Assembly: GCA_001447805.1 (NCBI GenBank)
Contig: CP013099.1
Span: forward strand, 186,001-250,000
Length of the DNA stretch: 64,000 nt
Origin: Candidatus Tenderia electrophaga
Lineage (GTDB): Bacteria > Pseudomonadota > Gammaproteobacteria > Tenderiales > Tenderiaceae
Direction of reading: 5' to 3'
Of this stretch, positions 1 to 64,000 are shown one piece after another (within the stretch, counting starts at the first letter, position 1; the number at the start of each line of letters is the position of its first letter). The position numbers were made by a program, and so were the translations under genes. The notes beneath the pieces are model-generated. The model made no database searches. It was not told the DNA's origin and worked only from the letters and a program-made list of their open reading frames with translations.

Positions 1-2179
1 CCCCGCCCAGGGTGGCGGCGTAGACGATGGGGGGGAAGGTGGTGGTGTCCACCGCCAGGGCCTGGATATTGTAGTTGTCCAGGCCGGTGTTGCTCCTGAT
101 CCAGTTCTGGCCGTCGTCCACCGAGACGTAGAGGCCCTGGTCGGTGGAGCCCGCCCACAGGCGCGGTGGATCGTAGTTGTCGCCGTCGACGGCGATGCTG
201 GTGATCTTGAAGCCCGAGGTGCCGCTGTCGGCGATGGACCAGAGCGCATCGGCCACCGCGTCGTTGGCGCGGGTGGAATAAATGCCGTTGGCGGTGCCGG
301 CGAAGATGCGGCTCTGGGTCGGCGTGACCAGGTCGCGGATCACCTGGAAGGTGTAGACGTCACTGGAGCTGATGCCCGGGGTCACCGAGGCCCAGCTGGC
401 GCCGCCGTTTTCAGAGCGAAAGATGCTGCCGGGGGTGGTGATATAAAGCGTCTTGGTGGCGCCGCCCTCGTCGGCCAAAGCGCTGGAGAAGGTGGCGCCG
501 TCGCGCAGTTTTTCCCAGTCGCTGACCAGGTCGGTGCTGCGGCGGTAAAAGCCGTCGTTGGTGGCGGTGTAGAGAATACTGGGGTTGCTGTCGGTGTCGA
601 TGATCAAGTCGTTGATGACGACATTCAACAGGCCGTCGTTGATGGGTTCGAACTGAATATCCTGGGTGATCTGGGTGGCTTTGTAGATACCGCCGCCGCG
701 TGTTCCCACATAGAGAACACCGGGCTCGTTTTCATCCAGCAACACCATGGTGAGAAAGCGGGTGAACAGGCGCGTTTCATCCTGTCCGTTGGCCTGGCTC
801 CAGCTGGCACCACCGTTGATGGAGCGATACAGGCCGCTGGAGGTGGCGGCGTAAACCAGCTCGTTGTCCGGGTCGGGGTCGCTGGCAAATACGAAGGAGC
901 CGAAGTTGGAGGTCTCCGGGGCCAGGTCCCAAGTATCGCCGTTGTCATGACTGTAGAAGATGCCGCGCGCCGTGCCCGCATACATGCGCCGTTCCTCGTC
1001 CTCGTCCTCGCGAACGGCGTTATCCACATGCAGTGCATAGGTGGTAAAGCCGCTGAGGTCTTGGTGCAGGCTGAACCAGTTGCTGCCACTGTTGTTGCTG
1101 ACAAAAATACCGCCGTTGGTGGCGGCATAGATGCGGGCGCTAGTGTCGGGGTCGATGGAGAGGCCGTTGATGGTGCGGTTGACCAGTCCCAAATTGACAT
1201 TGAGCCAGTCTTCACCGCTGTTGAAACTGCGCGCCACGCCGTTGCCGTTGCTGCTGCCGGTGTAGACCGTCCCGGTTCCTTGGGGGTCGGTGATGATCAA
1301 CAGCGTGTCATTGGCCGAGGTGTCAAAACTAAAGGCGCGTTTGTCGCCGTTGAAGCGCACGGACTGGCCGACAATGAAGCCGTCGTTGTTAATGCCTCGG
1401 GCAATGCTGTCCACATCGTGATTGAGGGCGCCGAGATTGAAAATACCGCTGTTCACCGGCGCGTAAAAGGCGCGGCGGCCGCCGAACAGGACATTGCGGT
1501 TGTAGGCCAAGCCGACAACGTCATGGTTTTCGTTGATATCCAGGCCTTCGCTTTGGCGATAGCCGTCAAAAGTATCCAGGTTGATCAGGGTTTCAGTGTC
1601 GTAACGGAAGGCCAGCATGTTGTCGTCGACATCGGCGGAAGCGCCGGTGATGTGACCGCGATCATTGATGGCGTTGGCATGGGCGTTGCCGCCGCCCAGG
1701 GTGCCCAGGGTGGTGAGGGTGCCGCTGTAGATGTCGTAACTGAAACCGCGCTCGAAGCCGTCGGTGATCTGCCGGACGCCGATCACTTCGTCGAAACTGC
1801 TGATGTCGCGCGCCTCCAGCAGACTGCTGAACGGACTCAGTTCCGACGCTAGCTGGGTATCGCTCCAGAGCAGGGCGGTATTGTCCGGGCTGTTGTCCTG
1901 GTAGCCCACCACCAGTTGGTTTTCGTTGGCGGCGAGGGCATAGCTCTGGTTTTGCAGCGGGATCAAAATGCCGTCGCGATACAGCACCGCCGTGGGGGTG
2001 GCCGCGCTGCTGTCGACGCCGCTGATCAGGCCGCTCTCATTGAGGCCCAGGGGTTGGAAATTGGCCCCCAAATCGGTGATGTCATACACTTGGGCCGCCA
2101 CTGCGGCGCTGCCGCTTAGCACCGCTGCCAGCGCCGGCCCGAGGAGTATAGCGCTCGTCGTTACGCGACGCCGTGTCAT
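1..2179 (-). CDS. Exported HAF-repeat / BNR-sortilin-like beta-propeller protein (C-terminus beyond window)
   Basis: The reading frame is open from an ATG at 2179 to the window edge, giving 726 codons of an incomplete protein. The N-terminus (MTRRRVTTSAILLGPALA) looks like a Sec signal peptide. Residues ~35-290 contain repeated motifs such as GLNESGLISG, AINDRGHITG and DINENHDVVG, the signature of the 'HAF' probable extracellular repeat family. From ~300 onward the pattern changes to sortilin/BNR-type blades (VYTGSSNGNGVARSFNSG, IYAATNGGIFVSNNSGSNW, VYAATSSGLYRSINGG). It is probably secreted or on the surface, with no enzymatic role inferred. It is the last gene of a minus-strand run and 103 bp separate it from the dehydrogenase-like gene upstream. 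Export and repeat content are well supported; function is unknown. Confidence 0.8.
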   Translation of the reverse strand, partial: MTRRRVTTSAILLGPALAAVLSGSAAVAAQVYDITDLGANFQPLGLNESGLISGVDSSAATPTAVLYRDGILIPLQNQSYALAANENQLVVGYQDNSPDNTALLWSDTQLASELSPFSSLLEARDISSFDEVIGVRQITDGFERGFSYDIYSGTLTTLGTLGGGNAHANAINDRGHITGASADVDDNMLAFRYDTETLINLDTFDGYRQSEGLDINENHDVVGLAYNRNVLFGGRRAFYAPVNSGIFNLGALNHDVDSIARGINNDGFIVGQSVRFNGDKRAFSFDTSANDTLLIITDPQGTGTVYTGSSNGNGVARSFNSGEDWLNVNLGLVNRTINGLSIDPDTSARIYAATNGGIFVSNNSGSNWFSLHQDLSGFTTYALHVDNAVREDEDEERRMYAGTARGIFYSHDNGDTWDLAPETSNFGSFVFASDPDPDNELVYAATSSGLYRSINGGASWSQANGQDETRLFTRFLTMVLLDENEPGVLYVGTRGGGIYKATQITQDIQFEPINDGLLNVVINDLIIDTDSNPSILYTATNDGFYRRSTDLVSDWEKLRDGATFSSALADEGGATKTLYITTPGSIFRSENGGASWASVTPGISSSDVYTFQVIRDLVTPTQSRIFAGTANGIYSTRANDAVADALWSIADSGTSGFKITSIAVDGDNYDPPRLWAGSTDQGLYVSVDDGQNWIRSNTGLDNYNIQALAVDTTTFPPIVYAATLGG

Positions 2180-2282
2180 GTGCTCATCAACCTGTCTTTG
2201 CCAAATTCGGATCGACCGTTATACATTCGGGGTCTTTGTTAGACAAGCGGCAGCAAGGCGTGGTTCTGTAGCGGTTTTGCGG

Positions 2283-3047
2283 TCACAGTGTTGTGCCAAG
2301 CTGGCGCAGTGTGGGGACCTGCAGCCCGGCCGCGTCGGCCTGCGCCAAGGCACGCTTGAGACGGGCCGGCGCCGAGCGCCCCGTGCACTTATGCTCGGGA
2401 TCGCCGTCGAAGGCCTCCAACATCCCTTCCAGTAGGCGGGCGTGCGGCAAGGGGTGATCCACCAGGGTGGCTTGAACCTGCATCACTTCGTCGGCTACGG
2501 CGCGCGCCAGCGCCTCATGGTCGCGCCACAATTCGTTGACGGTGCCGCCGCTTTCCAGGCCGGCGATGTTGGTAGTCAGGATATAGACATTCTTGCGCAG
2601 CAGCTCGTACTCCATCGCGGCGTCCGAATCGACCACGCGGCAGGGAATGTCGAGTTGGCCGAGGGCCTCTTGGATGGCCTGCGCATGAGGACCGTGGACC
2701 GGCGAAGGCAATAGTACCTTGGTGTCCTGGCCGCGCTTTTTTTCGAACCAAACGGAAATGACGGTGGGATCGGTGAAGGGGTAGTCGCGCCAGTCGCGCG
2801 GCAGCAGCTCGTTTTGCAGCAGCACCAGACGATCACGCCATGCCGGGGGGATGTTGGCCAGGGTGGCATGCAGATCCTGTTCCGCCACTGCCACCAGCAC
2901 GAATTCGGGTTTGGGGACGGCCGCGGCCACGGTCATTGGGTCCATTGCGCGGGTAACAGGGTAGAGCGGATAGCCGCTGCGCAATATGCCGCGGGCGAAT
3001 ACCCCGCCCATTTCGCCCACGCCAATGATGACCACCGGTTTATACAT
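2283..3047 (-). CDS. NAD(P)-binding dehydrogenase-like protein (ketopantoate reductase-like)
   Basis: This 254-aa protein starts with a Rossmann nucleotide-binding motif (VVIIGVGEMGGVFARGIL), as in PanE/ApbA-type or 6-phosphogluconate-dehydrogenase-like proteins. The C-terminal half is helical and carries conserved-looking KNVYILTTNIAGLESGGTV, where a lysine and asparagine could be catalytic as in ketopantoate reductases. It is shorter than typical PanE (~300 aa), so the substrate cannot be named. It lies between the adenosyltransferase gene and the HAF-repeat gene, all on the minus strand, with 138 bp upstream. ATG at 3047 is the first start giving the complete Rossmann motif. Confidence 0.6.
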   Translation of the reverse strand: MYKPVVIIGVGEMGGVFARGILRSGYPLYPVTRAMDPMTVAAAVPKPEFVLVAVAEQDLHATLANIPPAWRDRLVLLQNELLPRDWRDYPFTDPTVISVWFEKKRGQDTKVLLPSPVHGPHAQAIQEALGQLDIPCRVVDSDAAMEYELLRKNVYILTTNIAGLESGGTVNELWRDHEALARAVADEVMQVQATLVDHPLPHARLLEGMLEAFDGDPEHKCTGRSAPARLKRALAQADAAGLQVPTLRQLGTTL

Positions 3048-3173
3048 AGCAATCCCTTATGCTTTTGCCTTGAATAAACAAATCATTATAACCGTTTAGG
3101 GCAAGCGATTCATGGTCGCGGGTGTGGCCGTGTGCCCGGCAGGCAAACCGATAATGATCTGGAAATTGATTAG

Positions 3174-3188
3174 CGTTAACAGGCCCTA
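3174..3188. repeat. Possible solo end of a TAGGGCCTGTT-type inverted-repeat element
   Basis: On the minus strand the sequence TAGGGCCTGTTAACGCTAA begins in the stop codon (TAG) of the adenosyltransferase gene. It matches the first 11 bases of the terminal inverted repeat of the complete miniature element at 50098-50367, which also begins in a stop codon. No partner end is visible nearby, so this would be a solo or degraded end. The match is short and could be chance. Confidence 0.3.
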
Positions 3189-3749
3189 GTTGTCCTCGGC
3201 CTTGGCGGGTCGCCACAATACCTCGCTGCCGCCGTTTTCGCGTGCCAGCAGGCGGGCCATGACGAACAACAGGTCGGAGAGGCGATTGAGATAGGACAGG
3301 GCCTGCTGGTTGACCGCCTCCTGGCGCAGCAGGCTGGCGACGCGGCGCTCGGCGCGCCGACAGACCGCGCGGGCGATGTGGCAGCTGGCGGCCGCGGCAT
3401 TGCCGCCGGGCAGAATGAATTCCTTGAGCGGCGGCAGTTCGGCGTTGAATTCATCGAGCCATTGTTCCAGCTGTTGGATATGGGCGCTGCGCAGCACGCT
3501 GTATTCATCCCCCGGCATGGACAGCTCGCCGCCCAGGTCAAACAAGCGGTGCTGGATCTGGGTGAGGCAATCGCGTAGGGCGTCTGGGAGGGACTGGGCC
3601 AGGGTGGCGCCGAGATGACTGTTAAGTTCGTCGACGGCGCCCATGGCCTCGATGCGGGCGGAGTCTTTTTCCACCCGCGCGCCGTCGCTCAGTCCCGTCA
3701 TGCCGCTGTCGCCGGTGCGGGTGTATATTTTGGAAAGGCGGTGGCCCAT
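3186..3749 (-). CDS. PduO-type cob(I)alamin adenosyltransferase
   Basis: This 187-aa protein transfers the adenosyl group of ATP to reduced corrinoids, making adenosylcobalamin in the cytoplasm. The N-terminus contains the ATP-binding motif of PduO-type enzymes (YTRTGDSGMTGLSDG), followed by GAVDELNSHLGA and, near residue 130, the RAVCRRAERRV helix that contributes conserved arginine residues. Length is typical for the family. Other cobalamin genes in the window (BtuF-like, BtuB behind a riboswitch, a CobC-like phosphatase) are consistent with salvage. The gene is transcribed away from the HprK-related block. Its stop codon overlaps a possible repeat end. Confidence 0.92.
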   Translation of the reverse strand: MGHRLSKIYTRTGDSGMTGLSDGARVEKDSARIEAMGAVDELNSHLGATLAQSLPDALRDCLTQIQHRLFDLGGELSMPGDEYSVLRSAHIQQLEQWLDEFNAELPPLKEFILPGGNAAAASCHIARAVCRRAERRVASLLRQEAVNQQALSYLNRLSDLLFVMARLLARENGGSEVLWRPAKAEDN

Positions 3750-4065
3750 GGGGTCTGCTCTCTCAACATGGCAAAATTCAAGGCGGATATCTTACCTGCA
3801 ATGGCCGTCGAGTGCAGGGGGGTGGGTGAGTGTCGACTAATTTTACACATGTGTTTCGGCGCTGGCATCGCCGCCGCCCGCTGCAAACCGTCGGCAGAAG
3901 GAAAGTTTCGCCAAATCAGATGTCTAGGGGAAATAGGTATGGTTCTTGCAAACTCACCCGGCAATCAGGCGTCGGATGCCATGGCTATGTCCGGAATATG
4001 GTATATTTCGCCAATATTTTTAATCAGTTGCCGGATGTCGCCGGTATTTCAGGAGTATGTGGATT
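3750..4065. other. Divergent intergenic region upstream of the Tat-protein gene
   Basis: This 316-bp stretch separates the adenosyltransferase start (minus) from the Tat-signal gene (plus) and must hold both promoters. It is more AT-rich than the flanking genes towards its right end (AATATGGTATATTTCGCCAA around 3993-4012). A strong ribosome binding site AGGAG at 4051-4055 lies 10 bases before ATG 4066. No convincing gene or RNA structure was seen. Confidence 0.5.
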
Positions 4066-4731
4066 ATGAGTAACGACATGCAGAAGGGTCACAAAGTGTC
4101 GGATGCCCATGACAACAAGCGTGCCGAGCAGCCGGACAATGCCGGGCTGACGCGGCGCAAATTCACCAAGGCGGGCCTGCTCGGCGCGCCCCTGATTATG
4201 ACCCTCAACAGTCGTCCGGTGCTGGGTGCGTACCAGTGTACGGTGTCCGGTATGATGTCGGGCAATCTGTCCAATATCGATCCCAACGTGGATCAGTGTT
4301 TCAGTAAGAGCGAGGGTGTTTGGAGCAGCCAGTCCGTACTCGGCCCGTCCAGCGGCGGAAGCCGCCGCCGCTCGCGCGACAGCGGCACCGCCACCTATCC
4401 CCATCATTACTGGCCCGCGCCGTTCACACCGGAGACCCGGTTTCATGATTATTTCGGCACCGGTGTCTATAACTACGGCGATGCCAGCTTCATCCAAGTG
4501 ATGCGCGCCTCTGCCGAGCTCGACATCAGCGATGATCACAACGCCGGCTTCAAAGCGGCCGGCTCCCTGCTCAACGCCCAATTCTACGGCCAGACCTATT
4601 TCGGCTACGATGCCGACTGGGTCATCAATACCTGGAACGGTTGGACCGGTTCGGTGGCCGATCTGGCCGACTTTTTCAGTGCCCTGAATCACCGTTGGGA
4701 CGCCGAGACCCCCCATCCCAAGCATGGCTAG
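4066..4731 (+). CDS. Twin-arginine signal protein of unknown function, upstream of the HPr-rel-A-like genes
   Basis: This 221-aa protein has a long polar leader and then a Tat motif, LTRRKFTKAGLLGAP (arginines at residues 30-31), with a hydrophobic stretch to about residue 47, so it is predicted to be exported folded. The mature part has two cysteines (YQC and DQCF) in its N-terminal quarter, a basic serine-rich stretch (SGGSRRRSRDSG) and a C-terminal region rich in aromatic residues (HHYWPAPFTPETRFHDYF, NTWNGWTGS). ATG 4066 is preferred over ATG 4057 because AGGAG at 4051-4055 is 10 bases away from it and only 1 from the other. The PqqD-like gene follows after 42 bp on the same strand, which makes this protein a candidate substrate or product of that system. 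No enzyme family was recognised. Confidence 0.75.
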   Translation: MSNDMQKGHKVSDAHDNKRAEQPDNAGLTRRKFTKAGLLGAPLIMTLNSRPVLGAYQCTVSGMMSGNLSNIDPNVDQCFSKSEGVWSSQSVLGPSSGGSRRRSRDSGTATYPHHYWPAPFTPETRFHDYFGTGVYNYGDASFIQVMRASAELDISDDHNAGFKAAGSLLNAQFYGQTYFGYDADWVINTWNGWTGSVADLADFFSALNHRWDAETPHPKHG

Positions 4732-4773
4732 TGCGCAGCTGGGTTGCGCGCCTAGCCTCGATTTTTCCTAAGC

Positions 4774-5058
4774 ATGCCTGAGGGCAAGCGGTGGCGCCTG
4801 GCCCACGGCGTGGATTTGGTGTGGCGCGAATGGGCGTCAGACTCTGTGGGCTACGAGCGTTTTTCCGGCGACCTGCATCGCTTCGATGCGGCGACGGCCG
4901 CGCTGCTACAGTGTCTGAGTCAAACGCCCTTGGATGAGCAGGCGGTTATAGACGCCGTTGCCCGCCGTCTGGCCTTGGACGGCGATTCTCAACTCGGTCT
5001 GTTTATTAGACAATCACTGAGCCAGCTATTGAGCCTGGGCCTAGTGGAGCAGGCGTAG
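4774..5058 (+). CDS. PqqD-family small protein (HPr-rel-A system type)
   Basis: This 94-aa protein has the pattern of PqqD-like peptide chaperones: a start with a W-rich strand (WRLAHGVDLVWREW), a short beta segment ending FDAATAALLQCL, and a helical tail with LxQLLSLGLVE. PqqD domains bind peptide substrates for modifying enzymes. In the HPr-rel-A gene set a member of this family sits next to an HprK-related kinase, exactly as here, with 18 bp before the kinase start. No strong ribosome binding site precedes ATG 4774, so it may depend on readthrough from the Tat gene. The substrate is unknown; the upstream Tat protein or the downstream kinase are the obvious partners. Confidence 0.72.
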   Translation: MPEGKRWRLAHGVDLVWREWASDSVGYERFSGDLHRFDAATAALLQCLSQTPLDEQAVIDAVARRLALDGDSQLGLFIRQSLSQLLSLGLVEQA

Positions 5059-5076
5059 AGATTCCTGATAAGTACC

Positions 5077-5967
5077 GTGAACGATTTTGCCGCACAGCTG
5101 GAACAGACCGGCGTCTACCTCCAGACCGGGCCGTTTTCCATCCATTTGCGCTCAGGCCTGGCCTCGGTGGCCGAGGGTTTGGCGCGACTGTATTTCGAAT
5201 ACCCGCGCAGCGAGCGGTCCGAATTCGCTGATTTCCATCTAAATGTCGATGCGGTGGCCGGCCTGCGTCGTTGGGTTCGGCCCCAGGTGCAGTTCGCGTT
5301 TGACGGGCATATTCCCTTTAAGCCTTTGCCCTTGGTGCAGGCCTTTCCCATGTTCGAGTGGGGCCTGAACTGGTGTGTCGCCAACCACGCCCACGACTAT
5401 CTCATCATTCATGCGGCGGTGGTGGAAAAGGGCGGCAAGGCGGCCATCCTGCCGGCCCCGCCGGGCTCGGGTAAGAGCACGCTTTGCGCCGCCTTAGTGA
5501 ATTGTGGCTGGCGCCTGTTTTCCGACGAATTGGCCATGTTTTCCCTGCAAATGCGTAAACTGGTGCCGCTGCCGCGTCCGGTCAATCTCAAGAACAATTC
5601 CATCGATATCATGCAGGCGTATGCGCCGGATGCGGTGTTCGGGCCGCGCGTTGCAGACACCAACAAGGGGACGGTGTGCCACATGAAGGCGCCCGCCGAC
5701 AGTATAGCCCGCGCCGCCGAAGCCGCGCTGCCGGCCTGGATTATCCTGCCGCGCTACGTGCCGGAGGCCGCGGCCAGCCTGACGCCCCGTGGCAAGGCCC
5801 AGACCTGTATGGACCTGGCCCACAACGCCTTCAACTTCAGCCTGCTGGCAGATGAAGGGTTTCAGGCGCTGACAGAATTATTGGACCAAAGCGACTGTTA
5901 CGACTTCAGCTACAGTCGCCTGGATGATGCCGTGCACATCTTCGATAAGCTGGCGGCCGGGCAATGA
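5077..5967 (+). CDS. HprK-related kinase A
   Basis: This 296-aa protein carries a P-loop of the HPr kinase / PEPCK-like type, LPAPPGSGKSTLCAAL, at about residues 125-140, followed by a conserved FSDEL box (residues ~148-152) that can act as the acidic Walker B-like element. The ~120 residues before the P-loop are unlike HPr kinase and probably form a recognition domain. No canonical HPr protein is encoded nearby, which is the rule for this 'HprK-related A' family, so the phosphoryl acceptor is unknown. The start is a GTG at 5077; no in-frame ATG gives a complete N-terminus. The stop overlaps the next start as ATGA (5964-5967), indicating translational coupling to the nucleotidyltransferase. 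Confidence 0.82.
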   Translation: MNDFAAQLEQTGVYLQTGPFSIHLRSGLASVAEGLARLYFEYPRSERSEFADFHLNVDAVAGLRRWVRPQVQFAFDGHIPFKPLPLVQAFPMFEWGLNWCVANHAHDYLIIHAAVVEKGGKAAILPAPPGSGKSTLCAALVNCGWRLFSDELAMFSLQMRKLVPLPRPVNLKNNSIDIMQAYAPDAVFGPRVADTNKGTVCHMKAPADSIARAAEAALPAWIILPRYVPEAAASLTPRGKAQTCMDLAHNAFNFSLLADEGFQALTELLDQSDCYDFSYSRLDDAVHIFDKLAAGQ

Positions 5968-7088
5968 GGCACGCCGCGCAGCGCCTGACCGAACTGATCC
6001 GGCATCCCGATACGGGTGTCGATGCGAGTCTGGGCGACTGGGATCTGCTCATCCGCCAAGCGCGCCACAGTTCATTGCTGTCGCGTCTGGGCTGGCTGAT
6101 GCAAGGCAGCGGCCGCATGGATGCGCTGCCGCCCCAGGTCGCCATGCATTTGCGCTCGGCGCTGCGGGTGGCGGACAAGCAGGCCCGGGTGGTGCGCTTC
6201 GAGCTGAGTCGCATCGAGACTGCGTTGCGGCCCCTCGACGCCCCGGTGATGGTGCTGAAAGGGGCGGCCTATGTGGGCGCGCAACTGCCGCCCGCCGGGG
6301 GACGCATCTTTTCCGACATCGATATCCTGGTGCCCAAAGCGCATTTGGACGAGGCCGAGCGCTATATGATCCGCGCCGGTTGGATGACCACCCATCATGA
6401 TGAATACGATCAACGCTACTACCGCAACTGGATGCACGAGCTGCCGCCCATGAAACACGGCCGCCGCGGCACCGTGGTGGACATGCACCACACCATCCTG
6501 CCCGAGACCGCGCGCCTGCACCCCGATCCGGAAAAACTGCTGGCGCGGCGCCAGCCCCTGCCCGGTTACCGCCATTTGTATACGCTGTCGAATGTAGACA
6601 TGGTGCTGCACAGCGCCACCCACCTGTTCCATGACGGCGAGTTGGAAAACGGCCTGCGTGACCTGGTGGACCTGGATGCCCTGCTGCGCCATTTCGGTAC
6701 AACCGATGGGTTTTGGGACGAACTGGTGGAGCGCGCCGCCGAGCTGGAGTTGGGCCGGCCGCTGCATTACGCCCTGCGCTACACGGCGAGGTTTCTTCAA
6801 ACACCCGTGCCCGATGTGGCCAGGAAAGGCGCGGCGGCCTTGGGCCGGCCGGCGGCCCCTCAGTCACACCTCATGGACGCCCTGCTGCGCCGCGCCCTGA
6901 TGCCCGATCATGTCAGTTGCGACGACGCCCTGACGCCGCTGGCGCGGTGGCTGCTCTACGTGCGCTCCCATTATCTGCGCATGCCGCTGCACTTGCTTAT
7001 TCCCCATCTGGTGCGCAAGGCTGTGAAAACACGGCAAGGGCCGACGGCACCCCTGCAGGCCCCGGAAGTGGAAGGCGAAAAAGGATGA
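5964..7088 (+). CDS. Nucleotidyltransferase family protein of the HPr-rel-A set
   Basis: This 374-aa protein contains a nucleotidyltransferase-fold core: VMVLKGAAYVGAQLPP at residues ~93-108, then the metal-binding acid pair in FSDIDILVPK (about residues 116-125). This is the pattern of the NTP_transf_5 family. The rest is mostly helical with conserved histidines (DMHHTILPE, HSATHLFHDGELE). The family is usually annotated only as nucleotidyltransferase and the acceptor is not known. The gene overlaps the kinase upstream and the phosphatase downstream, each by ATGA, so the three are almost certainly co-translated. Confidence 0.78.
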   Translation: MRHAAQRLTELIRHPDTGVDASLGDWDLLIRQARHSSLLSRLGWLMQGSGRMDALPPQVAMHLRSALRVADKQARVVRFELSRIETALRPLDAPVMVLKGAAYVGAQLPPAGGRIFSDIDILVPKAHLDEAERYMIRAGWMTTHHDEYDQRYYRNWMHELPPMKHGRRGTVVDMHHTILPETARLHPDPEKLLARRQPLPGYRHLYTLSNVDMVLHSATHLFHDGELENGLRDLVDLDALLRHFGTTDGFWDELVERAAELELGRPLHYALRYTARFLQTPVPDVARKGAAALGRPAAPQSHLMDALLRRALMPDHVSCDDALTPLARWLLYVRSHYLRMPLHLLIPHLVRKAVKTRQGPTAPLQAPEVEGEKG

Positions 7089-7693
7089 AGCCGATGGTGA
7101 CCACGGTGGATCTGATGCGTCACGGCGAACCGGTGGGCGGCAGCAAGTATCGCGGCCAGGTCGACGATCCGCTCAGCGACAAGGGTTGGGCGCAGATGCG
7201 CGCGGCGGTGGCGGACCATTGTCCCTGGCAGGCCGTGGTCAGTTCACCGCTGAGGCGCTGCGCCGCCTTCGCCGCGGAACTGGCACAGCGCCACGCACTG
7301 CCCCTGAGCCTGGAGGAGCGCTTCAAGGAGATCGGCTTCGGCGTTTGGGAAGGGCGCACCAAGGCCGAGATCACAGCCCAGAACCCGGATGCCCTGGAAC
7401 GCTTTTACGCCGACCCGGTGCGCCATCGACCGCCCCGGGCCGAGCCGCTGAGCGAATTCCAACAACGCATTGTCGCCGCCTGGTGGGATTTGTTACAGGC
7501 CCATGCCGGCGGCCAGGTGTTGCTGGTGGCCCATGCCGGCGTCATCCGCATGCTGCTCAGCCATGTGTTGGCGGCGCCGCCCGAGCGTATGTTCCGCATT
7601 CAGGTGCCCAATGCCGCGATCAGCCGCATCCGCGTCGACGGCGAGGGACGCGAGGCGGCCGCCCATTTATTATTCCATGCCGGGTGTCTCTAG
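7085..7693 (+). CDS. Histidine phosphatase family protein (alpha-ribazole phosphatase-like)
   Basis: This 202-aa protein has the catalytic RHG motif in LMRHGEPVGG (residues ~11-20), the SSPLRRC segment, the conserved ERFKEIGFGVWEG and the second histidine in LLVAHAGVIRM near residue 150. These are the hallmarks of the phosphoglycerate-mutase-like superfamily. The closest resemblance is to CobC-type alpha-ribazole-5'-phosphate phosphatases, which act in assembling the lower ligand of cobalamin. ATG 7085 overlaps the stop of the nucleotidyltransferase as ATGA; longer upstream versions lie entirely within that gene. Its position suggests it may act with the HprK-related kinase rather than, or as well as, in cobalamin synthesis. 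The 3' end overlaps the convergent gene by 24 bp. Confidence 0.82.
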   Translation: MKPMVTTVDLMRHGEPVGGSKYRGQVDDPLSDKGWAQMRAAVADHCPWQAVVSSPLRRCAAFAAELAQRHALPLSLEERFKEIGFGVWEGRTKAEITAQNPDALERFYADPVRHRPPRAEPLSEFQQRIVAAWWDLLQAHAGGQVLLVAHAGVIRMLLSHVLAAPPERMFRIQVPNAAISRIRVDGEGREAAAHLLFHAGCL

Positions 7694-8419
7694 CCCGGGC
7701 GGGGTGGGGAAACGCCCGGGCGCGATGGCGTCCACCACGTCCACCGCGTCGATGTGATAGCGCACCGCCGTCAGCGTGCTCACGTCTTCCAGGTGCAGGG
7801 CCTTGAGCAGGGTGTGACCCTCGATGACGCGCCATTGAAAAAAGAGTTTCTTGTCCAGTTTGTTATCGTTATTGAAATAGGCCGCGCGCATGAGGTGGCA
7901 GCGGCCGTCGGCGGCGCGTTTGAACGATAGACTGCGTTTCGGATAGGGCGCGTCGGCGCGCGTCGCATTCAGGGTGTAGTAGTCCATGCCGCCGAAACTG
8001 TTATGGCTGCTGATGGCTACTTCAAACGCGTCGAGCCGGCGCGGCTGCATGAAGGTCTCGCTGAGCAGCCACAGGGGCGTGTTGCTTTCGCCGGCGGCGG
8101 AAAACCGCCCGGTGTCCGTCGCGTAGCGCCAGGCCTGTGCGTTGGGTTTGTCCAACAACAGGGCCGGCCCCTGTCCGCCGTCGGGGTCAATGTAAATCCG
8201 CTGTGGGTCTTCCAGGCGCAGGTAATGATAGGCTTCCGGCGCCTTGTTCTTGTAAGTGACCTCAACGTCAATGCCAGCCTGGAGGCTGATGGCGACGGGG
8301 GCCGGCAGGCAGTGTTGCAATAGCTCGCGCGCCACCTCGTCGGCCCGCACCGGCAGCAGGGCACAGCAGCCAATCAATACTGCCGAGATGCGCTGATAAA
8401 ACACGATGCGATACCTCAC
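7670..8419 (-). CDS. Periplasmic protein resembling outer-membrane lipoprotein-sorting (LolA/LolB-fold) proteins
   Basis: This 249-aa protein has a signal peptide (RISAVLIGCCALLPVRADE). The central part reads like the DUF1571/LolA-fold group: VEVTYKNKAPEAYHYLRLEDPQ, then FEVAISSHNSFGGMDYYTL and a C-terminal KLDKKLFFQWRVIEGHTLLKAL. These proteins are predicted to be half-barrel periplasmic proteins, and no enzymatic motif was seen. Its 3' end overlaps the convergent phosphatase gene by 24 bp, and its start is 27 bp from the divergent BtuF-like gene. Family assignment is by general pattern and is uncertain. Confidence 0.6.
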   Translation of the reverse strand: MRYRIVFYQRISAVLIGCCALLPVRADEVARELLQHCLPAPVAISLQAGIDVEVTYKNKAPEAYHYLRLEDPQRIYIDPDGGQGPALLLDKPNAQAWRYATDTGRFSAAGESNTPLWLLSETFMQPRRLDAFEVAISSHNSFGGMDYYTLNATRADAPYPKRSLSFKRAADGRCHLMRAAYFNNDNKLDKKLFFQWRVIEGHTLLKALHLEDVSTLTAVRYHIDAVDVVDAIAPGRFPTPPGLETPGME

Positions 8420-8446
8420 ACATTATACAAGGAGCTAAGAATCATA

Positions 8447-9409
8447 ATGGGGCGGCTCGGGCTTCACAATCAATTGACACTGGTTTGCGCGCGCGTATGG
8501 CTGTTGGCGGCGCTCTGGGCCGGGCTGCTGGGAACACCATCCGCGCCGGCCCAGGCCGGCGCGGTCACGGTCACCGACGACAGCGGGCGACAGGTCGCGC
8601 TGGCGCAGCCGGCCGGGCGTATCGTCAGCCTGGCGCCGCATCTCACCGAACTGTTGTTTGCCGCCGGCGCCGGGGCGCGGGTGGTGGGCGTGGATCAGCA
8701 CAGCGATTATCCGCCGGCGGCGCGCCACATCACCCATCTGGGCTCCGCGCTGCAGCTGGATCTGGAGCGGCTGCTGGCGCTGCAGCCCGATCTGGTGGTG
8801 ATCTGGCAAAGCGGTGGCGGCGCGGCGATGATCGACAAGCTTCAATCTCTGGGCCTATCTGTATACCGTTCCGATCCGCGCAGTCTGGGGGATATCGCCA
8901 CCAGTCTGGAGCGTCTGGGCCGTCTGGCGGGCACCGAGGCGCAGGCCGCGCGCGCGGCACAGGCCTTTCGCCAGGCCTTGCACGAGCTGCGCCGCCAACA
9001 TGCCGGCAAGCCCCGGCTGCGGGTGTTCTATCAGATCTGGCACCGGCCGCTGATGACGGTCAACGGCGAGCACCTGATCAGCGCCGTCATGGACCTGTGC
9101 GGCGGCGACAATATCTTCGCCGACCTGCCCACTCTGGCGCCCCAGGTCTCCACCGAGGCGGTGCTGGTGGCCGATCCGCAGGTCATCATCGCCAGCGGCA
9201 GGGCGGTGGAGCGCCCCGAGTGGTTGCAGGCCTGGCTGAAGTGGGAGGCCCTAGCGGCCGTTAAACAGGAGAGTCTGTACGTGATTCACCCGGATATCAT
9301 CCAGCGCCACACGCCGAGAATCCTGCAGGGGGCGGAGCAGATGTGCGGCTATCTCGACCAGGTGCGTCGCAAGCTGGATAGCCGCGGGGCGGGGATGCCA
9401 AAGCGCTAA
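8447..9409 (+). CDS. Cobalamin ABC transporter periplasmic binding protein (BtuF-like)
   Basis: This 320-aa protein has an N-terminal signal peptide (VWLLAALWAGLLGTPSAPAQA) and a helical-backbone metal/corrinoid receptor fold. Family motifs are visible: RIVSLAPHLTELLFAAGAG near residue 60, VVGVDQHSDYPPAA, LLALQPDLVVIW and the later VSTEAVLVADPQVIIASG. It would deliver a corrinoid or similar chelate to an inner-membrane BtuCD-type transporter that is not in this window. An AAGGAG ribosome binding site lies upstream of ATG 8447. The BtuB and TonB genes at 12.7-15.3 kb fit a cobalamin role; other metal chelates remain possible. The stop codon TAA abuts the repeat at 9410. Confidence 0.82.
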   Translation: MGRLGLHNQLTLVCARVWLLAALWAGLLGTPSAPAQAGAVTVTDDSGRQVALAQPAGRIVSLAPHLTELLFAAGAGARVVGVDQHSDYPPAARHITHLGSALQLDLERLLALQPDLVVIWQSGGGAAMIDKLQSLGLSVYRSDPRSLGDIATSLERLGRLAGTEAQAARAAQAFRQALHELRRQHAGKPRLRVFYQIWHRPLMTVNGEHLISAVMDLCGGDNIFADLPTLAPQVSTEAVLVADPQVIIASGRAVERPEWLQAWLKWEALAAVKQESLYVIHPDIIQRHTPRILQGAEQMCGYLDQVRRKLDSRGAGMPKR

Positions 9410-9545
9410 CCCGCATTTCTCACACCGGGTGGCCAAGGGCTGTGGTGTGGATGACTGAAACCGATGGAGGATTATCAAGCATGTCGATCGACCGGGCAAT
9501 GATATACGGTTCCCGTCCGTGGCCTATCACGGTGAGAAATGCGGG
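9410..9545. repeat. Short inverted-repeat element, copy 1 (136 bp)
   Basis: CCCGCATTTCTCAC at 9410-9423 is the reverse complement of GTGAGAAATGCGGG at 9532-9545. The interior is homologous to copy 2 at 20914-21039, for example GGCTGTGGTGT, TGAAAC.GATGGAGG and TATCAAG.ATG. The left flank CTAA includes the stop codon of the binding-protein gene and the right flank is CTAG. It carries no transposase, so it is a non-autonomous element or remnant. Confidence 0.85.
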
Positions 9546-9563
9546 CTAGCAGGGGAGCGACAC

Positions 9564-11243
9564 ATGTCGGCTAACAATAGCGAACCGGATAAGTGGAAGA
9601 CCAAATACCTTGAGGCCTTGGAGCAGCTCGAGGATAAGGAGCATGCCTGGCGCCGCACCGACGCCAGCCTGCGTCACGGCCTGAGCCGTCTGGCCCTGGT
9701 CTCCACCGGGCTCAATCCGGGCCTGGATGTGCAGCTCAAAAAACTGCGCCGGGCGCTGCAGGACCAGGTCAAGGGCGATGATTTCGACGATCTGGTCGCC
9801 AAGATTTCCGAATATCTGAAGACCTTGGATGAGAGTGGCGGGGTGGAACCTGTGGCCGACCCGGATCAGGCCGGGCTGGAGGTGTTGCGCAAGATCGTCA
9901 CTGGCGTCGAATTTCCCCCCGCCTACCAATCCAAACTCAAACGCCTGCGCCGCGGGCTCAATGCGCGCGCTGCCGAGCAACGCCTGGAGGCGCTGGTGGA
10001 GGAGTTTACCGGCCTGGTGGTGGCGGCCTTCTACGAAGATAAGCAAGGCGGCGCTCAACAGGGCGGTTGGTGGCGGAAGATCTTCGCCGGCGGCGATAAA
10101 TCCGCTTCTGTCGTGGCCGCCGAATCCCGCGCAGAGATGGGGGAGAGCGATGCGGCCGGCACCGCCCCGGTTGCGCCGGCCGCCTCCCAGGCTGCAGCGC
10201 GCCACGGCATCGAGACCCTATGGCTGGATTTTCTCGGGAGCCTGGCGGTCCCGGCCGGTTTCGCGCCGCGGGTGCAGGCATTAAGGAAGCAGCTTGAGGC
10301 CGGCCTTTCGGCGCAGGCGGTCGGTGACCTGGTCAAGCGCATGGTGGGGCTGGTGAATGATGTGCAGCAACAGTTGGAGCGTGAAAAGGAAGCGCTGGAA
10401 TTGTTTCTCGATCAGCTCAGCCAGCGCCTGCAGGCCTTGGATGCCATGGTCGACGGCGCCGAAAGCCGGCGTCAGGCCTCATTGGCCAGCGGCCGTGAAC
10501 TGGATGAAATCGTCCAGGCCGAAGTCAACGACATCGAGCAGAGCGTCCACAGCGCCGCCGACATCGGTCAGATGAAGGGCGTGATCCGCGGCAGTCTGGA
10601 AAACATCCGCCGCCACCTGGCCGACAAGCGCCAGCAGGAAGAGCGACGCCAGACCGAGTTGGAACAACAACTCAAGACGCTGAATTATCGTCTGGTGGAA
10701 ATGGAAGGCGAGAGTGAACGCCTGCGCGCCCGCCTGGCCCAGGAACGCATCCAGGCCATGACCGATCCGCTCACCTGCGTCGCCAATCGGCTCGGCTATG
10801 AGCGGCGCATGGAACAAGAATTCGCCCGCTGGCAGCGCTACGGCAATCCCTTGAGCATGTTGGTATGTGATGTCGATCACTTCAAACGCATCAATGACAG
10901 CTACGGCCATAAGGCCGGCGATCGCGCCCTGATGGCGATCGCCAAAAGCATCAACCAGCATGTGCGGCAGACCGATTTCGTCGCCCGCGTCGGGGGTGAG
11001 GAGTTCGTCGTGTTGTTGCCGGAAACCGCGCTTGAGGCCGCCAAGGTGGTGGCGGAAAAATTATGTCAGGGCGTGGCGGGTTGTGAATTTGTCTATGAGG
11101 GCACGCCAGTGCCCATTACCATGTCGCTGGGCGTGGCGGGCTTCGGACCGGAGGATGAGATCGACGATGTCTATCGTCGCGCCGACAAGGCCTTGTACCA
11201 AGCCAAGGAACAGGGGCGTAACCGTATTGTGAGCGCAACTTGA
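9564..11243 (+). CDS. Diguanylate cyclase (GGDEF) with long N-terminal coiled-coil region
   Basis: This 559-aa protein makes cyclic di-GMP from two GTP. The last ~170 residues form a GGDEF domain with DPLTCVANRLGYERR, the metal-binding DVDHFKRINDSYGH, and an active-site RVGGEEF preceded by an RQTD inhibitory-site motif (RxxD five residues upstream). The N-terminal ~390 residues are predicted helical and charged, with no membrane segment, so the enzyme is probably cytosolic. ATG 9564 is chosen because AGGGGAG at 9551-9557 precedes it and earlier in-frame starts lie in the repeat element. A hairpin terminator follows. Confidence 0.92.
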   Translation: MSANNSEPDKWKTKYLEALEQLEDKEHAWRRTDASLRHGLSRLALVSTGLNPGLDVQLKKLRRALQDQVKGDDFDDLVAKISEYLKTLDESGGVEPVADPDQAGLEVLRKIVTGVEFPPAYQSKLKRLRRGLNARAAEQRLEALVEEFTGLVVAAFYEDKQGGAQQGGWWRKIFAGGDKSASVVAAESRAEMGESDAAGTAPVAPAASQAAARHGIETLWLDFLGSLAVPAGFAPRVQALRKQLEAGLSAQAVGDLVKRMVGLVNDVQQQLEREKEALELFLDQLSQRLQALDAMVDGAESRRQASLASGRELDEIVQAEVNDIEQSVHSAADIGQMKGVIRGSLENIRRHLADKRQQEERRQTELEQQLKTLNYRLVEMEGESERLRARLAQERIQAMTDPLTCVANRLGYERRMEQEFARWQRYGNPLSMLVCDVDHFKRINDSYGHKAGDRALMAIAKSINQHVRQTDFVARVGGEEFVVLLPETALEAAKVVAEKLCQGVAGCEFVYEGTPVPITMSLGVAGFGPEDEIDDVYRRADKALYQAKEQGRNRIVSAT

Positions 11244-11253
11244 TGCATACAGC

Positions 11254-11271
11254 CCCGCAGCTCGCTGCGGG
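11254..11271. terminator. Hairpin between convergent genes
   Basis: CCCGCAG and CTGCGGG form a 7-bp GC stem with a CTCG loop between the convergent diguanylate cyclase and GAF genes. There is no long T tract, so it may be a weak or bidirectional terminator. Confidence 0.55.
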
Positions 11272-11862
11272 TTAAGCCTCTCGGAGTTTCTTTTCCAGCA
11301 GAAAGATCTGTTTGCTCATCTGGGTCGAAATCTTGGCCATCTCCTGGCGCAGGAACATATTCTCCAAATGCATTTGAATGTTGAAGGCCAGCTTCTGCAG
11401 GATGTCTAAATCTTCCGGTTTGAATTCCACCGAGGCCTTTTTATTGACCGCCTGGATCGCACCGGTGATCTTGTCGGAGGTCACGGCGCGCACCGGTACG
11501 CACAGGGTGTTGTAAGTGACGTAGCCGGTTTTCAGCGCCACGGTATCGTGCGGCCCCATCTGACGCTGCATGTCTTTTTCAAACACCGGTTCGCCGGTTT
11601 CGATGGCGCGGCCCACCACGGACCCTTTTTGGGGCACTTCGATCTGGCGTTCCTTGACGCCGGTGCCGCACTGTACCCACAGGTTGGCGTCGACCGGGTC
11701 ATGGATAAAAATGCTGATGCGCTCACAGTTCAGCACCTTGGGAATAATCTCGACGAAGAACTGCAGCAGGGGCCGATTGCCGGCCTTTTGCCAGGTCTTT
11801 TCAATCACGGCGTGCTTTTTCTTCAGCTCGTCCAGTTTTTGTTCCAGCTCAGCTCTGTCCAT
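11272..11862 (-). CDS. GAF-domain protein
   Basis: This 196-aa cytosolic protein begins with a short coiled coil (LEQKLDELKKKHAVIEKTW), continues with a GAF domain (residues ~30-165: NCERISIFIHDP, LWVQCGTGVKERQIEVP, GSVVGRAIETGEPVFE, NTLCVPVRAVTSDKITGAIQAVNK) and ends in a helical tail. GAF domains bind small ligands or mediate dimerisation. There is no output domain, so it probably works with a partner, perhaps the cyclase encoded convergently. ATG 11862 follows AGGAG at good spacing; longer versions run into the neighbouring pseudogene. Confidence 0.82.
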   Translation of the reverse strand: MDRAELEQKLDELKKKHAVIEKTWQKAGNRPLLQFFVEIIPKVLNCERISIFIHDPVDANLWVQCGTGVKERQIEVPQKGSVVGRAIETGEPVFEKDMQRQMGPHDTVALKTGYVTYNTLCVPVRAVTSDKITGAIQAVNKKASVEFKPEDLDILQKLAFNIQMHLENMFLRQEMAKISTQMSKQIFLLEKKLREA

Positions 11863-11894
11863 GTTGACTCCTGTGCCTGTAAACCTTGTATGTG

Positions 11895-12190
11895 CTATTC
11901 CGCCCGCAGTGCTTCGACCGGGGCGAGCCCGGCCGCCCGCCGCGCGGGTACGACACCGGCAAACAAACCGATGGAACCGGCCACCAGTTCCGCCAGCAGG
12001 ATATAGTTGAGAGAGAGCTGGATCGGCAGGGCCGGTATCACCCAATTAACTATTACGGCAGCACCGGCCCCAAGGATTAGGCCGGCGATTCCGCCCAACA
12101 GGCTCAACGCCAGCGCCGCGTTCAGCAACAGCCGCGATATTTGCCGCCGCGTCGAACCCAATGCCTACAGCATCGGCACTGTAAGCCGCC
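11895..12190 (-). pseudogene. C-terminal remnant of a MacB/FtsX-family ABC transporter permease
   Basis: The minus strand encodes ALGSTRRQISRLLLNAALAL, two hydrophobic segments and the typical FtsX-family end PARRAAGLAPVEALRAE. Intact permeases are ~400 aa and only about 90 residues remain. Just upstream in the same frame the homology appears to continue (PML-stop-ALGST, compare the usual I/MLRALGS), with an in-frame TAG in place of a sense codon. No ATG or ribosome binding site precedes it. This is best read as a decayed gene. Confidence 0.75.
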
Positions 12191-12225
12191 CACAACGGCG
12201 GGCGCTTGCGCCTCGCATTGCGCGA

Positions 12226-12348
12226 TACCGGTCTGTTGGACAACTGCAGCACTGTGAAAACGGCGAGCAGAATAACAATAATGAAAACGATGATGCGTTT
12301 ATGGCTTCGACTCAGCGGGCTGGGCTTTGACCGCTTGCACAATGACAA
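12226..12348 (-). pseudogene. Possible N-terminal remnant of a membrane-anchored protein upstream of the permease remnant
   Basis: About 40 codons encode a basic leader and one strong membrane segment (HKRIIVFIIVILLAVFTVL), then lose coding character and run into the permease remnant in another frame. The arrangement would fit the start of a MacA/HlyD-type adaptor fused by deletion to the end of its permease. This is a weak call resting on one hydrophobic segment and gene order. Confidence 0.3.
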
Positions 12349-12449
12349 CGGTCGTCTACATTATGGAGAGACGGTCATGAAGAATCGAATTTTGGGCGGT
12401 TATGGATTAAAATCTCGCCCGCGGTCCGAAAATAACAATGGGTATATTT

Positions 12450-12701
12450 ATGAAATGTGCGGTGTATCGCAGTAACAAAAAGGACATGACCTACCTCTAT
12501 CTACCCGAAGAGGACGACATGACGCGCGTGCCCGAGGCCTTGATGAATATGATCTCGCCGGTTGAGCGCGTGCTGGAATTCGAGCTCACCCCCGAGCGCC
12601 GACTGGCTCAGGAGGATGCCGGCGAAGTGCTGAAACATATCGAGGAACAGGGCTGGTTTTTGCAGATGCCGCGGCAGGACCAGCCGGAGTTTTTGTGTTA
12701 A
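12450..12701 (+). CDS. YcgL domain-containing protein
   Basis: This 83-aa protein matches the YcgL family of gammaproteobacteria: it starts MKCAVYRSNKKDMTYLYLPE, continues with DDMTRVPEALM and ends in EQGWFLQMPRQ. The family is small, cytosolic and of unproven biochemical role. An upstream ATG at 12438 would add four residues, but ATG 12450 matches the usual family start. It is convergent with tonB, and its stop codon TAA lies in the sequence GTTAACAGGCC, which resembles the element end seen at 3174 and 50353. Confidence 0.88.
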   Translation: MKCAVYRSNKKDMTYLYLPEEDDMTRVPEALMNMISPVERVLEFELTPERRLAQEDAGEVLKHIEEQGWFLQMPRQDQPEFLC

Positions 12702-12725
12702 CAGGCCGTAGAAGATTTTTTTATA

Positions 12726-13454
12726 TCAGCTGCTGGTCAGGCGATAAATGACGGGCAGGGTCAGTTCCAGGCTGTGTCCTTGCAGCCATGCCGCGGCGCC
12801 GCCGACCTGGCCGATGCGCTGTAGCGTCTCCAGCGCTGAATGATCGAGCACGGCATGGCCCGAACTCTGGGCGATGACGACGCGCTCGATGTCGCCGTTG
12901 GCCAGGATATGGATTCCGAGTAGCACCTCCCCTTCCCAGCCCAGTTTTCGCGCCATGGGCGGATAGCTGAAATGACGCGCGATGTCATCGCGCACCCGCG
13001 CCAGCACTTTGGCCTTGGCGGTCTCCCACGACGCCCCCGCCGCTTTGGCGTGTGATTGTGTCGTTTCAGGTTCGGGGGCGGGCTGAGCAGGAGGACGCGC
13101 TGTGGTGGGTTCCGGGCGAACCTTGGACGATTCAGCCGGCGCTTGCGCTGGACGGGGTTCGGCTGCCGCGGCGGCCGTCTGCGTTGCAGGCGCGCTGCGC
13201 GCGCGCGGCGTGGGCGCGATGTCATGCTGCGCTGCAGGTGCCGCCTGCGCCGCTGCATCGATTGGCGGTTCGGCATGGGGTTCCGGCGCATTGAGCCGCA
13301 CCGTGACCACCGGCCCGGTTTGCAGTGCAATATTGGGTGTGCCTTGCCACATGGCGATTAGCACGAGATGCAAGGCAATGGACAAACCCAGCAGGATGCT
13401 GAGCCGGCGTCCCGACCCCGCTTTGAAACCATGGCTTGTCGCCAGCGTCGCCAC
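12726..13454 (-). CDS. tonB: Energy transducer TonB
   Basis: This 242-aa protein has one N-terminal membrane anchor (LSILLGLSIALHLVLIAMW), a long Ala/Pro/Glu-rich periplasmic spacer (residues ~55-145) and a C-terminal TonB domain (SYPPMARKLGWEGEVLLGI, then VIAQSSGHAVLDHSALE). It would couple the proton-motive force of ExbBD to outer-membrane receptors. The gene starts 3 bp after the stop of the BtuB-like receptor gene, so the two form an operon under the cobalamin riboswitch and TonB is probably dedicated to that receptor. No exbB/exbD is in the window. Confidence 0.9.
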   Translation of the reverse strand: MATLATSHGFKAGSGRRLSILLGLSIALHLVLIAMWQGTPNIALQTGPVVTVRLNAPEPHAEPPIDAAAQAAPAAQHDIAPTPRARSAPATQTAAAAAEPRPAQAPAESSKVRPEPTTARPPAQPAPEPETTQSHAKAAGASWETAKAKVLARVRDDIARHFSYPPMARKLGWEGEVLLGIHILANGDIERVVIAQSSGHAVLDHSALETLQRIGQVGGAAAWLQGHSLELTLPVIYRLTSS

Positions 13455-13457
13455 CGC

Positions 13458-15281
13458 TTACAGCGTGTCGTAGCTGACACCGATGAACACCATGCGACCG
13501 CCCGTGCTATAGCTGTCCACCAGTTCATAGCTGTTGTCGCCGACATTCTCGATACTGCCCTTCAGGCGCCAGTGCTTGTTCAGCGCCATTGCCGCGCGCA
13601 CATTGACAATGCCGTAACCCGCCACGTCGGTGGTGTTGGCGGCGTCGTCGTAACGGCTGCTCTGGGCGATCAGACTGACGCCCACTTCAGCGCGGCCGAG
13701 GCTGCGGTCCACATTGAGGCGCAGACTTTTCTCGGCCCGTCGCGGCAGGGTATTACCGGTTTGTGGATTTTGGGCATCCAGCAGCGTTAGCTCGGCGCCG
13801 ATGTGCCAATCCGCCAGTGCGCTATCCACGCCGATTTCGATGCCGTCGATTTCCGCCTGGTCCAGATTGTTCACCGTGCTGGGGCTGACTGTGCCGTCAA
13901 ATACGATCAGGTCCTCGATCTCGGTTTGAAAGACGTTGATATTCCAGCCGCCCCAGTCGTGTTGCCCCGCGAGACCGATCTCGGCGGTGGCGGAGCTTTC
14001 AGGTTTCAGATTGGGATTGCCGGTATAAAAGGCGCTGCCGGGCCAATATAAATCATTGAAGGTGGGCGCCTTGTAGGCGGTGCCGTAGCTGGCGGTCACG
14101 CGCAAGGGTTGGTTGATGTCATAGCCCCAGGCCAGGTTGCCGGTGGTCTCGCTGTCAAAGGCGTCATGATTGTCATGGCGCAGGCTGAGCAGATAATCGT
14201 GCTCGTCCTTTGCCCCTTGGTACTGCACATAGGTGCCGGTGTTGTCGCGTTCGGTGATTGTGAAGGCGGTATTGCTTTCCACTTCGTCGCGTTGAAAATC
14301 GATGCCCAGGGTGAGTGTGTCGCTGCTACTCAGAAACACGTTGTTTTGCCATTGGGCATGGCGCCGCTGGGTGTGAAAACTGGATGCTGGGGTGCCATTG
14401 CTAAAGCTGTCATATTCATCGCGGGTCTGGCCCAGGGTCAGGCTGCTGTACCACAGGGCGTTCACGGGATAGGCCGCGGTGACGGCGGTGACCTGTTGCA
14501 CGAAATCGGCGCTGTTGTCGAAGCTGCTGTCGAATTCGTTTTCGCCCTGGGCGCGCATAATGCGGCCGTCGAGTTCGAGGCCGCTGTCGAAACGGTGTTC
14601 CAGGCCCAGTGAGACGGCGCGGTTGGTATAGCCGTCGTCGTCAGGTTGGTCGACCCCGAACGGGCCGGGCGTGGGGCGGCGCGCGTCGAAGCCGTCGGAT
14701 TCCAAGTTGGAAAGGGTGAAACTGTAACGGCTGTTACCGTGGCTGCCGCGGGTTGCCAGCTTGTCGCGGCGTAGATTATGACTGCCGACGCCGGTTTCAA
14801 ACTGGGTGCGGTAGTCGTCACCGCCCTGACGGGTGAAGATTTGAATGACCCCGCCGATGGCCTCGGAGCCGTAGAGGCTGGAGCGCGGTCCGCGTACGAT
14901 TTCAATACGCTCGATTTGGTTCAGGGGTATGAAATTCAGCGCCGTGGTGCCGTTGGTGGCCGAGCCGAGTCGCAGGCCGTCCACCAGCACCAGCACATGG
15001 TCGGAATTGGTGCCGCGCATGAACAGACTGGTTTGGCTGCCGGGGCCGCCGGCGCGCACCATGTCGATGCCGGCCCGGGCCGCGAGCAGTTCTTCCACGC
15101 TTTGCGCCTGGCTGCGCTCGATGGCGCGGCGGTCGATGACGCTGACCGAGGCCAGGCTCTGGTCGGCGGTTTCCGCCGTGCGTGTGGCCGTGACTAAGAC
15201 AGGGTTGATATCGCTGGCCTGGGCGGCGCCGGCGGCGGTCAATGCGGTGCTGCAGATAAAGCTGATAAGGCGTTGTTGCAT
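13458..15281 (-). CDS. btuB: TonB-dependent outer-membrane cobalamin receptor (BtuB-like)
   Basis: This 607-aa protein has a signal peptide ending AAQAS, a TonB box-like segment (INPVLVTATRTAET), a plug domain (SVEELLAARAGIDMVRAGG, SLFMRGTNSDHVLVLVDG, IERIEIVRGPRSSLYGSEA) and a 22-strand barrel typified by many aromatic-rich strands, ending in the terminal aromatic strand MVFIGVSYDTL. BtuB-type receptors are usually ~600-620 aa. The cobalamin riboswitch directly upstream identifies the substrate class. ATG 15281 is preceded by AAGGA. tonB follows in the same operon. Confidence 0.93.
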   Translation of the reverse strand: MQQRLISFICSTALTAAGAAQASDINPVLVTATRTAETADQSLASVSVIDRRAIERSQAQSVEELLAARAGIDMVRAGGPGSQTSLFMRGTNSDHVLVLVDGLRLGSATNGTTALNFIPLNQIERIEIVRGPRSSLYGSEAIGGVIQIFTRQGGDDYRTQFETGVGSHNLRRDKLATRGSHGNSRYSFTLSNLESDGFDARRPTPGPFGVDQPDDDGYTNRAVSLGLEHRFDSGLELDGRIMRAQGENEFDSSFDNSADFVQQVTAVTAAYPVNALWYSSLTLGQTRDEYDSFSNGTPASSFHTQRRHAQWQNNVFLSSSDTLTLGIDFQRDEVESNTAFTITERDNTGTYVQYQGAKDEHDYLLSLRHDNHDAFDSETTGNLAWGYDINQPLRVTASYGTAYKAPTFNDLYWPGSAFYTGNPNLKPESSATAEIGLAGQHDWGGWNINVFQTEIEDLIVFDGTVSPSTVNNLDQAEIDGIEIGVDSALADWHIGAELTLLDAQNPQTGNTLPRRAEKSLRLNVDRSLGRAEVGVSLIAQSSRYDDAANTTDVAGYGIVNVRAAMALNKHWRLKGSIENVGDNSYELVDSYSTGGRMVFIGVSYDTL

Positions 15282-15404
15282 AGTGATCCTTCCGGTTTTG
15301 CCGCACACACCCGGGCGGCGTCAATGACGAATATTGCGGAAGGACTTGACAAGGAACAGGGGGGGAGACCTGCCTGCCGGTGCCGCCCGCCGCAACACAC
15401 TGCA

Positions 15405-15610
15405 TTCACTCAAGGCCGGTCTCCGGGCTTGTGAGTCATGCTTGGCGGGATGGCCTTCCCACGTCAAAAACGCAGTGGCATGGATATCCGGCCTTACTCA
15501 CTTACCGTTGCGGGGGCAGCGTCGGACTTGCATGCTGAATGGATGCGCACCGACTTCCCGTTTCATCCCTCGGGCGGACGCCCTTGGAACACCTTGAAGT
15601 GTATGAGGCC
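15405..15610 (-). ncRNA. Cobalamin riboswitch upstream of btuB
   Basis: Read on the minus strand, the leader carries the B12-box core GCTGCCCCCGCAACGGTAA (around 15503-15521) and the distal conserved AAGCCCGGAGACCGGCC (around 15414-15430). An upstream AAGGTGTTCC helix (15587-15596) corresponds to the usual 5' GGTG segment. This order is the cobalamin aptamer. Binding of adenosylcobalamin would switch off btuB-tonB. Boundaries are approximate. About 60 bp remain upstream for the promoter before the next gene. Confidence 0.93.
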
Positions 15611-15669
15611 GCAATTCTACGGCGCGAAAGGGAGGCTGTAAAGGCGCCTCGTCCGCATTTATCACCGGA

Positions 15670-16260
15670 CTAGTCGGTGGCGGGTGCCTGGTCGAGATTT
15701 TGTTCGATCTGGTCGATGGCGGCGGCGCCGGCGGCCGGATGCTTGTCCTGCAGGGCAGCGTAAAGGGCGTGGACGCTGGTGCAGATGTCCTCGGGGGCCA
15801 TCTCCGCCAGGCGGCCTTCGCGCGAGGCGGTGACCAGCCATTCCATGTCGATTTTCTTCAATTCCAGTTGCTCGAGGATGGGGGCGTAGCGCCACAGATA
15901 ACCGCCTTCGCCTTCGAAGTCGCGTACATGGGCGCGGATATCCTCGCGGATGGGAAACTCGCGCCGGTTGCTGGTGATCAGGTAGGCGAACATGCCCACC
16001 ACCGAGGCGGGGATCATGAAGATCCATGAGATTTTGTTTAGGAAATTGGCGTCGATCATGCCTTGGTTGTAACTGTAGAGGGCCAGGCCGAAGCCGGTGA
16101 GATAGACGGCGGCGGCCAGGATCAGCCCGGTGATCTTGGCCACGTCCCTGCCCGGCTTGATGCGCCGCTTGTAGTCGAGCCGATCCAGATCGAAACGTTG
16201 CTGAAAGGCGCGCAATATATATTTGCGGCTGCCGCGCTTGGAGGCTTGTTTGCTGCTCAT
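15670..16260 (-). CDS. Membrane protein of unknown function, two transmembrane segments
   Basis: This 196-aa protein begins with a very basic leader (SSKQASKRGSRKYILRAF) and has two hydrophobic segments, ITGLILAAAVYLTGFGLALY (residues ~57-77) and ISWIFMIPASVVGMFAYLI (~89-107). A polar cytosolic C-terminal half follows, with ILEQLELKKIDMEWLVTASR and an Ala-rich end. No family was recognised. ATG 16260 is chosen because upstream codons lack coding character. The gene lies between the btuB leader and an inositol-monophosphatase-like gene. Confidence 0.72.
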   Translation of the reverse strand: MSSKQASKRGSRKYILRAFQQRFDLDRLDYKRRIKPGRDVAKITGLILAAAVYLTGFGLALYSYNQGMIDANFLNKISWIFMIPASVVGMFAYLITSNRREFPIREDIRAHVRDFEGEGGYLWRYAPILEQLELKKIDMEWLVTASREGRLAEMAPEDICTSVHALYAALQDKHPAAGAAAIDQIEQNLDQAPATD

Positions 16261-16321
16261 GTAAGACCTTGTGTGATGTGCTGCTGCGCCATTATCCGCG
16301 AAAGCGGAAGTGATGACCAAA

Positions 16322-17125
16322 TTACGCTGACTGAATGCCGAGCCAGCGGCTCCAGGCCACGAACAGTTCCAGGTCCAGCGATGCCACGGCCGAACGCGCT
16401 TGCAGGCTGGCCTGAAATACCGGGTCGCCCTGCAGGGTACAGGAGTAGCCGCCCGCCTCGGCGAGGATGAGATGACCGGCACCGTAGTCCCACAGTTTCT
16501 GTTTGCCGTGCAAGTAGACGTGGCAGCGGCCGGCGGCGATCCAGCACCAGTCCAGCGCCACCGAGCCCAGGCTGCGCTGCGAGCTGTAGGGCATGTCGCG
16601 GACCAGGCGCGTGGCCAGCTCGGGCGCCAGGCGTTTGAAGTCGACCAGGCCGATGCCCTTTTTCAGCGGGCCCTCGGGCCGGTGTCGGCCCAGGGCTTCA
16701 CCGTTGAGCTGTGCACCGCCATGCTTCGCGGCGCTGAAGCATTCGTCGCGGATCGGGTCGTAGACCAGGCCCAGCACGGTTTCGCCTCGATACAGCAAGG
16801 CCAACGAGACAGAGAATACGGGCAGGCCGGCGGCGAAGTTGCTGGTGCCGTCGAGCGGGTCCAGCACCCACAGGGGCCGCGTCGGGTCGGCCATCAGACG
16901 GGCTTGCTCGGCGGCCTCCATCTCTTCGCCGAGAAAACCGATGTGTGGCCACTGTTGTTGCAGCGCAGTTTGGAGGCGGCCCTGCATGGCCAGGTCGGCC
17001 GCGGTGATGACGCTGCCGTCGGTCTTGTGACTGCGTTCCACCCGGGTAAAGCGCGGCAGCAGCTCCTCGCGTGCGGCGGTGATGACGATGTGTTGCAGGA
17101 TATGCAGGTCGGGGAGTGTTTGCAT
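16322..17125 (-). CDS. Inositol monophosphatase family protein
   Basis: This 267-aa protein has the metal-binding motifs of the family: GEEMEA (residues ~66-71), WVLDPLDGTSNFAAGLP (~86-102) and the C-terminal KLWDYGAGHLILAEAGG. The usual WDxAAG reads WDYGAG here, a common variant. Substrates in this family include inositol phosphates, 3'-phosphoadenosine nucleotides and fructose 1,6-bisphosphate, and the sequence alone does not decide. Because the organism fixes CO2, a bisphosphatase role is worth considering but is not shown. Confidence 0.85.
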   Translation of the reverse strand: MQTLPDLHILQHIVITAAREELLPRFTRVERSHKTDGSVITAADLAMQGRLQTALQQQWPHIGFLGEEMEAAEQARLMADPTRPLWVLDPLDGTSNFAAGLPVFSVSLALLYRGETVLGLVYDPIRDECFSAAKHGGAQLNGEALGRHRPEGPLKKGIGLVDFKRLAPELATRLVRDMPYSSQRSLGSVALDWCWIAAGRCHVYLHGKQKLWDYGAGHLILAEAGGYSCTLQGDPVFQASLQARSAVASLDLELFVAWSRWLGIQSA

Positions 17126-17131
17126 CGTGAG

Positions 17132-17734
17132 TTAAAACCTGTAGGAAAGACCAAAAAACAGACCGGTTTCGAAGGAGGAGGGCTGGCGCTCGTGCAGATC
17201 TACTTCGATTTTGCGAAAGCCGAGATTGAGTTCGGCCTGGTCCGGCAGCGGATAGTTGACCTGGATCCTGAAACCCCAGGTCCATTCAAAGTCCATTCGC
17301 CACTCGTTGCCGCTCTCCTTGTGGCTGCCCAAATGGGGGGCGAGGAAGAGCTCGACCAGCCACTCGTGGTGACGTTCGGCGCTGGGCGGCTGGCGCAAAA
17401 TGGCGCCGGCGAGCAGGGCGCCGTAGTCCTGGTCGTGCGAGTTGCCGTATATCAGCCCGGCCTTGGGGCTCAGGGTGCGCGTACCCAGCACCTGACGCTG
17501 ATAGTCGAGCAGTTCGGCGTCGGCCTGCAGCAGCAGGTTGCGCGGATCCTGTTCCTTGGCCACGATCAGACTCAGCTGCTGGCGCGAATTGCGCAGCAGC
17601 GTGTCGTTGATGTCGCTCAGATAATAGAGTTGGGCGCTGTCCTGGCTCAGGATCAAGCCCCGGCTGGCGGCCAGTGCCGAGGCGGAGGAAAGCACTCCGG
17701 CCAGCGCCAAGGCAAGTCTGCATACATTCAACAT
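17132..17734 (-). CDS. Probable outer-membrane protein (YfaZ-like)
   Basis: This 200-aa protein has a signal peptide (LNVCRLALALAGVLSSASAL) and strands typical of a small beta-barrel, ending in an aromatic residue (GLFFGLSYRF). Internal features include SQDSAQLYYLSDINDT, ALLAGAILRQPP and EWRMDFEWTWGFRIQVNYPL. The layout resembles YfaZ-type outer-membrane proteins, but the similarity is general. ATG 17734 is preferred over GTG 17740. It lies 6 bp upstream of the phosphatase gene and is probably co-transcribed with it. Confidence 0.65.
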   Translation of the reverse strand: MLNVCRLALALAGVLSSASALAASRGLILSQDSAQLYYLSDINDTLLRNSRQQLSLIVAKEQDPRNLLLQADAELLDYQRQVLGTRTLSPKAGLIYGNSHDQDYGALLAGAILRQPPSAERHHEWLVELFLAPHLGSHKESGNEWRMDFEWTWGFRIQVNYPLPDQAELNLGFRKIEVDLHERQPSSFETGLFFGLSYRF

Positions 17735-17748
17735 GGTCACTGCAATCG

Positions 17749-18198
17749 TTATGTTTGAAACTCGATTATATGGTCTTCCAAGGCATCGGGGTGAATCTGT
17801 TCTTCGGAGATGCAGCGCCCGCGCACCGAAATGCCGGCGCGGTGAACACTGCCGGGATCGCCGCTGAGTAAGGGGTGCCAGTCGGGCAGGGACTTGCCTT
17901 CATAAAGGCGGCGGTAGGCGCAGGTGTCGGGCAGGTACTTGAAATACTCCGGGTGATCCATGTCCAGCACCAGGCAGTCGGGCACATGGCGGACGCGTTG
18001 GCGATAGTGGCGGCAGCGGCAGCTGTCCGAGTCCAGCAATTTGCAGGCGACATCGGTGTAGAAGATGGCGCCGCTGTCGTCATCCTCCAGCTTGTTGAGA
18101 CAACAACGGCCGCAGCCGTCGCACAGCGATTCCCATTCCCTGCGGCTCATCTGGTCGAGGGTCTTGTGTTGCCAGAAATGCGTCTTTGGTTTTGCCAT
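17749..18198 (-). CDS. YcgN family cysteine-cluster protein (UPF0260)
   Basis: This 149-aa protein contains the cysteine cluster CDGCGRCCLNKLEDD near residue 27, then CKLLDSDSCRCRHY, PDCLVLD and TCAYRRLYEG. These match the UPF0260/YcgN family, which resembles Fe-S or zinc-binding proteins. The cellular role is not established. It is the first gene of the minus-strand run 18198-15670. Confidence 0.9.
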   Translation of the reverse strand: MAKPKTHFWQHKTLDQMSRREWESLCDGCGRCCLNKLEDDDSGAIFYTDVACKLLDSDSCRCRHYRQRVRHVPDCLVLDMDHPEYFKYLPDTCAYRRLYEGKSLPDWHPLLSGDPGSVHRAGISVRGRCISEEQIHPDALEDHIIEFQT

Positions 18199-18290
18199 AA
18201 GCAGTCAAAAAGTTTTCGCTGCGGGCCATGATAACAGCTCCCTGGCGGTTGCCGGTGCCGACACGCCGTTGATTGGGTAATAAAACCAGG

Positions 18291-18320
18291 TTTCTGCCCG
18301 GATGCGATCGGTAGTATAAT
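18291..18320 (+). promoter_or_regulatory. Sigma-70-like promoter upstream of the ExeA-like gene
   Basis: TATAAT at 18315-18320 is a consensus -10 box. TTTCTG at 18291-18296 is a plausible -35 with an 18-bp spacer. The predicted transcript would have a ~85-nt leader before ATG 18413. Confidence 0.5.
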
Positions 18321-18412
18321 TCGCGCACAAGAATAAGGAATTGCAATGCGGGTGAGGGATAGGGACGTCTCATGATGACTGCGCCCAAACGGGCCTATTG
18401 CGGGTAGTTGGA

Positions 18413-20848
18413 ATGTATGAATCGTTTTACCGGCTAAACGCCAACCCCTTCCGGTTGGTGCCAGACGCGCGGCTTTTTTATGCCAGTAGCGGCCATAAAC
18501 GCGGGCTGGCCTATTTGCGCTATGGCCTGCACCAGGGGCAGGGCTTCGTGGTGGTTACGGGGAAACCCGGCACCGGCAAGAGCACCCTGGTCCAGACCTT
18601 ATTCACCGATCTGGCCGGTGAATCCCTGGTGGTGGCCGGGCTGACCAGCACCAATCTCGGTGCCGACGACATCCTGCAAGCCGTCGGTCACTGTTTCGAT
18701 GTCTACAGTGACGGCAAGAGCAAGGCCTCTTTGCTGATCGGCATCGAAAACTTTCTCAAGGCCCGGGCGCGTCAGGGCAAGCGCGTGGTGCTGATCGTGG
18801 ATGAGGCGCAAAACCTGCCGCTGAAGTCCCTGGAAGAGCTGCGCATGCTGTCCAATTTTCAGATTGCCGAACAGCCGCTGTTGCAGATTCTGTTGCTCGG
18901 TCAACAGGAGCTGCAGGAGATGCTGGCGCGACCGGAGTTGGAACAGCTGGCCCAACGTGTCATCGCCTCCTGTCACTTGAAGTCGCTCAGCGCCGACGAG
19001 ACCCGCGGCTACATCGCCCATCGTCTGCACTGCGCCGGCTGGCGCGGCGATCCCTGTATCAGCGGCGATGCGCTGGCGTTGACCTATGGCGTCAGCCACG
19101 GGATTCCGCGCTTGATCAATATATTCTGCGATCGCCTGTTGTTGGCGGCGTCTCTGGACGAGCGCCACGACATCGACCAAGCCCTGGCGCAGGCAGTGCT
19201 GACCGAATTGAAAGAAGAATCCACCGGCTCGTTTGCCCTGTGCAGTATCCCGCTGTCGCGGGAACTGCCGGCGATGGCGCCCCTGACCCAAGCCGATGCC
19301 TCTCTGGACGCCGCCAATGACGCCGAGGCGGACAGCGAACCCCGGGCCGAGCGCAAAGCCGTGGGCGCAGACGCCGGTGCCGCGGTGCAGCGCGCGCGTA
19401 CGCAGGGTGAAAATGACGGCGCCGCCTTCGAACCCGCCTTTGACGGCCGTGATGGAACACCTGACAGGGATAACATGCCCGAGCCGCCGGCGACGGCGCC
19501 GAGCGCTGCGGCGGATGAAGACAGCCTTGCGCAGCCACTGCCGCCCGAGCTTGCCGGGCGAGCGCTCAGCCAGCCTTCCATCGCAATGGAGCACGTCGAG
19601 ACGCCTTATCCCGCCGCCGACCCGCGCGAGCACCGTGGTGGCGGCGGTCAAAAATGGATTGTGTTGATGTTCGCCTTGGTGGCCGTCGCCGCTGCCGCAT
19701 GGTTCGGCATCCGGCACGCGGACGATGTGTGGTCTCGAGCCGCTGCCTTGATCCCGAGCGCCGCGCCGCCGCTGAGCGCCCCGGCGCAATCCCAATCCCA
19801 GCCGGAGCAATCCCAGCCGCCCGCGACGCGGCAGCCGGTGATGCACGCGGGAGACCCGCATGAATCCGAGTTTCTGGCCGAACTCGACGGTTACGCCATC
19901 CATGGCCTGACGGCGCCTGAGGCAGACGCCGGTTTTGATGACGCGGACATGACGCCGGTCATCGGTGCGCCGGTGGCGGCCGGGGATGGGACCGACGCGT
20001 TCACAGAGCGCGGGGCCGACATCACGGCGCAGATAACTGAGGCGGCAATGCCGGACAGTCAGCCGCCAGCGGCAGCCGCCGCCAATGAACACGCCCATGC
20101 GGGCACGGCGCCCGCGCCCGCGGACAAGACCGGCTCAGCGTCTGTTGTTTCCGCGCCCGCCGCGCTCGAAACCCAGTCAGTCGAGAAACACGCCGAGCCT
20201 AAACCCGCACCCCAAGCGGAGACGCCGCCCGCCTCGGCCAAGTCAGGCGCAGTGCCGTCGAAACCCATGGTTGTGACGCAGAAAGCGCCGGTAACGGCGG
20301 CAGTCGAGCAACAGCCAGCCACCCAGCCACCGGCACCGGTTGCGGCAGCAACGGCGTCGATAGAACCGCAACACACTGCGCCGGCCAAGACTCCTGAGCC
20401 TGAGGTCGTCGCTAAGTTGCCCGATACCCGCGTGGTCGATGAACCGCCGCCGGCGTTCGAGTCGCCCCAGGCGCCGGGCGCAATGTTTAGTGAATTCGAA
20501 CTCACCGAACTGCTCTACAATCTGATTTTCTACTATGAGTCCGGCAACCTGGAAAGGCTGGTGGGGCTGTTTGCAGCCGATGCCGAAGCGGATGGGGCCC
20601 GGGGGGTGGGCAGCATTAGAAAGGATTATCTGGCCTTGTTCAATAGCACCGAAATGCGCTACATGCGCATCGACGACATGTGGTGGAAACAGCGCGACAA
20701 GGAGGCATACGGGCGCGGCAATTTCACCGTGACGGTATGGCGCAACAACGGTGATGAGGGTTTGTCGCAACAGGGCGAGCTAGCGTTGGAAGTCGTCAGG
20801 CAGGGGGATAGATTGGTGATTCAGAATATGGTCCATCAGGTGCAATAA
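18413..20848 (+). CDS. ExeA/GspA-like AAA ATPase with periplasmic NTF2-like C-terminal domain
   Basis: This 811-aa protein starts MYESFYRLNANPFRLVPD, the standard opening of ExeA/GspA-type ATPases. It has a Walker A GKPGTGKSTLVQ (residues ~47-58), Walker B VVLIVDEAQ and the GIPRLINIFCDRLLLAA sensor region. A single membrane segment (KWIVLMFALVAVAAAAWFGI) lies at about residues 413-433. It is followed by ~250 residues of Ala/Pro/Glu-rich linker and then a compact domain (~690-811, FELTELLYNLIFYYESGNLE ... DMWWKQRDKEAY ... QGELALEVVRQGD) that reads as an NTF2/SnoaL-like fold. Classical GspA carries a peptidoglycan-binding domain instead. ATG 18413 matches the family start. It would sit in the inner membrane with the ATPase inside. 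Confidence 0.82.
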   Translation: MYESFYRLNANPFRLVPDARLFYASSGHKRGLAYLRYGLHQGQGFVVVTGKPGTGKSTLVQTLFTDLAGESLVVAGLTSTNLGADDILQAVGHCFDVYSDGKSKASLLIGIENFLKARARQGKRVVLIVDEAQNLPLKSLEELRMLSNFQIAEQPLLQILLLGQQELQEMLARPELEQLAQRVIASCHLKSLSADETRGYIAHRLHCAGWRGDPCISGDALALTYGVSHGIPRLINIFCDRLLLAASLDERHDIDQALAQAVLTELKEESTGSFALCSIPLSRELPAMAPLTQADASLDAANDAEADSEPRAERKAVGADAGAAVQRARTQGENDGAAFEPAFDGRDGTPDRDNMPEPPATAPSAAADEDSLAQPLPPELAGRALSQPSIAMEHVETPYPAADPREHRGGGGQKWIVLMFALVAVAAAAWFGIRHADDVWSRAAALIPSAAPPLSAPAQSQSQPEQSQPPATRQPVMHAGDPHESEFLAELDGYAIHGLTAPEADAGFDDADMTPVIGAPVAAGDGTDAFTERGADITAQITEAAMPDSQPPAAAAANEHAHAGTAPAPADKTGSASVVSAPAALETQSVEKHAEPKPAPQAETPPASAKSGAVPSKPMVVTQKAPVTAAVEQQPATQPPAPVAAATASIEPQHTAPAKTPEPEVVAKLPDTRVVDEPPPAFESPQAPGAMFSEFELTELLYNLIFYYESGNLERLVGLFAADAEADGARGVGSIRKDYLALFNSTEMRYMRIDDMWWKQRDKEAYGRGNFTVTVWRNNGDEGLSQQGELALEVVRQGDRLVIQNMVHQVQ

Positions 20849-20913
20849 GTGTCTGGAACACTTGTCGCATAGCGGCACATCTTCGCAGGAGGCGATTTGA
20901 GCAAAGGGACTCG

Positions 20914-21039
20914 CCCGCATTTCTCACCGGGCGGCTAATGGCTGTGGTGTAGTTGATTGAAACTGATGGAGGGGTATCAAGAATGCCGATCGACCAAGCA
21001 GTGACATACTGCTCCCGCGAACCCGGTGAGAAATGCGGG
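20914..21039. repeat. Short inverted-repeat element, copy 2 (126 bp)
   Basis: CCCGCATTTCTCACCGGG at 20914-20931 is an exact inverted repeat of 21022-21039. The interior aligns with copy 1 at 9410. The right flank is CTAG, while the left flank is CTCG, a single change from it. The end of the element contains the ATG (21033) of the next reading frame. Confidence 0.87.
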
Positions 21040-21647
21040 CTAGGAGGTTGAAGCGCGGCAGGGGTGTATTGGGCGTTTGGCTGTTATGCCTGGTCAGTGG
21101 TCCGGTCTCGGCCGCCGCCATCGGCATGCCCGAGCGCAGCGACCGTATCGGGCTGGGGCTGGGGTATGCCCGGCTCACCGTCGAGGACCCCGCCGGCGCC
21201 AGTGCCGCCGAATGGGTGGTGCGGCCGCTCAACGTGGTCTATACCCAGCCGGCCAGCGGACCCTATCGCTATTGGGCCGAGGCCTTTTATCAGGATGCGG
21301 TGTTGCCGGCGTCCACCACCGACATCGGTCAGCGCGTACGCCAGCTGGGGCTCAGGGCCTCGTTCCAGCGCCGCCTCGGTGTCCCAACCGTTGGAAGCTC
21401 CTGGCTGGGCGCGGGCGTGCAGTTGGCCCGCGAGCGCTTTGAGAACCGTCACCGCCTCGATGGCGCAGGCTTCCTGGCCCAGAGCTACCCGCAGCGTTCT
21501 GAATTTATCCCGGCCTTGTTGTTGAACTACATTGTCGAAGCGGGGCTGAATGGCTGGGACATGGCCGTCAAGCTGGAGCAGAGTCTGCCGGCGGGTGATG
21601 GCAGTCGCGAGTTTTCTTTGTCGGTCATTGTGCTGTTCGGTCTTTAA
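21033..21647 (+). CDS. Predicted outer-membrane beta-barrel protein of unknown function
   Basis: This up to 204-aa protein has a basic leader and hydrophobic signal (GVLGVWLLCLVSGPVSAAA) followed by alternating strands: RIGLGLGYARLTVEDP, RYWAEAFYQDAVLP, RQLGLRASFQRRLGVPTVG and LSVIVLFGL at the end. It resembles a small barrel or transthyretin-like surface protein. The only ATG (21033) lies inside the terminal repeat of element copy 2; TTG 21048 or 21069 are alternative starts, the latter behind AGGGG. The stop is 14 bp before the large lipoprotein gene, so the two are probably co-expressed. Confidence 0.65.
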   Translation: MRARRLKRGRGVLGVWLLCLVSGPVSAAAIGMPERSDRIGLGLGYARLTVEDPAGASAAEWVVRPLNVVYTQPASGPYRYWAEAFYQDAVLPASTTDIGQRVRQLGLRASFQRRLGVPTVGSSWLGAGVQLARERFENRHRLDGAGFLAQSYPQRSEFIPALLLNYIVEAGLNGWDMAVKLEQSLPAGDGSREFSLSVIVLFGL

Positions 21648-21661
21648 TAAGGAAATTACCT

Positions 21662-24600
21662 ATGGATCGTGCCACCCGCAGTACCCTCATCACGGCATTG
21701 TGTCTGTCTTTAGCGGGGCTGGCGGCCTGTAACGGGATCCCCGGCAGCGAATCAGGCGACGTGCCGCCGCAACGGCCGCTGAATACCGTCTCCGGTTACG
21801 TGGTGGATGACGCCGTCGGCGGCGCCTTGCTCAATGTCTATGGCTTTGATGACGGCGTCAAAGGCGAGCTGCTGGCCAGCACCACCACCGCCCAGGACGG
21901 TGGCTACAGCCTCCAGGTCGACGGCGTCGAGCGTCGTTTGCTGCTGCTCGAGGCGCGCGGTGGTGAATACATCGAGCTGGCCACCGGACAGCGCGTCGAG
22001 CTGGAGCAAGACCAGGTGTTAAAGGCGCTGGCCGTCAACCGGCCGGGCCAGTCGATGAGCGTGATGGTGACGCCCCTGACGCATCTGACGGCGGCCCTGG
22101 TGCGCTATTACCTGGACTCGGGCATGGCGGTGGAGGCGGCCATCGATACCGCCACGGCGGAGCTCAATGAGCTGTTCGGCATCGACGTGGCGGCGGTGCG
22201 GCCGCGCAGCATCGCCGAGCAGGGCACGAGCGAGCTGACGCCCGATTACCTCTACGGCTTTTTTCTCTCGGCCCTGTCCAGCTGGACCAAGCGCGTGAAT
22301 GAGCAAAACGGCCTGGCGCCCCATGCGGTCTATACCTCCATCGCTTTGAGCCAGGTGCTGTACGACGAAGTCGCCGCCGACGGCCTGCTCGACGGCAAGG
22401 CCGGCAACGCGCTGGCGCTGGGCACGGTCGGCCTGGGGCCGAATGCCTACCGGCTGTCACTGGCGCAGCACATGCTGGCCATGGCGGCGGGCAAGGCCAA
22501 TCTCAGCGGTGTCAGTGTCGAGCAGCTGCTGCCCCTGGCCTTCCGTCTGGTCAACAGTGAGCACCGCCTGTTTGCCGGTGTGGCACCCGACCTCAGCGGC
22601 GGGCAGGTGGCTGTATCGGGGGATGAAAACCTGGGTAGCTATCGCAGCGGCGTATTTGAGTATGCGGTGACATTGGACAGCCCCGAACTGATCAGCAGTG
22701 TACGTTTCAGTGTGGATGATTTCGATCTGCCCGTGGCGGCGGTGCCGGGCGAGATGCGCGTCCCCATCGATACCCGCCAGTTCGCTGACGGCCAGCACAC
22801 GGTCGCCATGCGTGCCCTGGACTGGCTCGGTAATCCGGTGGCGAACCATGCCATCGTGTTTCAGTTCGACAACACGCTGCCCTATGTCAACGTCAGCTCA
22901 CGCCTGTACACCAATCAAGAGAATTATCTGCTCAGCGGCACAGTGGGTGACAACGGCTCGGGGATACTGCAGTTTGAGATCGATGCTGAGGCGGTGAGCA
23001 TAAACCCCGATAACAGCTGGTCGCTGGCGCGCGCCCTGCAGCCGGGTAACAACCCGGTCGCCATGCGCCTGGAGGATTGGGCGGGCAACAGCTTCGCCGA
23101 GCAGGTGACTGTCGTCCTGGACCAGACGCCGCCGCAGATCGACAGCGGCGCCGGCCACAGTCAGGCACGTTTTATCCAGGCCTCGGAGTTGGTCAACGGC
23201 ATGCTGGCCGACAGCAATACCGACGCACCGGTGTATATCGAAACGCACCAGGCCGATCTCGATGGCACCGCGATTACGCGTGCCGCCCTGGACGGCGCCG
23301 GCATTCCCTATTTCGCCTTTGCGGCGATCGATGCATTGGACACCGGCGTCGCGACCGGCGCCGCTGAATTGCAGGTGCGCATGCGTTATGAAAAGAACGG
23401 CATCACCCTGGCCGACTGGCGCCCGCTGACGCCGCTGGCCGGCGAGTATCTGGTGCCACTGGCCGGCGAGACCTTGCACAGCAGTTGGCATCAGTCCTTG
23501 CCGACGGATGAACACGGCGTGCGCGTCGAAGTGCGCGACAAGGCCGGCAATCGCGTCGAAAAACTGTTTGCATTCCGCGCCGCTTTCGCCGTGGCCGGCA
23601 TTGAGATGGAACACATTCGTGAGCCGAGTGCGGCATTGTTTGAGTCCACTGCATTCGCCGACCGCGCCGCTCTGTATGACCGGGACATTACCGCGCTGGC
23701 CTATACCTTTACCAACACGAGTGGCAAGGCCTTCTATATTCAGCCCGATGACGCCGGCGGGCATGTGGCGCGGCGCGACGTGGAACAGTTGCTGCGCGAG
23801 CATAAGGTGCGTCAAGTGACGACCCCTATGTGGCGGGTGGGCGTGATCGAAAATGCGTCCGATTTGTGTATCGGTAGTTTGGTCAACCGGCGTTTCGAGA
23901 TGGTTAACGAGATGTATCAATTTGACGGCAATGGCTGGGTGAAGGCGATGACGCCCCCGGCGACTATCGGTGAGCCTATCAACGTATTTTCCGATGCGCC
24001 GGAACCACCTGAGGATTCGCAACGTGTAGATGTCGATCTGGCCGCCGTATTCGATGAGCTCTTCGCCAGTAATGAAATATCGTCCGCCAATCAGTCTTTC
24101 AGTGCCACGACTACCTATGACTACGATTATCTCCTGAATGTCACCAGTCAGCAGGGGCTGTCTCAGCCGGTTTTAATAAGTAACTGGCAGCGCTTGGTGG
24201 ATTACGTGGATACCAGTGTCGATGATGAATTGACGACATGTATTGTGGTGCCTTATTTCAAGCAGTTCGAGCGTTACACTTATCAAAGCGAACCGGGTTA
24301 CCCCCTAGACAGTCACGCCTTCCTGGAAGAACAACAGCATTTCGCAACCGCGGGCTTCACGGTCCATGACGACACAAGCTCCGAAAACATCGCCGCAGTC
24401 AGCGGCTGGTACCGCATCCCCGCCGGTCACACGGTAAGCATTACCAAGCATGTACACACGCCGGCACTGACGGTCGATAACGATGTGGCGGTGGCTGAGC
24501 CCGATACCGTCGCCGACTATACGCCCCTGTTGTACGACAAGGCCATCAGCTGGTCGATCGACCGCGCCCTCAACATCACCGCGGTGCACGATGCCGGGGC

Positions 24601-24679
24601 CGGGAATATCTTTGCCATGACCCCGACACAGACCCGTGCCGGTGAAGGCGCTGTGCAATATTCCATCCGCCGGCCCTAG
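21662..24679 (+). CDS. Large outer-membrane lipoprotein with Ig-like segments, function unknown
   Basis: This 1005-aa protein has a clear lipobox, LAGLAACNG, with the lipidated cysteine at residue 23 and Asn after it, consistent with outer-membrane sorting. Residues ~40-120 resemble a carboxypeptidase-regulatory-like beta-sandwich (VSGYVVDDAVGGALLNVYGF). The middle contains two Ig/cadherin-like repeats with DNTLPYVNVSS and DQTPPQIDSG strands. The C-terminal third has few recognisable motifs, including TTTYDYDYLLN. It is probably exposed and may act in adhesion or matrix. AAGGAAATTACCT precedes ATG 21662. Its stop codon TAG lies in a CTAG abutting element copy 3. Confidence 0.78.
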   Translation: MDRATRSTLITALCLSLAGLAACNGIPGSESGDVPPQRPLNTVSGYVVDDAVGGALLNVYGFDDGVKGELLASTTTAQDGGYSLQVDGVERRLLLLEARGGEYIELATGQRVELEQDQVLKALAVNRPGQSMSVMVTPLTHLTAALVRYYLDSGMAVEAAIDTATAELNELFGIDVAAVRPRSIAEQGTSELTPDYLYGFFLSALSSWTKRVNEQNGLAPHAVYTSIALSQVLYDEVAADGLLDGKAGNALALGTVGLGPNAYRLSLAQHMLAMAAGKANLSGVSVEQLLPLAFRLVNSEHRLFAGVAPDLSGGQVAVSGDENLGSYRSGVFEYAVTLDSPELISSVRFSVDDFDLPVAAVPGEMRVPIDTRQFADGQHTVAMRALDWLGNPVANHAIVFQFDNTLPYVNVSSRLYTNQENYLLSGTVGDNGSGILQFEIDAEAVSINPDNSWSLARALQPGNNPVAMRLEDWAGNSFAEQVTVVLDQTPPQIDSGAGHSQARFIQASELVNGMLADSNTDAPVYIETHQADLDGTAITRAALDGAGIPYFAFAAIDALDTGVATGAAELQVRMRYEKNGITLADWRPLTPLAGEYLVPLAGETLHSSWHQSLPTDEHGVRVEVRDKAGNRVEKLFAFRAAFAVAGIEMEHIREPSAALFESTAFADRAALYDRDITALAYTFTNTSGKAFYIQPDDAGGHVARRDVEQLLREHKVRQVTTPMWRVGVIENASDLCIGSLVNRRFEMVNEMYQFDGNGWVKAMTPPATIGEPINVFSDAPEPPEDSQRVDVDLAAVFDELFASNEISSANQSFSATTTYDYDYLLNVTSQQGLSQPVLISNWQRLVDYVDTSVDDELTTCIVVPYFKQFERYTYQSEPGYPLDSHAFLEEQQHFATAGFTVHDDTSSENIAAVSGWYRIPAGHTVSITKHVHTPALTVDNDVAVAEPDTVADYTPLLYDKAISWSIDRALNITAVHDAGAGNIFAMTPTQTRAGEGAVQYSIRRP

Positions 24680-24737
24680 CGTGCATTTCTCACCACCCGC
24701 CTGCTCGTCACGAACAGGGGTGAGAAAGGCGGGCTAG
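24680..24737. repeat. Short inverted-repeat element, copy 3 (minimal, between convergent stops)
   Basis: GCATTTCTCACC (24683-24694) pairs with GGTGAGAAAGGC (24719-24730) as an imperfect inverted repeat; the interior of copies 1 and 2 is missing. CTAG flanks both sides: 24676-24679 holds the TAG stop of the lipoprotein and 24734-24737 holds the TAG stop of the minus-strand dehydrogenase. It could form a stem-loop acting as a bidirectional terminator. Confidence 0.75.
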
Positions 24738-26158
24738 TAAACCCCGATATCCAGATAGGTGCGCGAGATCTTGTCGATGGCGATGACGTATCCGGCGGTG
24801 CGCAGGTCGTGAATCTTGTCGTGGCGATGAAGGATTTCGCTCAACTGCTGATAGCCGAGGCGCATGGTGTCGTCCAGACCGGAGTTGACCAGATCCTCCT
24901 CGGCGGCGCCGCGGATGACCCGCTTGCGGATCTCGTCGCTGATGATCTGGCCGGTGAGGTCCTCCAATAACTGAGCGAACTCGTGGCTGCGCATCTCTTC
25001 ATGACGCCGTTGCATACGGCCGAAACGGATATGGGAGAGATTGCGTATCCACTCGAAATAGGAGACGGTGACACCGCCGGCGTTGGCATAGATGTCCGGG
25101 ATGATGGTGATGCCCTTGTCGCTCAACACCTTGTCCGCCTCATAGGTGAGCGGGCCATTGGCCGCTTCGACGATCAGCTTGGCCTGGATGCGGTCGGCGT
25201 TGTCGCAGGTGATCTGGCTCTCCAGCGCCGCCGGGATCAGAATATCGCATTCCATCTCCAGCGCCTTGACGCCGTCCTCGTGAAAACGGGCGTGGGGGAA
25301 GCCCTTCATAGTCTTGTGTTCGATGAGGTGATCGTGCAGCGCCTGGATGTCCAGGCCGTTTTCATCCACCAGCACACCCTCGCTCTTGATGACGGCGATG
25401 ATCTTGGCGTCGTCTTCGCTTGAGAGCAGCCGGGCGGCATGAAAACCCACATTACCGAAACCCTGCACCACGATACGCTTGCCCGCCAGCCCCGGCGTCA
25501 GGCGTGCCTGTTTGACATCGGCGGGGTGGCGGAAGAATTCCTGAATCGCATATTGCACGCCGCGCCCGGTGGCCTCGGTGCGGCCGCGGATGCCGCCGTG
25601 CTGCACCGGCTTGCCGGTGACGCAGGCCTGGTAGTTGATGTCTTCTGGGAACAGGTGTTTGTAGGTGTCGGCCATCCAGGCCATTTCGCGCTGACCGGTG
25701 CCCACGTCGGGGGCGGGCACGTTGGTGGAGGGGCTCAGGAATCCCTTGCGCACCAGTTCCACGGTGAAGCGGCGGGTGATCATCTGCATCTCATCGCGGG
25801 TGTATTTGCCCGGGTCGATGAGCAGGGCGCCCTTGGAGCCGCCGAAGGGGATGTCCATCAGGGCGCATTTGTAACTCATCAGGGCGGCCAGGGCCTCGAC
25901 CTCGTCCTGATTGACGTAGGGGGCATAGCGAATACCGCCCTTGGCCGGCAGGCGGTGGGTGCTGTGCACCGAACGCCAGCCGGTGAACATCTCGATCTTG
26001 TTGCGGATCTTGACCGGGAAGGTGACCTTGATGGTAGAGGCGCAGGCCTTGATGGCCGCGGCGGTATCCTCTTCGAGATCCATAGCGGCGATGGCTCGGT
26101 CGACCAGATAATTGACGTTTTGACTGAAAGACAGTTCGTTGCTGATGGGGTCTGACAT
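24734..26158 (-). CDS. Glu/Leu/Phe/Val dehydrogenase (glutamate dehydrogenase type)
   Basis: This 474-aa protein has the catalytic-lysine region KGGIRYAPYVNQDEVEALA and the substrate-binding MDIPFGGSKGALLIDP, followed by PDVGTGQREMAWMADTYKHL and the NAD(P)-binding motif VVQGFGNVGFHAARLL. These define the Glu/Leu/Phe/Val dehydrogenase family, most probably oxidative deamination or reductive amination of glutamate. ATG 26158 (SDPISNELSFSQNVNYLVD) is chosen because upstream residues look non-coding. The cofactor cannot be decided by eye. Confidence 0.9.
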   Translation of the reverse strand: MSDPISNELSFSQNVNYLVDRAIAAMDLEEDTAAAIKACASTIKVTFPVKIRNKIEMFTGWRSVHSTHRLPAKGGIRYAPYVNQDEVEALAALMSYKCALMDIPFGGSKGALLIDPGKYTRDEMQMITRRFTVELVRKGFLSPSTNVPAPDVGTGQREMAWMADTYKHLFPEDINYQACVTGKPVQHGGIRGRTEATGRGVQYAIQEFFRHPADVKQARLTPGLAGKRIVVQGFGNVGFHAARLLSSEDDAKIIAVIKSEGVLVDENGLDIQALHDHLIEHKTMKGFPHARFHEDGVKALEMECDILIPAALESQITCDNADRIQAKLIVEAANGPLTYEADKVLSDKGITIIPDIYANAGGVTVSYFEWIRNLSHIRFGRMQRRHEEMRSHEFAQLLEDLTGQIISDEIRKRVIRGAAEEDLVNSGLDDTMRLGYQQLSEILHRHDKIHDLRTAGYVIAIDKISRTYLDIGVY

Positions 26159-26254
26159 GTGATGCCTCACTGACCTGTTATTGCTTGTTGTGGGGTAAGC
26201 CTTGCTTGTGCCGGTTCTGAGTGTACACAGCATATCAGCGGCAGCCGATAGAAT

Positions 26255-26893
26255 TTATTGATAGTCGACGGCGATGGGCAGGCCGCTTTTTTTGAGTCTT
26301 TCCAGGTCTTCCGGGCGATCCACATCCCAGCTGGTGGCCAGTGCCTGCCAACGCCAGTCCAGGGCGGCGAGACGTGCCCGTGTTGTGGACATGACATGGC
26401 AACCGCCCCAAGGCAGGTCGGCGAAGAGCGCGGCGTCGAAGCGCGACAGCCCGATCAGCACATAGCCGCCATCCTCGGCGGGCTTGAGCACACACGCGTT
26501 ACCCTGACGCAGACTGTGCAGTGCGGCGTCAAGGTCGGCCGCGGTGAGGGCCGGGCAGTCACAGCCGATCAGCAGCACGTGTTTGGCCTCGGTCAGGGTG
26601 ACTTGAAAGGCGTGGGCCATGCGTTGGCCCAGATCGTCGCCCTGTTGTTGTTTCAAGCGGATGGGGAACCTGTCCAGGCAGTGCCGGAAAAACGCATGCC
26701 CGGTTTGTTGCGCACACCACAATTCCACCGGCGCGAGTTGGGCCGCGGTGGCGGTCGCGAGGGTGCGGTGTACCAGTTCTGCATGCAGCCGCGCCGCGCC
26801 GCGAGGGCCGAGCGCGGGGATCAGGCGGCGCTTGCTGTACCCCGCCAGCGGTGGCTTGGCGAACACCAGGATGCGGGCGTCGGCCTGGCGCAT
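26255..26893 (-). CDS. TIGR04282-type glycosyltransferase of arsenosugar clusters
   Basis: This 212-aa protein is a DUF2064/TIGR04282 family GT-A-like transferase: RILVFAKPPLAGYSKRRLIP at the N-terminus, LLIGCDCPALTAADLDAAL with the metal-binding acid region at ~115, and LKPAEDGGYVLIGLSRFD. It is found in arsenosugar biosynthesis clusters. Its ATG (26893) overlaps the stop of the upstream glycosyltransferase by one base (TGATG), so both are translated together. Confidence 0.88.
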   Translation of the reverse strand: MRQADARILVFAKPPLAGYSKRRLIPALGPRGAARLHAELVHRTLATATAAQLAPVELWCAQQTGHAFFRHCLDRFPIRLKQQQGDDLGQRMAHAFQVTLTEAKHVLLIGCDCPALTAADLDAALHSLRQGNACVLKPAEDGGYVLIGLSRFDAALFADLPWGGCHVMSTTRARLAALDWRWQALATSWDVDRPEDLERLKKSGLPIAVDYQ

Positions 26894-27567
26894 CAATGAT
26901 AGTGTCGGCTCAGGCGTTCGGGCCGGACACCGAAAAAATAGGCCAGCCGCAGGCGCCACATCAGCAGCACGGTTTTGAGGATGCCGCGTTCCTCCCAGCG
27001 GCGACTGGAGGTGACCACCGTTGCCCTAAGGCAGGCGGGACGACCCTGGCGTTTGAGGCGGCGGCTGAGTTCGATATCTTCCATCAAATCGATTTGCGCG
27101 AAACCGCCAAGGTCTTCGAACACGCCGCGGCGCATGAACAGGGCCTGATCGCCGGTGGCGATGCCGCTCAGTCGCGAGCGCAGGTTGATCATGAATTCGA
27201 TGACCCTGAGCGGCCAGCGTCGACCGCTCAGCCTGACATCGAAACGGCCCCAGGCATGAGTGTGCAAGGCGCTTGAGATGAGCGTGGCGGCGGCGTCGGG
27301 CAGGTGGGTGTCGGCATGCAGAAACAGCAGATAATTGCCGCAGGCATGGCGCGCCCCTTCGTTCATCTGCCGGGCGCGCCCCGGGGCGGCGTGGCACAGA
27401 CAATCGCACAGCGCCTCGGCCAGGCGGGTTGTGGCATCGCGACTGCCGCCGTCGACGACGATGATCTCATGGCCTTGCCGACGCAGGCCCTGTAAGCGCC
27501 ATAAGTTCGCTTCGATGTGCTCGGCCTCGTTGAGCGTGGGGATGATGATGGAGAGTTGTTTGCTCAC
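26893..27567 (-). CDS. TIGR04283-type glycosyltransferase 2 of arsenosugar clusters
   Basis: This 224-aa GT2-family enzyme starts LSIIIPTLNEAEHIEANL, with the nucleotide-sugar acid region IIVVDGGSRDATTRLAE and the metal motif LFLHADTHLPD near residue 105. A family-specific GDQALFMRRGVFEDLGGF and MEDIELSRRLKRQGR follow. Members of this family are encoded with arsS. The 1-bp overlap with the TIGR04282-type gene shows tight coupling. The acceptor is inferred to be an arsenical intermediate only from context. Confidence 0.9.
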   Translation of the reverse strand: MSKQLSIIIPTLNEAEHIEANLWRLQGLRRQGHEIIVVDGGSRDATTRLAEALCDCLCHAAPGRARQMNEGARHACGNYLLFLHADTHLPDAAATLISSALHTHAWGRFDVRLSGRRWPLRVIEFMINLRSRLSGIATGDQALFMRRGVFEDLGGFAQIDLMEDIELSRRLKRQGRPACLRATVVTSSRRWEERGILKTVLLMWRLRLAYFFGVRPERLSRHYH

Positions 27568-27703
27568 CGGCCCGTGTGCCTTGTCGCGATGGGGATGGGG
27601 CGGTAACGGAGTATCATTGCCCGCTTATGCCCACGGTCGATTGTTTTTTGCCGATTTCAGTTGCCTGCATCACAGCCCTTGGCCGTCCGGTGGGAGACAC
27701 GGA

Positions 27704-28663
27704 TCAGAGCGCCCCGCCGCAACTGCTGCCCTGTCCGGCGGTGCAACCGTAGCAGTGATCCTTGACCACGATCGGCGTGCCCTCGATAGCGCTGCCGATC
27801 AGGTCGCGGATATGGGGCTTGGCGGTGTTGCCGAGTGGCGCCGGCAGGCCCAGCATCTGATTGAAGTCGCAGTCGTAGACATAGCCCTGCCAGTCGACGC
27901 TGATCAGGCTGCGGCACATGACGCCGTCCAGGTTTTCCTGTTTGAAGTGATCGCGCAGCAGTTGCATGTAGTCTGCAAATTGGCCTTTCGAGACCAGCAT
28001 GGAGCCGAAACGCTGGATAGGCATGTTGGTCAGGGTATAAAGACGGGAAAAGACGATGCCATAGTCTTGTTGCAGGTGTGTGCGGTAGGCCTGTTCCAGC
28101 CCCGCCTGCGCAGGCGGCAGTGACGGCCCTTGCGGGTTGTACATCAGATTCAGCAGCAGCCCCGTGCCGGGTTTGCCGTAGCCACGTTGGTTAAGCGTTC
28201 TCAGCGCCGCCAAGCTGGTATCGAATACCCCCTTACCGCGTTGAGTATCTACATTCTCTTTCAGGTAACAGGGCAGGGAGGCGACTATTTCCACCTGATG
28301 CGCGGCCAGGAATTCGGCCAGGTCTTCCTGGCCCGCCTCGAACAGGATGGTGAGGTTGCAGCGGTCGACCACGTGCACGTCCAGCTTGCGCGCCTCGGCG
28401 ACCAGGTAACGAAAGTGGGGATTGAGCTCTGGCGCGCCGCCGGTGAGATCCAAGCGCTTTATACCGGCGGCCTTGATGACGGCGATCAGTTCCTCGACGG
28501 TGTCGCGCTCCATGTTTTCCTTGCGTCGTGGTCCGGCGTTGACGTGGCAGTGCAGGCATTGCTGATTGCAGCGATAACCGAGATTGACCTGCAGCGTCTC
28601 CAGCGTGCCGCGTTTGATGGCGGGGAAGTCGGTCTGCTCCAGCAAGGGTAGGGTGGCATGCAT
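27704..28663 (-). CDS. arsS: Radical SAM protein ArsS (arsenosugar biosynthesis)
   Basis: This 319-aa protein carries the radical-SAM cluster motif CNQQCLHCHVNAGP near residue 34 (CxxxCxxC), then LDLTGGAPELNPHFRYLV and NLMYNPQGPSLPPAQ, and ends with a cysteine-rich tail (DHCYGCTAGQGSSCGGAL), as in ArsS and related DUF3641 proteins. ArsS is proposed to attach a 5'-deoxyadenosyl group to dimethylarsenite in arsenosugar synthesis. AGGACAAACCC precedes ATG 28663. The two glycosyltransferases follow on the same strand after a 136-bp gap. No arsM methyltransferase lies in the window. Confidence 0.9.
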   Translation of the reverse strand: MHATLPLLEQTDFPAIKRGTLETLQVNLGYRCNQQCLHCHVNAGPRRKENMERDTVEELIAVIKAAGIKRLDLTGGAPELNPHFRYLVAEARKLDVHVVDRCNLTILFEAGQEDLAEFLAAHQVEIVASLPCYLKENVDTQRGKGVFDTSLAALRTLNQRGYGKPGTGLLLNLMYNPQGPSLPPAQAGLEQAYRTHLQQDYGIVFSRLYTLTNMPIQRFGSMLVSKGQFADYMQLLRDHFKQENLDGVMCRSLISVDWQGYVYDCDFNQMLGLPAPLGNTAKPHIRDLIGSAIEGTPIVVKDHCYGCTAGQGSSCGGAL

Positions 28664-29317
28664 GGGTTTGTCCTTCGTCCTTAAGAGTGTGCTGGGGTGC
28701 GAAATGTTTTCATCACCATCGGCCACAGGCGAGAACCGGGGTATTCACTGCCTGTTCCGGGGACTGGCGGTTCAATAGGTTCGTCCCGGCAATATGGTTT
28801 CGAGTTCACGGCTGTCTGGGTGATTTCCATAATGGGCCTCCTGCTATGCTACTTGATTCGCCGCGCCTTAAACACCGATGTTTCCGGATGAAATGCCGTG
28901 CGCGACTTCGCGCTGAACGTTAAGGGGGCGGCCAGTGGGGCGCCCGTCAGCGCGGCCTGTATCGAACGCGACTTTGGCATGGCATACTGCAACGCGTGTG
29001 TCTTTGCCACAGTAGTCGCGGCAAGGCGCCAATCCTTACACTCAAATCGTCTGACTGAGGTAAAAAACGCTGCGGGTTTGTGTCCGGCCCGTATCGTCCA
29101 GTGTATGCCAGCTTCCGTGGTCGGCGCTGCACAGCTCAAGCGTGTCCGCTATCCGTTTCGTGTTGCCTCCTCAAGCGATACGCCGAGGTGTTTTTGCGTT
29201 AGTGCCAAACGCCGGTTTTCGCCCGCCGGTGATTCATTGATGTTTATCAATGTGAAGCCGGCCGCTTCGACATAGCATATCCGTACGCCTGATGAGCGAT
29301 ATTTTAAGGAGGACCAC
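28664..29317. other. 654-bp intergenic region with FNR-type site
   Basis: This region separates arsS (minus) from the HdeD-like gene (plus) and has no convincing coding frame; the open frames in it show no codon bias or homology. The part nearest 29318 holds the FNR-type box and probable promoter. AAGGAGG at 29306-29312 is the ribosome binding site of the GTG start. The rest may be a decayed gene or an untranslated RNA; nothing specific could be recognised. Confidence 0.5.
29237..29250 (+). promoter_or_regulatory. Perfect FNR/Anr-type binding site
   Basis: TTGATGTTTATCAA is an exact match to TTGATnnnnATCAA, bound by FNR/Anr-type oxygen-sensing regulators. The centre is ~75 bp before GTG 29318; a class II promoter with the site at -41.5 would start transcription near 29285. 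The Crp/Fnr-family gene at 35226 lacks an obvious FNR cysteine set, so the true regulator is probably elsewhere. Confidence 0.75.
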
Positions 29318-29899
29318 GTGGCGCATATATACAGCGAAAAAATGGAAATGGGACACCTGTACGGCGCCGATGCCATCAAGGCGCACTGGTATTGGTATGT
29401 GGCCTCGGGCGTGCTGCTGGTGCTGTTGGGGCTGGCCTCCATCGTATTTCCATTTGCCGCCTCCATCGCCGGCAACTATGCCATCGGCGCCATTCTGGTG
29501 GTGGCCGGGGTGATACAGATGGTGCACGGCGTGCAAACCCGAAAATGGAAATTCGCCGGCTTGAGCTTGGTGGGCGGCATACTTGCTATAGTGGCGGGGG
29601 CGCTGCTGCTTGGCTTTCCTTTGGTGGGGGTTGTGACCTTGACCTCGGTCATTACGGCCTTCCTGTTGGTCAGCGGTGTGTTTAAAATTATTTATGCCTT
29701 TAAACTGAAACCGGAGCCCGGCTATAAGTGGCTGGCCGTGTCCGGTGTGTTGGCAGTATTGCTGGCGCTGTTGGTGTTGAGTGAATGGCCGCAGGCGGCT
29801 GTCTGGTTGCTGGGCCTGCTGATCGGTTTCGATCTTCTGTTTACCGGCGCCTGGTTGATCACCTTGGCCTTGAATGCGCGTCGGGCGGATAGGGCCTAA
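29318..29899 (+). CDS. HdeD-family (DUF308) membrane protein
   Basis: This 193-aa integral membrane protein has six hydrophobic segments, including WYVASGVLLVLLGLASIVFP, AIGAILVVAGVIQMVHGV, SLVGGILAIVAGALLLGFP and LTSVITAFLLVSGVFKIIYA, matching HdeD/DUF308 proteins linked to acid or stress resistance. The start is GTG 29318 behind AAGGAGG. A perfect FNR-type site upstream suggests induction at low oxygen. The ferritin-like gene follows after 66 bp and may share the transcript. Confidence 0.85.
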   Translation: MAHIYSEKMEMGHLYGADAIKAHWYWYVASGVLLVLLGLASIVFPFAASIAGNYAIGAILVVAGVIQMVHGVQTRKWKFAGLSLVGGILAIVAGALLLGFPLVGVVTLTSVITAFLLVSGVFKIIYAFKLKPEPGYKWLAVSGVLAVLLALLVLSEWPQAAVWLLGLLIGFDLLFTGAWLITLALNARRADRA

Positions 29900-29965
29900 A
29901 ATATTGGGGCGGCACGCGCCGATCATTTAAGTGACCAACACGTAACTAAGTAAGGAGAGACATTC

Positions 29966-30505
29966 ATGAGTTCGCAACCGTTTTTGACTGATGTGAAGAC
30001 CCTGCGTGAACGCGCCCGCAAACACATCGAACAGGGCGCCATCACCGACAGTTACCAGGGTGACCGCGATACGGTGGTGAATCTGCTGAATGAGGCACTG
30101 GCGACTGAGATCGTTTGTATCTTGCGTTATAAGCGTCATTATTACACTGCCTCGGGCATCAATGCCCAACAGGTGGCGGCGGAGTTTCTTGAGCACGCCA
30201 ACGAGGAACAGCTGCATGCCGACATGCTCGCCGCGCGTATCGTGCAATTGGGCGGTGATCCCAATTTCTCGCCAGACGGATTGTTGAGCCGTAGTCATGC
30301 CGAGTACGACGACAGTCCCGAACTGCACGATATGATTAAGGAAGATTTGATCGCCGAGCGCATCGCCATTGACAGCTACCGTGAAATGATCGCCTATCTC
30401 GACAAGAACGACCCCACCACGCGGCGTATGCTGGAGGAGATCCTGGCCCAGGAAGAGGAGCACGCCGACGATCTGGCCGGGCTGCTGGAGGGGATGCGTC
30501 CCTGA
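29966..30505 (+). CDS. Ferritin-like di-iron protein (bacterioferritin-like)
   Basis: This 179-aa four-helix protein has paired metal-ligand motifs: E in LNEALATEIVCILRY and EEQLH (ExxH) in the first half, E in DLIAERIAIDSYRE and EEEH (ExxH) in the second. This is the di-iron pattern of ferritin-like domains, here closest to bacterioferritin-type oxidoreductases. A role in iron storage or peroxide protection is plausible. AAGGAGAG precedes ATG 29966. It may share the FNR-regulated transcript of the HdeD-like gene. Confidence 0.85.
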   Translation: MSSQPFLTDVKTLRERARKHIEQGAITDSYQGDRDTVVNLLNEALATEIVCILRYKRHYYTASGINAQQVAAEFLEHANEEQLHADMLAARIVQLGGDPNFSPDGLLSRSHAEYDDSPELHDMIKEDLIAERIAIDSYREMIAYLDKNDPTTRRMLEEILAQEEEHADDLAGLLEGMRP

Positions 30506-30542
30506 GCGCTGACGTTGGCGAACGGCACACGATTTAAACGCT

Positions 30543-32657
30543 ATGCCGCTGTTCCGCGAGGGCGATAACTGCTGGCGCGTCGCCCGTGCCGATCGGGTCG
30601 CCTGTCTGGTGGACGGTGAGCACTATTTCGCCGTCTTGCGCCAGGCCATTTTACAGGCCGAGCATTCCATTTTTATATTGGGCTGGGACATCAACAGCCG
30701 TTTCGCCCTGGTGCGTGAGGCGGTGGATGACGGCATGCCGGTGGAGCTGCGCGATCTGCTAAACGCGGCCGCGGCCGCCAAGCCCGATCTGAATATCTAT
30801 ATCGTCGCGTGGGACTTCGCCGCCTTGCTGGCCCTGGATCGCGAGTGGTTGCCGGAATACCGCTTCAGCTGGCGCACTCACACGCGCGTCAAGTTTCGAT
30901 TGCAGGAGGCGGTCACCGGTGCCAGTCATCATCAGAAGGTCGTCGTGATCGACGATGGGTTGGCCTTTTCCGGCGGCCTGGACCTGACCTTCGGCCGTTG
31001 GGACACGTCTGCCCACGATATTCACGACAGCCGTCGCCGCGACACCGATAGCGGTCCCGTGCCGCGCCCCTATCATGACGTGCAGATGATGGCCAGCGGC
31101 CCCTGCGCGGCCGCCCTGGGCGAGCTGGCGCGACAACGCTGGCGCGACGCCACCGGCGAACAGCTGCCCGAACCGGCGCAAGGCAAACGCCTGTGGCTGG
31201 ATGATGTCGAGGCCGAATTCCATGACGTCGACGTCGCCATCAGCCTCACCTTTGCCGCCAAGGGACATGAACAGGAACAGGTGCGCCAGGTGGAGCGGCT
31301 TTATCTTGACATGATCGAGGCGGCCGAGGACTACATCTATATCGAAAACCAATATCTCACCGCCGACAGAATCGGCGAGGCACTGGTTAAGTCGCTGCAG
31401 CAGGAGCAGGGTCCGGAGATTGTGGTGATCACGCCGTTCAATACCAATGGCTGGTTGTCCCAGTACACCATGGACGTGCTGCGCTCGCGCATGGCGCGGC
31501 GCTTGCGTGAGTGTGATAAATACCATCGCTTGCGCATCTGGTATCCCCATCTGCCCGATGCCGATGCGGAGATGGCGCTCAATGTCCACGCCAAGGTGAT
31601 GGTGGTGGACGACCGCCTGCTGCGCATCGGCTCATCCAATCTCAACAATCGTTCCATGGGCCTGGACAGTGAGTGTGATGTGAGTTTCGCGGTCGAGGAC
31701 GCGGCGGGCCGCCGCGCGGTGCAGGCGTTCCGTAATCGCCTGTTGGCCGAGCACCTGGATGTGGAGCCGGCCGAGGTGGCGCGCCACTGCCGCGCGCGGG
31801 GCTCGCTGATCGCCGCCGTCGAGCAGTTGCAGGGACGGCCGCGCAGCCTCAAGAACCTGCAACCACAGGTGTCGAAAGAAGTGGAGCAGAATCTGCCGGA
31901 CAAGGCCTTGATCGATCCCGAAGTGCCGGTGGACGGTGAACGCCTGCGTGATCTGTTGGTACCGAAACCGGCGCGTCGCTCCACCGCCAGTCGCGTCATG
32001 CTGGTTCTGCTGGCGCTGGTGATCATCCTGGCCATGGCCGCCATTTGGCGCTGGAGCCCCGTGGCCGAGATGATTGACGCCCAGGCCTTGTCGAACAAGA
32101 TCCGCGAATTCCAAGACAACGTGTTCGCGCCCCTGGCCGCCGTCGGCATTGTTATGGTGGGCAGCTTGGTGTCCATTCCCGTGACCCTGTTGATCGTCGC
32201 ATCGATGCTGGTGTTCGGCGGTCTGGCCGGCGCTGTCTACGGCTTGAGCGGGGCCTTATTGAGTGCCGCCGTGGCGTATATCGCCGGCCAGCACCTGGGG
32301 CGGGATACCCTGCGCCGGCTGGCGGGGCCGCGGCTGAATCAGATCAGTAAAAAACTGGCCAATCGCGGCATTCTCACCGTGGTCGTCATCCGCCTGATCC
32401 CGATCGCGCCCTTCGTGGTGGTCAATCTGGTGGCCGGCGTCAGCCATATTCACTTGCGCGATTTTTTGATCGGTTCCGCCATCGGCATGTTGCCTGGCAT
32501 CGTGGCGCTGGCGCTGATCACTGAAGGGGTGATGCGCGCGGCGCAACAACCCAGTGTCTACCATCTGTCGTTGGTGGCGCTGGTACTGCTGGTATTGGCG
32601 GGCGGCGGGTTGGCGCTGCGTCACTGGTTATTGAATCAAAAACAGCGACAGTCATGA
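30543..32657 (+). CDS. Phospholipase D-family / VTT (DedA-like) domain fusion protein
   Basis: This 704-aa protein has two HKD motifs: HHQKVVVIDDGLAFSGGLD near residue 135 and HAKVMVVDDRLLRIGSSNLN near 350. This is the bilobal catalytic site of PLD-type transphosphatidylases or phospholipases. After ~480 residues a membrane anchor and a DedA/TVP38-like VTT domain follow (SLVSIPVTLLIVASMLVFGG, GILTVVVIRLIPIAPFVVVN), a domain associated with lipid scrambling or transport. The fusion suggests phospholipid remodelling at the inner membrane, possibly as a cardiolipin-synthase-like enzyme. It overlaps the next gene by ATGA. Confidence 0.87.
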   Translation: MPLFREGDNCWRVARADRVACLVDGEHYFAVLRQAILQAEHSIFILGWDINSRFALVREAVDDGMPVELRDLLNAAAAAKPDLNIYIVAWDFAALLALDREWLPEYRFSWRTHTRVKFRLQEAVTGASHHQKVVVIDDGLAFSGGLDLTFGRWDTSAHDIHDSRRRDTDSGPVPRPYHDVQMMASGPCAAALGELARQRWRDATGEQLPEPAQGKRLWLDDVEAEFHDVDVAISLTFAAKGHEQEQVRQVERLYLDMIEAAEDYIYIENQYLTADRIGEALVKSLQQEQGPEIVVITPFNTNGWLSQYTMDVLRSRMARRLRECDKYHRLRIWYPHLPDADAEMALNVHAKVMVVDDRLLRIGSSNLNNRSMGLDSECDVSFAVEDAAGRRAVQAFRNRLLAEHLDVEPAEVARHCRARGSLIAAVEQLQGRPRSLKNLQPQVSKEVEQNLPDKALIDPEVPVDGERLRDLLVPKPARRSTASRVMLVLLALVIILAMAAIWRWSPVAEMIDAQALSNKIREFQDNVFAPLAAVGIVMVGSLVSIPVTLLIVASMLVFGGLAGAVYGLSGALLSAAVAYIAGQHLGRDTLRRLAGPRLNQISKKLANRGILTVVVIRLIPIAPFVVVNLVAGVSHIHLRDFLIGSAIGMLPGIVALALITEGVMRAAQQPSVYHLSLVALVLLVLAGGGLALRHWLLNQKQRQS

Positions 32658-33346
32658 GCCGCGCCTTCAGGCTCGTCACCTACAATATTCACAGCTTCAT
32701 CGGTCGCGACGGTGAATACGCGCCGGCGCGCACCCTGATGCAGATCGAACAGCTGCAGGCCGAGGTGGTGGCCCTGCAGGAGGTGCGTGGCGATGATCGT
32801 CAGGGCATGGAGATGCTCACCGCCATGGCGCAGGCCAATGATTATGAGCTGGTGCTCGGGCCGACCGTGGTCGAACAGCCCGGCCACCATTACGGCAATG
32901 CGCTGCTGGTCAGGGGCAAGCAAGTGGAGACCAGGCGTCACAATCTCAGTCGCCCCGGCCACGAGCCGCGCGGGGCCATCGAAGTGCGTGTCAGCCTGGC
33001 GGGCGAGCCCTGGCGTATCTTCGCCACCCACCTGGGGCTGAGTCCGCGGGAGCGGCGCTGGCAGGTGCAGAGCCTGTTGCGCGAGATCCGCCGCGACGAG
33101 GCCGTCAATACCGTGCTCATGGGTGATCTCAACGAATGGTTTATGTGGGGTCGGCCGCTGCGCTGGTTGAAGCGCTACTTTCGCCTCAGTGAACAACCGG
33201 CCACCTTCCCCAGCCGCTGGCCCCTGCTGGCACTGGATCGTATCTGGGTCCATCCCTGCGCGCGGCTGCACAGCGTCAGCGCCGTCAAGACACCTTTAAG
33301 CCGCAACGTATCGGATCATCTGCCCTTGTTGGCAGAGATTTACTGA
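32654..33346 (+). CDS. Endonuclease/exonuclease/phosphatase family protein
   Basis: This 230-aa protein has the family landmarks: FRLVTYNIHSFIGRDG at the start, VVALQEVRGDD (metal-binding E), VLMGDLNEWF near residue 157 and NVSDHLPLLAEIY with the catalytic D-H at the end. Members hydrolyse phosphodiesters in nucleic acids or lipids. Its ATG overlaps the stop of the PLD-DedA gene (ATGA), as seen in clusters where this family accompanies PLD proteins, so a lipid-related substrate is plausible. Confidence 0.87.
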   Translation: MSRAFRLVTYNIHSFIGRDGEYAPARTLMQIEQLQAEVVALQEVRGDDRQGMEMLTAMAQANDYELVLGPTVVEQPGHHYGNALLVRGKQVETRRHNLSRPGHEPRGAIEVRVSLAGEPWRIFATHLGLSPRERRWQVQSLLREIRRDEAVNTVLMGDLNEWFMWGRPLRWLKRYFRLSEQPATFPSRWPLLALDRIWVHPCARLHSVSAVKTPLSRNVSDHLPLLAEIY

Positions 33347-33389
33347 TATTATCTGACCACTTAAGTCATTTGCTCGCAGTGAGGAAAGC

Positions 33390-35210
33390 ATGGATGAACA
33401 TGTCGTAATCGCCTTGGTGTTGATCGCCGCGCTTGGTATCGGCGCCCAGTGGTTGGCCTGGCGCGTCAAACTGCCGGCCATCATCCTGTTGATCGTGGCG
33501 GGCGTGCTGGCCGGGCCGGTGGCCGGCTGGATCAACCCCTCCGAAGACTTGGGTGATCTGTTGCATCCGTTTATCGCCGTGTCGGTGGCCATCATCCTGT
33601 TCGAGGGCGGCCTCAATCTGCGCCTGCATGAATATCGCGAGACCGGTGTGGACGTCAAACGGCTGGTCACTGTCGGGCTGGTATTGACCTGGGGACTGGG
33701 CAGCATCAGTGCCCATTATATCGCCGGCTTATCCTGGGCGGTGGCCCTGACCCTGGGCGCGATTATCGTTGTCACCGGTCCGACCGTGATTATGCCGCTG
33801 TTGAAACAGGCCAAGCTGAAACGCCGCCCGGCGGCGCTGCTGAAGTGGGAAGGCATCATCAACGACCCGGTGGGCGCGTTGCTGGCGGTGTTGGTATTCG
33901 AGTATTTCGTCAGCGCCGGCAACGAGCCCTTCGCCGTGGATGTGATCCTCACGCTGGCGCTGGTGCTGGTGGCGGCCACGGCCTTCGGCGCCGGTACCGG
34001 CTTCGGCCTGGGCTGGTTGTTCCGTCACGGCCATGTGCCGGAGTTTCTCAAGTCACCGGTGATGCTGGCGGCGGTACTGGCGCTGTATGCCGTGGTCAAC
34101 CACTTCCAAAGCGAGGCCGGCTTGATGGCGGTGACCGTGGCCGGCATCGTGCTGGCCAATCAGAAGCTGCGCAGTATCGAGGAGCTGCGGCGCTTCAAGG
34201 AATACATCACCATCTTTCTGGTGTCCTGTGTGTTCATTATCCTTACCGCTAACATGGAACTGGCCAGCCTGCAGGAGCTGGACTGGCGCGGCGCCGCCTG
34301 GCTGGCCCTGGTGATCTTCGTCATCCGGCCGCTGGCGGTCTACCTGGCCACCGTGGGTACCGGCATCGATTGGCGCGAGCGGCTGCTCATCAGCTGGATC
34401 GCGCCGCGCGGCATCGTCGCCGCCGCCGTCGCGGGCCTGTTTGCGCCGCGGCTGATCGACAATGGCTATGCCGACGCCGCCGAACTGTTGCCCCTGGTAT
34501 TCACTCTGATCACCGCCACCGTGGTGCTGCACGGCCTGAGCATCGGTTTCATCTCGCGCCGTCTGGACCTGGCCGCGGGCAAGACCGACGGCCTGTTGAT
34601 CGTCGGTGCCTCGCCCTGGTCTGTCGGCCTGGCCCAGGTGCTGCAGGATTTGGAGATTCCCACTATCGTCAGCGACGCCGGCTGGAACCACCTGCGTGCC
34701 GCGCGCATGTCCGGGTTGCGCACTCACCACGGCCACATCTTGTCGGAGCGGGCCGAACAGACACTGGAAATACACGAGATCAGCCACCTGCTGGCCGCCA
34801 CCAACAACGAGGCCTACAACGCCCTGGTGTGCACCCGTTTTGCCCCAGAGCTGGGTAGCGACAAGGTGTTTCAGTTGCCGTATGAAGAGGATGACGAAGA
34901 GGCGGGCGAAATGGCGCGTACGGTGCGCGGCAAGATCGTGCTGGAGGACAAACATACCTACGATGATCTGATGCAGCGCCACTACGCCGGTTGGGGGTTT
35001 CACCAGACGCATTTGACGGAGGATTTCGGCTACCAGGACTTTATCGCCCATGCCGGCCCGCAGGCAATCCCGGTGGCGCTGGTCACCGACAAAAAGCGAC
35101 TGGGTCTGTTTCCTTTGCAAGAGACTGAGGATATCGGCCCCGGCGATGTGGTGATCAGCTATCAAAAACAGGAAGACACAGACAACACGCGCGATGCCCG
35201 GCGGGGCTGA
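33390..35210 (+). CDS. CPA1-family Na+(K+)/H+ antiporter with C-terminal TrkA-N-like domain
   Basis: This 606-aa protein has about twelve membrane segments in the first 400 residues, with the CPA1 signatures VTGPTVIMPLLK and EGIINDPVGALLAVLV (ND motif of the ion site). The cytosolic C-terminus includes a Rossmann-like TrkA-N/RCK segment (DGLLIVGASPWSVGLAQVLQ) and further polar sequence with an acidic EEDDEEAGE stretch. It would exchange Na+ or K+ for protons across the inner membrane and be gated by nucleotide. GAGGAAAGC precedes ATG 33390. The preceding gene ends 43 bp upstream. Confidence 0.88.
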   Translation: MDEHVVIALVLIAALGIGAQWLAWRVKLPAIILLIVAGVLAGPVAGWINPSEDLGDLLHPFIAVSVAIILFEGGLNLRLHEYRETGVDVKRLVTVGLVLTWGLGSISAHYIAGLSWAVALTLGAIIVVTGPTVIMPLLKQAKLKRRPAALLKWEGIINDPVGALLAVLVFEYFVSAGNEPFAVDVILTLALVLVAATAFGAGTGFGLGWLFRHGHVPEFLKSPVMLAAVLALYAVVNHFQSEAGLMAVTVAGIVLANQKLRSIEELRRFKEYITIFLVSCVFIILTANMELASLQELDWRGAAWLALVIFVIRPLAVYLATVGTGIDWRERLLISWIAPRGIVAAAVAGLFAPRLIDNGYADAAELLPLVFTLITATVVLHGLSIGFISRRLDLAAGKTDGLLIVGASPWSVGLAQVLQDLEIPTIVSDAGWNHLRAARMSGLRTHHGHILSERAEQTLEIHEISHLLAATNNEAYNALVCTRFAPELGSDKVFQLPYEEDDEEAGEMARTVRGKIVLEDKHTYDDLMQRHYAGWGFHQTHLTEDFGYQDFIAHAGPQAIPVALVTDKKRLGLFPLQETEDIGPGDVVISYQKQEDTDNTRDARRG

Positions 35211-35225
35211 GCCACGGCCACAGGC

Positions 35226-35906
35226 TCAGTCTTCGGCCAGGGTCTCCAGCTGTTCCATATCGCAGCGGTAGCGGTTGTCGTCGGCCAGTGGCTTGAGCAC
35301 TTGCTGGCGTTTCATTTCCGCCAACAGGCGGCTGACACTCTCGGGGGTGGTGCCGAGGATCTCGGCCATTTCCTCACAGGTCAGCAATTTGATCTGGTCC
35401 GAGTCCAGCTCCATTTCTATCTCGCCGAGAAAATTCAGCAGCCGCGCCAGACGCGATTTCAAACTGCCGGTGGAAAATTCGGCGATCCATTTGTCGGCAC
35501 GGCGCAGATAATCGTACCAGCACTCCATCAGCAGGCAATACACCTCCGGCAGTTCGTCGCGCAGGCGCTTCAAGCGCGTGGCCTCGATGCGGTACAGTTC
35601 GATGTCTTCGACGGCGACGGCGGTGTGTTCGCAGGGTTCGTCGAGTACCCGACCCAGGCCGAACCAGGCGCCGGCGTTATGTAGACGCACGATACGCGAC
35701 TGACCGTTGGGTAGATAACTGACCAGTTTCACCAAACCGCGTTTGAGGCAGTAGACGCAGTCCGGCTCGGCGCCGGCATGATAAATCACCTGTTTGGCTT
35801 CATAGCGCATCAGGTTGGCATCGAAGTGCTCAATGATTCTGGGGTCCAGTGCTTGAGAGGGGTCTGAGAATGCCCGCAGTAATTGGGTGTCTGAAGTGTC
35901 CGTCAC
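35226..35906 (-). CDS. Crp/Fnr-family transcriptional regulator
   Basis: This 226-aa protein has a cyclic-nucleotide-binding fold (residues ~25-130: VIYHAGAEPDCVYCLKRGLV, SRIVRLHNAGAWFGLGRVLD) and a C-terminal Crp-type HTH (LLTCEEMAEILGTTPESVSR). It lacks the N-terminal cysteine cluster of classical FNR, although a CVYC pair lies in the sensor domain; cAMP contact residues are not obvious. The signal is therefore unknown. It is convergent with the antiporter and divergent from the hybrid kinase, and could regulate either. Confidence 0.87.
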   Translation of the reverse strand: MTDTSDTQLLRAFSDPSQALDPRIIEHFDANLMRYEAKQVIYHAGAEPDCVYCLKRGLVKLVSYLPNGQSRIVRLHNAGAWFGLGRVLDEPCEHTAVAVEDIELYRIEATRLKRLRDELPEVYCLLMECWYDYLRRADKWIAEFSTGSLKSRLARLLNFLGEIEMELDSDQIKLLTCEEMAEILGTTPESVSRLLAEMKRQQVLKPLADDNRYRCDMEQLETLAED

Positions 35907-36274
35907 GGATCAATTTCCCCTCGCTGTTGCGTGTTCCCGCCTAAGTGCATGAATAGTCCTTTTTTTTATTTGGAGCAAGCCAAATTACCACAGTGGCGCG
36001 CGCGCTGCACCTTGGCCGCCCGCGTGGTTACAATTGTTTTTGAGTGGAAATGTAGCGCGTTTGAGGCGTCGTTACGGCCGGCATGACCCGTTTCGGTGTG
36101 CCGCAGATCATACTTTCTTTTAAAGAGAGCCCCGCTCGGGCCGACAATTATCGGGTCAGAATATTAAGCACGGCTGCGTGGCATCGGTCTCGTGCCGACG
36201 AATATAACGGGGTGTGGTGTGTGGCGCCGGCGCCGTAAGACTGGGGGCAACTGCGTGGAGTGGATTTAGACAGC
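35907..36274. other. Divergent regulatory region
   Basis: This 368-bp region lies between the Crp/Fnr gene (minus) and the hybrid kinase (plus). It contains AT-rich patches (TTTTTTTTATTTGG near 35960, AATATTAAGC near 36160) and presumably both promoters. No small gene or RNA was recognised. Confidence 0.45.
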
Positions 36275-39200
36275 ATGTCTATTCGAGGAAAACTGATCGG
36301 CCTCATCCTGTGTATTGCATTCCTGCCGGTGTTGGTGATCGGCTATATCTACTTCTCCAACTTCAAAAAGGTCAGCGAGCGGCACACCCTCAACAACCTG
36401 GAAATCTTCGCCGAGTACAAGCAGGAAAAGCTCAAGCTGTATTTGGCGGAGCTGCAGACCCGCGCGCTTGATTTTGCCTCCGACGGTTTTCTGCGTGACA
36501 GTCTGGAACGCTTCCAGCGCGTGGAGAACCGCGCCACCATTATCGCCAGCGCGCGCAACCACCTCGTGGCGAACAAACAAAATATCGATGACCGCGTGCT
36601 GAGTATCGATCTCATCAACCGCGATGGAGAGGTGGTTGTTTCCACCGATAACACCCGTGTCGGCCAGCGCACCGCAGCCATCTCGCGGCTGGTAAATAAA
36701 CAGGCCGGAATTTACACCACCGATGTGAACCCGAGCGGGACACCCGGCCAAGGGATTATCGAGATGTACTCTGTCGTCAATTCCCGTACCGACAATGATA
36801 AAAGGATCGGTTATCTGGCCATCCGCTTCGATGCCGACATGCTCGATCTGCTCACGACCAGCCAATGGCTGATGCCCATGTTGCGGGGCGAACGCGGCGG
36901 CGGCTTAGGCGAGTCGGAGGAGATCTATCTGGTCAACGGTGCGGGAATGATGATCAATCACGCACGCCATGGCGACAAGGCCACGCGCGCCATCCCGATG
37001 ACCACGGACCCCGTCGCCCGCTGTCTGAGTGAGGGCGAAAGCATGACCGGCCGTTGGCGCAATTATCGCGGCGTCGAGGTCATCGGCGCCGCCCGCTGCA
37101 TGCAAATGGCGGGCTTTCGCTGGGTCCTGCTGGCGGAGATCTCACAAGCCGAAGCCTTCGCCCTGATCAGCGATTATCGCCGATTTTTCAGCCTAGTGCT
37201 GTTGACCACGCTGTTACTGATCCTTGTCGTGACCATATTTGTCACGCGGGTGATTTCGCGCCCGATCAGCGCGCTGAACCAAGGGGTGAAAAAGGTCGCC
37301 TTGGGCGATTTGAATTATGGCGTGGGCACCGACAAGCGCGACGAAATCGGCGAATTGTCGCGTGCCTTTGATCGCATGGTGAGCGCCTTCAGGTGCTCGC
37401 GCGGCGAAATCGAAGGCGCCAACCAAAATCTGCGCCGCGCCAATGATGAATTAAATTTCATGCGCACGGCCATGGATCAGCACGCCATTATCGTCGAGAC
37501 CGATGTCAGTGGTGTGATCACTCGGGTCAATGCCAAGTTCTGCCAGATCAGCCAGTATTCGCAACGGGAGTTGATCGGTCGTACCCACCGGATGGTCAAC
37601 TCGGGGCGTCACGACAAGACGTTTTTTTGTCGACTGTGGTCCACCATCAGCGGCGGCCGGGTATGGCACGGCGATATCTGTAACCGCCGCAAGGACGGCA
37701 GCCTGTACTGGGTTAGGACCACCGTCGTTCCCCATTTAGACGTCAACGGCACGGTCGACCGCTATATCGCCCTGCGCACTGATATTACCCATCAGAAACA
37801 AGTGGAAGAGAAATTGCTGCGCTCTAACCGCGCCTTGTTGGCCTCGACCCAGATTCAAAAGGCCTTGACCAAGGCCATGGACGAGCGACAGCTGTTGGAT
37901 AAGGTGTGCCGCCTGTTGATCGATCAGGGCGGCTATCGCTTCGCCTGGGTCGGGTATGCCCGCCACGACGCCGGCAAATCCGTACAACCCATGGCACAGG
38001 CGGGCCATGCCGCCGGCTATTTGGACAATGTCTCGGTGAGTTGGGCCGAGGATACAACAGGGGGGCGCGGACCGGCGGGCAAAGCGATCCGCCTGGGACG
38101 CGAAGTGATCGTGCGCGATGTGGGTAGCGACGCCGGCTTTGTGCCCTGGCGTGATGCCGCGCTCCAGCGCGGCTACCAATCGGTCATCGCCCTGCCTCTG
38201 GCTCAGGGCGCACGCACACTCGGGGTGCTGGTGATCTATGCCGCCGGGCGCGATGCCTTTGTCGGCGACGAGGTGGATTTGCTCAAACTGTTGGCCGATG
38301 ATATTGCCTACGGCATCACCGGCCTGCGCATTCGCAGCGAGCGCGACTCGACCCAGGCGGCGTTGAGAGAGAGCGAGATCAATCTCAAGCGGGCGCAGCA
38401 AATAGCGCGACTGGGCAGCTGGGAATGGGATTTGGGCAGCGATAAGATGGGCTGGTCGGACGAGTTATTTCGTTTGTTGGGCTATGAACCGGGCGCCGTC
38501 ACGCCGTCGCTGAAAATCCTGCTCGCGACCATATGCCGGGAACAGCGCGAGATGGTGGAGCAGCAGATCCGGGGTTGCACCCGAGACGGTCAGCCGTGCA
38601 GCCTCAGTTTCAGTATCTGCCTGCCCGACGGCGAATTGCGCCACGTCAGTGCCCAGTGGGTGGTCTACAGCGGCGGCGAGGACGGCGCCACGCGTATCGC
38701 CGGGACATTAATGGATATCACCGAGCAGAAGCATTCGGAGCGCGAGCGTGAGTCCTTGCAGAATCAATTGCAACACGCGCAGAAATTGCACTCCATCGGT
38801 CAACTCACCGGCGGGGTGGCGCATGACTTCAACAATATCCTGTCGTCCATCATGGGCTATACCGCACTGGCCATCGAAGAGTGCCCGGTGAGTGATGCCG
38901 AATACCTGAGCTATCTGGACGAGGTGAGCAAGGCCGGGGCGCGGGCCAAAGAATTGATTGCCCAACTCACCACCTTCAGCCGCCGCGATAATCATGAACT
39001 CGAAGTGGTGGATATCGAAACCCTGGTGCACGATGTGTATCGCATGATTCGCACCGCCCTGCCGGCGGCCATCGAATTCAAGCTGGAGCTCGAAGCCGAG
39101 TTGCCCCCGGTGCACGCCAACCAGGTCAAGCTGCATCAGGTGATCACCAATCTGGTGATTAACGCCCGTGACGCCATCGAGGGGTTTGGCGAGGTGGTCC

Positions 39201-39946
39201 TGCTGGCGCGCAGGCGTGAACTGCGGGGCTGTTTATGTACCTCGTGTCAGCAACGCTTTTCCGGCGACTACATCGAATTACGTGTCAGTGACAGCGGCAA
39301 AGGCATTGCCGACACGCATTTGGTCACCATCTTCGAACCCTTTTTCACCACCAAAGCAATCGGTAAGGGCACCGGCATGGGCCTGTCGATGGTGCACGGC
39401 CTGGTGCACAGTCATCATGGCCATGTCCAGGTTGAATCGGCGCTGAGCGGAGGCAGCCGTTTTGCCGTCTATCTGCCGGTGTACCGGGCATCCGGTGTCC
39501 CCGGAGAGAACGATGCGGCGCCGCCGCAGCCGGCACCCGCCGCCCGGCCTGCCAACGCTGGCGGCACCCTCCTATTGGTGGATGACGAACGGGCCATTAC
39601 GCAAATGCTGGCCGAGCTGCTGGGCAGTTATGGTTATCGTTGCGTCCAGGTCCACAGTGCGGCGCAAGCCTTACAACATCTCCTGGCCGACGCCGATGGC
39701 GTTGACCTGGTGATCACCGATCACATGATGCCCAAAATGACAGGCTTGGAGTTGGCGCGTCGCCTCTCGGCCACGCAGCCGCAATTGCCGGTGGTGCTTT
39801 GCACCGGGTTCAGCGGTGAGCTCGACGGCCAAGCGCTACGCGAGGCCGGTATCCGCGATATCCTGGAAAAGCCCATTGATGTGAAAAGGCTGCTGGCTGT
39901 CATCGGCGATAATCTGCAGCCGCCCGACCACCGCACCCCCGCTTAG
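36275..39946 (+). CDS. Hybrid sensor histidine kinase (Cache-HAMP-PAS-GAF-PAS-HisKA-HATPase-REC)
   Basis: This ~1223-aa inner-membrane kinase has a first membrane segment ([20 protein letters not shown]), a periplasmic Cache-like sensor (~35-290), a second segment ([18 protein letters not shown]), a HAMP, a PAS (~400-510), a GAF (~530-690), a second PAS, a HisKA with the phosphoacceptor in [13 protein letters not shown] (His ~850), an HATPase with [18 protein letters not shown] and [11 protein letters not shown], and a receiver domain with Asp ~1149 in [13 protein letters not shown]. The start is ATG 36275 or GTG 36260, with neither behind a strong ribosome binding site. The input signal is not known. 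It is the only full kinase here and has no adjacent response regulator. The 3' end overlaps the convergent gene by 4 bp. Confidence 0.9.
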
Positions 39947-40296
39947 CGATCCGAGGCGCGGCGGCGCGGCGGTTGGGGCTGTTCATCCGGCCGCTCGGGA
40001 TCCTCGGCGGCGGAATATGACACCTTCACACTAGGCCCCTGCAGGGCTCTTTTTCCTTTGCGACTTTCCAACCGCACCATATTCAGACGACCGCATTTGG
40101 GGCAGGTGGACTTGTTATAAATGAGGATATGGTAGCTGGTCCAGGCCAGGGGGATCAGCATCAGCGGGAAGATAGATGAGAACATGGACAGGCTGAAAAA
40201 TATCAGCCACATCAGGGCGTCGACAGCGAAACTGCCCATCCCCTGGGTAGTGGGTTGGCCGACGTAGTAGCAGTGCGTGCAGATCCGGTCTTTCAT
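39943..40296 (-). CDS. Small membrane protein with zinc-ribbon-like cysteine pairs
   Basis: This 117-aa protein has CTHCYYVG at its start and CPKCGRLN after two membrane segments (FAVDALMWLIFFSLSMF and FPLMLIPLAWTSYHILIY). The two CxxC pairs could form a zinc ribbon joined across the membrane hairpin. The C-terminus is charged and proline-rich. No named family was recognised. ATG 40296 is preferred because it begins right before the first cysteine pair. It is convergent with the hybrid kinase. Confidence 0.65.
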   Translation of the reverse strand: MKDRICTHCYYVGQPTTQGMGSFAVDALMWLIFFSLSMFSSIFPLMLIPLAWTSYHILIYNKSTCPKCGRLNMVRLESRKGKRALQGPSVKVSYSAAEDPERPDEQPQPPRRRASDR

Positions 40297-40696
40297 CGCG
40301 TTACCTGTATTGGCGTGACAGTCAGGGGCGGGAAGGCATTCATCCCATTGGGTCGTGCATCCCACACTGTAACGAAAGCGTCGCGATTTTTCAGTGCTCT
40401 TTGACGTGCATTAAGTTGGTGCATACCTGCTGTCGGCCAGCCGAGTATCCATCGGTGCGACGCGGTGTGCAGCGCCGACGCGGCCTGTGCGTGTACTCTC
40501 AAGGAGGCCATCGCGCTGGGCGGCGTGGATCAGGTCATACCGCTGACCAAGGTGCCGGCCGAGATTATGCGCTACGCCTATCTGCGTCAGCGCTGAGTTT
40601 CCCCTTGATGTCGGGGTGGCACGCCCTTGGCCTAAGTGGTCCCGACCATCGCCTCCGGGGGGCTGACTGCTGCTATGACAGGGCGAGCGTGTATGC
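40297..40696. other. Intergenic region with decayed coding sequence
   Basis: This 400-bp region lies between two minus-strand genes. Apart from the cheB remnant at 40498-40596 on the plus strand it has no intact gene. Reading frames break repeatedly, in keeping with gene decay. Confidence 0.5.
40498..40596 (+). pseudogene. C-terminal remnant of a CheB-type methylesterase
   Basis: The plus strand reads LKEAIALGGVDQVIPLTKVP followed by AEIMRYAYLRQR and a stop. This matches the conserved C-terminus of CheB protein-glutamate methylesterases (KEAIALGGVDEVVPL). An intact CheB is ~350 aa; only ~33 codons remain and frames upstream are broken. No other chemotaxis gene is in the window. Confidence 0.75.
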
Positions 40697-42460
40697 TTAG
40701 CTCAGTCTCAAGGAGTCGCAACTGCTCTCGGCCATCCCGTCGACGCCATAAGTCGACTCGCAGGTGCGGTGTCGGCCCTGAGATTTGGCGCGGTAGAGCG
40801 CCTGATCGGCGGTCTTGATCAGTCCTTCCCATTCCAGGTCGTGATCCGGCAGGCAGACGGCGAGTCCGATGCTGACGCTCAGGTACCGGGTGGCGCTGAC
40901 GGCAGCGGCGCTGATGCGCAGTTTGTCCACCCCTTGGGCGATTTGCTCGGCAATCTTACCAGCACCGCGGGTGTCGGTCGGCAGAACAATGATGAACTCT
41001 TCGCCACCGTAGCGGGCCGCCAGGTCACCAGGCCGGTGGAGCTGTTCGCGCAGCACGTCGGCGATGGCGCACAAGGCGTGGTCGCCCGCCTGATGACCGA
41101 ATTGATCATTGAATTGCTTAAAGTAATCTACGTCGATCATGATGACCGCCAGCTTCTTGCGGTCGCGCAGGCAGCGTTTCCACTCGCGCGCCATGGTCTC
41201 GGTAAAAGTCCGTCGATTGGCCAAACTGGTGAGTGGGTCGGTGGTGGCCAGTTGGTGCAGCTGGGCCTGTTTATGTAGAAGAGAGCGCTGCATCTCGTTG
41301 AAGGACTCGGTCAAGGCGGCCAGTTCGTCGTCGCCGCGCACCGGCAACGGCACCAGGCGTTGTTCCTGCGCCAGTTTGCGGGTGGCGGCCACCAGATTTT
41401 CAATCGGCGTCACGATCCTGTTGGCGCGGTAGCGGGCGGAGAACCAGGCCGCCAGCAGCATGGCGAACAGAAACACGATCGATAGGCTGAAATTGAGTTC
41501 GCTGAGGGAAAACACGGTGGCTCTGGATTGTGTAATACGGGCCGAATTATGCCGCAACATTTCGTTAATCAGATCGTCGGCGGCCTCGGTCAGGGGGTTG
41601 ACCTCGGTCACCATAAGGTATTGGGCGATGTTCCATTGTTCCGAGTTGCGTGCGGCGACCGCTTCGTCGCTATAGCGCACGTAGAGTCGGAATTCCCGTT
41701 TCAGCCATGTCAGCAAATCAAGTTGTGCGGCCGACAAGTCGGATGCGTTGATCAGCGCATTGATATAGGAGACGCAGAGCTCATGTTGTTTTTGCATAGT
41801 GCTCGCAACTGCCGGTGAGGCCTCGCTGACAAAGCGGTGCAGTGATGCGGCGGAGCGGATGAACGAGGCACGTAAGTCCGACAGCCGCTTGGTGCTCGCC
41901 GCAGTCACCACATCCTGGGATTCAGCAATGGCGAGATCGACCAGGGTGGTCAGTCCCCTGTCGATTCGGTCCTCAATGTCCTGGACGTGATTATGGACAA
42001 CGGCCTGGGCCGGATAATTGCCCGGGCCGTCGCGTACCTCCAGTATCTGCCATTGACGCATTTCCAGCTGTGCCAGCAGCGCCTTGAGGTTGGCGAGCAA
42101 ATCGGCCTGGTAGGCGCCATTGAGTGGGTTTTGTTGCTCCAGTTTCGCCAGGGCCGGCCAGACGCTGGTTTCCCAATTTGTCCACCAGCGGTGTCGGTAT
42201 TGTGTCTCGGGCATGGCGATATACCGGAATACCAAGGCGCTGGATGTTTCCAAGGCATCATGAATCTGTTGCAATTCGATCCGCCGACTGGGATCGGCGG
42301 CGGTGGCCAGCTGCTTCGAATACTTGGCCAACCACATGCTGAATAGCAGGGCGGCGACTAGAATACCGAAACCGAACAGGGCGACTGCGAGGTGGGATTG
42401 GAACAATTTATGACGCAGGCTGGAATGGGGGCTATGGCCGTTGTCGCGGGTTGCGTTCAT
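40697..42460 (-). CDS. Membrane diguanylate cyclase (HAMP-GGDEF)
   Basis: This 587-aa protein has an N-terminal membrane segment (LAVALFGFGILVAALLFSMW), a ~270-residue helical periplasmic sensor, a second membrane segment (FSLSIVFLFAMLLAAWFSAR), HAMP-like sequence, and a GGDEF domain with DPLTSLANRRTFTETM, DVDYFKQFNDQFGH and the active-site ARYGGEEF. An RPGD inhibitory-site motif lies five residues before it. It should be an active, product-inhibited cyclase. Its start overlaps the stop of the upstream periplasmic repeat protein by one base (TAATG), so the two are co-translated. Confidence 0.92.
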   Translation of the reverse strand: MNATRDNGHSPHSSLRHKLFQSHLAVALFGFGILVAALLFSMWLAKYSKQLATAADPSRRIELQQIHDALETSSALVFRYIAMPETQYRHRWWTNWETSVWPALAKLEQQNPLNGAYQADLLANLKALLAQLEMRQWQILEVRDGPGNYPAQAVVHNHVQDIEDRIDRGLTTLVDLAIAESQDVVTAASTKRLSDLRASFIRSAASLHRFVSEASPAVASTMQKQHELCVSYINALINASDLSAAQLDLLTWLKREFRLYVRYSDEAVAARNSEQWNIAQYLMVTEVNPLTEAADDLINEMLRHNSARITQSRATVFSLSELNFSLSIVFLFAMLLAAWFSARYRANRIVTPIENLVAATRKLAQEQRLVPLPVRGDDELAALTESFNEMQRSLLHKQAQLHQLATTDPLTSLANRRTFTETMAREWKRCLRDRKKLAVIMIDVDYFKQFNDQFGHQAGDHALCAIADVLREQLHRPGDLAARYGGEEFIIVLPTDTRGAGKIAEQIAQGVDKLRISAAAVSATRYLSVSIGLAVCLPDHDLEWEGLIKTADQALYRAKSQGRHRTCESTYGVDGMAESSCDSLRLS

Positions 42461-43437
42461 TAGCCGCGCTCCGTTTGCCGCCAGCCGGGCCGACGGGCGA
42501 TCAGTTCATCGAGTCGTATCAACGTTTGGTGTAGCCGCCGGGCGCGTTGATGGACATCGGAGGGAAACTTGCGTCCGGGAAAATAGCTGGCGGCGGGTTG
42601 GCTCAGCCCCGGCACTGCGGCATAGATGTAATTGAGTTCCGATACCAGCAGCGTGGCGATGTCATACACTTCGCCCGGTCGATAGGGGCTGCTTTTGGGC
42701 GTGGCCGACAATGCCAACACATCGATGCCTGATCGCTGGGCGATGTCGCGCACCACTGCATGACAATCGAGCAAGACCTGATAGACATCGCCCGGCTTCT
42801 TGCCTGGAGTCCACTCGGGTTCCTGGGTGACGCGCCGTTCGCCGGGAAAGCGATCAAACAGCGCCAGAGTGATATTCAGGGCTTTGGTGACCTGCTGATA
42901 GACATCGCTGGGAGAGAATTGCCTTTCCAGTAATTGATTGATGCGCTGACCGGTGTTCAGCAGGGCTTCGTAGACATCAGAAACACTGGCCGTGGGTGCT
43001 TCATCGGGCGCGGGCGGGAGGTCGATCCCCAGGTCTGCCGCGACCGCGTCGACACGCTGCAAGGCTTGCTCGACCACGGCGTAAACCGCATCCATGCCGA
43101 TGTCTTCGCTGCGGTCGCGGTATTCCAGCTCACGCGTGCTGCGGATGATCTCCAAGGCCAGTCGGTCGGCCTTGCGGTAAAGGTTGACGGCCTGGTAATA
43201 GGTTTCGTGCGCTGCGGCGTTTTCAACATCCAGCCGTGCGATTTCCATTTGTGCTTTGCCCATATAGATTCGAATGGCCTCCAGGTGCGTGCCCATTACC
43301 TGGATCAAGGCCAAGGTCTGTGATGTTGTGTGGGCAGGGGTTGTCGGTGTTGACAGCGCCGGTGGCGTGATCAGGGCAAACAGGCAGAATGTAAGCGCAA
43401 TAGTATGCGTATGAAACCTGCCCGTGGCATTGGCCAT
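42460..43437 (-). CDS. Periplasmic protein with five helical repeats, coupled to a diguanylate cyclase
   Basis: This 325-aa protein has a signal peptide (HTIALTFCLFALITPPALS) and no membrane segment afterwards, so it is likely periplasmic. From about residue 140 it contains five repeats of a motif like P(S/G)-D/E-V-Y/H followed by a helix: SVSDVYEALLNTGQRIN, SPSDVYQQVTKALNIT, KPGDVYQVLLDCHAVV, RPGEVYDIATLLVSEL and FPSDVHQRARRLHQTL. No known family was recognised. Co-translation with the membrane cyclase suggests it is a periplasmic input partner for that enzyme's sensor domain. ATG 43437 gives the best signal peptide; in-frame starts also lie further upstream. Confidence 0.7.
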   Translation of the reverse strand: MANATGRFHTHTIALTFCLFALITPPALSTPTTPAHTTSQTLALIQVMGTHLEAIRIYMGKAQMEIARLDVENAAAHETYYQAVNLYRKADRLALEIIRSTRELEYRDRSEDIGMDAVYAVVEQALQRVDAVAADLGIDLPPAPDEAPTASVSDVYEALLNTGQRINQLLERQFSPSDVYQQVTKALNITLALFDRFPGERRVTQEPEWTPGKKPGDVYQVLLDCHAVVRDIAQRSGIDVLALSATPKSSPYRPGEVYDIATLLVSELNYIYAAVPGLSQPAASYFPGRKFPSDVHQRARRLHQTLIRLDELIARRPGWRQTERG

Positions 43438-43574
43438 CCGTTTCGCCCCCGTCACGTGGTGAGTTTTGTCGTCGCTAAAAAACATCCGGTGGAAACACAA
43501 CTATAGCCGGTGGCGCCCAGATTTCTAGCAAACGGCAAGGGGTTTGGCTTAAGCCTCAGTATGAATACGTAGAT

Positions 43575-44564
43575 CTACCCGGGTGGATTGTCGGCCTTGG
43601 GCTTGCGGTTGCGTTTCTTGGCGACCGGTTTGGCGTTTTGTTCCGCGTCGGCGAAGCCGCCGCTTTCCTGCAATACCCGTTCGCTGTCGCTGAGAATAAA
43701 ATCGAGAAAGGTGCGGCCCACCAGGGAGAGCTTTTTCCCCTTGAGGTGCACTGCGTACCAGCGGCGCTTGATGGGAAAGCCTTCGGCGTTCAGGACCACC
43801 AGCTTGCCGGCATTGCATTCCAATAACAGGCTGTGCAGCGACAACACCCCCAGTCCGAGTCCGGCCATCACCCCTTGCTTGATTGCCTCGCTGCTGCCCA
43901 GTTCCATGTAGGGCTCCAAGGCCATGCCGTATTTGTCCAGCATGCGGTCTACCACCATGCGCGTGCCGGAGTCCGCCTCGCGCACCAGGAAGCGATGCTT
44001 GACCAATTCTTCCAGGGGGATGTGTTGTCGCGGCGCCAAGGGATGGTTGGGATGGGCGGCGACGACCAGGATGTTTTCCAGAAAGGGGTAGGCCTCCAGA
44101 TTTTTCGAGTCGGGGATTTGGCCCATGACCACGAAATCATCCAGATTATCGGTAAGGCGCTGGATCACCGCGCCGCGGTTGGAAAAGTTGAAACTCGGCT
44201 CCACCTCCGGATACTGCTGCAGAAAGGCGCCGAGCAGGTGGGGGATGAAATATTTCGCTGTAGTGACCACCGACACCTTGAGCGGTCCCTTGACGCAGCC
44301 CTGCAGATTATCGACGGTGTTTTTCAGCGCTTCGATGCGGTCGAGGATGTCTTTGCTGGCCAGGGCCAGCTCTTCCCCGACGGCGGTGGGGAAAATTTTC
44401 TTGCCCACTTGCTCGAACAGCGGCATGCCGACTTGTTCCTCCAAGCGTTTGATTTGAATGGAGACAGCGGGCTGGGTCAGATGCAGTTCTTCGGCGGCGC
44501 GGGTGAAACTGCTGTTGCGCGCTACGGATTCGAACAGTCTGAGTTGCTGTAGGGTTAAATGCAT
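43575..44564 (-). CDS. cbbR: LysR-type regulator CbbR
   Basis: This 329-aa LysR regulator has an N-terminal HTH (LQQLRLFESVARNSSFTRAA, LHLTQPAVSIQIKRLEEQVG) and a periplasmic-binding-like effector domain (LKVSVVTTAKYFIPHLLGAF). The last ~25 residues are unusually lysine/arginine-rich. It lies divergently from cbbL, the classic arrangement of CbbR, which activates CO2-fixation genes in response to metabolic signals. Two TNA-N7-TNA motifs are in the shared intergenic region. Confidence 0.93.
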   Translation of the reverse strand: MHLTLQQLRLFESVARNSSFTRAAEELHLTQPAVSIQIKRLEEQVGMPLFEQVGKKIFPTAVGEELALASKDILDRIEALKNTVDNLQGCVKGPLKVSVVTTAKYFIPHLLGAFLQQYPEVEPSFNFSNRGAVIQRLTDNLDDFVVMGQIPDSKNLEAYPFLENILVVAAHPNHPLAPRQHIPLEELVKHRFLVREADSGTRMVVDRMLDKYGMALEPYMELGSSEAIKQGVMAGLGLGVLSLHSLLLECNAGKLVVLNAEGFPIKRRWYAVHLKGKKLSLVGRTFLDFILSDSERVLQESGGFADAEQNAKPVAKKRNRKPKADNPPG

Positions 44565-44577
44565 GGTCAGATTACCA

Positions 44578-44622
44578 TTAACAAATGTAAATGCATTTTA
44601 TAAAAACAATTAACTGTTGTTA
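44578..44622. promoter_or_regulatory. Two candidate CbbR binding sites in the cbbR-cbbL intergenic region
   Basis: TTA-N7-TAA at 44578-44590 and TTA-N7-TTA at 44610-44622 fit the TNA-N7-TNA half of CbbR operators. The second is part of the palindrome ATTAACTGTTGTTAAT (44609-44624), which also contains a LysR T-N11-A. They lie 14 bp from the cbbR start and overlap the likely cbbL -35. Confidence 0.6.
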
Positions 44623-44643
44623 ATCCCATTTGGCGTCTATAGT
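44615..44643 (+). promoter_or_regulatory. Probable cbbL promoter
   Basis: TATAGT at 44638-44643 is a plausible -10 box, and TGTTGT at 44615-44620 a -35 with a 17-bp spacer (TTGTTA at 44617 is an alternative). This would give a ~110-nt leader before ATG 44762, which is preceded by AGAGAGGATGCTACC. Confidence 0.5.
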
Positions 44644-44761
44644 TCTTCCCGCTAGCTGATATCGCTTTTTTTACCCGGAAAAGGCGCAGTTTAAAAAGGG
44701 GTTGAGGCGGGGTGGTCCCCTCCCAACCAATTCAACAAAGCAACATAGAGAGGATGCTACC

Positions 44762-46180
44762 ATGGCAAAGACCTATAGCGCGGGCGTAAAAGAGTACCGC
44801 GAAACCTACTGGATGCCGGACTATACGCCCAAAGAGAGCGACGTTCTGGCCTGTTTCAAGGTTGTTCCCCAGGCGGGCGTGTCCCGTGAAGAGGTCGCCG
44901 CGGCAGTTGCGGCCGAGTCTTCCACCGGCACCTGGACTACTGTCTGGACCGACCTGCTCACCGACCTGGACTACTATAAGGGCCGCGCCTACGCCATTGA
45001 AGACGTGCCGGGCGACGACGCTGCCTTCTACGCCTTCATCGCTTATCCCATCGATCTGTTCGAAGAAGGCTCCGTCGTTAACGTACTGACCTCCCTGGTC
45101 GGTAACGTGTTCGGCTTCAAGGCCCTGCGCTCTCTGCGTCTGGAAGATGTGCGCTTCCCGCTGGCCTATGTCATGACTTGTGGCGGTCCGCCCAACGGTA
45201 TCCAGGTCGAGCGCGACAAGATGAACAAATACGGTCGTCCGCTGCTGGGCTGCACCATCAAGCCCAAGCTGGGTCTGTCGGCCAAGAACTACGGCCGCGC
45301 CTGCTACGAAGGTCTGCGTGGCGGTCTGGATTTCACCAAGGACGACGAGAACGTCAACTCCCAGCCCTTCATGCGCTGGCGTGACCGCTTCCTGTTCGTG
45401 CAGGAAGCCACCGAGAAGGCCATCGCCGAAACCGGTGAGCGCAAGGGTCACTATTTGAATGTTACCGCGCCGACCCCGGAAGAGATGTACAAGCGTGCCG
45501 AATTCGCCAAGGAGATCGGCGCCCCCATCATCATGCATGACTACCTGACCGGTGGTTTGACCGCCAACACCGGCCTGGCCAACTGGTGTCGTGACAACGG
45601 CATGCTGCTGCACATTCACCGCGCCATGCATGCCGTGCTCGACCGCAACCCGCACCACGGTATCCACTTCCGCGTGCTGACCAAGGTGCTGCGTCTGTCC
45701 GGTGGCGACCATCTGCACTCCGGTACCGTTGTCGGTAAGCTGGAAGGCGACCGTGAAGCGACCCTGGGCTGGATCGATACCATGCGCGATTCCTACATCA
45801 AAGAAGACCGTTCACGCGGCCTGTTCTTCGACCAGGATTGGGGCGCCATGCCCGGCGTGATCCCGGTTGCCTCCGGTGGTATCCACGTCTGGCACATGCC
45901 GGCCCTGGTCAACATCTTCGGTGATGACTCCGTGCTGCAGTTCGGTGGCGGTACGCTGGGTCACCCCTGGGGTAACGCTGCGGGTGCCGCGGCCAACCGT
46001 GTTGCCGTCGAGGCCTGTGTCCAGGCACGCAACGAAGGTCGTGAGCTGGAGAAGGAAGGTAAGGAGATCCTGACCGCGGCTGCCAAGCACAGCCCCGAGC
46101 TCAAGATGGCCATGGAAACCTGGAAGGAAATCAAGTTCGAATTCGATACCGTGGACAAATTGGACGTTGCTCATAAGTAG
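44762..46180 (+). CDS. cbbL: RuBisCO large subunit, form I (CbbL)
   Basis: This 472-aa protein carboxylates ribulose 1,5-bisphosphate. The activation site [17 protein letters not shown] contains the carbamylated lysine (residue ~193). Other active-site motifs are [35 protein letters not shown] and [19 protein letters not shown]. Together with adjacent cbbS, cbbQ and cbbO this is the green-type IA form found without carboxysomes (IAq arrangement). ATG 44762 matches the usual start [17 protein letters not shown]. Codon use and GC resemble neighbouring genes. Confidence 0.98.
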
Positions 46181-46197
46181 CGCGCCGAGGCGTAAAT

Positions 46198-46290
46198 GTA
46201 GGTTGGGGTAAGCGTCTTTCGCGCACCCCAACATGCCGAGGTGAAGTAACCCTCCGTGTTGGGTTACGGCGTCGCCTAACCCAACCTACA
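46198..46290. repeat. Palindromic repeat between cbbL and cbbS
   Basis: TGTAGGTTGGGGTA at 46198-46211 pairs with CTAACCCAACCTACA at 46276-46290 (one or two mismatches). An inner pair of ACCCCAACA/TGTTGGGTTA segments extends the structure. This pattern is common as a dispersed intergenic repeat in gammaproteobacteria. Between cbbL and cbbS it could stabilise or process the transcript. Confidence 0.7.
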
Positions 46291-46331
46291 CCCAGAATCG
46301 AGTTCCAACCTTTTAATTTGAGGAAAAGACA

Positions 46332-46688
46332 ATGAGTGAAATGCAAGACTACAAATCAAGCCTGAGCGATGCCTCAAGCCGCAAGTTCGAGACCTTCTCC
46401 TACCTGCCGGCCATGAGTGATGAGCAGATCCGCGCCCAGGTGCAGTACATCGTCGACCGTGGCTGGAACCCGGCCATCGAACACACCGAGCCGCAGAACT
46501 CCAGCGGTTCCTACTGGTACATGTGGAAGCTGCCCATGTTCGGTGAGACCGACGTGGATCGCATCCTGCAGGAAGCGGAAGCCGCTCATAAGGCGCATCC
46601 CGACAACCATGTGCGTCTGATCGGCTATGACAACTTCGCCCAGTCGCAAGGTGCCTCCATGGTTATTTTTCGTGGAACACCTGCCTAA
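46332..46688 (+). CDS. cbbS: RuBisCO small subunit (CbbS)
   Basis: This 118-aa protein is the small subunit of form I RuBis[22 protein letters not shown] at the start, [27 protein letters not shown] and [15 protein letters not shown]. It completes the L8S8 holoenzyme. GAGGAAAAGAC precedes ATG 46332. The 151-bp gap from cbbL holds the palindromic repeat. Confidence 0.97.
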
Positions 46689-46704
46689 GCGTTGGTAATA
46701 AGGG

Positions 46705-46763
46705 GTGGCCCGGCTTGCCGGGCCACTTACTAAAGCATCTGAACCTCAGGTGCTTTAGTAAGT
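46705..46763. terminator. Two tandem hairpins between cbbS and cbbQ
   Basis: GTGGCCCGGC/GCCGGGCCAC (46705-46726) is a perfect 10-bp GC stem. Sharing its last two bases, ACTTACTAAAGCA/TGCTTTAGTAAGT (46725-46763) is a perfect 13-bp stem. There is no T tract. They are candidates for an intercistronic stabiliser or attenuator that sets cbbLS above cbbQO. Confidence 0.65.
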
Positions 46764-46790
46764 GTGAGGGTACATCGAGAGGATAAAACC

Positions 46791-47621
46791 ATGAGCCAAG
46801 TCGCTGAATTGAAAGGTGCCGATATCGCCAAACAATATCTGGTTGCGGAAGAACCCTACTACTGCCCCGTGGCCGACGAGGTCGAGACCTACGAGGCCGC
46901 CTATGAGGCGCGCATGCCCATGATGCTGAAGGGTCCGACAGGCTGCGGTAAGTCGCGCTTCGTCGAATACATGGCCTGGAAGCTGGGCAAGCCCTTGATC
47001 ACTGTGGCCTGTAACGAGGACATGACCGCCTCCGACCTGGTGGGCCGCTTCCTGCTCGACAAGGACGGCACGAAGTGGCAGGACGGCCCCTTGACCCTGG
47101 CGGCGCGCATCGGCGCCATCTGCTATCTCGATGAGGTGGTGGAGGCGCGCCAGGACACCACCGTAGTCATCCATCCGCTCACCGACCACCGCCGCGAACT
47201 ACCGCTGGACAAGAAGGGCGAGTTGGTCAAGGCGCATGCGGATTTCCAATTGGTGATCTCCTACAATCCCGGTTATCAGAGCCTGATGAAGGACCTGAAG
47301 CAATCCACCAAGCAGCGTTTCGGGGCCCTGGACTTCGACTATCCCTCGACGGAGATCGAGGCCGACATCGTCGCCGCCGAGGCCGGTATCGACAAGGACG
47401 TCGCCGACAAGCTGGTGCAGATCGCCCATCGCGCCCGCAATCTCAAGGGGCACGGCCTGGATGAAGGCATTTCCACCCGCCTGCTGGTCTATGCCGGTCA
47501 GCTGATCAACAAAGGCGTCAAGCCGGACGTAGCCTGCCGCGTAGCCCTAGTACGGCCGCTGACCGATGATCCGGATATGCGTGAGACCTTGGATGCGGCG
47601 GTATCGACGTTCTTCGAATAA
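46791..47621 (+). CDS. cbbQ: RuBisCO activase subunit CbbQ (MoxR-type AAA ATPase)
   Basis: This 276-aa ATPase has Walker A GPTGCGKSRFVEYMAW near residues 43-58, Walker B-like AICYLDEVVEAR, and the sensor VISYNPGYQSLMKDLK. It is the CbbQ/NirQ/NorQ family. With CbbO it forms a hexameric activase that removes inhibitory sugar phosphates from RuBisCO. ATG 46791 follows GAGAGGATAAAACC. The 148-bp gap to cbbO holds a repeat-like segment. Confidence 0.96.
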   Translation: MSQVAELKGADIAKQYLVAEEPYYCPVADEVETYEAAYEARMPMMLKGPTGCGKSRFVEYMAWKLGKPLITVACNEDMTASDLVGRFLLDKDGTKWQDGPLTLAARIGAICYLDEVVEARQDTTVVIHPLTDHRRELPLDKKGELVKAHADFQLVISYNPGYQSLMKDLKQSTKQRFGALDFDYPSTEIEADIVAAEAGIDKDVADKLVQIAHRARNLKGHGLDEGISTRLLVYAGQLINKGVKPDVACRVALVRPLTDDPDMRETLDAAVSTFFE

Positions 47622-47626
47622 GATAA

Positions 47627-47680
47627 TCCCCCTTCAACCCCTCCTGTGTTTTTCAAAGGGGAATGCGGGGGCAGAGGAGT
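47627..47680. repeat. Repeat-like palindrome between cbbQ and cbbO
   Basis: AATCCCCCTTCAACCCCTCC pairs partly with TTCAAAGGGGAATGCGGGGG, both of a form frequently seen as dispersed intergenic repeats in proteobacteria. The pairing is imperfect and the boundaries uncertain. Confidence 0.35.
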
Positions 47681-47769
47681 AAACCGGGACTGCGCTCCAA
47701 GTTCCGCTTTGTAGAAGGGCACCCAACGGGCATAAGGATTTAGGGCATCTAAACACGAGGCATGTCATC

Positions 47770-50100
47770 ATGAGCATCAACCTGGATGATTACCGCGAAC
47801 AACTGGAAAAGGCCGCGCCCGAATTAAAGGACACGCTCGATTCCACCTTCCATGAGGCGGCGCGCTGCATGTCGCCGCAGGGCCTGAACGATTATATGGA
47901 AGGGGCCAAGGGCCTGGCCAGTCTGGGCCGCGGTCCGCATCTGGTCGCTTCGTATCTGGAAGAAATGCCGGCAGTGGTCAAGGAGTGCGGCGAGGACATC
48001 ATCCGCGACTGCATCAGCGCCGCGATGAAGCTTTCATCCATGACCTCCGGCGGAGTCATTGCCATGATGTTCGCCACCCTGCCCACCGTGGCGCGGCGCT
48101 TGGGTGATCCGGAGCTGCTGCGCGGCTATCTGGGCCTGATCCATCAGCTCTCGGCTAAATCGCCGCGCGGCCTGCGGCCCATGTTGGATGTGTTGGATGA
48201 ACTCCTCGGCAAGCTCACGCTCAGCGGTCTCAAGCGCTGGGCCCTGTGGGGGGCGCAGGCGTATGCCCGCGACCTGCAGGGGCAGGTGGCGTATTTCGGC
48301 CTCAAGACCGAGGACAGCCAGGCCATGCTGCAGAAAGAACGCCGCGGCACCCTGTTTATCGACAACCAGCGTAAGATCAATTTTTATCTACGCGCTCTGT
48401 GGGGGCGTGACTTTTTCATCCGTCCCACGGCCGCCGATCACGAAGGTTTTCGCCCCTACCTCGAGGCGCGGGTGATGCACCTGCCCGACGCCGTGGACGG
48501 CATCGGTGAGGTTTCCGGTACCGAGCTGTATCGCGCCACCGCCGTGCACATGGGGGCGCATTTGCTCTATACCCCCGCGCCTTTGTCGGCCGAACAGCTG
48601 AGTCCGGCACAAATGTTTTTCATCGGCCTGGCCGAGGACGCGCGCGTCGAGTACTGCGCCGTCCAGGATTTTCCCGGCTTGAGAAAGCTGTGGGGTTCGC
48701 TGTTGGCTATGGACTATCCGGAGCCCGCCCAGCATGCCACCATCCCTATGCTTGAACACATGGCGTTGATGTTGCTGGATGCCAAGGTCAAATCAGACGA
48801 TGCCGATTTCAACGCCCTGGCGGAAAAATTTCACACCAATATCGAGGCCAATAAGGACGATCCCCAGTTTTCCTGGCATATCGGCTTGGAGCTGCACAAT
48901 ATCCTAACGGCACGCAAGCAACTGCCCAGCCTGCGCATCCTGGAATCGATGCGCATCCCCTACCGCGATGACAACCGCCTGATCTGGGACTTCGACGAGT
49001 TCGCCTGGCAGGACAGCGAAGAATATGTCGCCGCCAGCCAGCGCCAGGTGCGCAAGTATGTCAATGTCATGGAGATGGTCAACGAGGTGGATACCGAACT
49101 GGCCGGCGACGACGCCCAGGAGGTGTGGGTGCTGGACAGCGAGCTGTTTCCCTACGAAGACGAGGGTGTCAGCTATAACCAGATGGAAGGCAAGGAGCCG
49201 GTCAGCGATCCGTTTCACTATCACGAATGGGATTACCAGGTGCAACTGCATCGGCCCGATTGGGCGGCGGTCTACGAGCGGCGTCAGCCCAAGGGCGATC
49301 CGGAGGTGATCGAGGATATCCTGGTGGAATACAAGCCGGTTGCCTATCGCATCAAGCAGATCATCGACATGCTGCAGCCGGAAGGCGTGCAGCGAGTGCG
49401 TAATATGGAGGACGGCGACGAGATCGACATCAATGCCGCCATCGACGCCATGATCGCCATCCGCATGGGGGACCAGCCCAATCCGCGCATCACCATGCGC
49501 AATGTGATCCAGAACCGCGACCTGGCGGTGGTGATTCTGCTCGACCTGTCCGAGTCCACCAATGAAAAGGTGGAGGGCAGCGACAAGACCATCCTGGAAC
49601 TGACGCGCGAGGCCTGTGCCCTGGTGGCGACCGCCATCAACGGTATCGGTGACCCCTTCGCCATTCACGGCTTCGCCTCCGACGGCCGCCACGATGTGCA
49701 GTACTATCGCTTCAAGGATTTCAACCAAAAATTGGACGATAATGTGAAGTCGCGTCTGGCGGGCATGCAAGGCGGCCTGTCCACCCGCATGGGCGCGGCC
49801 ATGCGCCATGCCGGGCAGTATTTGCTCAAGCAGCCGGAGCGCAAAAAACTACTATTGGTGGTGAGTGACGGCGAGCCCGCCGATGTGGACGAGCGCGATC
49901 CGCAGCATCTGCGTATGGACACCAAGAAGGCGGTGGACGAGCTTTACAGCAAGGGCGTTATGAGCTATTGCCTGACACTCGATCCCAACGCCGACAGCTA
50001 CGTGAAGCGTATCTTCGGCGCCAACAACTACACCGTTATCGATCACGTACAGCGACTGCCGGAGAAATTACCGACCTTGTTTGCCAGTCTCACCAGTTAG
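47770..50100 (+). CDS. cbbO: RuBisCO activation protein CbbO (VWA-domain)
   Basis: This 776-aa protein is the partner of CbbQ. Its C-terminal ~190 residues form a von Willebrand A domain with the MIDAS motif DLSES (residues ~591-595) and the later STRMGAAMRHAGQYL and VVSDGEP. The N-terminal two thirds are the CbbO adaptor region that binds CbbQ and, through MIDAS, RuBisCO. Length is typical. GAGGCATGTCATC precedes ATG 47770. The last base of its TAG stop lies inside the miniature element that begins there. Confidence 0.96.
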   Translation: MSINLDDYREQLEKAAPELKDTLDSTFHEAARCMSPQGLNDYMEGAKGLASLGRGPHLVASYLEEMPAVVKECGEDIIRDCISAAMKLSSMTSGGVIAMMFATLPTVARRLGDPELLRGYLGLIHQLSAKSPRGLRPMLDVLDELLGKLTLSGLKRWALWGAQAYARDLQGQVAYFGLKTEDSQAMLQKERRGTLFIDNQRKINFYLRALWGRDFFIRPTAADHEGFRPYLEARVMHLPDAVDGIGEVSGTELYRATAVHMGAHLLYTPAPLSAEQLSPAQMFFIGLAEDARVEYCAVQDFPGLRKLWGSLLAMDYPEPAQHATIPMLEHMALMLLDAKVKSDDADFNALAEKFHTNIEANKDDPQFSWHIGLELHNILTARKQLPSLRILESMRIPYRDDNRLIWDFDEFAWQDSEEYVAASQRQVRKYVNVMEMVNEVDTELAGDDAQEVWVLDSELFPYEDEGVSYNQMEGKEPVSDPFHYHEWDYQVQLHRPDWAAVYERRQPKGDPEVIEDILVEYKPVAYRIKQIIDMLQPEGVQRVRNMEDGDEIDINAAIDAMIAIRMGDQPNPRITMRNVIQNRDLAVVILLDLSESTNEKVEGSDKTILELTREACALVATAINGIGDPFAIHGFASDGRHDVQYYRFKDFNQKLDDNVKSRLAGMQGGLSTRMGAAMRHAGQYLLKQPERKKLLLVVSDGEPADVDERDPQHLRMDTKKAVDELYSKGVMSYCLTLDPNADSYVKRIFGANNYTVIDHVQRLPEKLPTLFASLTS

Positions 50101-50367
50101 GGCCTGTTCACACTATTTGAGCCGCGGCGTTGCCGCCCCAAAAGGCGCCAGGCAAGGCGCGAGGAGAGAAGTTTGGTGATTCCAAATGAACGACGAGTAA
50201 CGCCGCATGGCGCCTTTTGGGGCGGCAACCCGGAGGGACGGGGCCCATTTACCGCAATACGGCGTTGCACCTCGCTTATGTACAATAAGTACACTGCGCT
50301 CGGTGCGCCTTGTCTCGCGGTAAATGGGCCTCCGGCGCCGTGGTTCAAATAGTGTGAACAGGCCCTA
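50098..50367. mobile_element. Miniature inverted-repeat element (MITE-like) at the cbbO stop codon
   Basis: 23-bp perfect terminal inverted repeats, beginning TAGGGCCTGTTCACAC, lie at 50098-50120 and 50345-50367. The outermost TA pairs are probably a TA target duplication. Internal palindromes at 50130-50150/50208-50228 (21-bp perfect arms) and 50242-50255/50317-50330 (14-bp arms) would fold into a multi-stem structure. The 270-bp element has no open frame. The stop codon of cbbO (TAG) consists of the TA plus the first G of the element. Confidence 0.92.
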
Positions 50368-50371
50368 GGAC

Positions 50372-50746
50372 ATGCCGGTGAGCAGGGTCGATGATGTCCC
50401 GGTCTATGAACAACGTGGCGATGTCATCGAGGCGAACCTGTATAATCTGTGGCGGCGGGCAAAATTGCGTTTTGCCACGCCCCTGCGCTTGGAGTTCGAT
50501 GAACTCCCGGGTATAGCGATGATTTTGGAGCGCAGCGAGTGGGCCTGCGTCAACGGACAGCAGAACGACCTGCCGCTATTGGCATGGGTGGAATTCGAAG
50601 ATCAAGGGCGTGACAGTTTGCATACGCCGGTGCCGTGCAAGCTGAATTATTATCACTACGCCGCTTCAAAATATCGCGGCCGCGTCTTGCAGTTAATGGC
50701 GATGGCGCTGGAACGGCAGCTGCACGAGGACGACAAGGACGCGTAG
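50372..50746 (+). CDS. Conserved hypothetical protein downstream of cbbO
   Basis: This 124-aa protein has no recognised family. It is acidic/aromatic with FDELPGIAMILERSEWACVN, LPLLAWVEFEDQGRDSLHTP and KLNYYHYAASKYRGRVLQLM. It has no signal peptide or membrane segment. ATG 50372 starts 5 bp after the right end of the miniature element, so its expression may depend on readthrough or sequences in that element. Its place between cbbO and the aldolase gene suggests a role tied to carbon fixation, but this is inference. Confidence 0.7.
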   Translation: MPVSRVDDVPVYEQRGDVIEANLYNLWRRAKLRFATPLRLEFDELPGIAMILERSEWACVNGQQNDLPLLAWVEFEDQGRDSLHTPVPCKLNYYHYAASKYRGRVLQLMAMALERQLHEDDKDA

Positions 50747-50795
50747 GGGCGTTACTCAAAACGCACAGATATGTTCGTGAAGTAGGAGGACGGCA

Positions 50796-52052
50796 ATGCC
50801 AATCGTCAACATGCGCGACATGCTCCACCATGCCTACGACAACAGTTATGCGGTGGGCGCCTTCGATTTGGTCAGTCTCGATTTTCTCGAAGCGGTCATC
50901 GGCGCCGCCGAACGTTGCCGCGCACCGGTGATTCTGAGTATCGCCGAACCCCACTTTGCCCATTATGATTTCGAACTCATGCTGCCCGCGGTGGAGGCCG
51001 CCGCGCGGCGCGCCTCGGTACCGGTGGCGATCCAGCTCGACCACGGCGCCAGTCGCGAAGCGGCGATGCGCGCCATCAATCTCGGCTGCAACGGTGTCAT
51101 GCTCGACGCCTCCAATCAATCCCTGCCGGACAATATCCACGCCACCGCCGAGGTGGTGGAAATGGCCCACAGTTGCGGCGTGCCGGTGGTGGGTGAGCTG
51201 GGTTATGTGGCCGGCGTGGAAGGCGAAGGCGCCGAGCAACACCCGGGTGAGGCCGCTTATACCGTGCCGGCCGAGGCCAAGGCCTATGTGGAGCGTACCG
51301 GCGTCGATTTTCTCGCCGTTTCCATCGGTACCGTGCAGGGTCGGTTCAAAGGGCGCGCCAAGCTCGATTTTCAGCGCCTCAAACAGATCCACCAGGCGGT
51401 CAACCTGCCGCTGGTGATTCACGGCGGCAGCGGTCTGAGCGAGGATCAGTTCCGGCGCCTCAGCGCCTACGGCGTAGCCAAGATTAACTATTACACCGCC
51501 CTGTCCGATCTGGCCGCCCAATCCATGCGCGAACAGATGAAGCGACAGCGCAACGCCAGCTTCACCGCCCTCAAGCAGGGCGTCAAAGAGGCGGTGGGCA
51601 GCGAGGTGGAGCGCTGTCTGCGCGCCTGGGGCAGCGCCGGACGTGCCGCCGAGGTGCTGGCACAATGCCGGCCCTGGCTGCCGGTGGAGCACTTGATCAT
51701 CTACAACATCGAGGGCATGACGCCGGAGGACGCCGAGGCCATGATGGCCGAGGGCCGGCGCGTGCTGAGCCGTATCCCCGGCGTGCGCGAGGTGATGACC
51801 GGTGAGGCCGTGAAGGAGGGCGCCGACTACCGCTATTGCTTTCTGGTGCGCTTCGTCAGCCAGGCGGTGATCGACAAGTACCGCCATCATCCCGATCACG
51901 TCGCTTTCGCCGATAATCTGTTCCGCCCCTTCGCCGCCGATCGTATCAGCATTGATTACCAGGTCCTTGAACCCGGTGCCGACACCGGTTTTAAGAGTCG
52001 CTACGCCAGTCGTTATCACCGTGCCTATCTGGACGCGGTGGAATCGGCCTGA
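50796..52052 (+). CDS. Class II ketose-bisphosphate aldolase with C-terminal Dabb-like domain
   Basis: This 418-aa protein begins with a class II aldolase domain (~1-280): VGAFDLVSLDFLEAVIGAAE, VPVAIQLDHGASREAAMRAI with the zinc-binding histidine, GVPVVGELGYVAGVEGE, LPLVIHGGSGLSEDQFRR and VAKINYYTALSDLA. The last ~115 residues (VEHLIIYNIEGMTPEDAEAM ... DYRYCFLVRFVSQAVIDKY ... HVAFADNLFRPFAADR) read as a stress-responsive A/B-barrel (Dabb) domain, rarely joined to an aldolase. Fructose- or sedoheptulose-bisphosphate aldolase in the Calvin cycle is the likely role. GTAGGAGGACGGCA precedes ATG 50796. The 3' end overlaps the convergent GGDEF/EAL gene by 28 bp. Confidence 0.85.
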   Translation: MPIVNMRDMLHHAYDNSYAVGAFDLVSLDFLEAVIGAAERCRAPVILSIAEPHFAHYDFELMLPAVEAAARRASVPVAIQLDHGASREAAMRAINLGCNGVMLDASNQSLPDNIHATAEVVEMAHSCGVPVVGELGYVAGVEGEGAEQHPGEAAYTVPAEAKAYVERTGVDFLAVSIGTVQGRFKGRAKLDFQRLKQIHQAVNLPLVIHGGSGLSEDQFRRLSAYGVAKINYYTALSDLAAQSMREQMKRQRNASFTALKQGVKEAVGSEVERCLRAWGSAGRAAEVLAQCRPWLPVEHLIIYNIEGMTPEDAEAMMAEGRRVLSRIPGVREVMTGEAVKEGADYRYCFLVRFVSQAVIDKYRHHPDHVAFADNLFRPFAADRISIDYQVLEPGADTGFKSRYASRYHRAYLDAVESA

Positions 52053-54925
52053 GCGCGCTGTGCCGCCCATTTGAGGAAGGAGGCGGCCGGCTGCGGCCGG
52101 CAGTGCAGGAAGCCCTGGATCTCGTCGCAGTCCATGGCGTGCAACATGGACTGTTGGGCCTCGTTGTCCACTCCTTCGGCGATCACCTTCAGTCCCAGCT
52201 TGTGACTCATGTCCACTATCGCCGTCACCAGCGCGTGCATGTCGGGGCGCTGTTCCATCTCGACGATGAAGGAACGGTCGATCTTGACCGCATCCACCGG
52301 CAGTGAGGCGAGATAGCGCAGCGAGGAATAGCCGGTGCCGAAATCGTCGATGAAGATGCGCAGCCCCAGGGCACGCATCTCGCCCAATACCCGCTGCGCC
52401 ACGTGCACGTCCTCCATCAGTACGCTTTCGGTGATTTCGATCTGCAGCAGTCGCGGCGGTACCTGCCAGTGCTCCAGCAGGCGGCGCAACCAGTCCAGCA
52501 GGTCGGGATCGCGGAAATTGCGCGCCGACAGGTTGACTGCCACCGGTACCGCGACGCCGTGAGGCTGCCAGTCGTCCAATTTCCGCACCACCGTCTCCAG
52601 CATCCAGTAGGTCAGCGGCTTTATCAGGCCGGTCTGCTCGGCATCCGGGATGAATATCCCGGGCGGGGTGTCGCCCCTGAGCGGATGATGCCAGCGTACC
52701 AGGGCCTCGGCGCCGGTGATCACGCCGTCACGCACGCCGACCTTGCCCTGGTAGTGCACCGTCAGTTCGCCGGCGTCGATGGCGCGGCGCAGATCGACCA
52801 TCAGCTGCAGCCGTTCCGGGCTCTCCTGCTCGATCCCCTGGTGGTAGAGCTGAATGCCCAGGCCGCTGGTGCGCGCGTGCATGCTGGCGATGTCGGCGCG
52901 GCGGATCAGCAGGCCGGGGTCGTCGCCATGCTCGGGATAGAGGGCGATGCCCAGGTTGGCGTTGAGGTCGACGGCAATCCCGGCCACCGCGAACGGGGCG
53001 TCGAACTCGGCGGCGAGCCGGCGCGCCGCGGCGATGGCCGCCACCGGGTCGGCGTCCGGCACCAGCACCGCGAAGCGGTCGCTGACCAGGCGCGCCACGC
53101 ACCAGGCCGGGTCGACTGCCTGGCGCAGACGGTTTGTCACTGCCACGAGCAGTGCGTCACCCTCGTTGAAGCCGATGGCCAGCTGGACGCGGGTGAAGCG
53201 CTCCAGACTGATGACGATCAGGGCCAGCGCCGCGCCGCGTTGTCGCGCTGCCGCCAGCGCCGTGTGGTACGTTTCCTCCAGCCGGGTGCGGTTGGGCAGG
53301 CCGGTGAGGCTGTCGACGTAGGCCATGCGGCGGATCTTTTCCTCGGCCCGGGCGTGTTCCAGACGGTCGCGCAGGGTCTGGATGCCGAAGGCCAGGTCGG
53401 CGGCCATCTCCTCCAGCAGTTCGAGTTCGGCGGCGTCGAAGGCGGCGCGGTCCTCGGCGTAGAGTTTCAGCGCCCCCATCACCTCGCCGTGAACTGTGAG
53501 CGGCAGGGCGCAGACCGCCAGCGGTGTCGCCACCGCCGGCGCCGCCTGCTGCATGACCTGGGGCCGGCCGCTGCGCATGGCCAGGGCCGCCGGACCCTCG
53601 GCGTCGCGGCCGGCATGGGTCTCGATCCAGCGGTTGAGTTCGGCGCTGGGGCCGGCCACGGCCATGGTGGTGACGCTGCGGTCCGCCGGGTCGAGATAGC
53701 CCACCCAGGCCACCCGATACCCACCTTCCTGGACCGCGACGCGGCAGGTCTCCCGCAGCAGGGCGTTTTCTTCCTGGGCATGCAGCAGGCCGCGGTTGCT
53801 GGCGCTGAGGGTGCGCAGCGCCCGGGTCAGCCGCTGCAGCCGGGCCGCCATGCTGTCGAAATGCAGGGCCAGCCGGCCGAGTTCGTCGCCGCCGTGTTTC
53901 AGTTCGCTGCGCGCTGCCATGTCGCCGCTGCCCAGCGCCTCGGCGGCGGCGATCAGGCGCCGGGTGGGTCGCACCACCAGCAGGTCGGCGAACCACCAGG
54001 CGGCGGCGAAGGCGAGCATTGCCGCGCCTCCCAGAGTGAGCAGGTTGCGGCGCAATGCCTCATCGGCCTCGGCGATGATGCCGGCGGTGGGGATGCCGGC
54101 ACGGGCGAAGGCGCTGCCCGGCGGAGCGCGCGGCAGGGTGCGGCTGACGTAGACCCGGCTGACCTCGTCGACGCCGACCATGCGCACCGGCGGTACCCGG
54201 CCGCTGTCACGGTGGGCGAGGAAGGTCTCCAGTTCCGGGATTTTGTTGCCGACGCGCTCGGGCTCGGACGGGTCGATGGCCATGAGGGTGCCGCTGCCAT
54301 CGAGCAGGGCGATGTTGCTGTCCGGCGGCAGCACCATCTTTTCCATCTGATGCCCGATCCAGTCCATGTCCAGGGACATGAAAATGACGGCGCTGGCGCT
54401 ACCATCCGCCTCCAGCACCGGCTCGGCCAGCACCATGATGTTCATGCCCGTGGTGCGGCCGACCAGGAAACCGCTGGTGACGAAGCGGCGCCCCTCCATG
54501 GCCTCACGAAAATAGCCGCGGTCACTGAGATCGACGCCGACGGCGCGCGGCTCGGCGGCGCAGACCGTGTGGCCGTCGCGATTGATCACGCCGATCAGGC
54601 CGAAGGCGGGGTTGAGCGCGCGCACGTCGGCCAGGCGCCGGCCGCAGGCCTGCGGATCGCTGAGCGGGTGGATGATGGGCTCCCTGGTCAGGCGCAGCAG
54701 GGTCTCGTGAGTGAAATCGACGATCTGGCCGTACTCGGCCGCCACCCGTTCGGCGACGCGTGCGCCTTGGCGTTCGGCCTCCAGCATGTGGTCCTCACGC
54801 TCCTCATAGACGGTCCAGACGATCAGGCCGACGGCGGGCAGAATGGCGAAAAACACCAGCAACAGCAGACGCAGCCGCAGACTGGTGCCGCGACGGGCAA
54901 CTGCGGTTTGGTTGTCGGAATTCAT
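52025..54925 (-). CDS. Cache-HAMP-GAF-GGDEF-EAL protein, probable c-di-GMP phosphodiesterase
   Basis: This 966-aa membrane protein has a first segment LLLLVFFAILPAVGLIVWTV, a Cache-like periplasmic sensor (~45-280), a second segment (AAMLAFAAAWWFADLLV), a HAMP, a GAF-like stretch (~395-535), a GGDEF-type domain and an EAL domain. The GGDEF site reads RLVSDRFAVLV instead of GGDEF, so cyclase activity is probably lost. The EAL domain keeps ITGAEALVRW, QIEITESVLM, FIDDFGTGYSSLRY and VIAEGVDNE, so phosphodiesterase activity is expected. ATG 54925 precedes a plausible membrane anchor. It is convergent with the aldolase gene. Confidence 0.92.
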   Translation of the reverse strand: MNSDNQTAVARRGTSLRLRLLLLVFFAILPAVGLIVWTVYEEREDHMLEAERQGARVAERVAAEYGQIVDFTHETLLRLTREPIIHPLSDPQACGRRLADVRALNPAFGLIGVINRDGHTVCAAEPRAVGVDLSDRGYFREAMEGRRFVTSGFLVGRTTGMNIMVLAEPVLEADGSASAVIFMSLDMDWIGHQMEKMVLPPDSNIALLDGSGTLMAIDPSEPERVGNKIPELETFLAHRDSGRVPPVRMVGVDEVSRVYVSRTLPRAPPGSAFARAGIPTAGIIAEADEALRRNLLTLGGAAMLAFAAAWWFADLLVVRPTRRLIAAAEALGSGDMAARSELKHGGDELGRLALHFDSMAARLQRLTRALRTLSASNRGLLHAQEENALLRETCRVAVQEGGYRVAWVGYLDPADRSVTTMAVAGPSAELNRWIETHAGRDAEGPAALAMRSGRPQVMQQAAPAVATPLAVCALPLTVHGEVMGALKLYAEDRAAFDAAELELLEEMAADLAFGIQTLRDRLEHARAEEKIRRMAYVDSLTGLPNRTRLEETYHTALAAARQRGAALALIVISLERFTRVQLAIGFNEGDALLVAVTNRLRQAVDPAWCVARLVSDRFAVLVPDADPVAAIAAARRLAAEFDAPFAVAGIAVDLNANLGIALYPEHGDDPGLLIRRADIASMHARTSGLGIQLYHQGIEQESPERLQLMVDLRRAIDAGELTVHYQGKVGVRDGVITGAEALVRWHHPLRGDTPPGIFIPDAEQTGLIKPLTYWMLETVVRKLDDWQPHGVAVPVAVNLSARNFRDPDLLDWLRRLLEHWQVPPRLLQIEITESVLMEDVHVAQRVLGEMRALGLRIFIDDFGTGYSSLRYLASLPVDAVKIDRSFIVEMEQRPDMHALVTAIVDMSHKLGLKVIAEGVDNEAQQSMLHAMDCDEIQGFLHCRPQPAASFLKWAAQRAQADSTASR

Positions 54926-55082
54926 TTATTTTTTTCGGCTGTTCGCATCCGAGGTGGCGTGGGCATTTGGAAAGTATAGCCGCTCGGAGAGTTCACAAAA
55001 GGGCTGCGGTCTTTGAGACGCCGGCGGTTCCCGGCTAAGGTTGAGGGTATCATTGGCACGACAATCACAAGGAGCAAACGGT

Positions 55083-55748
55083 ATGGGCAAACGCACCCTG
55101 GAATTGAACGAACGGCTTTACGATTACCTGCTCGCCGTCTCGTTGCGCGACACGCCGGTGCAGGCCGCGCTGCGGGCGGAGACCGATCAACTGGAAATGG
55201 CCAGGATGCAGGTCTCGGCCGATCAGGCCCAGTTCATGGCCCTGCTGGTGAAACTGATCGGTGCCCGGCGCGTTATCGAAGTCGGCACCTTTACCGGCTA
55301 CAGCGCATTGACCTTGGCTCAGGCATTGCCGGACGACGGCCGCCTGATCGCCTGTGACGTCAGTAAAGAATGGACCGACATTGCCAAACGCTATTGGCAG
55401 CAGGCCGGCGTGGCCGACAAGATCGAGTTACGTCTGGCGCCCGCGCTGGAAACCCTGGATACGCTGATCGCAGACCGACAGGGTGCACATTTCGACTTCG
55501 CCTTCATCGATGCAGATAAACAGAATCAGCGCAATTACTACGAGCGGTGCCTCGAATTGATGCGCCCCGGCGGCTTGATCGCCGTGGACAATGTGCTGTG
55601 GGGCGGCAGCGTCGCAGATCCCGAAAACAATCAAGATGACACCCGTGCCATCCGCGACTTCAATGAGTTTGTTTACCAAGACACACGCGTCGATATCAGC
55701 CTGGTGCCGATCGGCGATGGAGTGACGCTGGCGCGCAAGCGGGCCTGA
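55083..55748 (+). CDS. Class I SAM-dependent O-methyltransferase
   Basis: This 221-aa protein has the glycine-rich SAM motif VIEVGTFTGYSALTLAQALP (residues ~61-80), followed by LIACDVSKEWTDIAKRYW and the metal-binding FDFAFIDADKQNQRNYYE, typical of cation-dependent O-methyltransferases (catechol/caffeoyl-CoA-like). AAGGAG at 55069 precedes ATG 55083. The substrate is unknown. It is convergent with the lactonase-like gene, with 7 bp between. Confidence 0.9.
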   Translation: MGKRTLELNERLYDYLLAVSLRDTPVQAALRAETDQLEMARMQVSADQAQFMALLVKLIGARRVIEVGTFTGYSALTLAQALPDDGRLIACDVSKEWTDIAKRYWQQAGVADKIELRLAPALETLDTLIADRQGAHFDFAFIDADKQNQRNYYERCLELMRPGGLIAVDNVLWGGSVADPENNQDDTRAIRDFNEFVYQDTRVDISLVPIGDGVTLARKRA

Positions 55749-55755
55749 AGCGGGC

Positions 55756-56829
55756 CTACTCGGCACAGGCGTGCCGCTGTGCCTGGCTGAGTTCAAGGGT
55801 GGCGGTGCCGGGTTCAGCTTGGAGCGTCTGCAAAGGCGTAAGCAAACCCTTTTCGGGCTCGACGCTGTAGACGTTGATGCTGCTGCTGCGTACGTTGGCG
55901 ACATAGGCATGGCGGCCGCTGCCATCCAGTGTGATGGAAAAGGGGCCGATGCCGGCGGCGACGCTGCCGATTTTGAGCGGTATTCCATCGGCTTGCAGGG
56001 CGTAGGTGGTGACATCGTTGGAGCCGAAATTGGCGGTGTAGAGATAGCGGCCTTCCCAGTCGATCATGAGGGCATAGGGATAGGTGGGGGCCGCGATGCG
56101 ACGCCGGAATTTGAGTGTGCCGCGTTGGCCGTCTATGCGGTAGATGGACAGAGTGCTGCCGAGGCCGTCGGCCACGTAGAGAAAATCGCCCGAGGGTGCT
56201 ACCACCGCCGCGGCCGGGCTGTTGCCGGCGGCCACCTGGCCCTGTACCTGCAACCTGCCGCTGTGTGGATCAATGGCATAGCTGCCGACGCTGTGGTCGG
56301 CGTAGTGGGTGACATAGAGCCAGCGTCCGCAGGGATCAATGGCGATGTCGGTGGGGTAAGCGCCGCTGGCGAAATGCCCGATGGGGGACAGTTCACCCTG
56401 TGGGTTCTCGATACGAAACACTTGAATGCTGTCGCTGTTGCCGTTGCCGACAAAGACAAAGCGACCCAGGGGGTCGATGGCGACGGTTTCCGGACTTTTG
56501 CCGGTGGCCAGCGGCGCGCCGAGCTGGTGCAGGCGTGCGGCACCGCTGTTGAGCGTAAACGCGGTCAGCGTGTCGGCCCAGATATCAACCACGTACAGCG
56601 TTTGGCCGGCGGCGGCCGCGTCGCGCGGTGCGCTGCCGCTGGCCAGGATGTTGAGCGCCTCAAGCTTGCCGCCGGCGTCGATTTTAAACAGGGAGATGGA
56701 GCCGTCCTGAATATTGGGGGCGTAGGCGTAGCCGGAAGGGGGGGTGCCGCTGGCCGCGTGGACGGCAGCGCACACCAGCAACAGGGGTGTGATGAACAGG
56801 CGCAGAAATTGAGTCCGCTGAATCGTCAC
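55756..56829 (-). CDS. Beta-propeller protein of the YVTN/lactonase family
   Basis: This 357-aa exported protein (signal LFITPLLLVCAAVHAAS) has seven blade-like repeats: YAYAPNIQDGSISLFKIDAG, TLYVVDIWADTLTAFTLN, FVFVGNGNSDSIQVFRIE, WLYVTHYADHSVGSYAID, FLYVADGLGSTLSIYRID, YLYTANFGSNDVTTYALQ and HAYVANVRSSSINVYSVE. This is the beta-propeller lactonase/YVTN type. Cytosolic 6-phosphogluconolactonase is unlikely because of the signal peptide. Confidence 0.85.
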   Translation of the reverse strand: MTIQRTQFLRLFITPLLLVCAAVHAASGTPPSGYAYAPNIQDGSISLFKIDAGGKLEALNILASGSAPRDAAAAGQTLYVVDIWADTLTAFTLNSGAARLHQLGAPLATGKSPETVAIDPLGRFVFVGNGNSDSIQVFRIENPQGELSPIGHFASGAYPTDIAIDPCGRWLYVTHYADHSVGSYAIDPHSGRLQVQGQVAAGNSPAAAVVAPSGDFLYVADGLGSTLSIYRIDGQRGTLKFRRRIAAPTYPYALMIDWEGRYLYTANFGSNDVTTYALQADGIPLKIGSVAAGIGPFSITLDGSGRHAYVANVRSSSINVYSVEPEKGLLTPLQTLQAEPGTATLELSQAQRHACAE

Positions 56830-56900
56830 GTCGCCTCGCGTTGGTTATGTTCCCCTCTTTTTCAAGTGTAGACCACGACCGCGCATCGATTAAGCCGGGC

Positions 56901-57152
56901 TTAGTGACGCTGTTGCAGCGCTTGGCGCAGCCTTTGTTTTTGCTCCGCCGTCAGGCTGACGTCGTCGCGGCTTTCGATATAGGCCTGCAGTTGAGGCGAG
57001 GCACGATGCAAAAAGGCCAATTGGCCGGCGTAGTTGCGGCAATATTTGCACATCAGAAGATGCATCTTCAGACTCAGGCGTTGGTGCAGAGCCAGCGCCC
57101 GGTCCAGTCGTTGTGACGCCATATCAGACGCCTGTTGGCAGCTCATCATCAT
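56901..57152 (-). CDS. Small zinc-finger anti-sigma-like protein
   Basis: This 83-aa protein contains HLLMCKYCRNYAGQL (H-x3-C-x2-C), the zinc-binding pattern of ZAS anti-sigma factors, with no membrane segment. It starts 4 bp after the ECF sigma gene stop, the standard arrangement. It would bind and silence the sigma factor, releasing it on a stress signal such as redox change. Confidence 0.78.
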   Translation of the reverse strand: MMMSCQQASDMASQRLDRALALHQRLSLKMHLLMCKYCRNYAGQLAFLHRASPQLQAYIESRDDVSLTAEQKQRLRQALQQRH

Positions 57153-57156
57153 GTGT

Positions 57157-57741
57157 TCACCCGTCTTGTGTGTCGCCGAACCAGGTCAGGCTCAGGCATT
57201 GCCGGAGGCGCATACGCATCCTGGAAAGCAGCGTCCATAGATTGTTAGTCGAGGAAAGCGCCAGTTCCTTGCAAATGCTGTCGCTATCCAGACCGTCGAT
57301 CTCGCGCAGTATGAACAAGCTCGCCATGCGCCCCGGCAGACGCGCGACGCAGGCCTCCAGGGCGCGCCAGAAGCGCTCTTGTTCCAGTGCCGCGTCGGGG
57401 TCGCTCCAGCGCTTGACATCGAACTTCCAGTGTCCTTTACCGTCAAATGATTCAAGTTGTATGTCGTCCAATTGCCGGGCGACCTCGTTTTGTGGCTGTT
57501 CGCGCATGGCCTTGCGCAGGTGGTCGATAATCTTGTGTTTCAGGATGCCGATCAGCCAGGTCTTCTCCGATGAATTACCGGCGAAGCGTTGCCGCGCTTT
57601 GAGCGCGGCGAGAAAGGTTTCTTGGACCAGTTCTTCGGCCAACATTTCATCGCGCAGGCGGAAATAGGCATGGCGATAAAGTGCGTCGCCATAGAGGTCG
57701 GGCCAGCGGCCGGGATCGGAAAGTGGCGTCATAGGATTCAT
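57157..57741 (-). CDS. ECF-type RNA polymerase sigma factor
   Basis: This 194-aa protein has region 2 (YRHAYFRLRDEMLAEELVQE, TWLIGILKHKIIDHLRK) and region 4 (LPGRMASLFILREIDGLDSD, NNLWTLLSRMRMRLRQCL) of extracytoplasmic-function sigma factors. It is followed by the anti-sigma-like gene. The target regulon is unknown; the divergent lipoprotein gene at 57837 and the downstream beta-propeller gene are nearby candidates. Confidence 0.92.
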   Translation of the reverse strand: MNPMTPLSDPGRWPDLYGDALYRHAYFRLRDEMLAEELVQETFLAALKARQRFAGNSSEKTWLIGILKHKIIDHLRKAMREQPQNEVARQLDDIQLESFDGKGHWKFDVKRWSDPDAALEQERFWRALEACVARLPGRMASLFILREIDGLDSDSICKELALSSTNNLWTLLSRMRMRLRQCLSLTWFGDTQDG

Positions 57742-57836
57742 TTTCTAACACAAAAGCGCCGCCTCCGGGAATTGCACGGGGCTGTGATAAGATTCCGAGG
57801 CATAGGCCGATACAGATCGGTAATGAGGATGTATGT

Positions 57837-59651
57837 GTGATTGGTGGCGCTAAAATCGGTCGCTTCGGCGGTATCGTACTGGCCGTGTCGGCAGTGATGC
57901 TGACAGGCTGCGAGGACGATTCCAACAGTTTCCGCGCCCTGCCCTTCGGGGCTACCGCTATCGGTCCCGATGACACTGCGCCGCTGCCCGATCCGGTCAA
58001 GGTGATGGTGGTGGGGGATGGCGCCTCGCCCGAACTGGCGAATGTGCTCGGCGGCCGCAATTTCGACGTCACCAATGTTCCGTTCGACAACAGCTTGGCC
58101 GCCGCCGACATCGACATGGCGGGGGACTACATCGTCTGGACCGACAACCGCAACGGCAACCCGGACATCTATGGCTATCAGATTTCCACTGGCGCCGAGT
58201 TTGCCGTCAGCACCGCGGCGGGAGCGCAGCGTTCCCCCAAGATCGCGGGCGATTACGTGGTGTGGGAGGACAGCCGCAACGGCAACGTCGATATCTATGG
58301 TTACCGGCTGTTGACGGGCACCGGCTTCGCCATCACCACGGCGCTGCAAAACCAACGCTTTCCCCAAATCGACGGTGACTACGTGGTATGGCAGGACAGC
58401 CGTAACGGTGAGGCCGACATCTATGCCTACCGCATTTCCACCGGTGAAGAGCTGGCCATCTCAACCGCTGCCGACAAGCAGTGGAATCCGCACATCGATG
58501 GCGACTACATCGTTTGGCAGTCCTACCAGGGCGGGCTCAGTGATATCCATTACTACCGCATTTCCAGCGCCCAGACGACCATGCTCAGCGCCGCCGGCAG
58601 TCAATACAATCCCCAGGTGTCCGGCCACTACCTGGTTTGGGTGGACAATCGCAATGGCAGCGATGATATCTATGCCTATGATCTGAGCAGTGCTCAGGAG
58701 ATCGTTGTGAGCAGTGCCGCCAACCAGCAACTGCGGCCGCAGGTTGCCGGCGACTATGTGGTGTGGCAGGACTACCGCAACGGCAGCGACTATGACATCT
58801 ATGCCTATCACCTCCCCAGCGCCAGCGAGATCGCGGTCGCCGTGGCGGCTGGTGACCAGACCAGCGCGCGAATTCACGGCGATCTGATCGTCTGGCAGGA
58901 TGGCCGTATGGGCGACAACGACGTGCGTGCCTACCGTCTGTCAACGGCCCAGCAGATTCAGATGACCGATCACGCCACCGCGCAGACCCAGCCGGCCCTG
59001 AGCGCCGACCACATCGCCTGGCTCGACGCGCGCCGCGGTGTGGTGGACGTGATGTTCCGTGAGGGCACGGCGGGTGATAACCAGATCGCTACTTCGGCTT
59101 GGCTCACCCCGGCCGGCGTCACTGATTTCGGCGCCAACAAGGCTGTGCTGCTGGGCAGCGATATCTTCTCCGCAGAGATCATGCTGCAGCTGTTCGATGC
59201 CGCCGTGGCCGCCAATGTCGGCGTGCTGGGGCTGGGCGGCACAGGCAACGCCCTGGCCACCGCGCTGGCCAATGCGGGACGCTACGGCCTGGGCGTCACG
59301 CCTGACAGCGGTTGTTTCCCAACCCAGATTATCGCCCTGGACCCCGATCATGCCGTGTTCACCGACTTGAACACGGCCGCCGTGATCGACCTGGAAACCA
59401 GCAATGCGGTCACCATGGACGAGTTGGCCATCAGTTTCGATGTTAACGATCCCACCAATCCGCGCCAGTTGGCCAGCTTCAGCGGCAACATGTGCAATGC
59501 CTCCCAGCCCGCCCTGGTGGAATTCAACGCCGCCAACGGCACGCCGGTATTACTGGACGGCAGCGCCAGTGTGGCGGATAACTACGAATACTGGAGCGAT
59601 GCGCGCCGTACCCTGCTGGTCAACGCCATGAATTATCTGGCCGGCGACTAA
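57837..59651 (+). CDS. Lipoprotein with eight TolB-like propeller repeats
   Basis: This 604-aa protein has a lipobox VMLTGCEDD (cysteine at residue 25). Residues ~90-410 contain eight repeats of ~44 residues with a core like GDYVVWQDSRNGxxDIYxY, for example GDYIVWTDNRNGNPDIYGY, GDYVVWEDSRNGNVDIYGY and GHYLVWVDNRNGSDDIYAY, with the last more divergent (ADHIAWLDARRGVVDV). They should form a beta-propeller. The C-terminal ~190 residues (VTDFGANKAVLLGSDIFS, GVLGLGGTGNALATALAN) form another, unrecognised domain. The start is GTG 57837. It is divergent from the ECF sigma gene across 95 bp. Confidence 0.82.
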   Translation: MIGGAKIGRFGGIVLAVSAVMLTGCEDDSNSFRALPFGATAIGPDDTAPLPDPVKVMVVGDGASPELANVLGGRNFDVTNVPFDNSLAAADIDMAGDYIVWTDNRNGNPDIYGYQISTGAEFAVSTAAGAQRSPKIAGDYVVWEDSRNGNVDIYGYRLLTGTGFAITTALQNQRFPQIDGDYVVWQDSRNGEADIYAYRISTGEELAISTAADKQWNPHIDGDYIVWQSYQGGLSDIHYYRISSAQTTMLSAAGSQYNPQVSGHYLVWVDNRNGSDDIYAYDLSSAQEIVVSSAANQQLRPQVAGDYVVWQDYRNGSDYDIYAYHLPSASEIAVAVAAGDQTSARIHGDLIVWQDGRMGDNDVRAYRLSTAQQIQMTDHATAQTQPALSADHIAWLDARRGVVDVMFREGTAGDNQIATSAWLTPAGVTDFGANKAVLLGSDIFSAEIMLQLFDAAVAANVGVLGLGGTGNALATALANAGRYGLGVTPDSGCFPTQIIALDPDHAVFTDLNTAAVIDLETSNAVTMDELAISFDVNDPTNPRQLASFSGNMCNASQPALVEFNAANGTPVLLDGSASVADNYEYWSDARRTLLVNAMNYLAGD

Positions 59652-59772
59652 GCACTCTCCGCGCGCCGTCGCTGGGCCGTCGGCGCCGCTGTGAAATTTG
59701 TCTAAGTGTCTGATCGGGGTGGCAAGTTTGTCATTATTGGTCGGCATGGCGGTGCCCACCGCACATCAATTC

Positions 59773-59801
59773 GCTGTTTGTCTGATCAGTTTGGCTATAA
59801 T
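59773..59801 (+). promoter_or_regulatory. Possible promoter upstream of pilU
   Basis: TATAAT at 59796-59801 is a consensus -10 box, but no good -35 is seen 16-18 bp upstream. It lies ~80 bp before ATG 59881. Confidence 0.3.
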
Positions 59802-59880
59802 CAGCTAATATTTTCCGGGTCTACTGCCGATTTCGTACTTACCCGGTTCAGCGAATCACGATAAGCCTCCGAAGAGGGAA

Positions 59881-61095
59881 ATGGTGCCGATTAAACAAAA
59901 ACAAGCCCAGGAATTCGCCGATATCGACGTGTTGCTGAGAGCCATGGCGGAACAGGAGGCATCGGATCTATTTATCACCGCCGGCCTGCCCCCCAGTCTC
60001 AAGATCAATGGTTCGGTGGTACCGCTGGCCGACCGCCCGTTGAATATCGATCAGGCCAAGGCGCTGGTCTACGCTGTGATGACGCCGGAGCAGGCGCACA
60101 GCTTCGAAGAGCATCTCGAGGCCAACTTCGCCCTGCACAAGCCCGCCCTGGGGCGGTTCCGCGTCAATATCTTCCGCCAGCAGAACGAGGTCGGCATGGT
60201 CATTCGACGCATCAAGATGCAGATCCCGACCTTTGAGGAGTTGCAGTTACCGATGCAATTGAAAGACCTGGCCATGGGCAGGCGCGGCCTGGTGCTGCTG
60301 GTGGGCGCCACCGGCTCGGGTAAGTCATCCACTCTGGCCGCCATGATCGGCCACCGCAACCAATACAGCCACGGCCATATCGTCAGCGTTGAGGACCCGG
60401 TGGAATACGTCCACATCCATCGCGGCTGCATCGTCACCCAGCGCGAGGTGGGCATCGATACCCATTCTTACGAGGCGGCGCTGAAGAACACCCTGCGCCA
60501 GGCCCCGGACGTGATCATGATCGGCGAGATTCGTTCGCGCGAGACCATGGAACACGCCATCGCCTTCGCCGAGACCGGCCACTTGGTGCTGTCCACCCTG
60601 CATGCCACCAATGCCTATCAGGCCCTGGACCGGATTATCAATTTCTTTCCCGACGAGCGCCGTTCACAGCTGCTGATGGATCTGTCCATGCACTTGAGCG
60701 CCGTGGTGGCCCAGCGTTTGATCCCGTGCTCGCGCGGTCAGCGCCGCCGCGTTGCCGTCGAAGTGATGCTCAACACTCCGCTGGTCTCCGATCTGATCCT
60801 GCGCGGCGAGACCCATTTGCTGCGCGATGTAATGAAGAAATCCAGTCAGCAGGGCATGAAGACCTTCGACCAGGCCTTGTTCGAACTGTGCAAAGAGGGG
60901 GTGATCACCCACGACGACGCCATCATGTATGCCGATTCGCCCAACGAGGTGCGGCTGATGATCAAACTGGACGGTCGGCACGACCCCGGTGAGCTGGCCT
61001 CCGCCATGCAAGGGGTCACCTTCGACGGCGCCGACGGGCCGGCCAACGGCGACAAGGTGGTGTTGCACCACGCGCGGCCACACAAGAAGCGCTGA
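59881..61095 (+). CDS. pilU: Type IV pilus twitching ATPase PilU
   Basis: This 404-aa hexameric ATPase has Walker A GATGSGKSSTLAAMI (~140-154), the Asp box SVEDPVEYVH, Walker B DVIMIGEIRSRETMEHAI and the His box TGHLVLSTLHATNAYQALDR. The C-terminus matches PilU rather than PilT, with a long tail (ITHDDAIMYADSPNEVRLMI). PilU aids PilT in pilus retraction. Usually pilT precedes pilU, but here the upstream gene is the repeat lipoprotein, so pilT is elsewhere. GAAGAGGGAA precedes ATG 59881. A strong terminator follows. Confidence 0.94.
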   Translation: MVPIKQKQAQEFADIDVLLRAMAEQEASDLFITAGLPPSLKINGSVVPLADRPLNIDQAKALVYAVMTPEQAHSFEEHLEANFALHKPALGRFRVNIFRQQNEVGMVIRRIKMQIPTFEELQLPMQLKDLAMGRRGLVLLVGATGSGKSSTLAAMIGHRNQYSHGHIVSVEDPVEYVHIHRGCIVTQREVGIDTHSYEAALKNTLRQAPDVIMIGEIRSRETMEHAIAFAETGHLVLSTLHATNAYQALDRIINFFPDERRSQLLMDLSMHLSAVVAQRLIPCSRGQRRRVAVEVMLNTPLVSDLILRGETHLLRDVMKKSSQQGMKTFDQALFELCKEGVITHDDAIMYADSPNEVRLMIKLDGRHDPGELASAMQGVTFDGADGPANGDKVVLHHARPHKKR

Positions 61096-61116
61096 GTAAT
61101 AGCTGTCGGGTGATGA

Positions 61117-61146
61117 AAGGCCGCCAGACTCAGCGGCCTTTTTTGT
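61117..61146 (+). terminator. Rho-independent terminator after pilU
   Basis: AAGGCCGC and GCGGCCTT form an 8-bp stem with a CAGACTCA loop, followed by TTTTTTGTG. This is a typical intrinsic terminator. Confidence 0.88.
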
Positions 61147-61224
61147 GTGCGCCCGGCATGTCCTTCACCTCAATCACTGGCGTCTTGGAGCCAGCCAGGA
61201 GAGGGATCGGCGGCGTCGGTGTGT

Positions 61225-62646
61225 TTAAGCCGATGCGTCGGCGTGTTCAGCGCCGCTGTCACTGTTGTTGTCGCGGCTCGACGATTCCGGGGCGATACCC
61301 AGCGGGTCGACCTTGAGCAGATCGCGTCCCGAACTCTTGGCTTTATACATGGCTACGTCGGCGCGTTTGATCAATTCGTCGGCGTCCTCGCCCGGATTGT
61401 AGAGGGCGACGCCCGCCGAGAAGGTGGGCACCGGGATCTCGTCGTTCTTGTACAGGATGTAGGGGTCGGCCTTGAGTTTGTATTGCAGTTTGCTCAAAGC
61501 GCTCATGGCACCGTGGGTATCGGTGTTGGGAAACAACACGGCGAATTCTTCGCCGCCGTAGCGCGAGGCCATGTCGTGATAGCGGAACACCACGTTCATG
61601 TTCTGGGCGAAGTGGCGCAGAATGACATCGCCGGCGGCATGACCGAAGGTGTCGTTGATGGGCTTGAAATTGTCGATATCCACAAGCGCCATGGTCAAGG
61701 GGTAATCGAACCTCAAGGCGCGGGAGACTTCATCGTCCAGACGCATCAAAAAGGCGCGCCGGTTCGGCAGCTGGGTCAAATCGTCGGTCAAGCTGAGGCG
61801 GTGCACCCGGGACAATTCTTCATCCAGGTTTTGGCTGCTGGATTCGATGTCGTTGAGGCCCTCGTCGATGGTCTCGAACTTGGTCGCCAGATCCTGTTGC
61901 ATCTTGATCAGCCGGGCATAACGTTTGAGAAAGTTGTTTTTGATCAGGCCGAGATCGGCGGACTGGTCGAGATTGCGAATCGCCGCAAACGAACTGTGCA
62001 ACAGCTTGGCCAGGGCGGAGTTGAATTCTTTAGCATTGTTGATCTGGTGCGACAGACTCGCTTGAATGTGATGAATGTTGTGACGCGTCTTGTCCAGGTT
62101 GCAGTACGGCGCATCGGGTGATATGGCGCTACCGCTCTGATGGGCTGCCGGCTGCTCGAGGTCGAATTGATCCGTGTGCGGTGTGGCCGCGGCTTCGTTT
62201 TGCAATTGCGCCGTGTCGGCTTCGCGCGGGGTGCCGTGGAGATCATTGAGCAGCGCGTCGATGGTTTCCTGCATGCTTTTTTGTCCCAGCGAACCGTCTT
62301 TGCGGGCCTGGCTGATGAGTTGTTGGATATCAAGCTGCAGCTTGTGCAGCTCGGACGAGGTCATGGAGTCCTGCAGGGTCTTCTGCATGATGCGGATCTG
62401 CATCCATTGTTCCGTACCGGCGGGAAAATGAACGGCCAGGTTTTCCAGCAGACTCTCGAGCAGATTGAGATATAGCTTTTCGGATTGTTGCTGTGAGGCT
62501 TCCAGCTCAACAAAGGAATTTTCGATGTGCCGATACAACGCCGAACCGGCGGATGTGGATTTGAGGTTCTCCAGCAGTGCCAGAATGCGTCCGTATGTTC
62601 TCGTTTGTGGATGAGTTGTGGAAACAGCCAACTTCTTATGCCCCAT
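61225..62646 (-). CDS. Diguanylate cyclase (GGDEF), cytosolic
   Basis: This 473-aa protein has no membrane segment. Residues 1-280 are helical (LENLKSTSAGSALYRHIENS; coiled-coil-like KFETIDEGLNDIESSSQNLD). The C-terminal GGDEF domain has LTDDLTQLPNRRAFLMRL, DIDNFKPINDTFGHAAGD and SRYGGEEFAVLFPN, with an RYHD inhibitory-site motif five residues before GGEEF. It should be an active product-inhibited cyclase. It is divergent from glyA and convergent with pilU, a possible c-di-GMP link to twitching. Confidence 0.92.
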   Translation of the reverse strand: MGHKKLAVSTTHPQTRTYGRILALLENLKSTSAGSALYRHIENSFVELEASQQQSEKLYLNLLESLLENLAVHFPAGTEQWMQIRIMQKTLQDSMTSSELHKLQLDIQQLISQARKDGSLGQKSMQETIDALLNDLHGTPREADTAQLQNEAAATPHTDQFDLEQPAAHQSGSAISPDAPYCNLDKTRHNIHHIQASLSHQINNAKEFNSALAKLLHSSFAAIRNLDQSADLGLIKNNFLKRYARLIKMQQDLATKFETIDEGLNDIESSSQNLDEELSRVHRLSLTDDLTQLPNRRAFLMRLDDEVSRALRFDYPLTMALVDIDNFKPINDTFGHAAGDVILRHFAQNMNVVFRYHDMASRYGGEEFAVLFPNTDTHGAMSALSKLQYKLKADPYILYKNDEIPVPTFSAGVALYNPGEDADELIKRADVAMYKAKSSGRDLLKVDPLGIAPESSSRDNNSDSGAEHADASA

Positions 62647-62983
62647 GATCTAGATCTGCAACCGACTTCTCTACCCGTAGCGCGGTCACTTGATCCGAAT
62701 TGTACGGTTGGCTTCCTGCCTTGTTTAGTGTTGGAGTTGTGCAGATCTTTTGCAATACCCAAATTGCCTACGCTCAGGAGTATATCACGATTTGCTTGTG
62801 GATTAAGAATCAATCACGTGGGACAGGGGTTTTATCGGTACGGTTTGAATGGTCTTTTGCCGGGCTGCGCACCGCTCCCTTGGCGCCGCCGGAATGGCAG
62901 GGCAATGCAGAAAGGTGCGGAATCAGGTATCCTTAGGCCCCTTCCAGATTTGAATTTTCAGCAAGCCGGAGAAATCTAACGTT
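62647..62983. other. Divergent region between diguanylate cyclase and glyA
   Basis: This 337-bp region contains the two promoters. CTTTTGCAATACCCAAATTG near 62745 is an AT-rich patch. No glycine riboswitch core, small gene or repeat from the families in this window was recognised. Confidence 0.45.
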
Positions 62984-64000
62984 ATGTTTAACAAGGATAT
63001 GACCATCAAGGGGTACGACGAGGAACTGTGGTCGGCGATGGAGCACGAGCGCCAGCGCCAAGAGGCACACATCGAGCTCATCGCTTCCGAGAATTACACC
63101 AGTCCGCGCGTGATGGAGGCTCAGGGTTCGGTGCTGACCAACAAATACGCCGAGGGTTATCCGGCCAAGCGCTATTACGGCGGCTGTGAATATGTGGACA
63201 TCGCCGAGCAGTTGGCCATCGACCGGGTCAAGGAGCTGTTTGGCGCCGATTACGCCAATGTTCAGCCCCATTCCGGTTCCCAGGCCAATGCCGCGGTGTT
63301 CATGGCCCTGCTCCAGCCGGGCGACACGGTGCTGGGCATGAGCCTGGCCCATGGCGGTCATCTCACCCACGGTTCCAAGGTCAACTTTTCCGGCAAGATC
63401 TACCACGCCGTGCAATACGGCCTTAACGAAGAGACCGGCGAAATCGACTACGATGAGGTGGAGCGTCTGGCCCAGGAGCACAAGCCCAAGATGGTCATCG
63501 CCGGTTTCAGCGCCTATTCGCGCGTGGTGGACTGGCAGCGTTTCCGCGATATCGCCGACAGCATCGGCGCCTATCTGATGGTGGACATGGCGCACGTCGC
63601 CGGTCTGATCGCCGCCGGGGTCTATCCCAGCCCGGTGAACATCGCCGATGTCACCACCTCCACCACTCACAAGACCCTGCGCGGTCCGCGCGGCGGCATC
63701 ATCCTGGCCAAGTCCAATCCCGAGATCGAGAAGAAGCTGAATTCCGTCGTCTTCCCCGGCATCCAGGGCGGGCCGCTGATGCACGTCATCGCCGCCAAGG
63801 CGGTGGCCTTCAAGGAGGCGCTTGCCCCCGAGTTCAAGGCCTATCAGCAGCAGGTGGTGAAGAACGCCCAGGTCATGGCCGAGGTGTTCATCGAGCGCGG
63901 TTTCGACGTGGTTTCGGGCGGCACCGACGATCACCTGTTTCTGGTCAGTTTCATCAAGCAGGAACTGACCGGCAAGGACGTGGACGCCTGGCTCGGCGCC
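62984..64000 (+). CDS. glyA: Serine hydroxymethyltransferase (GlyA), 3'-truncated by window
   Basis: The first 339 residues are present of an expected ~415. The enzyme interconverts serine and glycine with tetrahydrofolate and pyridoxal phosphate. Motifs include [58 protein letters not shown] and the PLP lysine in [34 protein letters not shown] precedes ATG 62984. The reading frame is open to the window edge. Confidence 0.97.

Follow-up and report, generated by a model that had tools for sequence, protein, structure and literature searches.

What might an HprK-related kinase modify when it is encoded, together with a PqqD-like protein and a nucleotidyltransferase, just behind the gene of a Tat-signal protein? 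This question is raised by a run of genes in "Ca. Tenderia electrophaga," located within the 64,000-nucleotide stretch of DNA analyzed here as a whole (the window). We found no published substrate of HprK-related kinase A. A previous sequence-only reading of the window had claimed five plus-strand ORFs in this run, assigned the middle three to the HPr-rel-A gene set, and put forward the Tat-signal protein as the candidate substrate.

The gene run and its first product

All five ORFs are present on the plus strand between 4066 and 7693 (Table 1). The HPr-rel-A identity also holds, since the kinase (TIGR04352, 394.9 bits, cut-off 200) and the PqqD-like protein (TIGR04353, 44.6 bits, cut-off 35) score above both family cut-offs and a PF14907 nucleotidyltransferase (214.6 bits, cut-off 31.2) with its three aspartates conserved is adjacent. 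The kinase retains the HprK-type His112, the Walker A Lys133, and Asp150, with Glu151 replacing the second Asp. Genes are tightly packed, with intergenic distances of 42 and 18 nt followed by two 4-nt ATGA overlaps. Of two in-frame ATGs for the Tat gene, the one at 4066 is favored, with an AGGAG ca. 10 nt upstream. The possible hairpin between the Tat and PqqD genes has similar counterparts in L065 and a few other loci, and a conserved terminator at this position was rejected because it is not general among relatives.

Table 1. Coordinates of the features in the run, numbered from the first letter of the window
Feature	Position	Strand	Evidence and remarks
Tat-signal protein, 221 aa, proposed substrate, type I	4066..4731	+	Leader LTRRKFTKAGLLGAPLIMTLNSRPVLG, C58-T-V-S61-G-M-M-S65-G-N67-L-S69, helical C-terminal domain common to "GYWKNH" proteins
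Tat leader, twin arginine to small-residue end, RRKFTKAGLLGAPLIMTLNSRPVLG	4153..4227	+	Sequence reading; gap-free match to short-peptide leaders
Conserved mature N-terminal motif CTVSGMMSGNLS (C58, S61, S65, N67, S69)	4237..4272	+	Candidate phosphorylation sites, from conservation
Possible hairpin/terminator between the Tat gene and the remaining genes	4738..4756	+	z of -3.4 in the window
PqqD-like RRE (peptide chaperone), TIGR04353	4774..5058	+	Family score; AlphaFold fold match
HprK-related kinase A, TIGR04352	5077..5967	+	Family score; H112, G130-x-G-K133-S-T, D150-E151
NTP_transf_5 nucleotidyltransferase, PF14907	5964..7088	+	Family score; D118, D120, D173
Histidine phosphatase, CobC-like, PF00300	7085..7693	+	Neighbor, outside the module

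The first product reads as a protein of the Tat-substrate type: LTRRKFTKAG supplies the twin arginine, a hydrophobic segment follows, and RPVLG would form a cleavage region of small residues. The genome encodes an intact TatC (230 bits), and export is predicted. The Tat proteins matched no family model in Pfam or NCBIfam, and TIGR01409 did not match the window protein. A sequence search of the PDB with the Tat family gave chance-level matches only, and the predicted fold had no match there either (best E value, 1.5). The AlphaFold model has a pLDDT of 68.6 overall and of 80 to 96 across much of residues 120 to 210.

Three cargo types were distinguished among the Tat proteins, partly by eye. 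Type I, to which the window protein belongs (73% identity to its counterpart in L031), is found in Gammaproteobacteria and has a mature N-terminus of the form C-x-x-S-x-x-x-S-x-N-x-S, in which C58 and S65 are invariant and S61, N67, and S69 are conserved at ≥90% over 35 sequences. This motif is followed by a "TPGYWKNH" and helical domain that recurs in large secreted proteins. Type II, present in much of the remaining phylum and in some Gammaproteobacteria, has a leader of the form RRxLLKGLAAGVPAIVTLQSGAALA and a cargo of 130 to 230 aa, with a C-terminus near C-[WL]-x-S-[FL] in 17/17 proteins of the phylum set when the listed ends were read by eye (10 with a narrower scripted pattern). Type III comprises short peptides of ca. 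56 to 130 aa, up to three in tandem, whose neighbors are HprK-like kinases scoring under the HprK_rel_A cut-off. The leader is the feature common to the three types, with RR and, farther on in the hydrophobic stretch, P-x-[ILV]-x-[TS]-L.

Association of the Tat gene with the kinase

The sequence-only reading had made its substrate idea depend on the Tat gene lying near other HprK-related kinases, and this is where the gene was found. Among 369 Gammaproteobacteria genomes, 41 have an HprK_rel_A kinase over the cut-off, and the DNA around all of them, plus five further contigs, provided 46 loci; the main counts thus refer to loci selected by their kinase. Of the 41 loci chosen in this way, 40 have the Tat gene in first place; over all 46 loci, a Tat-signal ORF is first in 45, usually followed by the RRE, kinase, and nucleotidyltransferase genes in this order. 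The exception is L095, whose contig starts 265 nt before the RRE gene. The nucleotidyltransferase was present in 45/46 loci, although divergent and upstream of the Tat gene in six, and no RRE was detected in L032, L104, L173, and L175 to L177, which carry the kinase, the nucleotidyltransferase, and the Tat protein.

The window Tat sequence, used as a single query, had relatives in 26 genomes, 25 of which also have a true HprK_rel_A, ca. 1 kb away in every case (25/25). This adjacency is far beyond chance (25/26 versus a background of 41/369; hypergeometric P of about 6e-27), although P values here overstate independence because the sampled genomes are related. In a separate sample of the phylum, in which a few genomes overlap with those already examined, the kinase was over the cut-off in 28/118 genomes, and a Tat-type gene was located upstream of it in 23 of the 26 newly fetched loci. 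In G426 and G438 the genome has its Tat gene on a different contig, and none was seen in G385. The gene set is widespread and nearly always preceded by the gene of an exported protein.

A shared leader and the domain that may read it

Tat signals normally show no sequence conservation in their hydrophobic parts, and nothing similar to the leader motif was found in about seven other Tat signals of the window's genome. Within the Tat h-region, [Y/F]xxPx[LVIMA] was present in all of the 24 short peptides, nearly always nine residues past the first Arg, and 22 of them have GS at one position shortly past the expected cleavage site. A [Y/F]xxPx-type motif is what the RREs of lasso peptides and of the pathway for linear polyphosphorylated peptides (LPP) bind, the latter pathway (lppA-K-B-S-D-N) described in Paenibacillus alginolyticus and reported to be restricted to the Bacillota (PMC13381572). 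The window leader aligns gap-free to those of the short peptides (weak profile match; E value, 0.02) and has LGAPLI, i.e., LxxPxI, at the position of YxxPx[LVI] in its short relatives. Neither Tyr nor Trp occupies the motif position in any of the 48 type I/II leaders scored.

A leader profile built only from 11 short peptides and run over the 369 genomes gave 36 matches, 34 of them bearing RR and two without it (G272 and G014). Among the RR-bearing matches, 22 adjoin an HprK-like kinase, one adjoins an RRE and a nucleotidyltransferase at a contig end, eight lie elsewhere in genomes having an HprK-like kinase, and three are in G048. Ten of the 22 kinase-adjacent matches are type I/II Tat genes of HPr-rel-A loci; therefore, short peptides and large Tat proteins recognize each other by the leader alone. 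Judging from these profile matches, the leader is specific to kinase loci. A divergent HprK-like kinase was found in 10 of the 12 genomes with short peptides, compared with 23/369 overall (P of 6e-12), and some short peptides are far from any kinase.

The window PqqD-like protein is predicted to fold as an RRE. The best PDB folds for its AlphaFold model (pLDDT of 88.8) are RREs, namely, TbiB1 with leader (E value, 2.6e-4), the ThcOx RRE, PqqD, and TfuB1, and a profile-sequence search agrees (TbiB1; E value, 2e-4). In LppB of the LPP pathway, Asp70 anchors the Tyr of the leader, and Asn33 secures the kink at the Pro (PMC13381572). The position of Asp70 is D in 15/16 aligned RREs of divergent-kinase (Tyr-type) loci versus 2 of ca. 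60 HPr-rel-A RREs, whose leaders have no Tyr (Fisher P of 5e-13, ignoring relatedness). Leader and RRE thus change together, since the leader Tyr and the RRE Asp are present or absent jointly, and in the HPr-rel-A loci, with neither, binding must differ from that in the solved complexes. In L216, L220, and L222 the kinase carries a fused RRE at its N-terminus, and the PqqD part of the L220 fusion scores 44.4 bits (cut-off 23.4).

The candidacy of the Tat protein as the substrate is strengthened by the RRE motif in the leaders of its short relatives, the covariation of Tyr and Asp, the RRE-kinase fusions, and the precedent of LPP. The data suggest a set that phosphorylates an exported protein inside the cell before export. 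The gene set, its constant adjacency, the conserved leader, the RRE fold, the intact catalytic motifs, and the fusions can be read in the sequences, and we infer the substrate, the modified residue, the order of steps, and the addition by the nucleotidyltransferase. In the cytoplasm, the RRE would grip the Tat protein by its N-terminal leader and pass it to the kinase, which would phosphorylate a conserved serine in the mature region, perhaps several times. The position of the candidate serine differs among the three cargo types: in the window S61, S65, or S69 of CTVSGMMSGNLS would be the target, type II proteins would probably be modified at the serine of their C-terminal C-x-x-S, and in type III the serine of the GS near the mature N-terminus is a possible site. 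The nucleotidyltransferase would then attach a nucleotidyl or sugar group to the phosphoserine, and the modified, folded protein would leave via Tat, an ordinary signal peptidase cutting off the leader. The leader would therefore be both the RRE-recognition element and the export signal. In other families the module has different neighbors, in several genomes exosortase-A exopolysaccharide genes, a location that hints at the cell surface or the matrix as the place where the exported product may act. We give this reading, in which the RRE presents the Tat protein, a serine is phosphorylated and decorated, and the leader doubles as the export signal, a probability of roughly 0.7. For a wider proposal we would offer even odds: that these loci represent a hitherto undescribed class of products in Proteobacteria, made by the ribosome and modified with phosphate, including short peptides and folded proteins, in which the RRE reads the Tat signal itself as its leader and withholds this signal from Tat until the kinase and the nucleotidyltransferase have acted.

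An alternative is that the Tat protein is a coregulated partner at the surface or in the matrix and not a substrate, with a small molecule or exopolysaccharide precursors as the target of the enzymes. Consistent with the partner explanation, several loci lie inside exosortase-A/PEP-CTERM exopolysaccharide regions, the L310 kinase is found among XrtA glycosyltransferase and FemAB genes with no Tat or RRE gene beside it, and large secreted proteins share the C-terminal domain of the Tat protein. However, it is not evident what an RRE would do in small-molecule chemistry, and the conservation of the leader in the h-region, the Tyr/Asp covariation, and the tandem, precursor-like short peptides point to a peptide substrate. 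We therefore regard a mere partner as unlikely.

Much less probable is a lasso-peptide cluster of the paeninodin or pseudomycoidin kind with an unusual precursor. An RRE, an HprK-like kinase, and a nucleotidyltransferase are common to lasso clusters (PMC9266682), and the divergent RREs match lasso PqqD models, but a 221-aa protein with a Tat signal is no lasso precursor. This possibility was rejected since neither a macrolactam cyclase nor a B2 leader peptidase was found among the window neighbors scanned.

The chances of the run being part of cobalamin metabolism seem just as slim, in spite of its surroundings. The last gene encodes a CobC-like phosphatase, whose best NCBIfam match is the alpha-ribazole phosphatase TIGR03162 (161.1 bits, slightly under the cut-off of 162.9), and the module is flanked by cobalamin genes, i.e., those of a PduO-type adenosyltransferase, a BtuF-like protein, and a TonB-dependent receptor. 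In L066, L073, and L086 the same phosphatase lies between cobT and cobS, and a look through the rest of the window for the cobU, cobT, and cobS genes of the relatives found none. Cobalamin metabolism fails as a general explanation, since the four-gene module has quite different neighbors in unrelated families. Nor does the phosphatase belong to the set in which the sequence-only reading had placed it, being present in only 5/46 loci, all from close relatives within the same family.

Finally, that the kinase, a homolog of HprK, is the HPr kinase of this genome acting on the HPr of the PTS has next to no likelihood and was rejected, both by its scores (395 bits for HprK_rel_A versus only 10.4 for the HPr(Ser) kinase TIGR00679, far under the cut-off of 240) and by a separate HprK that the genome carries in a rpoN-ptsN-hprK-rapZ-like cluster (L214).

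Comparison with known systems

The sequence-only reading had considered the locus the best candidate for an undescribed system, which stands only in part. The enzyme set already has curated family names and a close parallel in the Bacillota (PMC13381572), while a Tat-exported substrate, the leader motif, and the presence in Proteobacteria were not found described. A literature search limited to papers open without subscription retrieved none using "HPr-rel-A" or "HprK-related kinase," and none uniting three or more of HprK, Tat signal, nucleotidyltransferase, PqqD, Tenderia, and exosortase. With a candidate substrate family named, together with its leader motif, the function of the module becomes directly testable. 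If the proposal is true, the RRE, HprK-kinase, and nucleotidyltransferase chemistry of Bacillota peptides would extend to Tat-exported proteins in Proteobacteria, and leader-guided peptide modification and Tat quality control, two fields with little contact, would become joined.

Tat signals are held in the cytoplasm by TorD/DmsD-type chaperones, which bind them until maturation is complete. The RRE might hold the Tat signal in a similar way, as an idea only, but its fold is unrelated to theirs and it is linked to a kinase. As for annotated gene sets, the window kinase and PqqD-like protein pass the cut-offs of both HPr-rel-A models (TIGR04352 and TIGR04353) and are followed by NTP_transf_5, yet these models name enzymes only and the Tat protein has none. 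Weak matches connect the kinase with ScmC and the divergent RREs with ScmD of the SynChlorMet cassette, at scores far under the curated cut-offs.

Similar in chemistry are the paeninodin and pseudomycoidin lasso systems (PadeK, ThcoK, PsmK, and PsmN), in which an HprK-like kinase phosphorylates a serine of the precursor (PMC9266682). In pseudomycoidin, PsmK phosphorylates a Ser that PsmN, a nucleotidyltransferase homolog, then hexosylates, placing a hexose on the phosphoserine (PMC9266682). The module described here differs in having a Tat signal and, among the neighbors scanned, neither cyclase nor B2 peptidase, and its product would be unthreaded.

A close likeness is that with LPP, in which LppK phosphorylates Ser3 of the core presented by the RRE, and LppN proved inactive when studied in a heterologous system (PMC13381572). 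Both have a discrete RRE, an HprK-like kinase, and an NTP transferase (likened by kind of enzyme), and precursors with a conserved N-terminus and a variable C-terminus. The YxxPx[VL] leader motif of LPP is also found in the short peptides, a serine lies near the mature N-terminus (Ser3 as demonstrated in LPP, the GS as proposed here), and the loci are located among surface-polysaccharide genes in both (PMC13381572). In contrast, LPP has a SipW-like peptidase and an MsbA-like transporter, neither of which was found among the window ORFs scanned at 2.3 to 15.3 kb; here the leader is a Tat signal, which would make a dedicated peptidase and transporter unnecessary. The cargo may also be a protein of 150 to 250 aa, and the HPr-rel-A leaders do not have the Tyr of the motif, the window sequence departing from YxxPx[V/L]. 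Because type I/II leaders fail this Tyr part of the RRE motif, we do not call the system LPP; by analogy, the window module probably works like it.

Short Tat-leader peptides distant from a kinase

Short peptides with a Tat leader were encoded without a kinase inside the fetched stretch at several loci (L165, L168, L263, and L267 to L271). Since most of these genomes carry the kinase elsewhere, a single kinase may serve dispersed substrates.

Other settings of the Tat domain and the kinase

Large secreted-looking proteins in L110 and L197, one of them with repeat-rich, adhesin-like sequence, also end in the “TPGYWKNH” domain that forms the C-terminal part of the Tat protein; in L110 this domain matched no Pfam model. 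A third HprK-like P-loop kinase of the window's genome lies in a glycosyltransferase locus (L213), and no PqqD, nucleotidyltransferase (NTase), or Tat leader was detected nearby. RRE and NTase genes adjoin an 802-aa fusion of HprK-like kinase and apparent glycosyltransferase domains (L225). An exosortase-A/PEP-CTERM exopolysaccharide operon directly contains the HprK_rel_A kinase in L310, and in L309 this kinase is followed by an NTase and the XrtA amidotransferase; for both, the Tat gene is located on another contig.

Coordinates of the features described
Feature	Location	Remark
CobC-like histidine phosphatase	window 7085-7693	4-nt overlap with NTase gene
PduO-type adenosyltransferase, BtuF-like binding protein, TonB, TonB-dependent receptor	window 3186-3749, 8447-9409, 12726-15308	cobalamin-related surroundings
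TPGYWKNH proteins	L110:70-1908, L197:3-1265	
Third HprK-like kinase	L213:7579-8607	G000:C1, about 143 kb
Kinase-glycosyltransferase fusion	L225:4367-6775	
HprK_rel_A kinase	L310:7662-8618	
HprK_rel_A kinase, NTase, XrtA amidotransferase	L309:1364-5254	
cobS/cobT/cobU-like genes, divergent kinase loci	L163:6713-11403, L167:4380-5108	

Cobalamin genes beside kinase loci

The CobC-like phosphatase gene overlaps the NTase gene in the window but is instead grouped with cobU, cobT, and cobS in the same-family relatives L066, L073, and L086; tblastn did not find these three genes in the window. In L163 and L167, where a divergent HprK-like kinase is encoded together with short Tat peptides, genes resembling cobS, cobT, or cobU also adjoin the locus; kinase loci of the Tenderia family likewise lie beside cobalamin genes.
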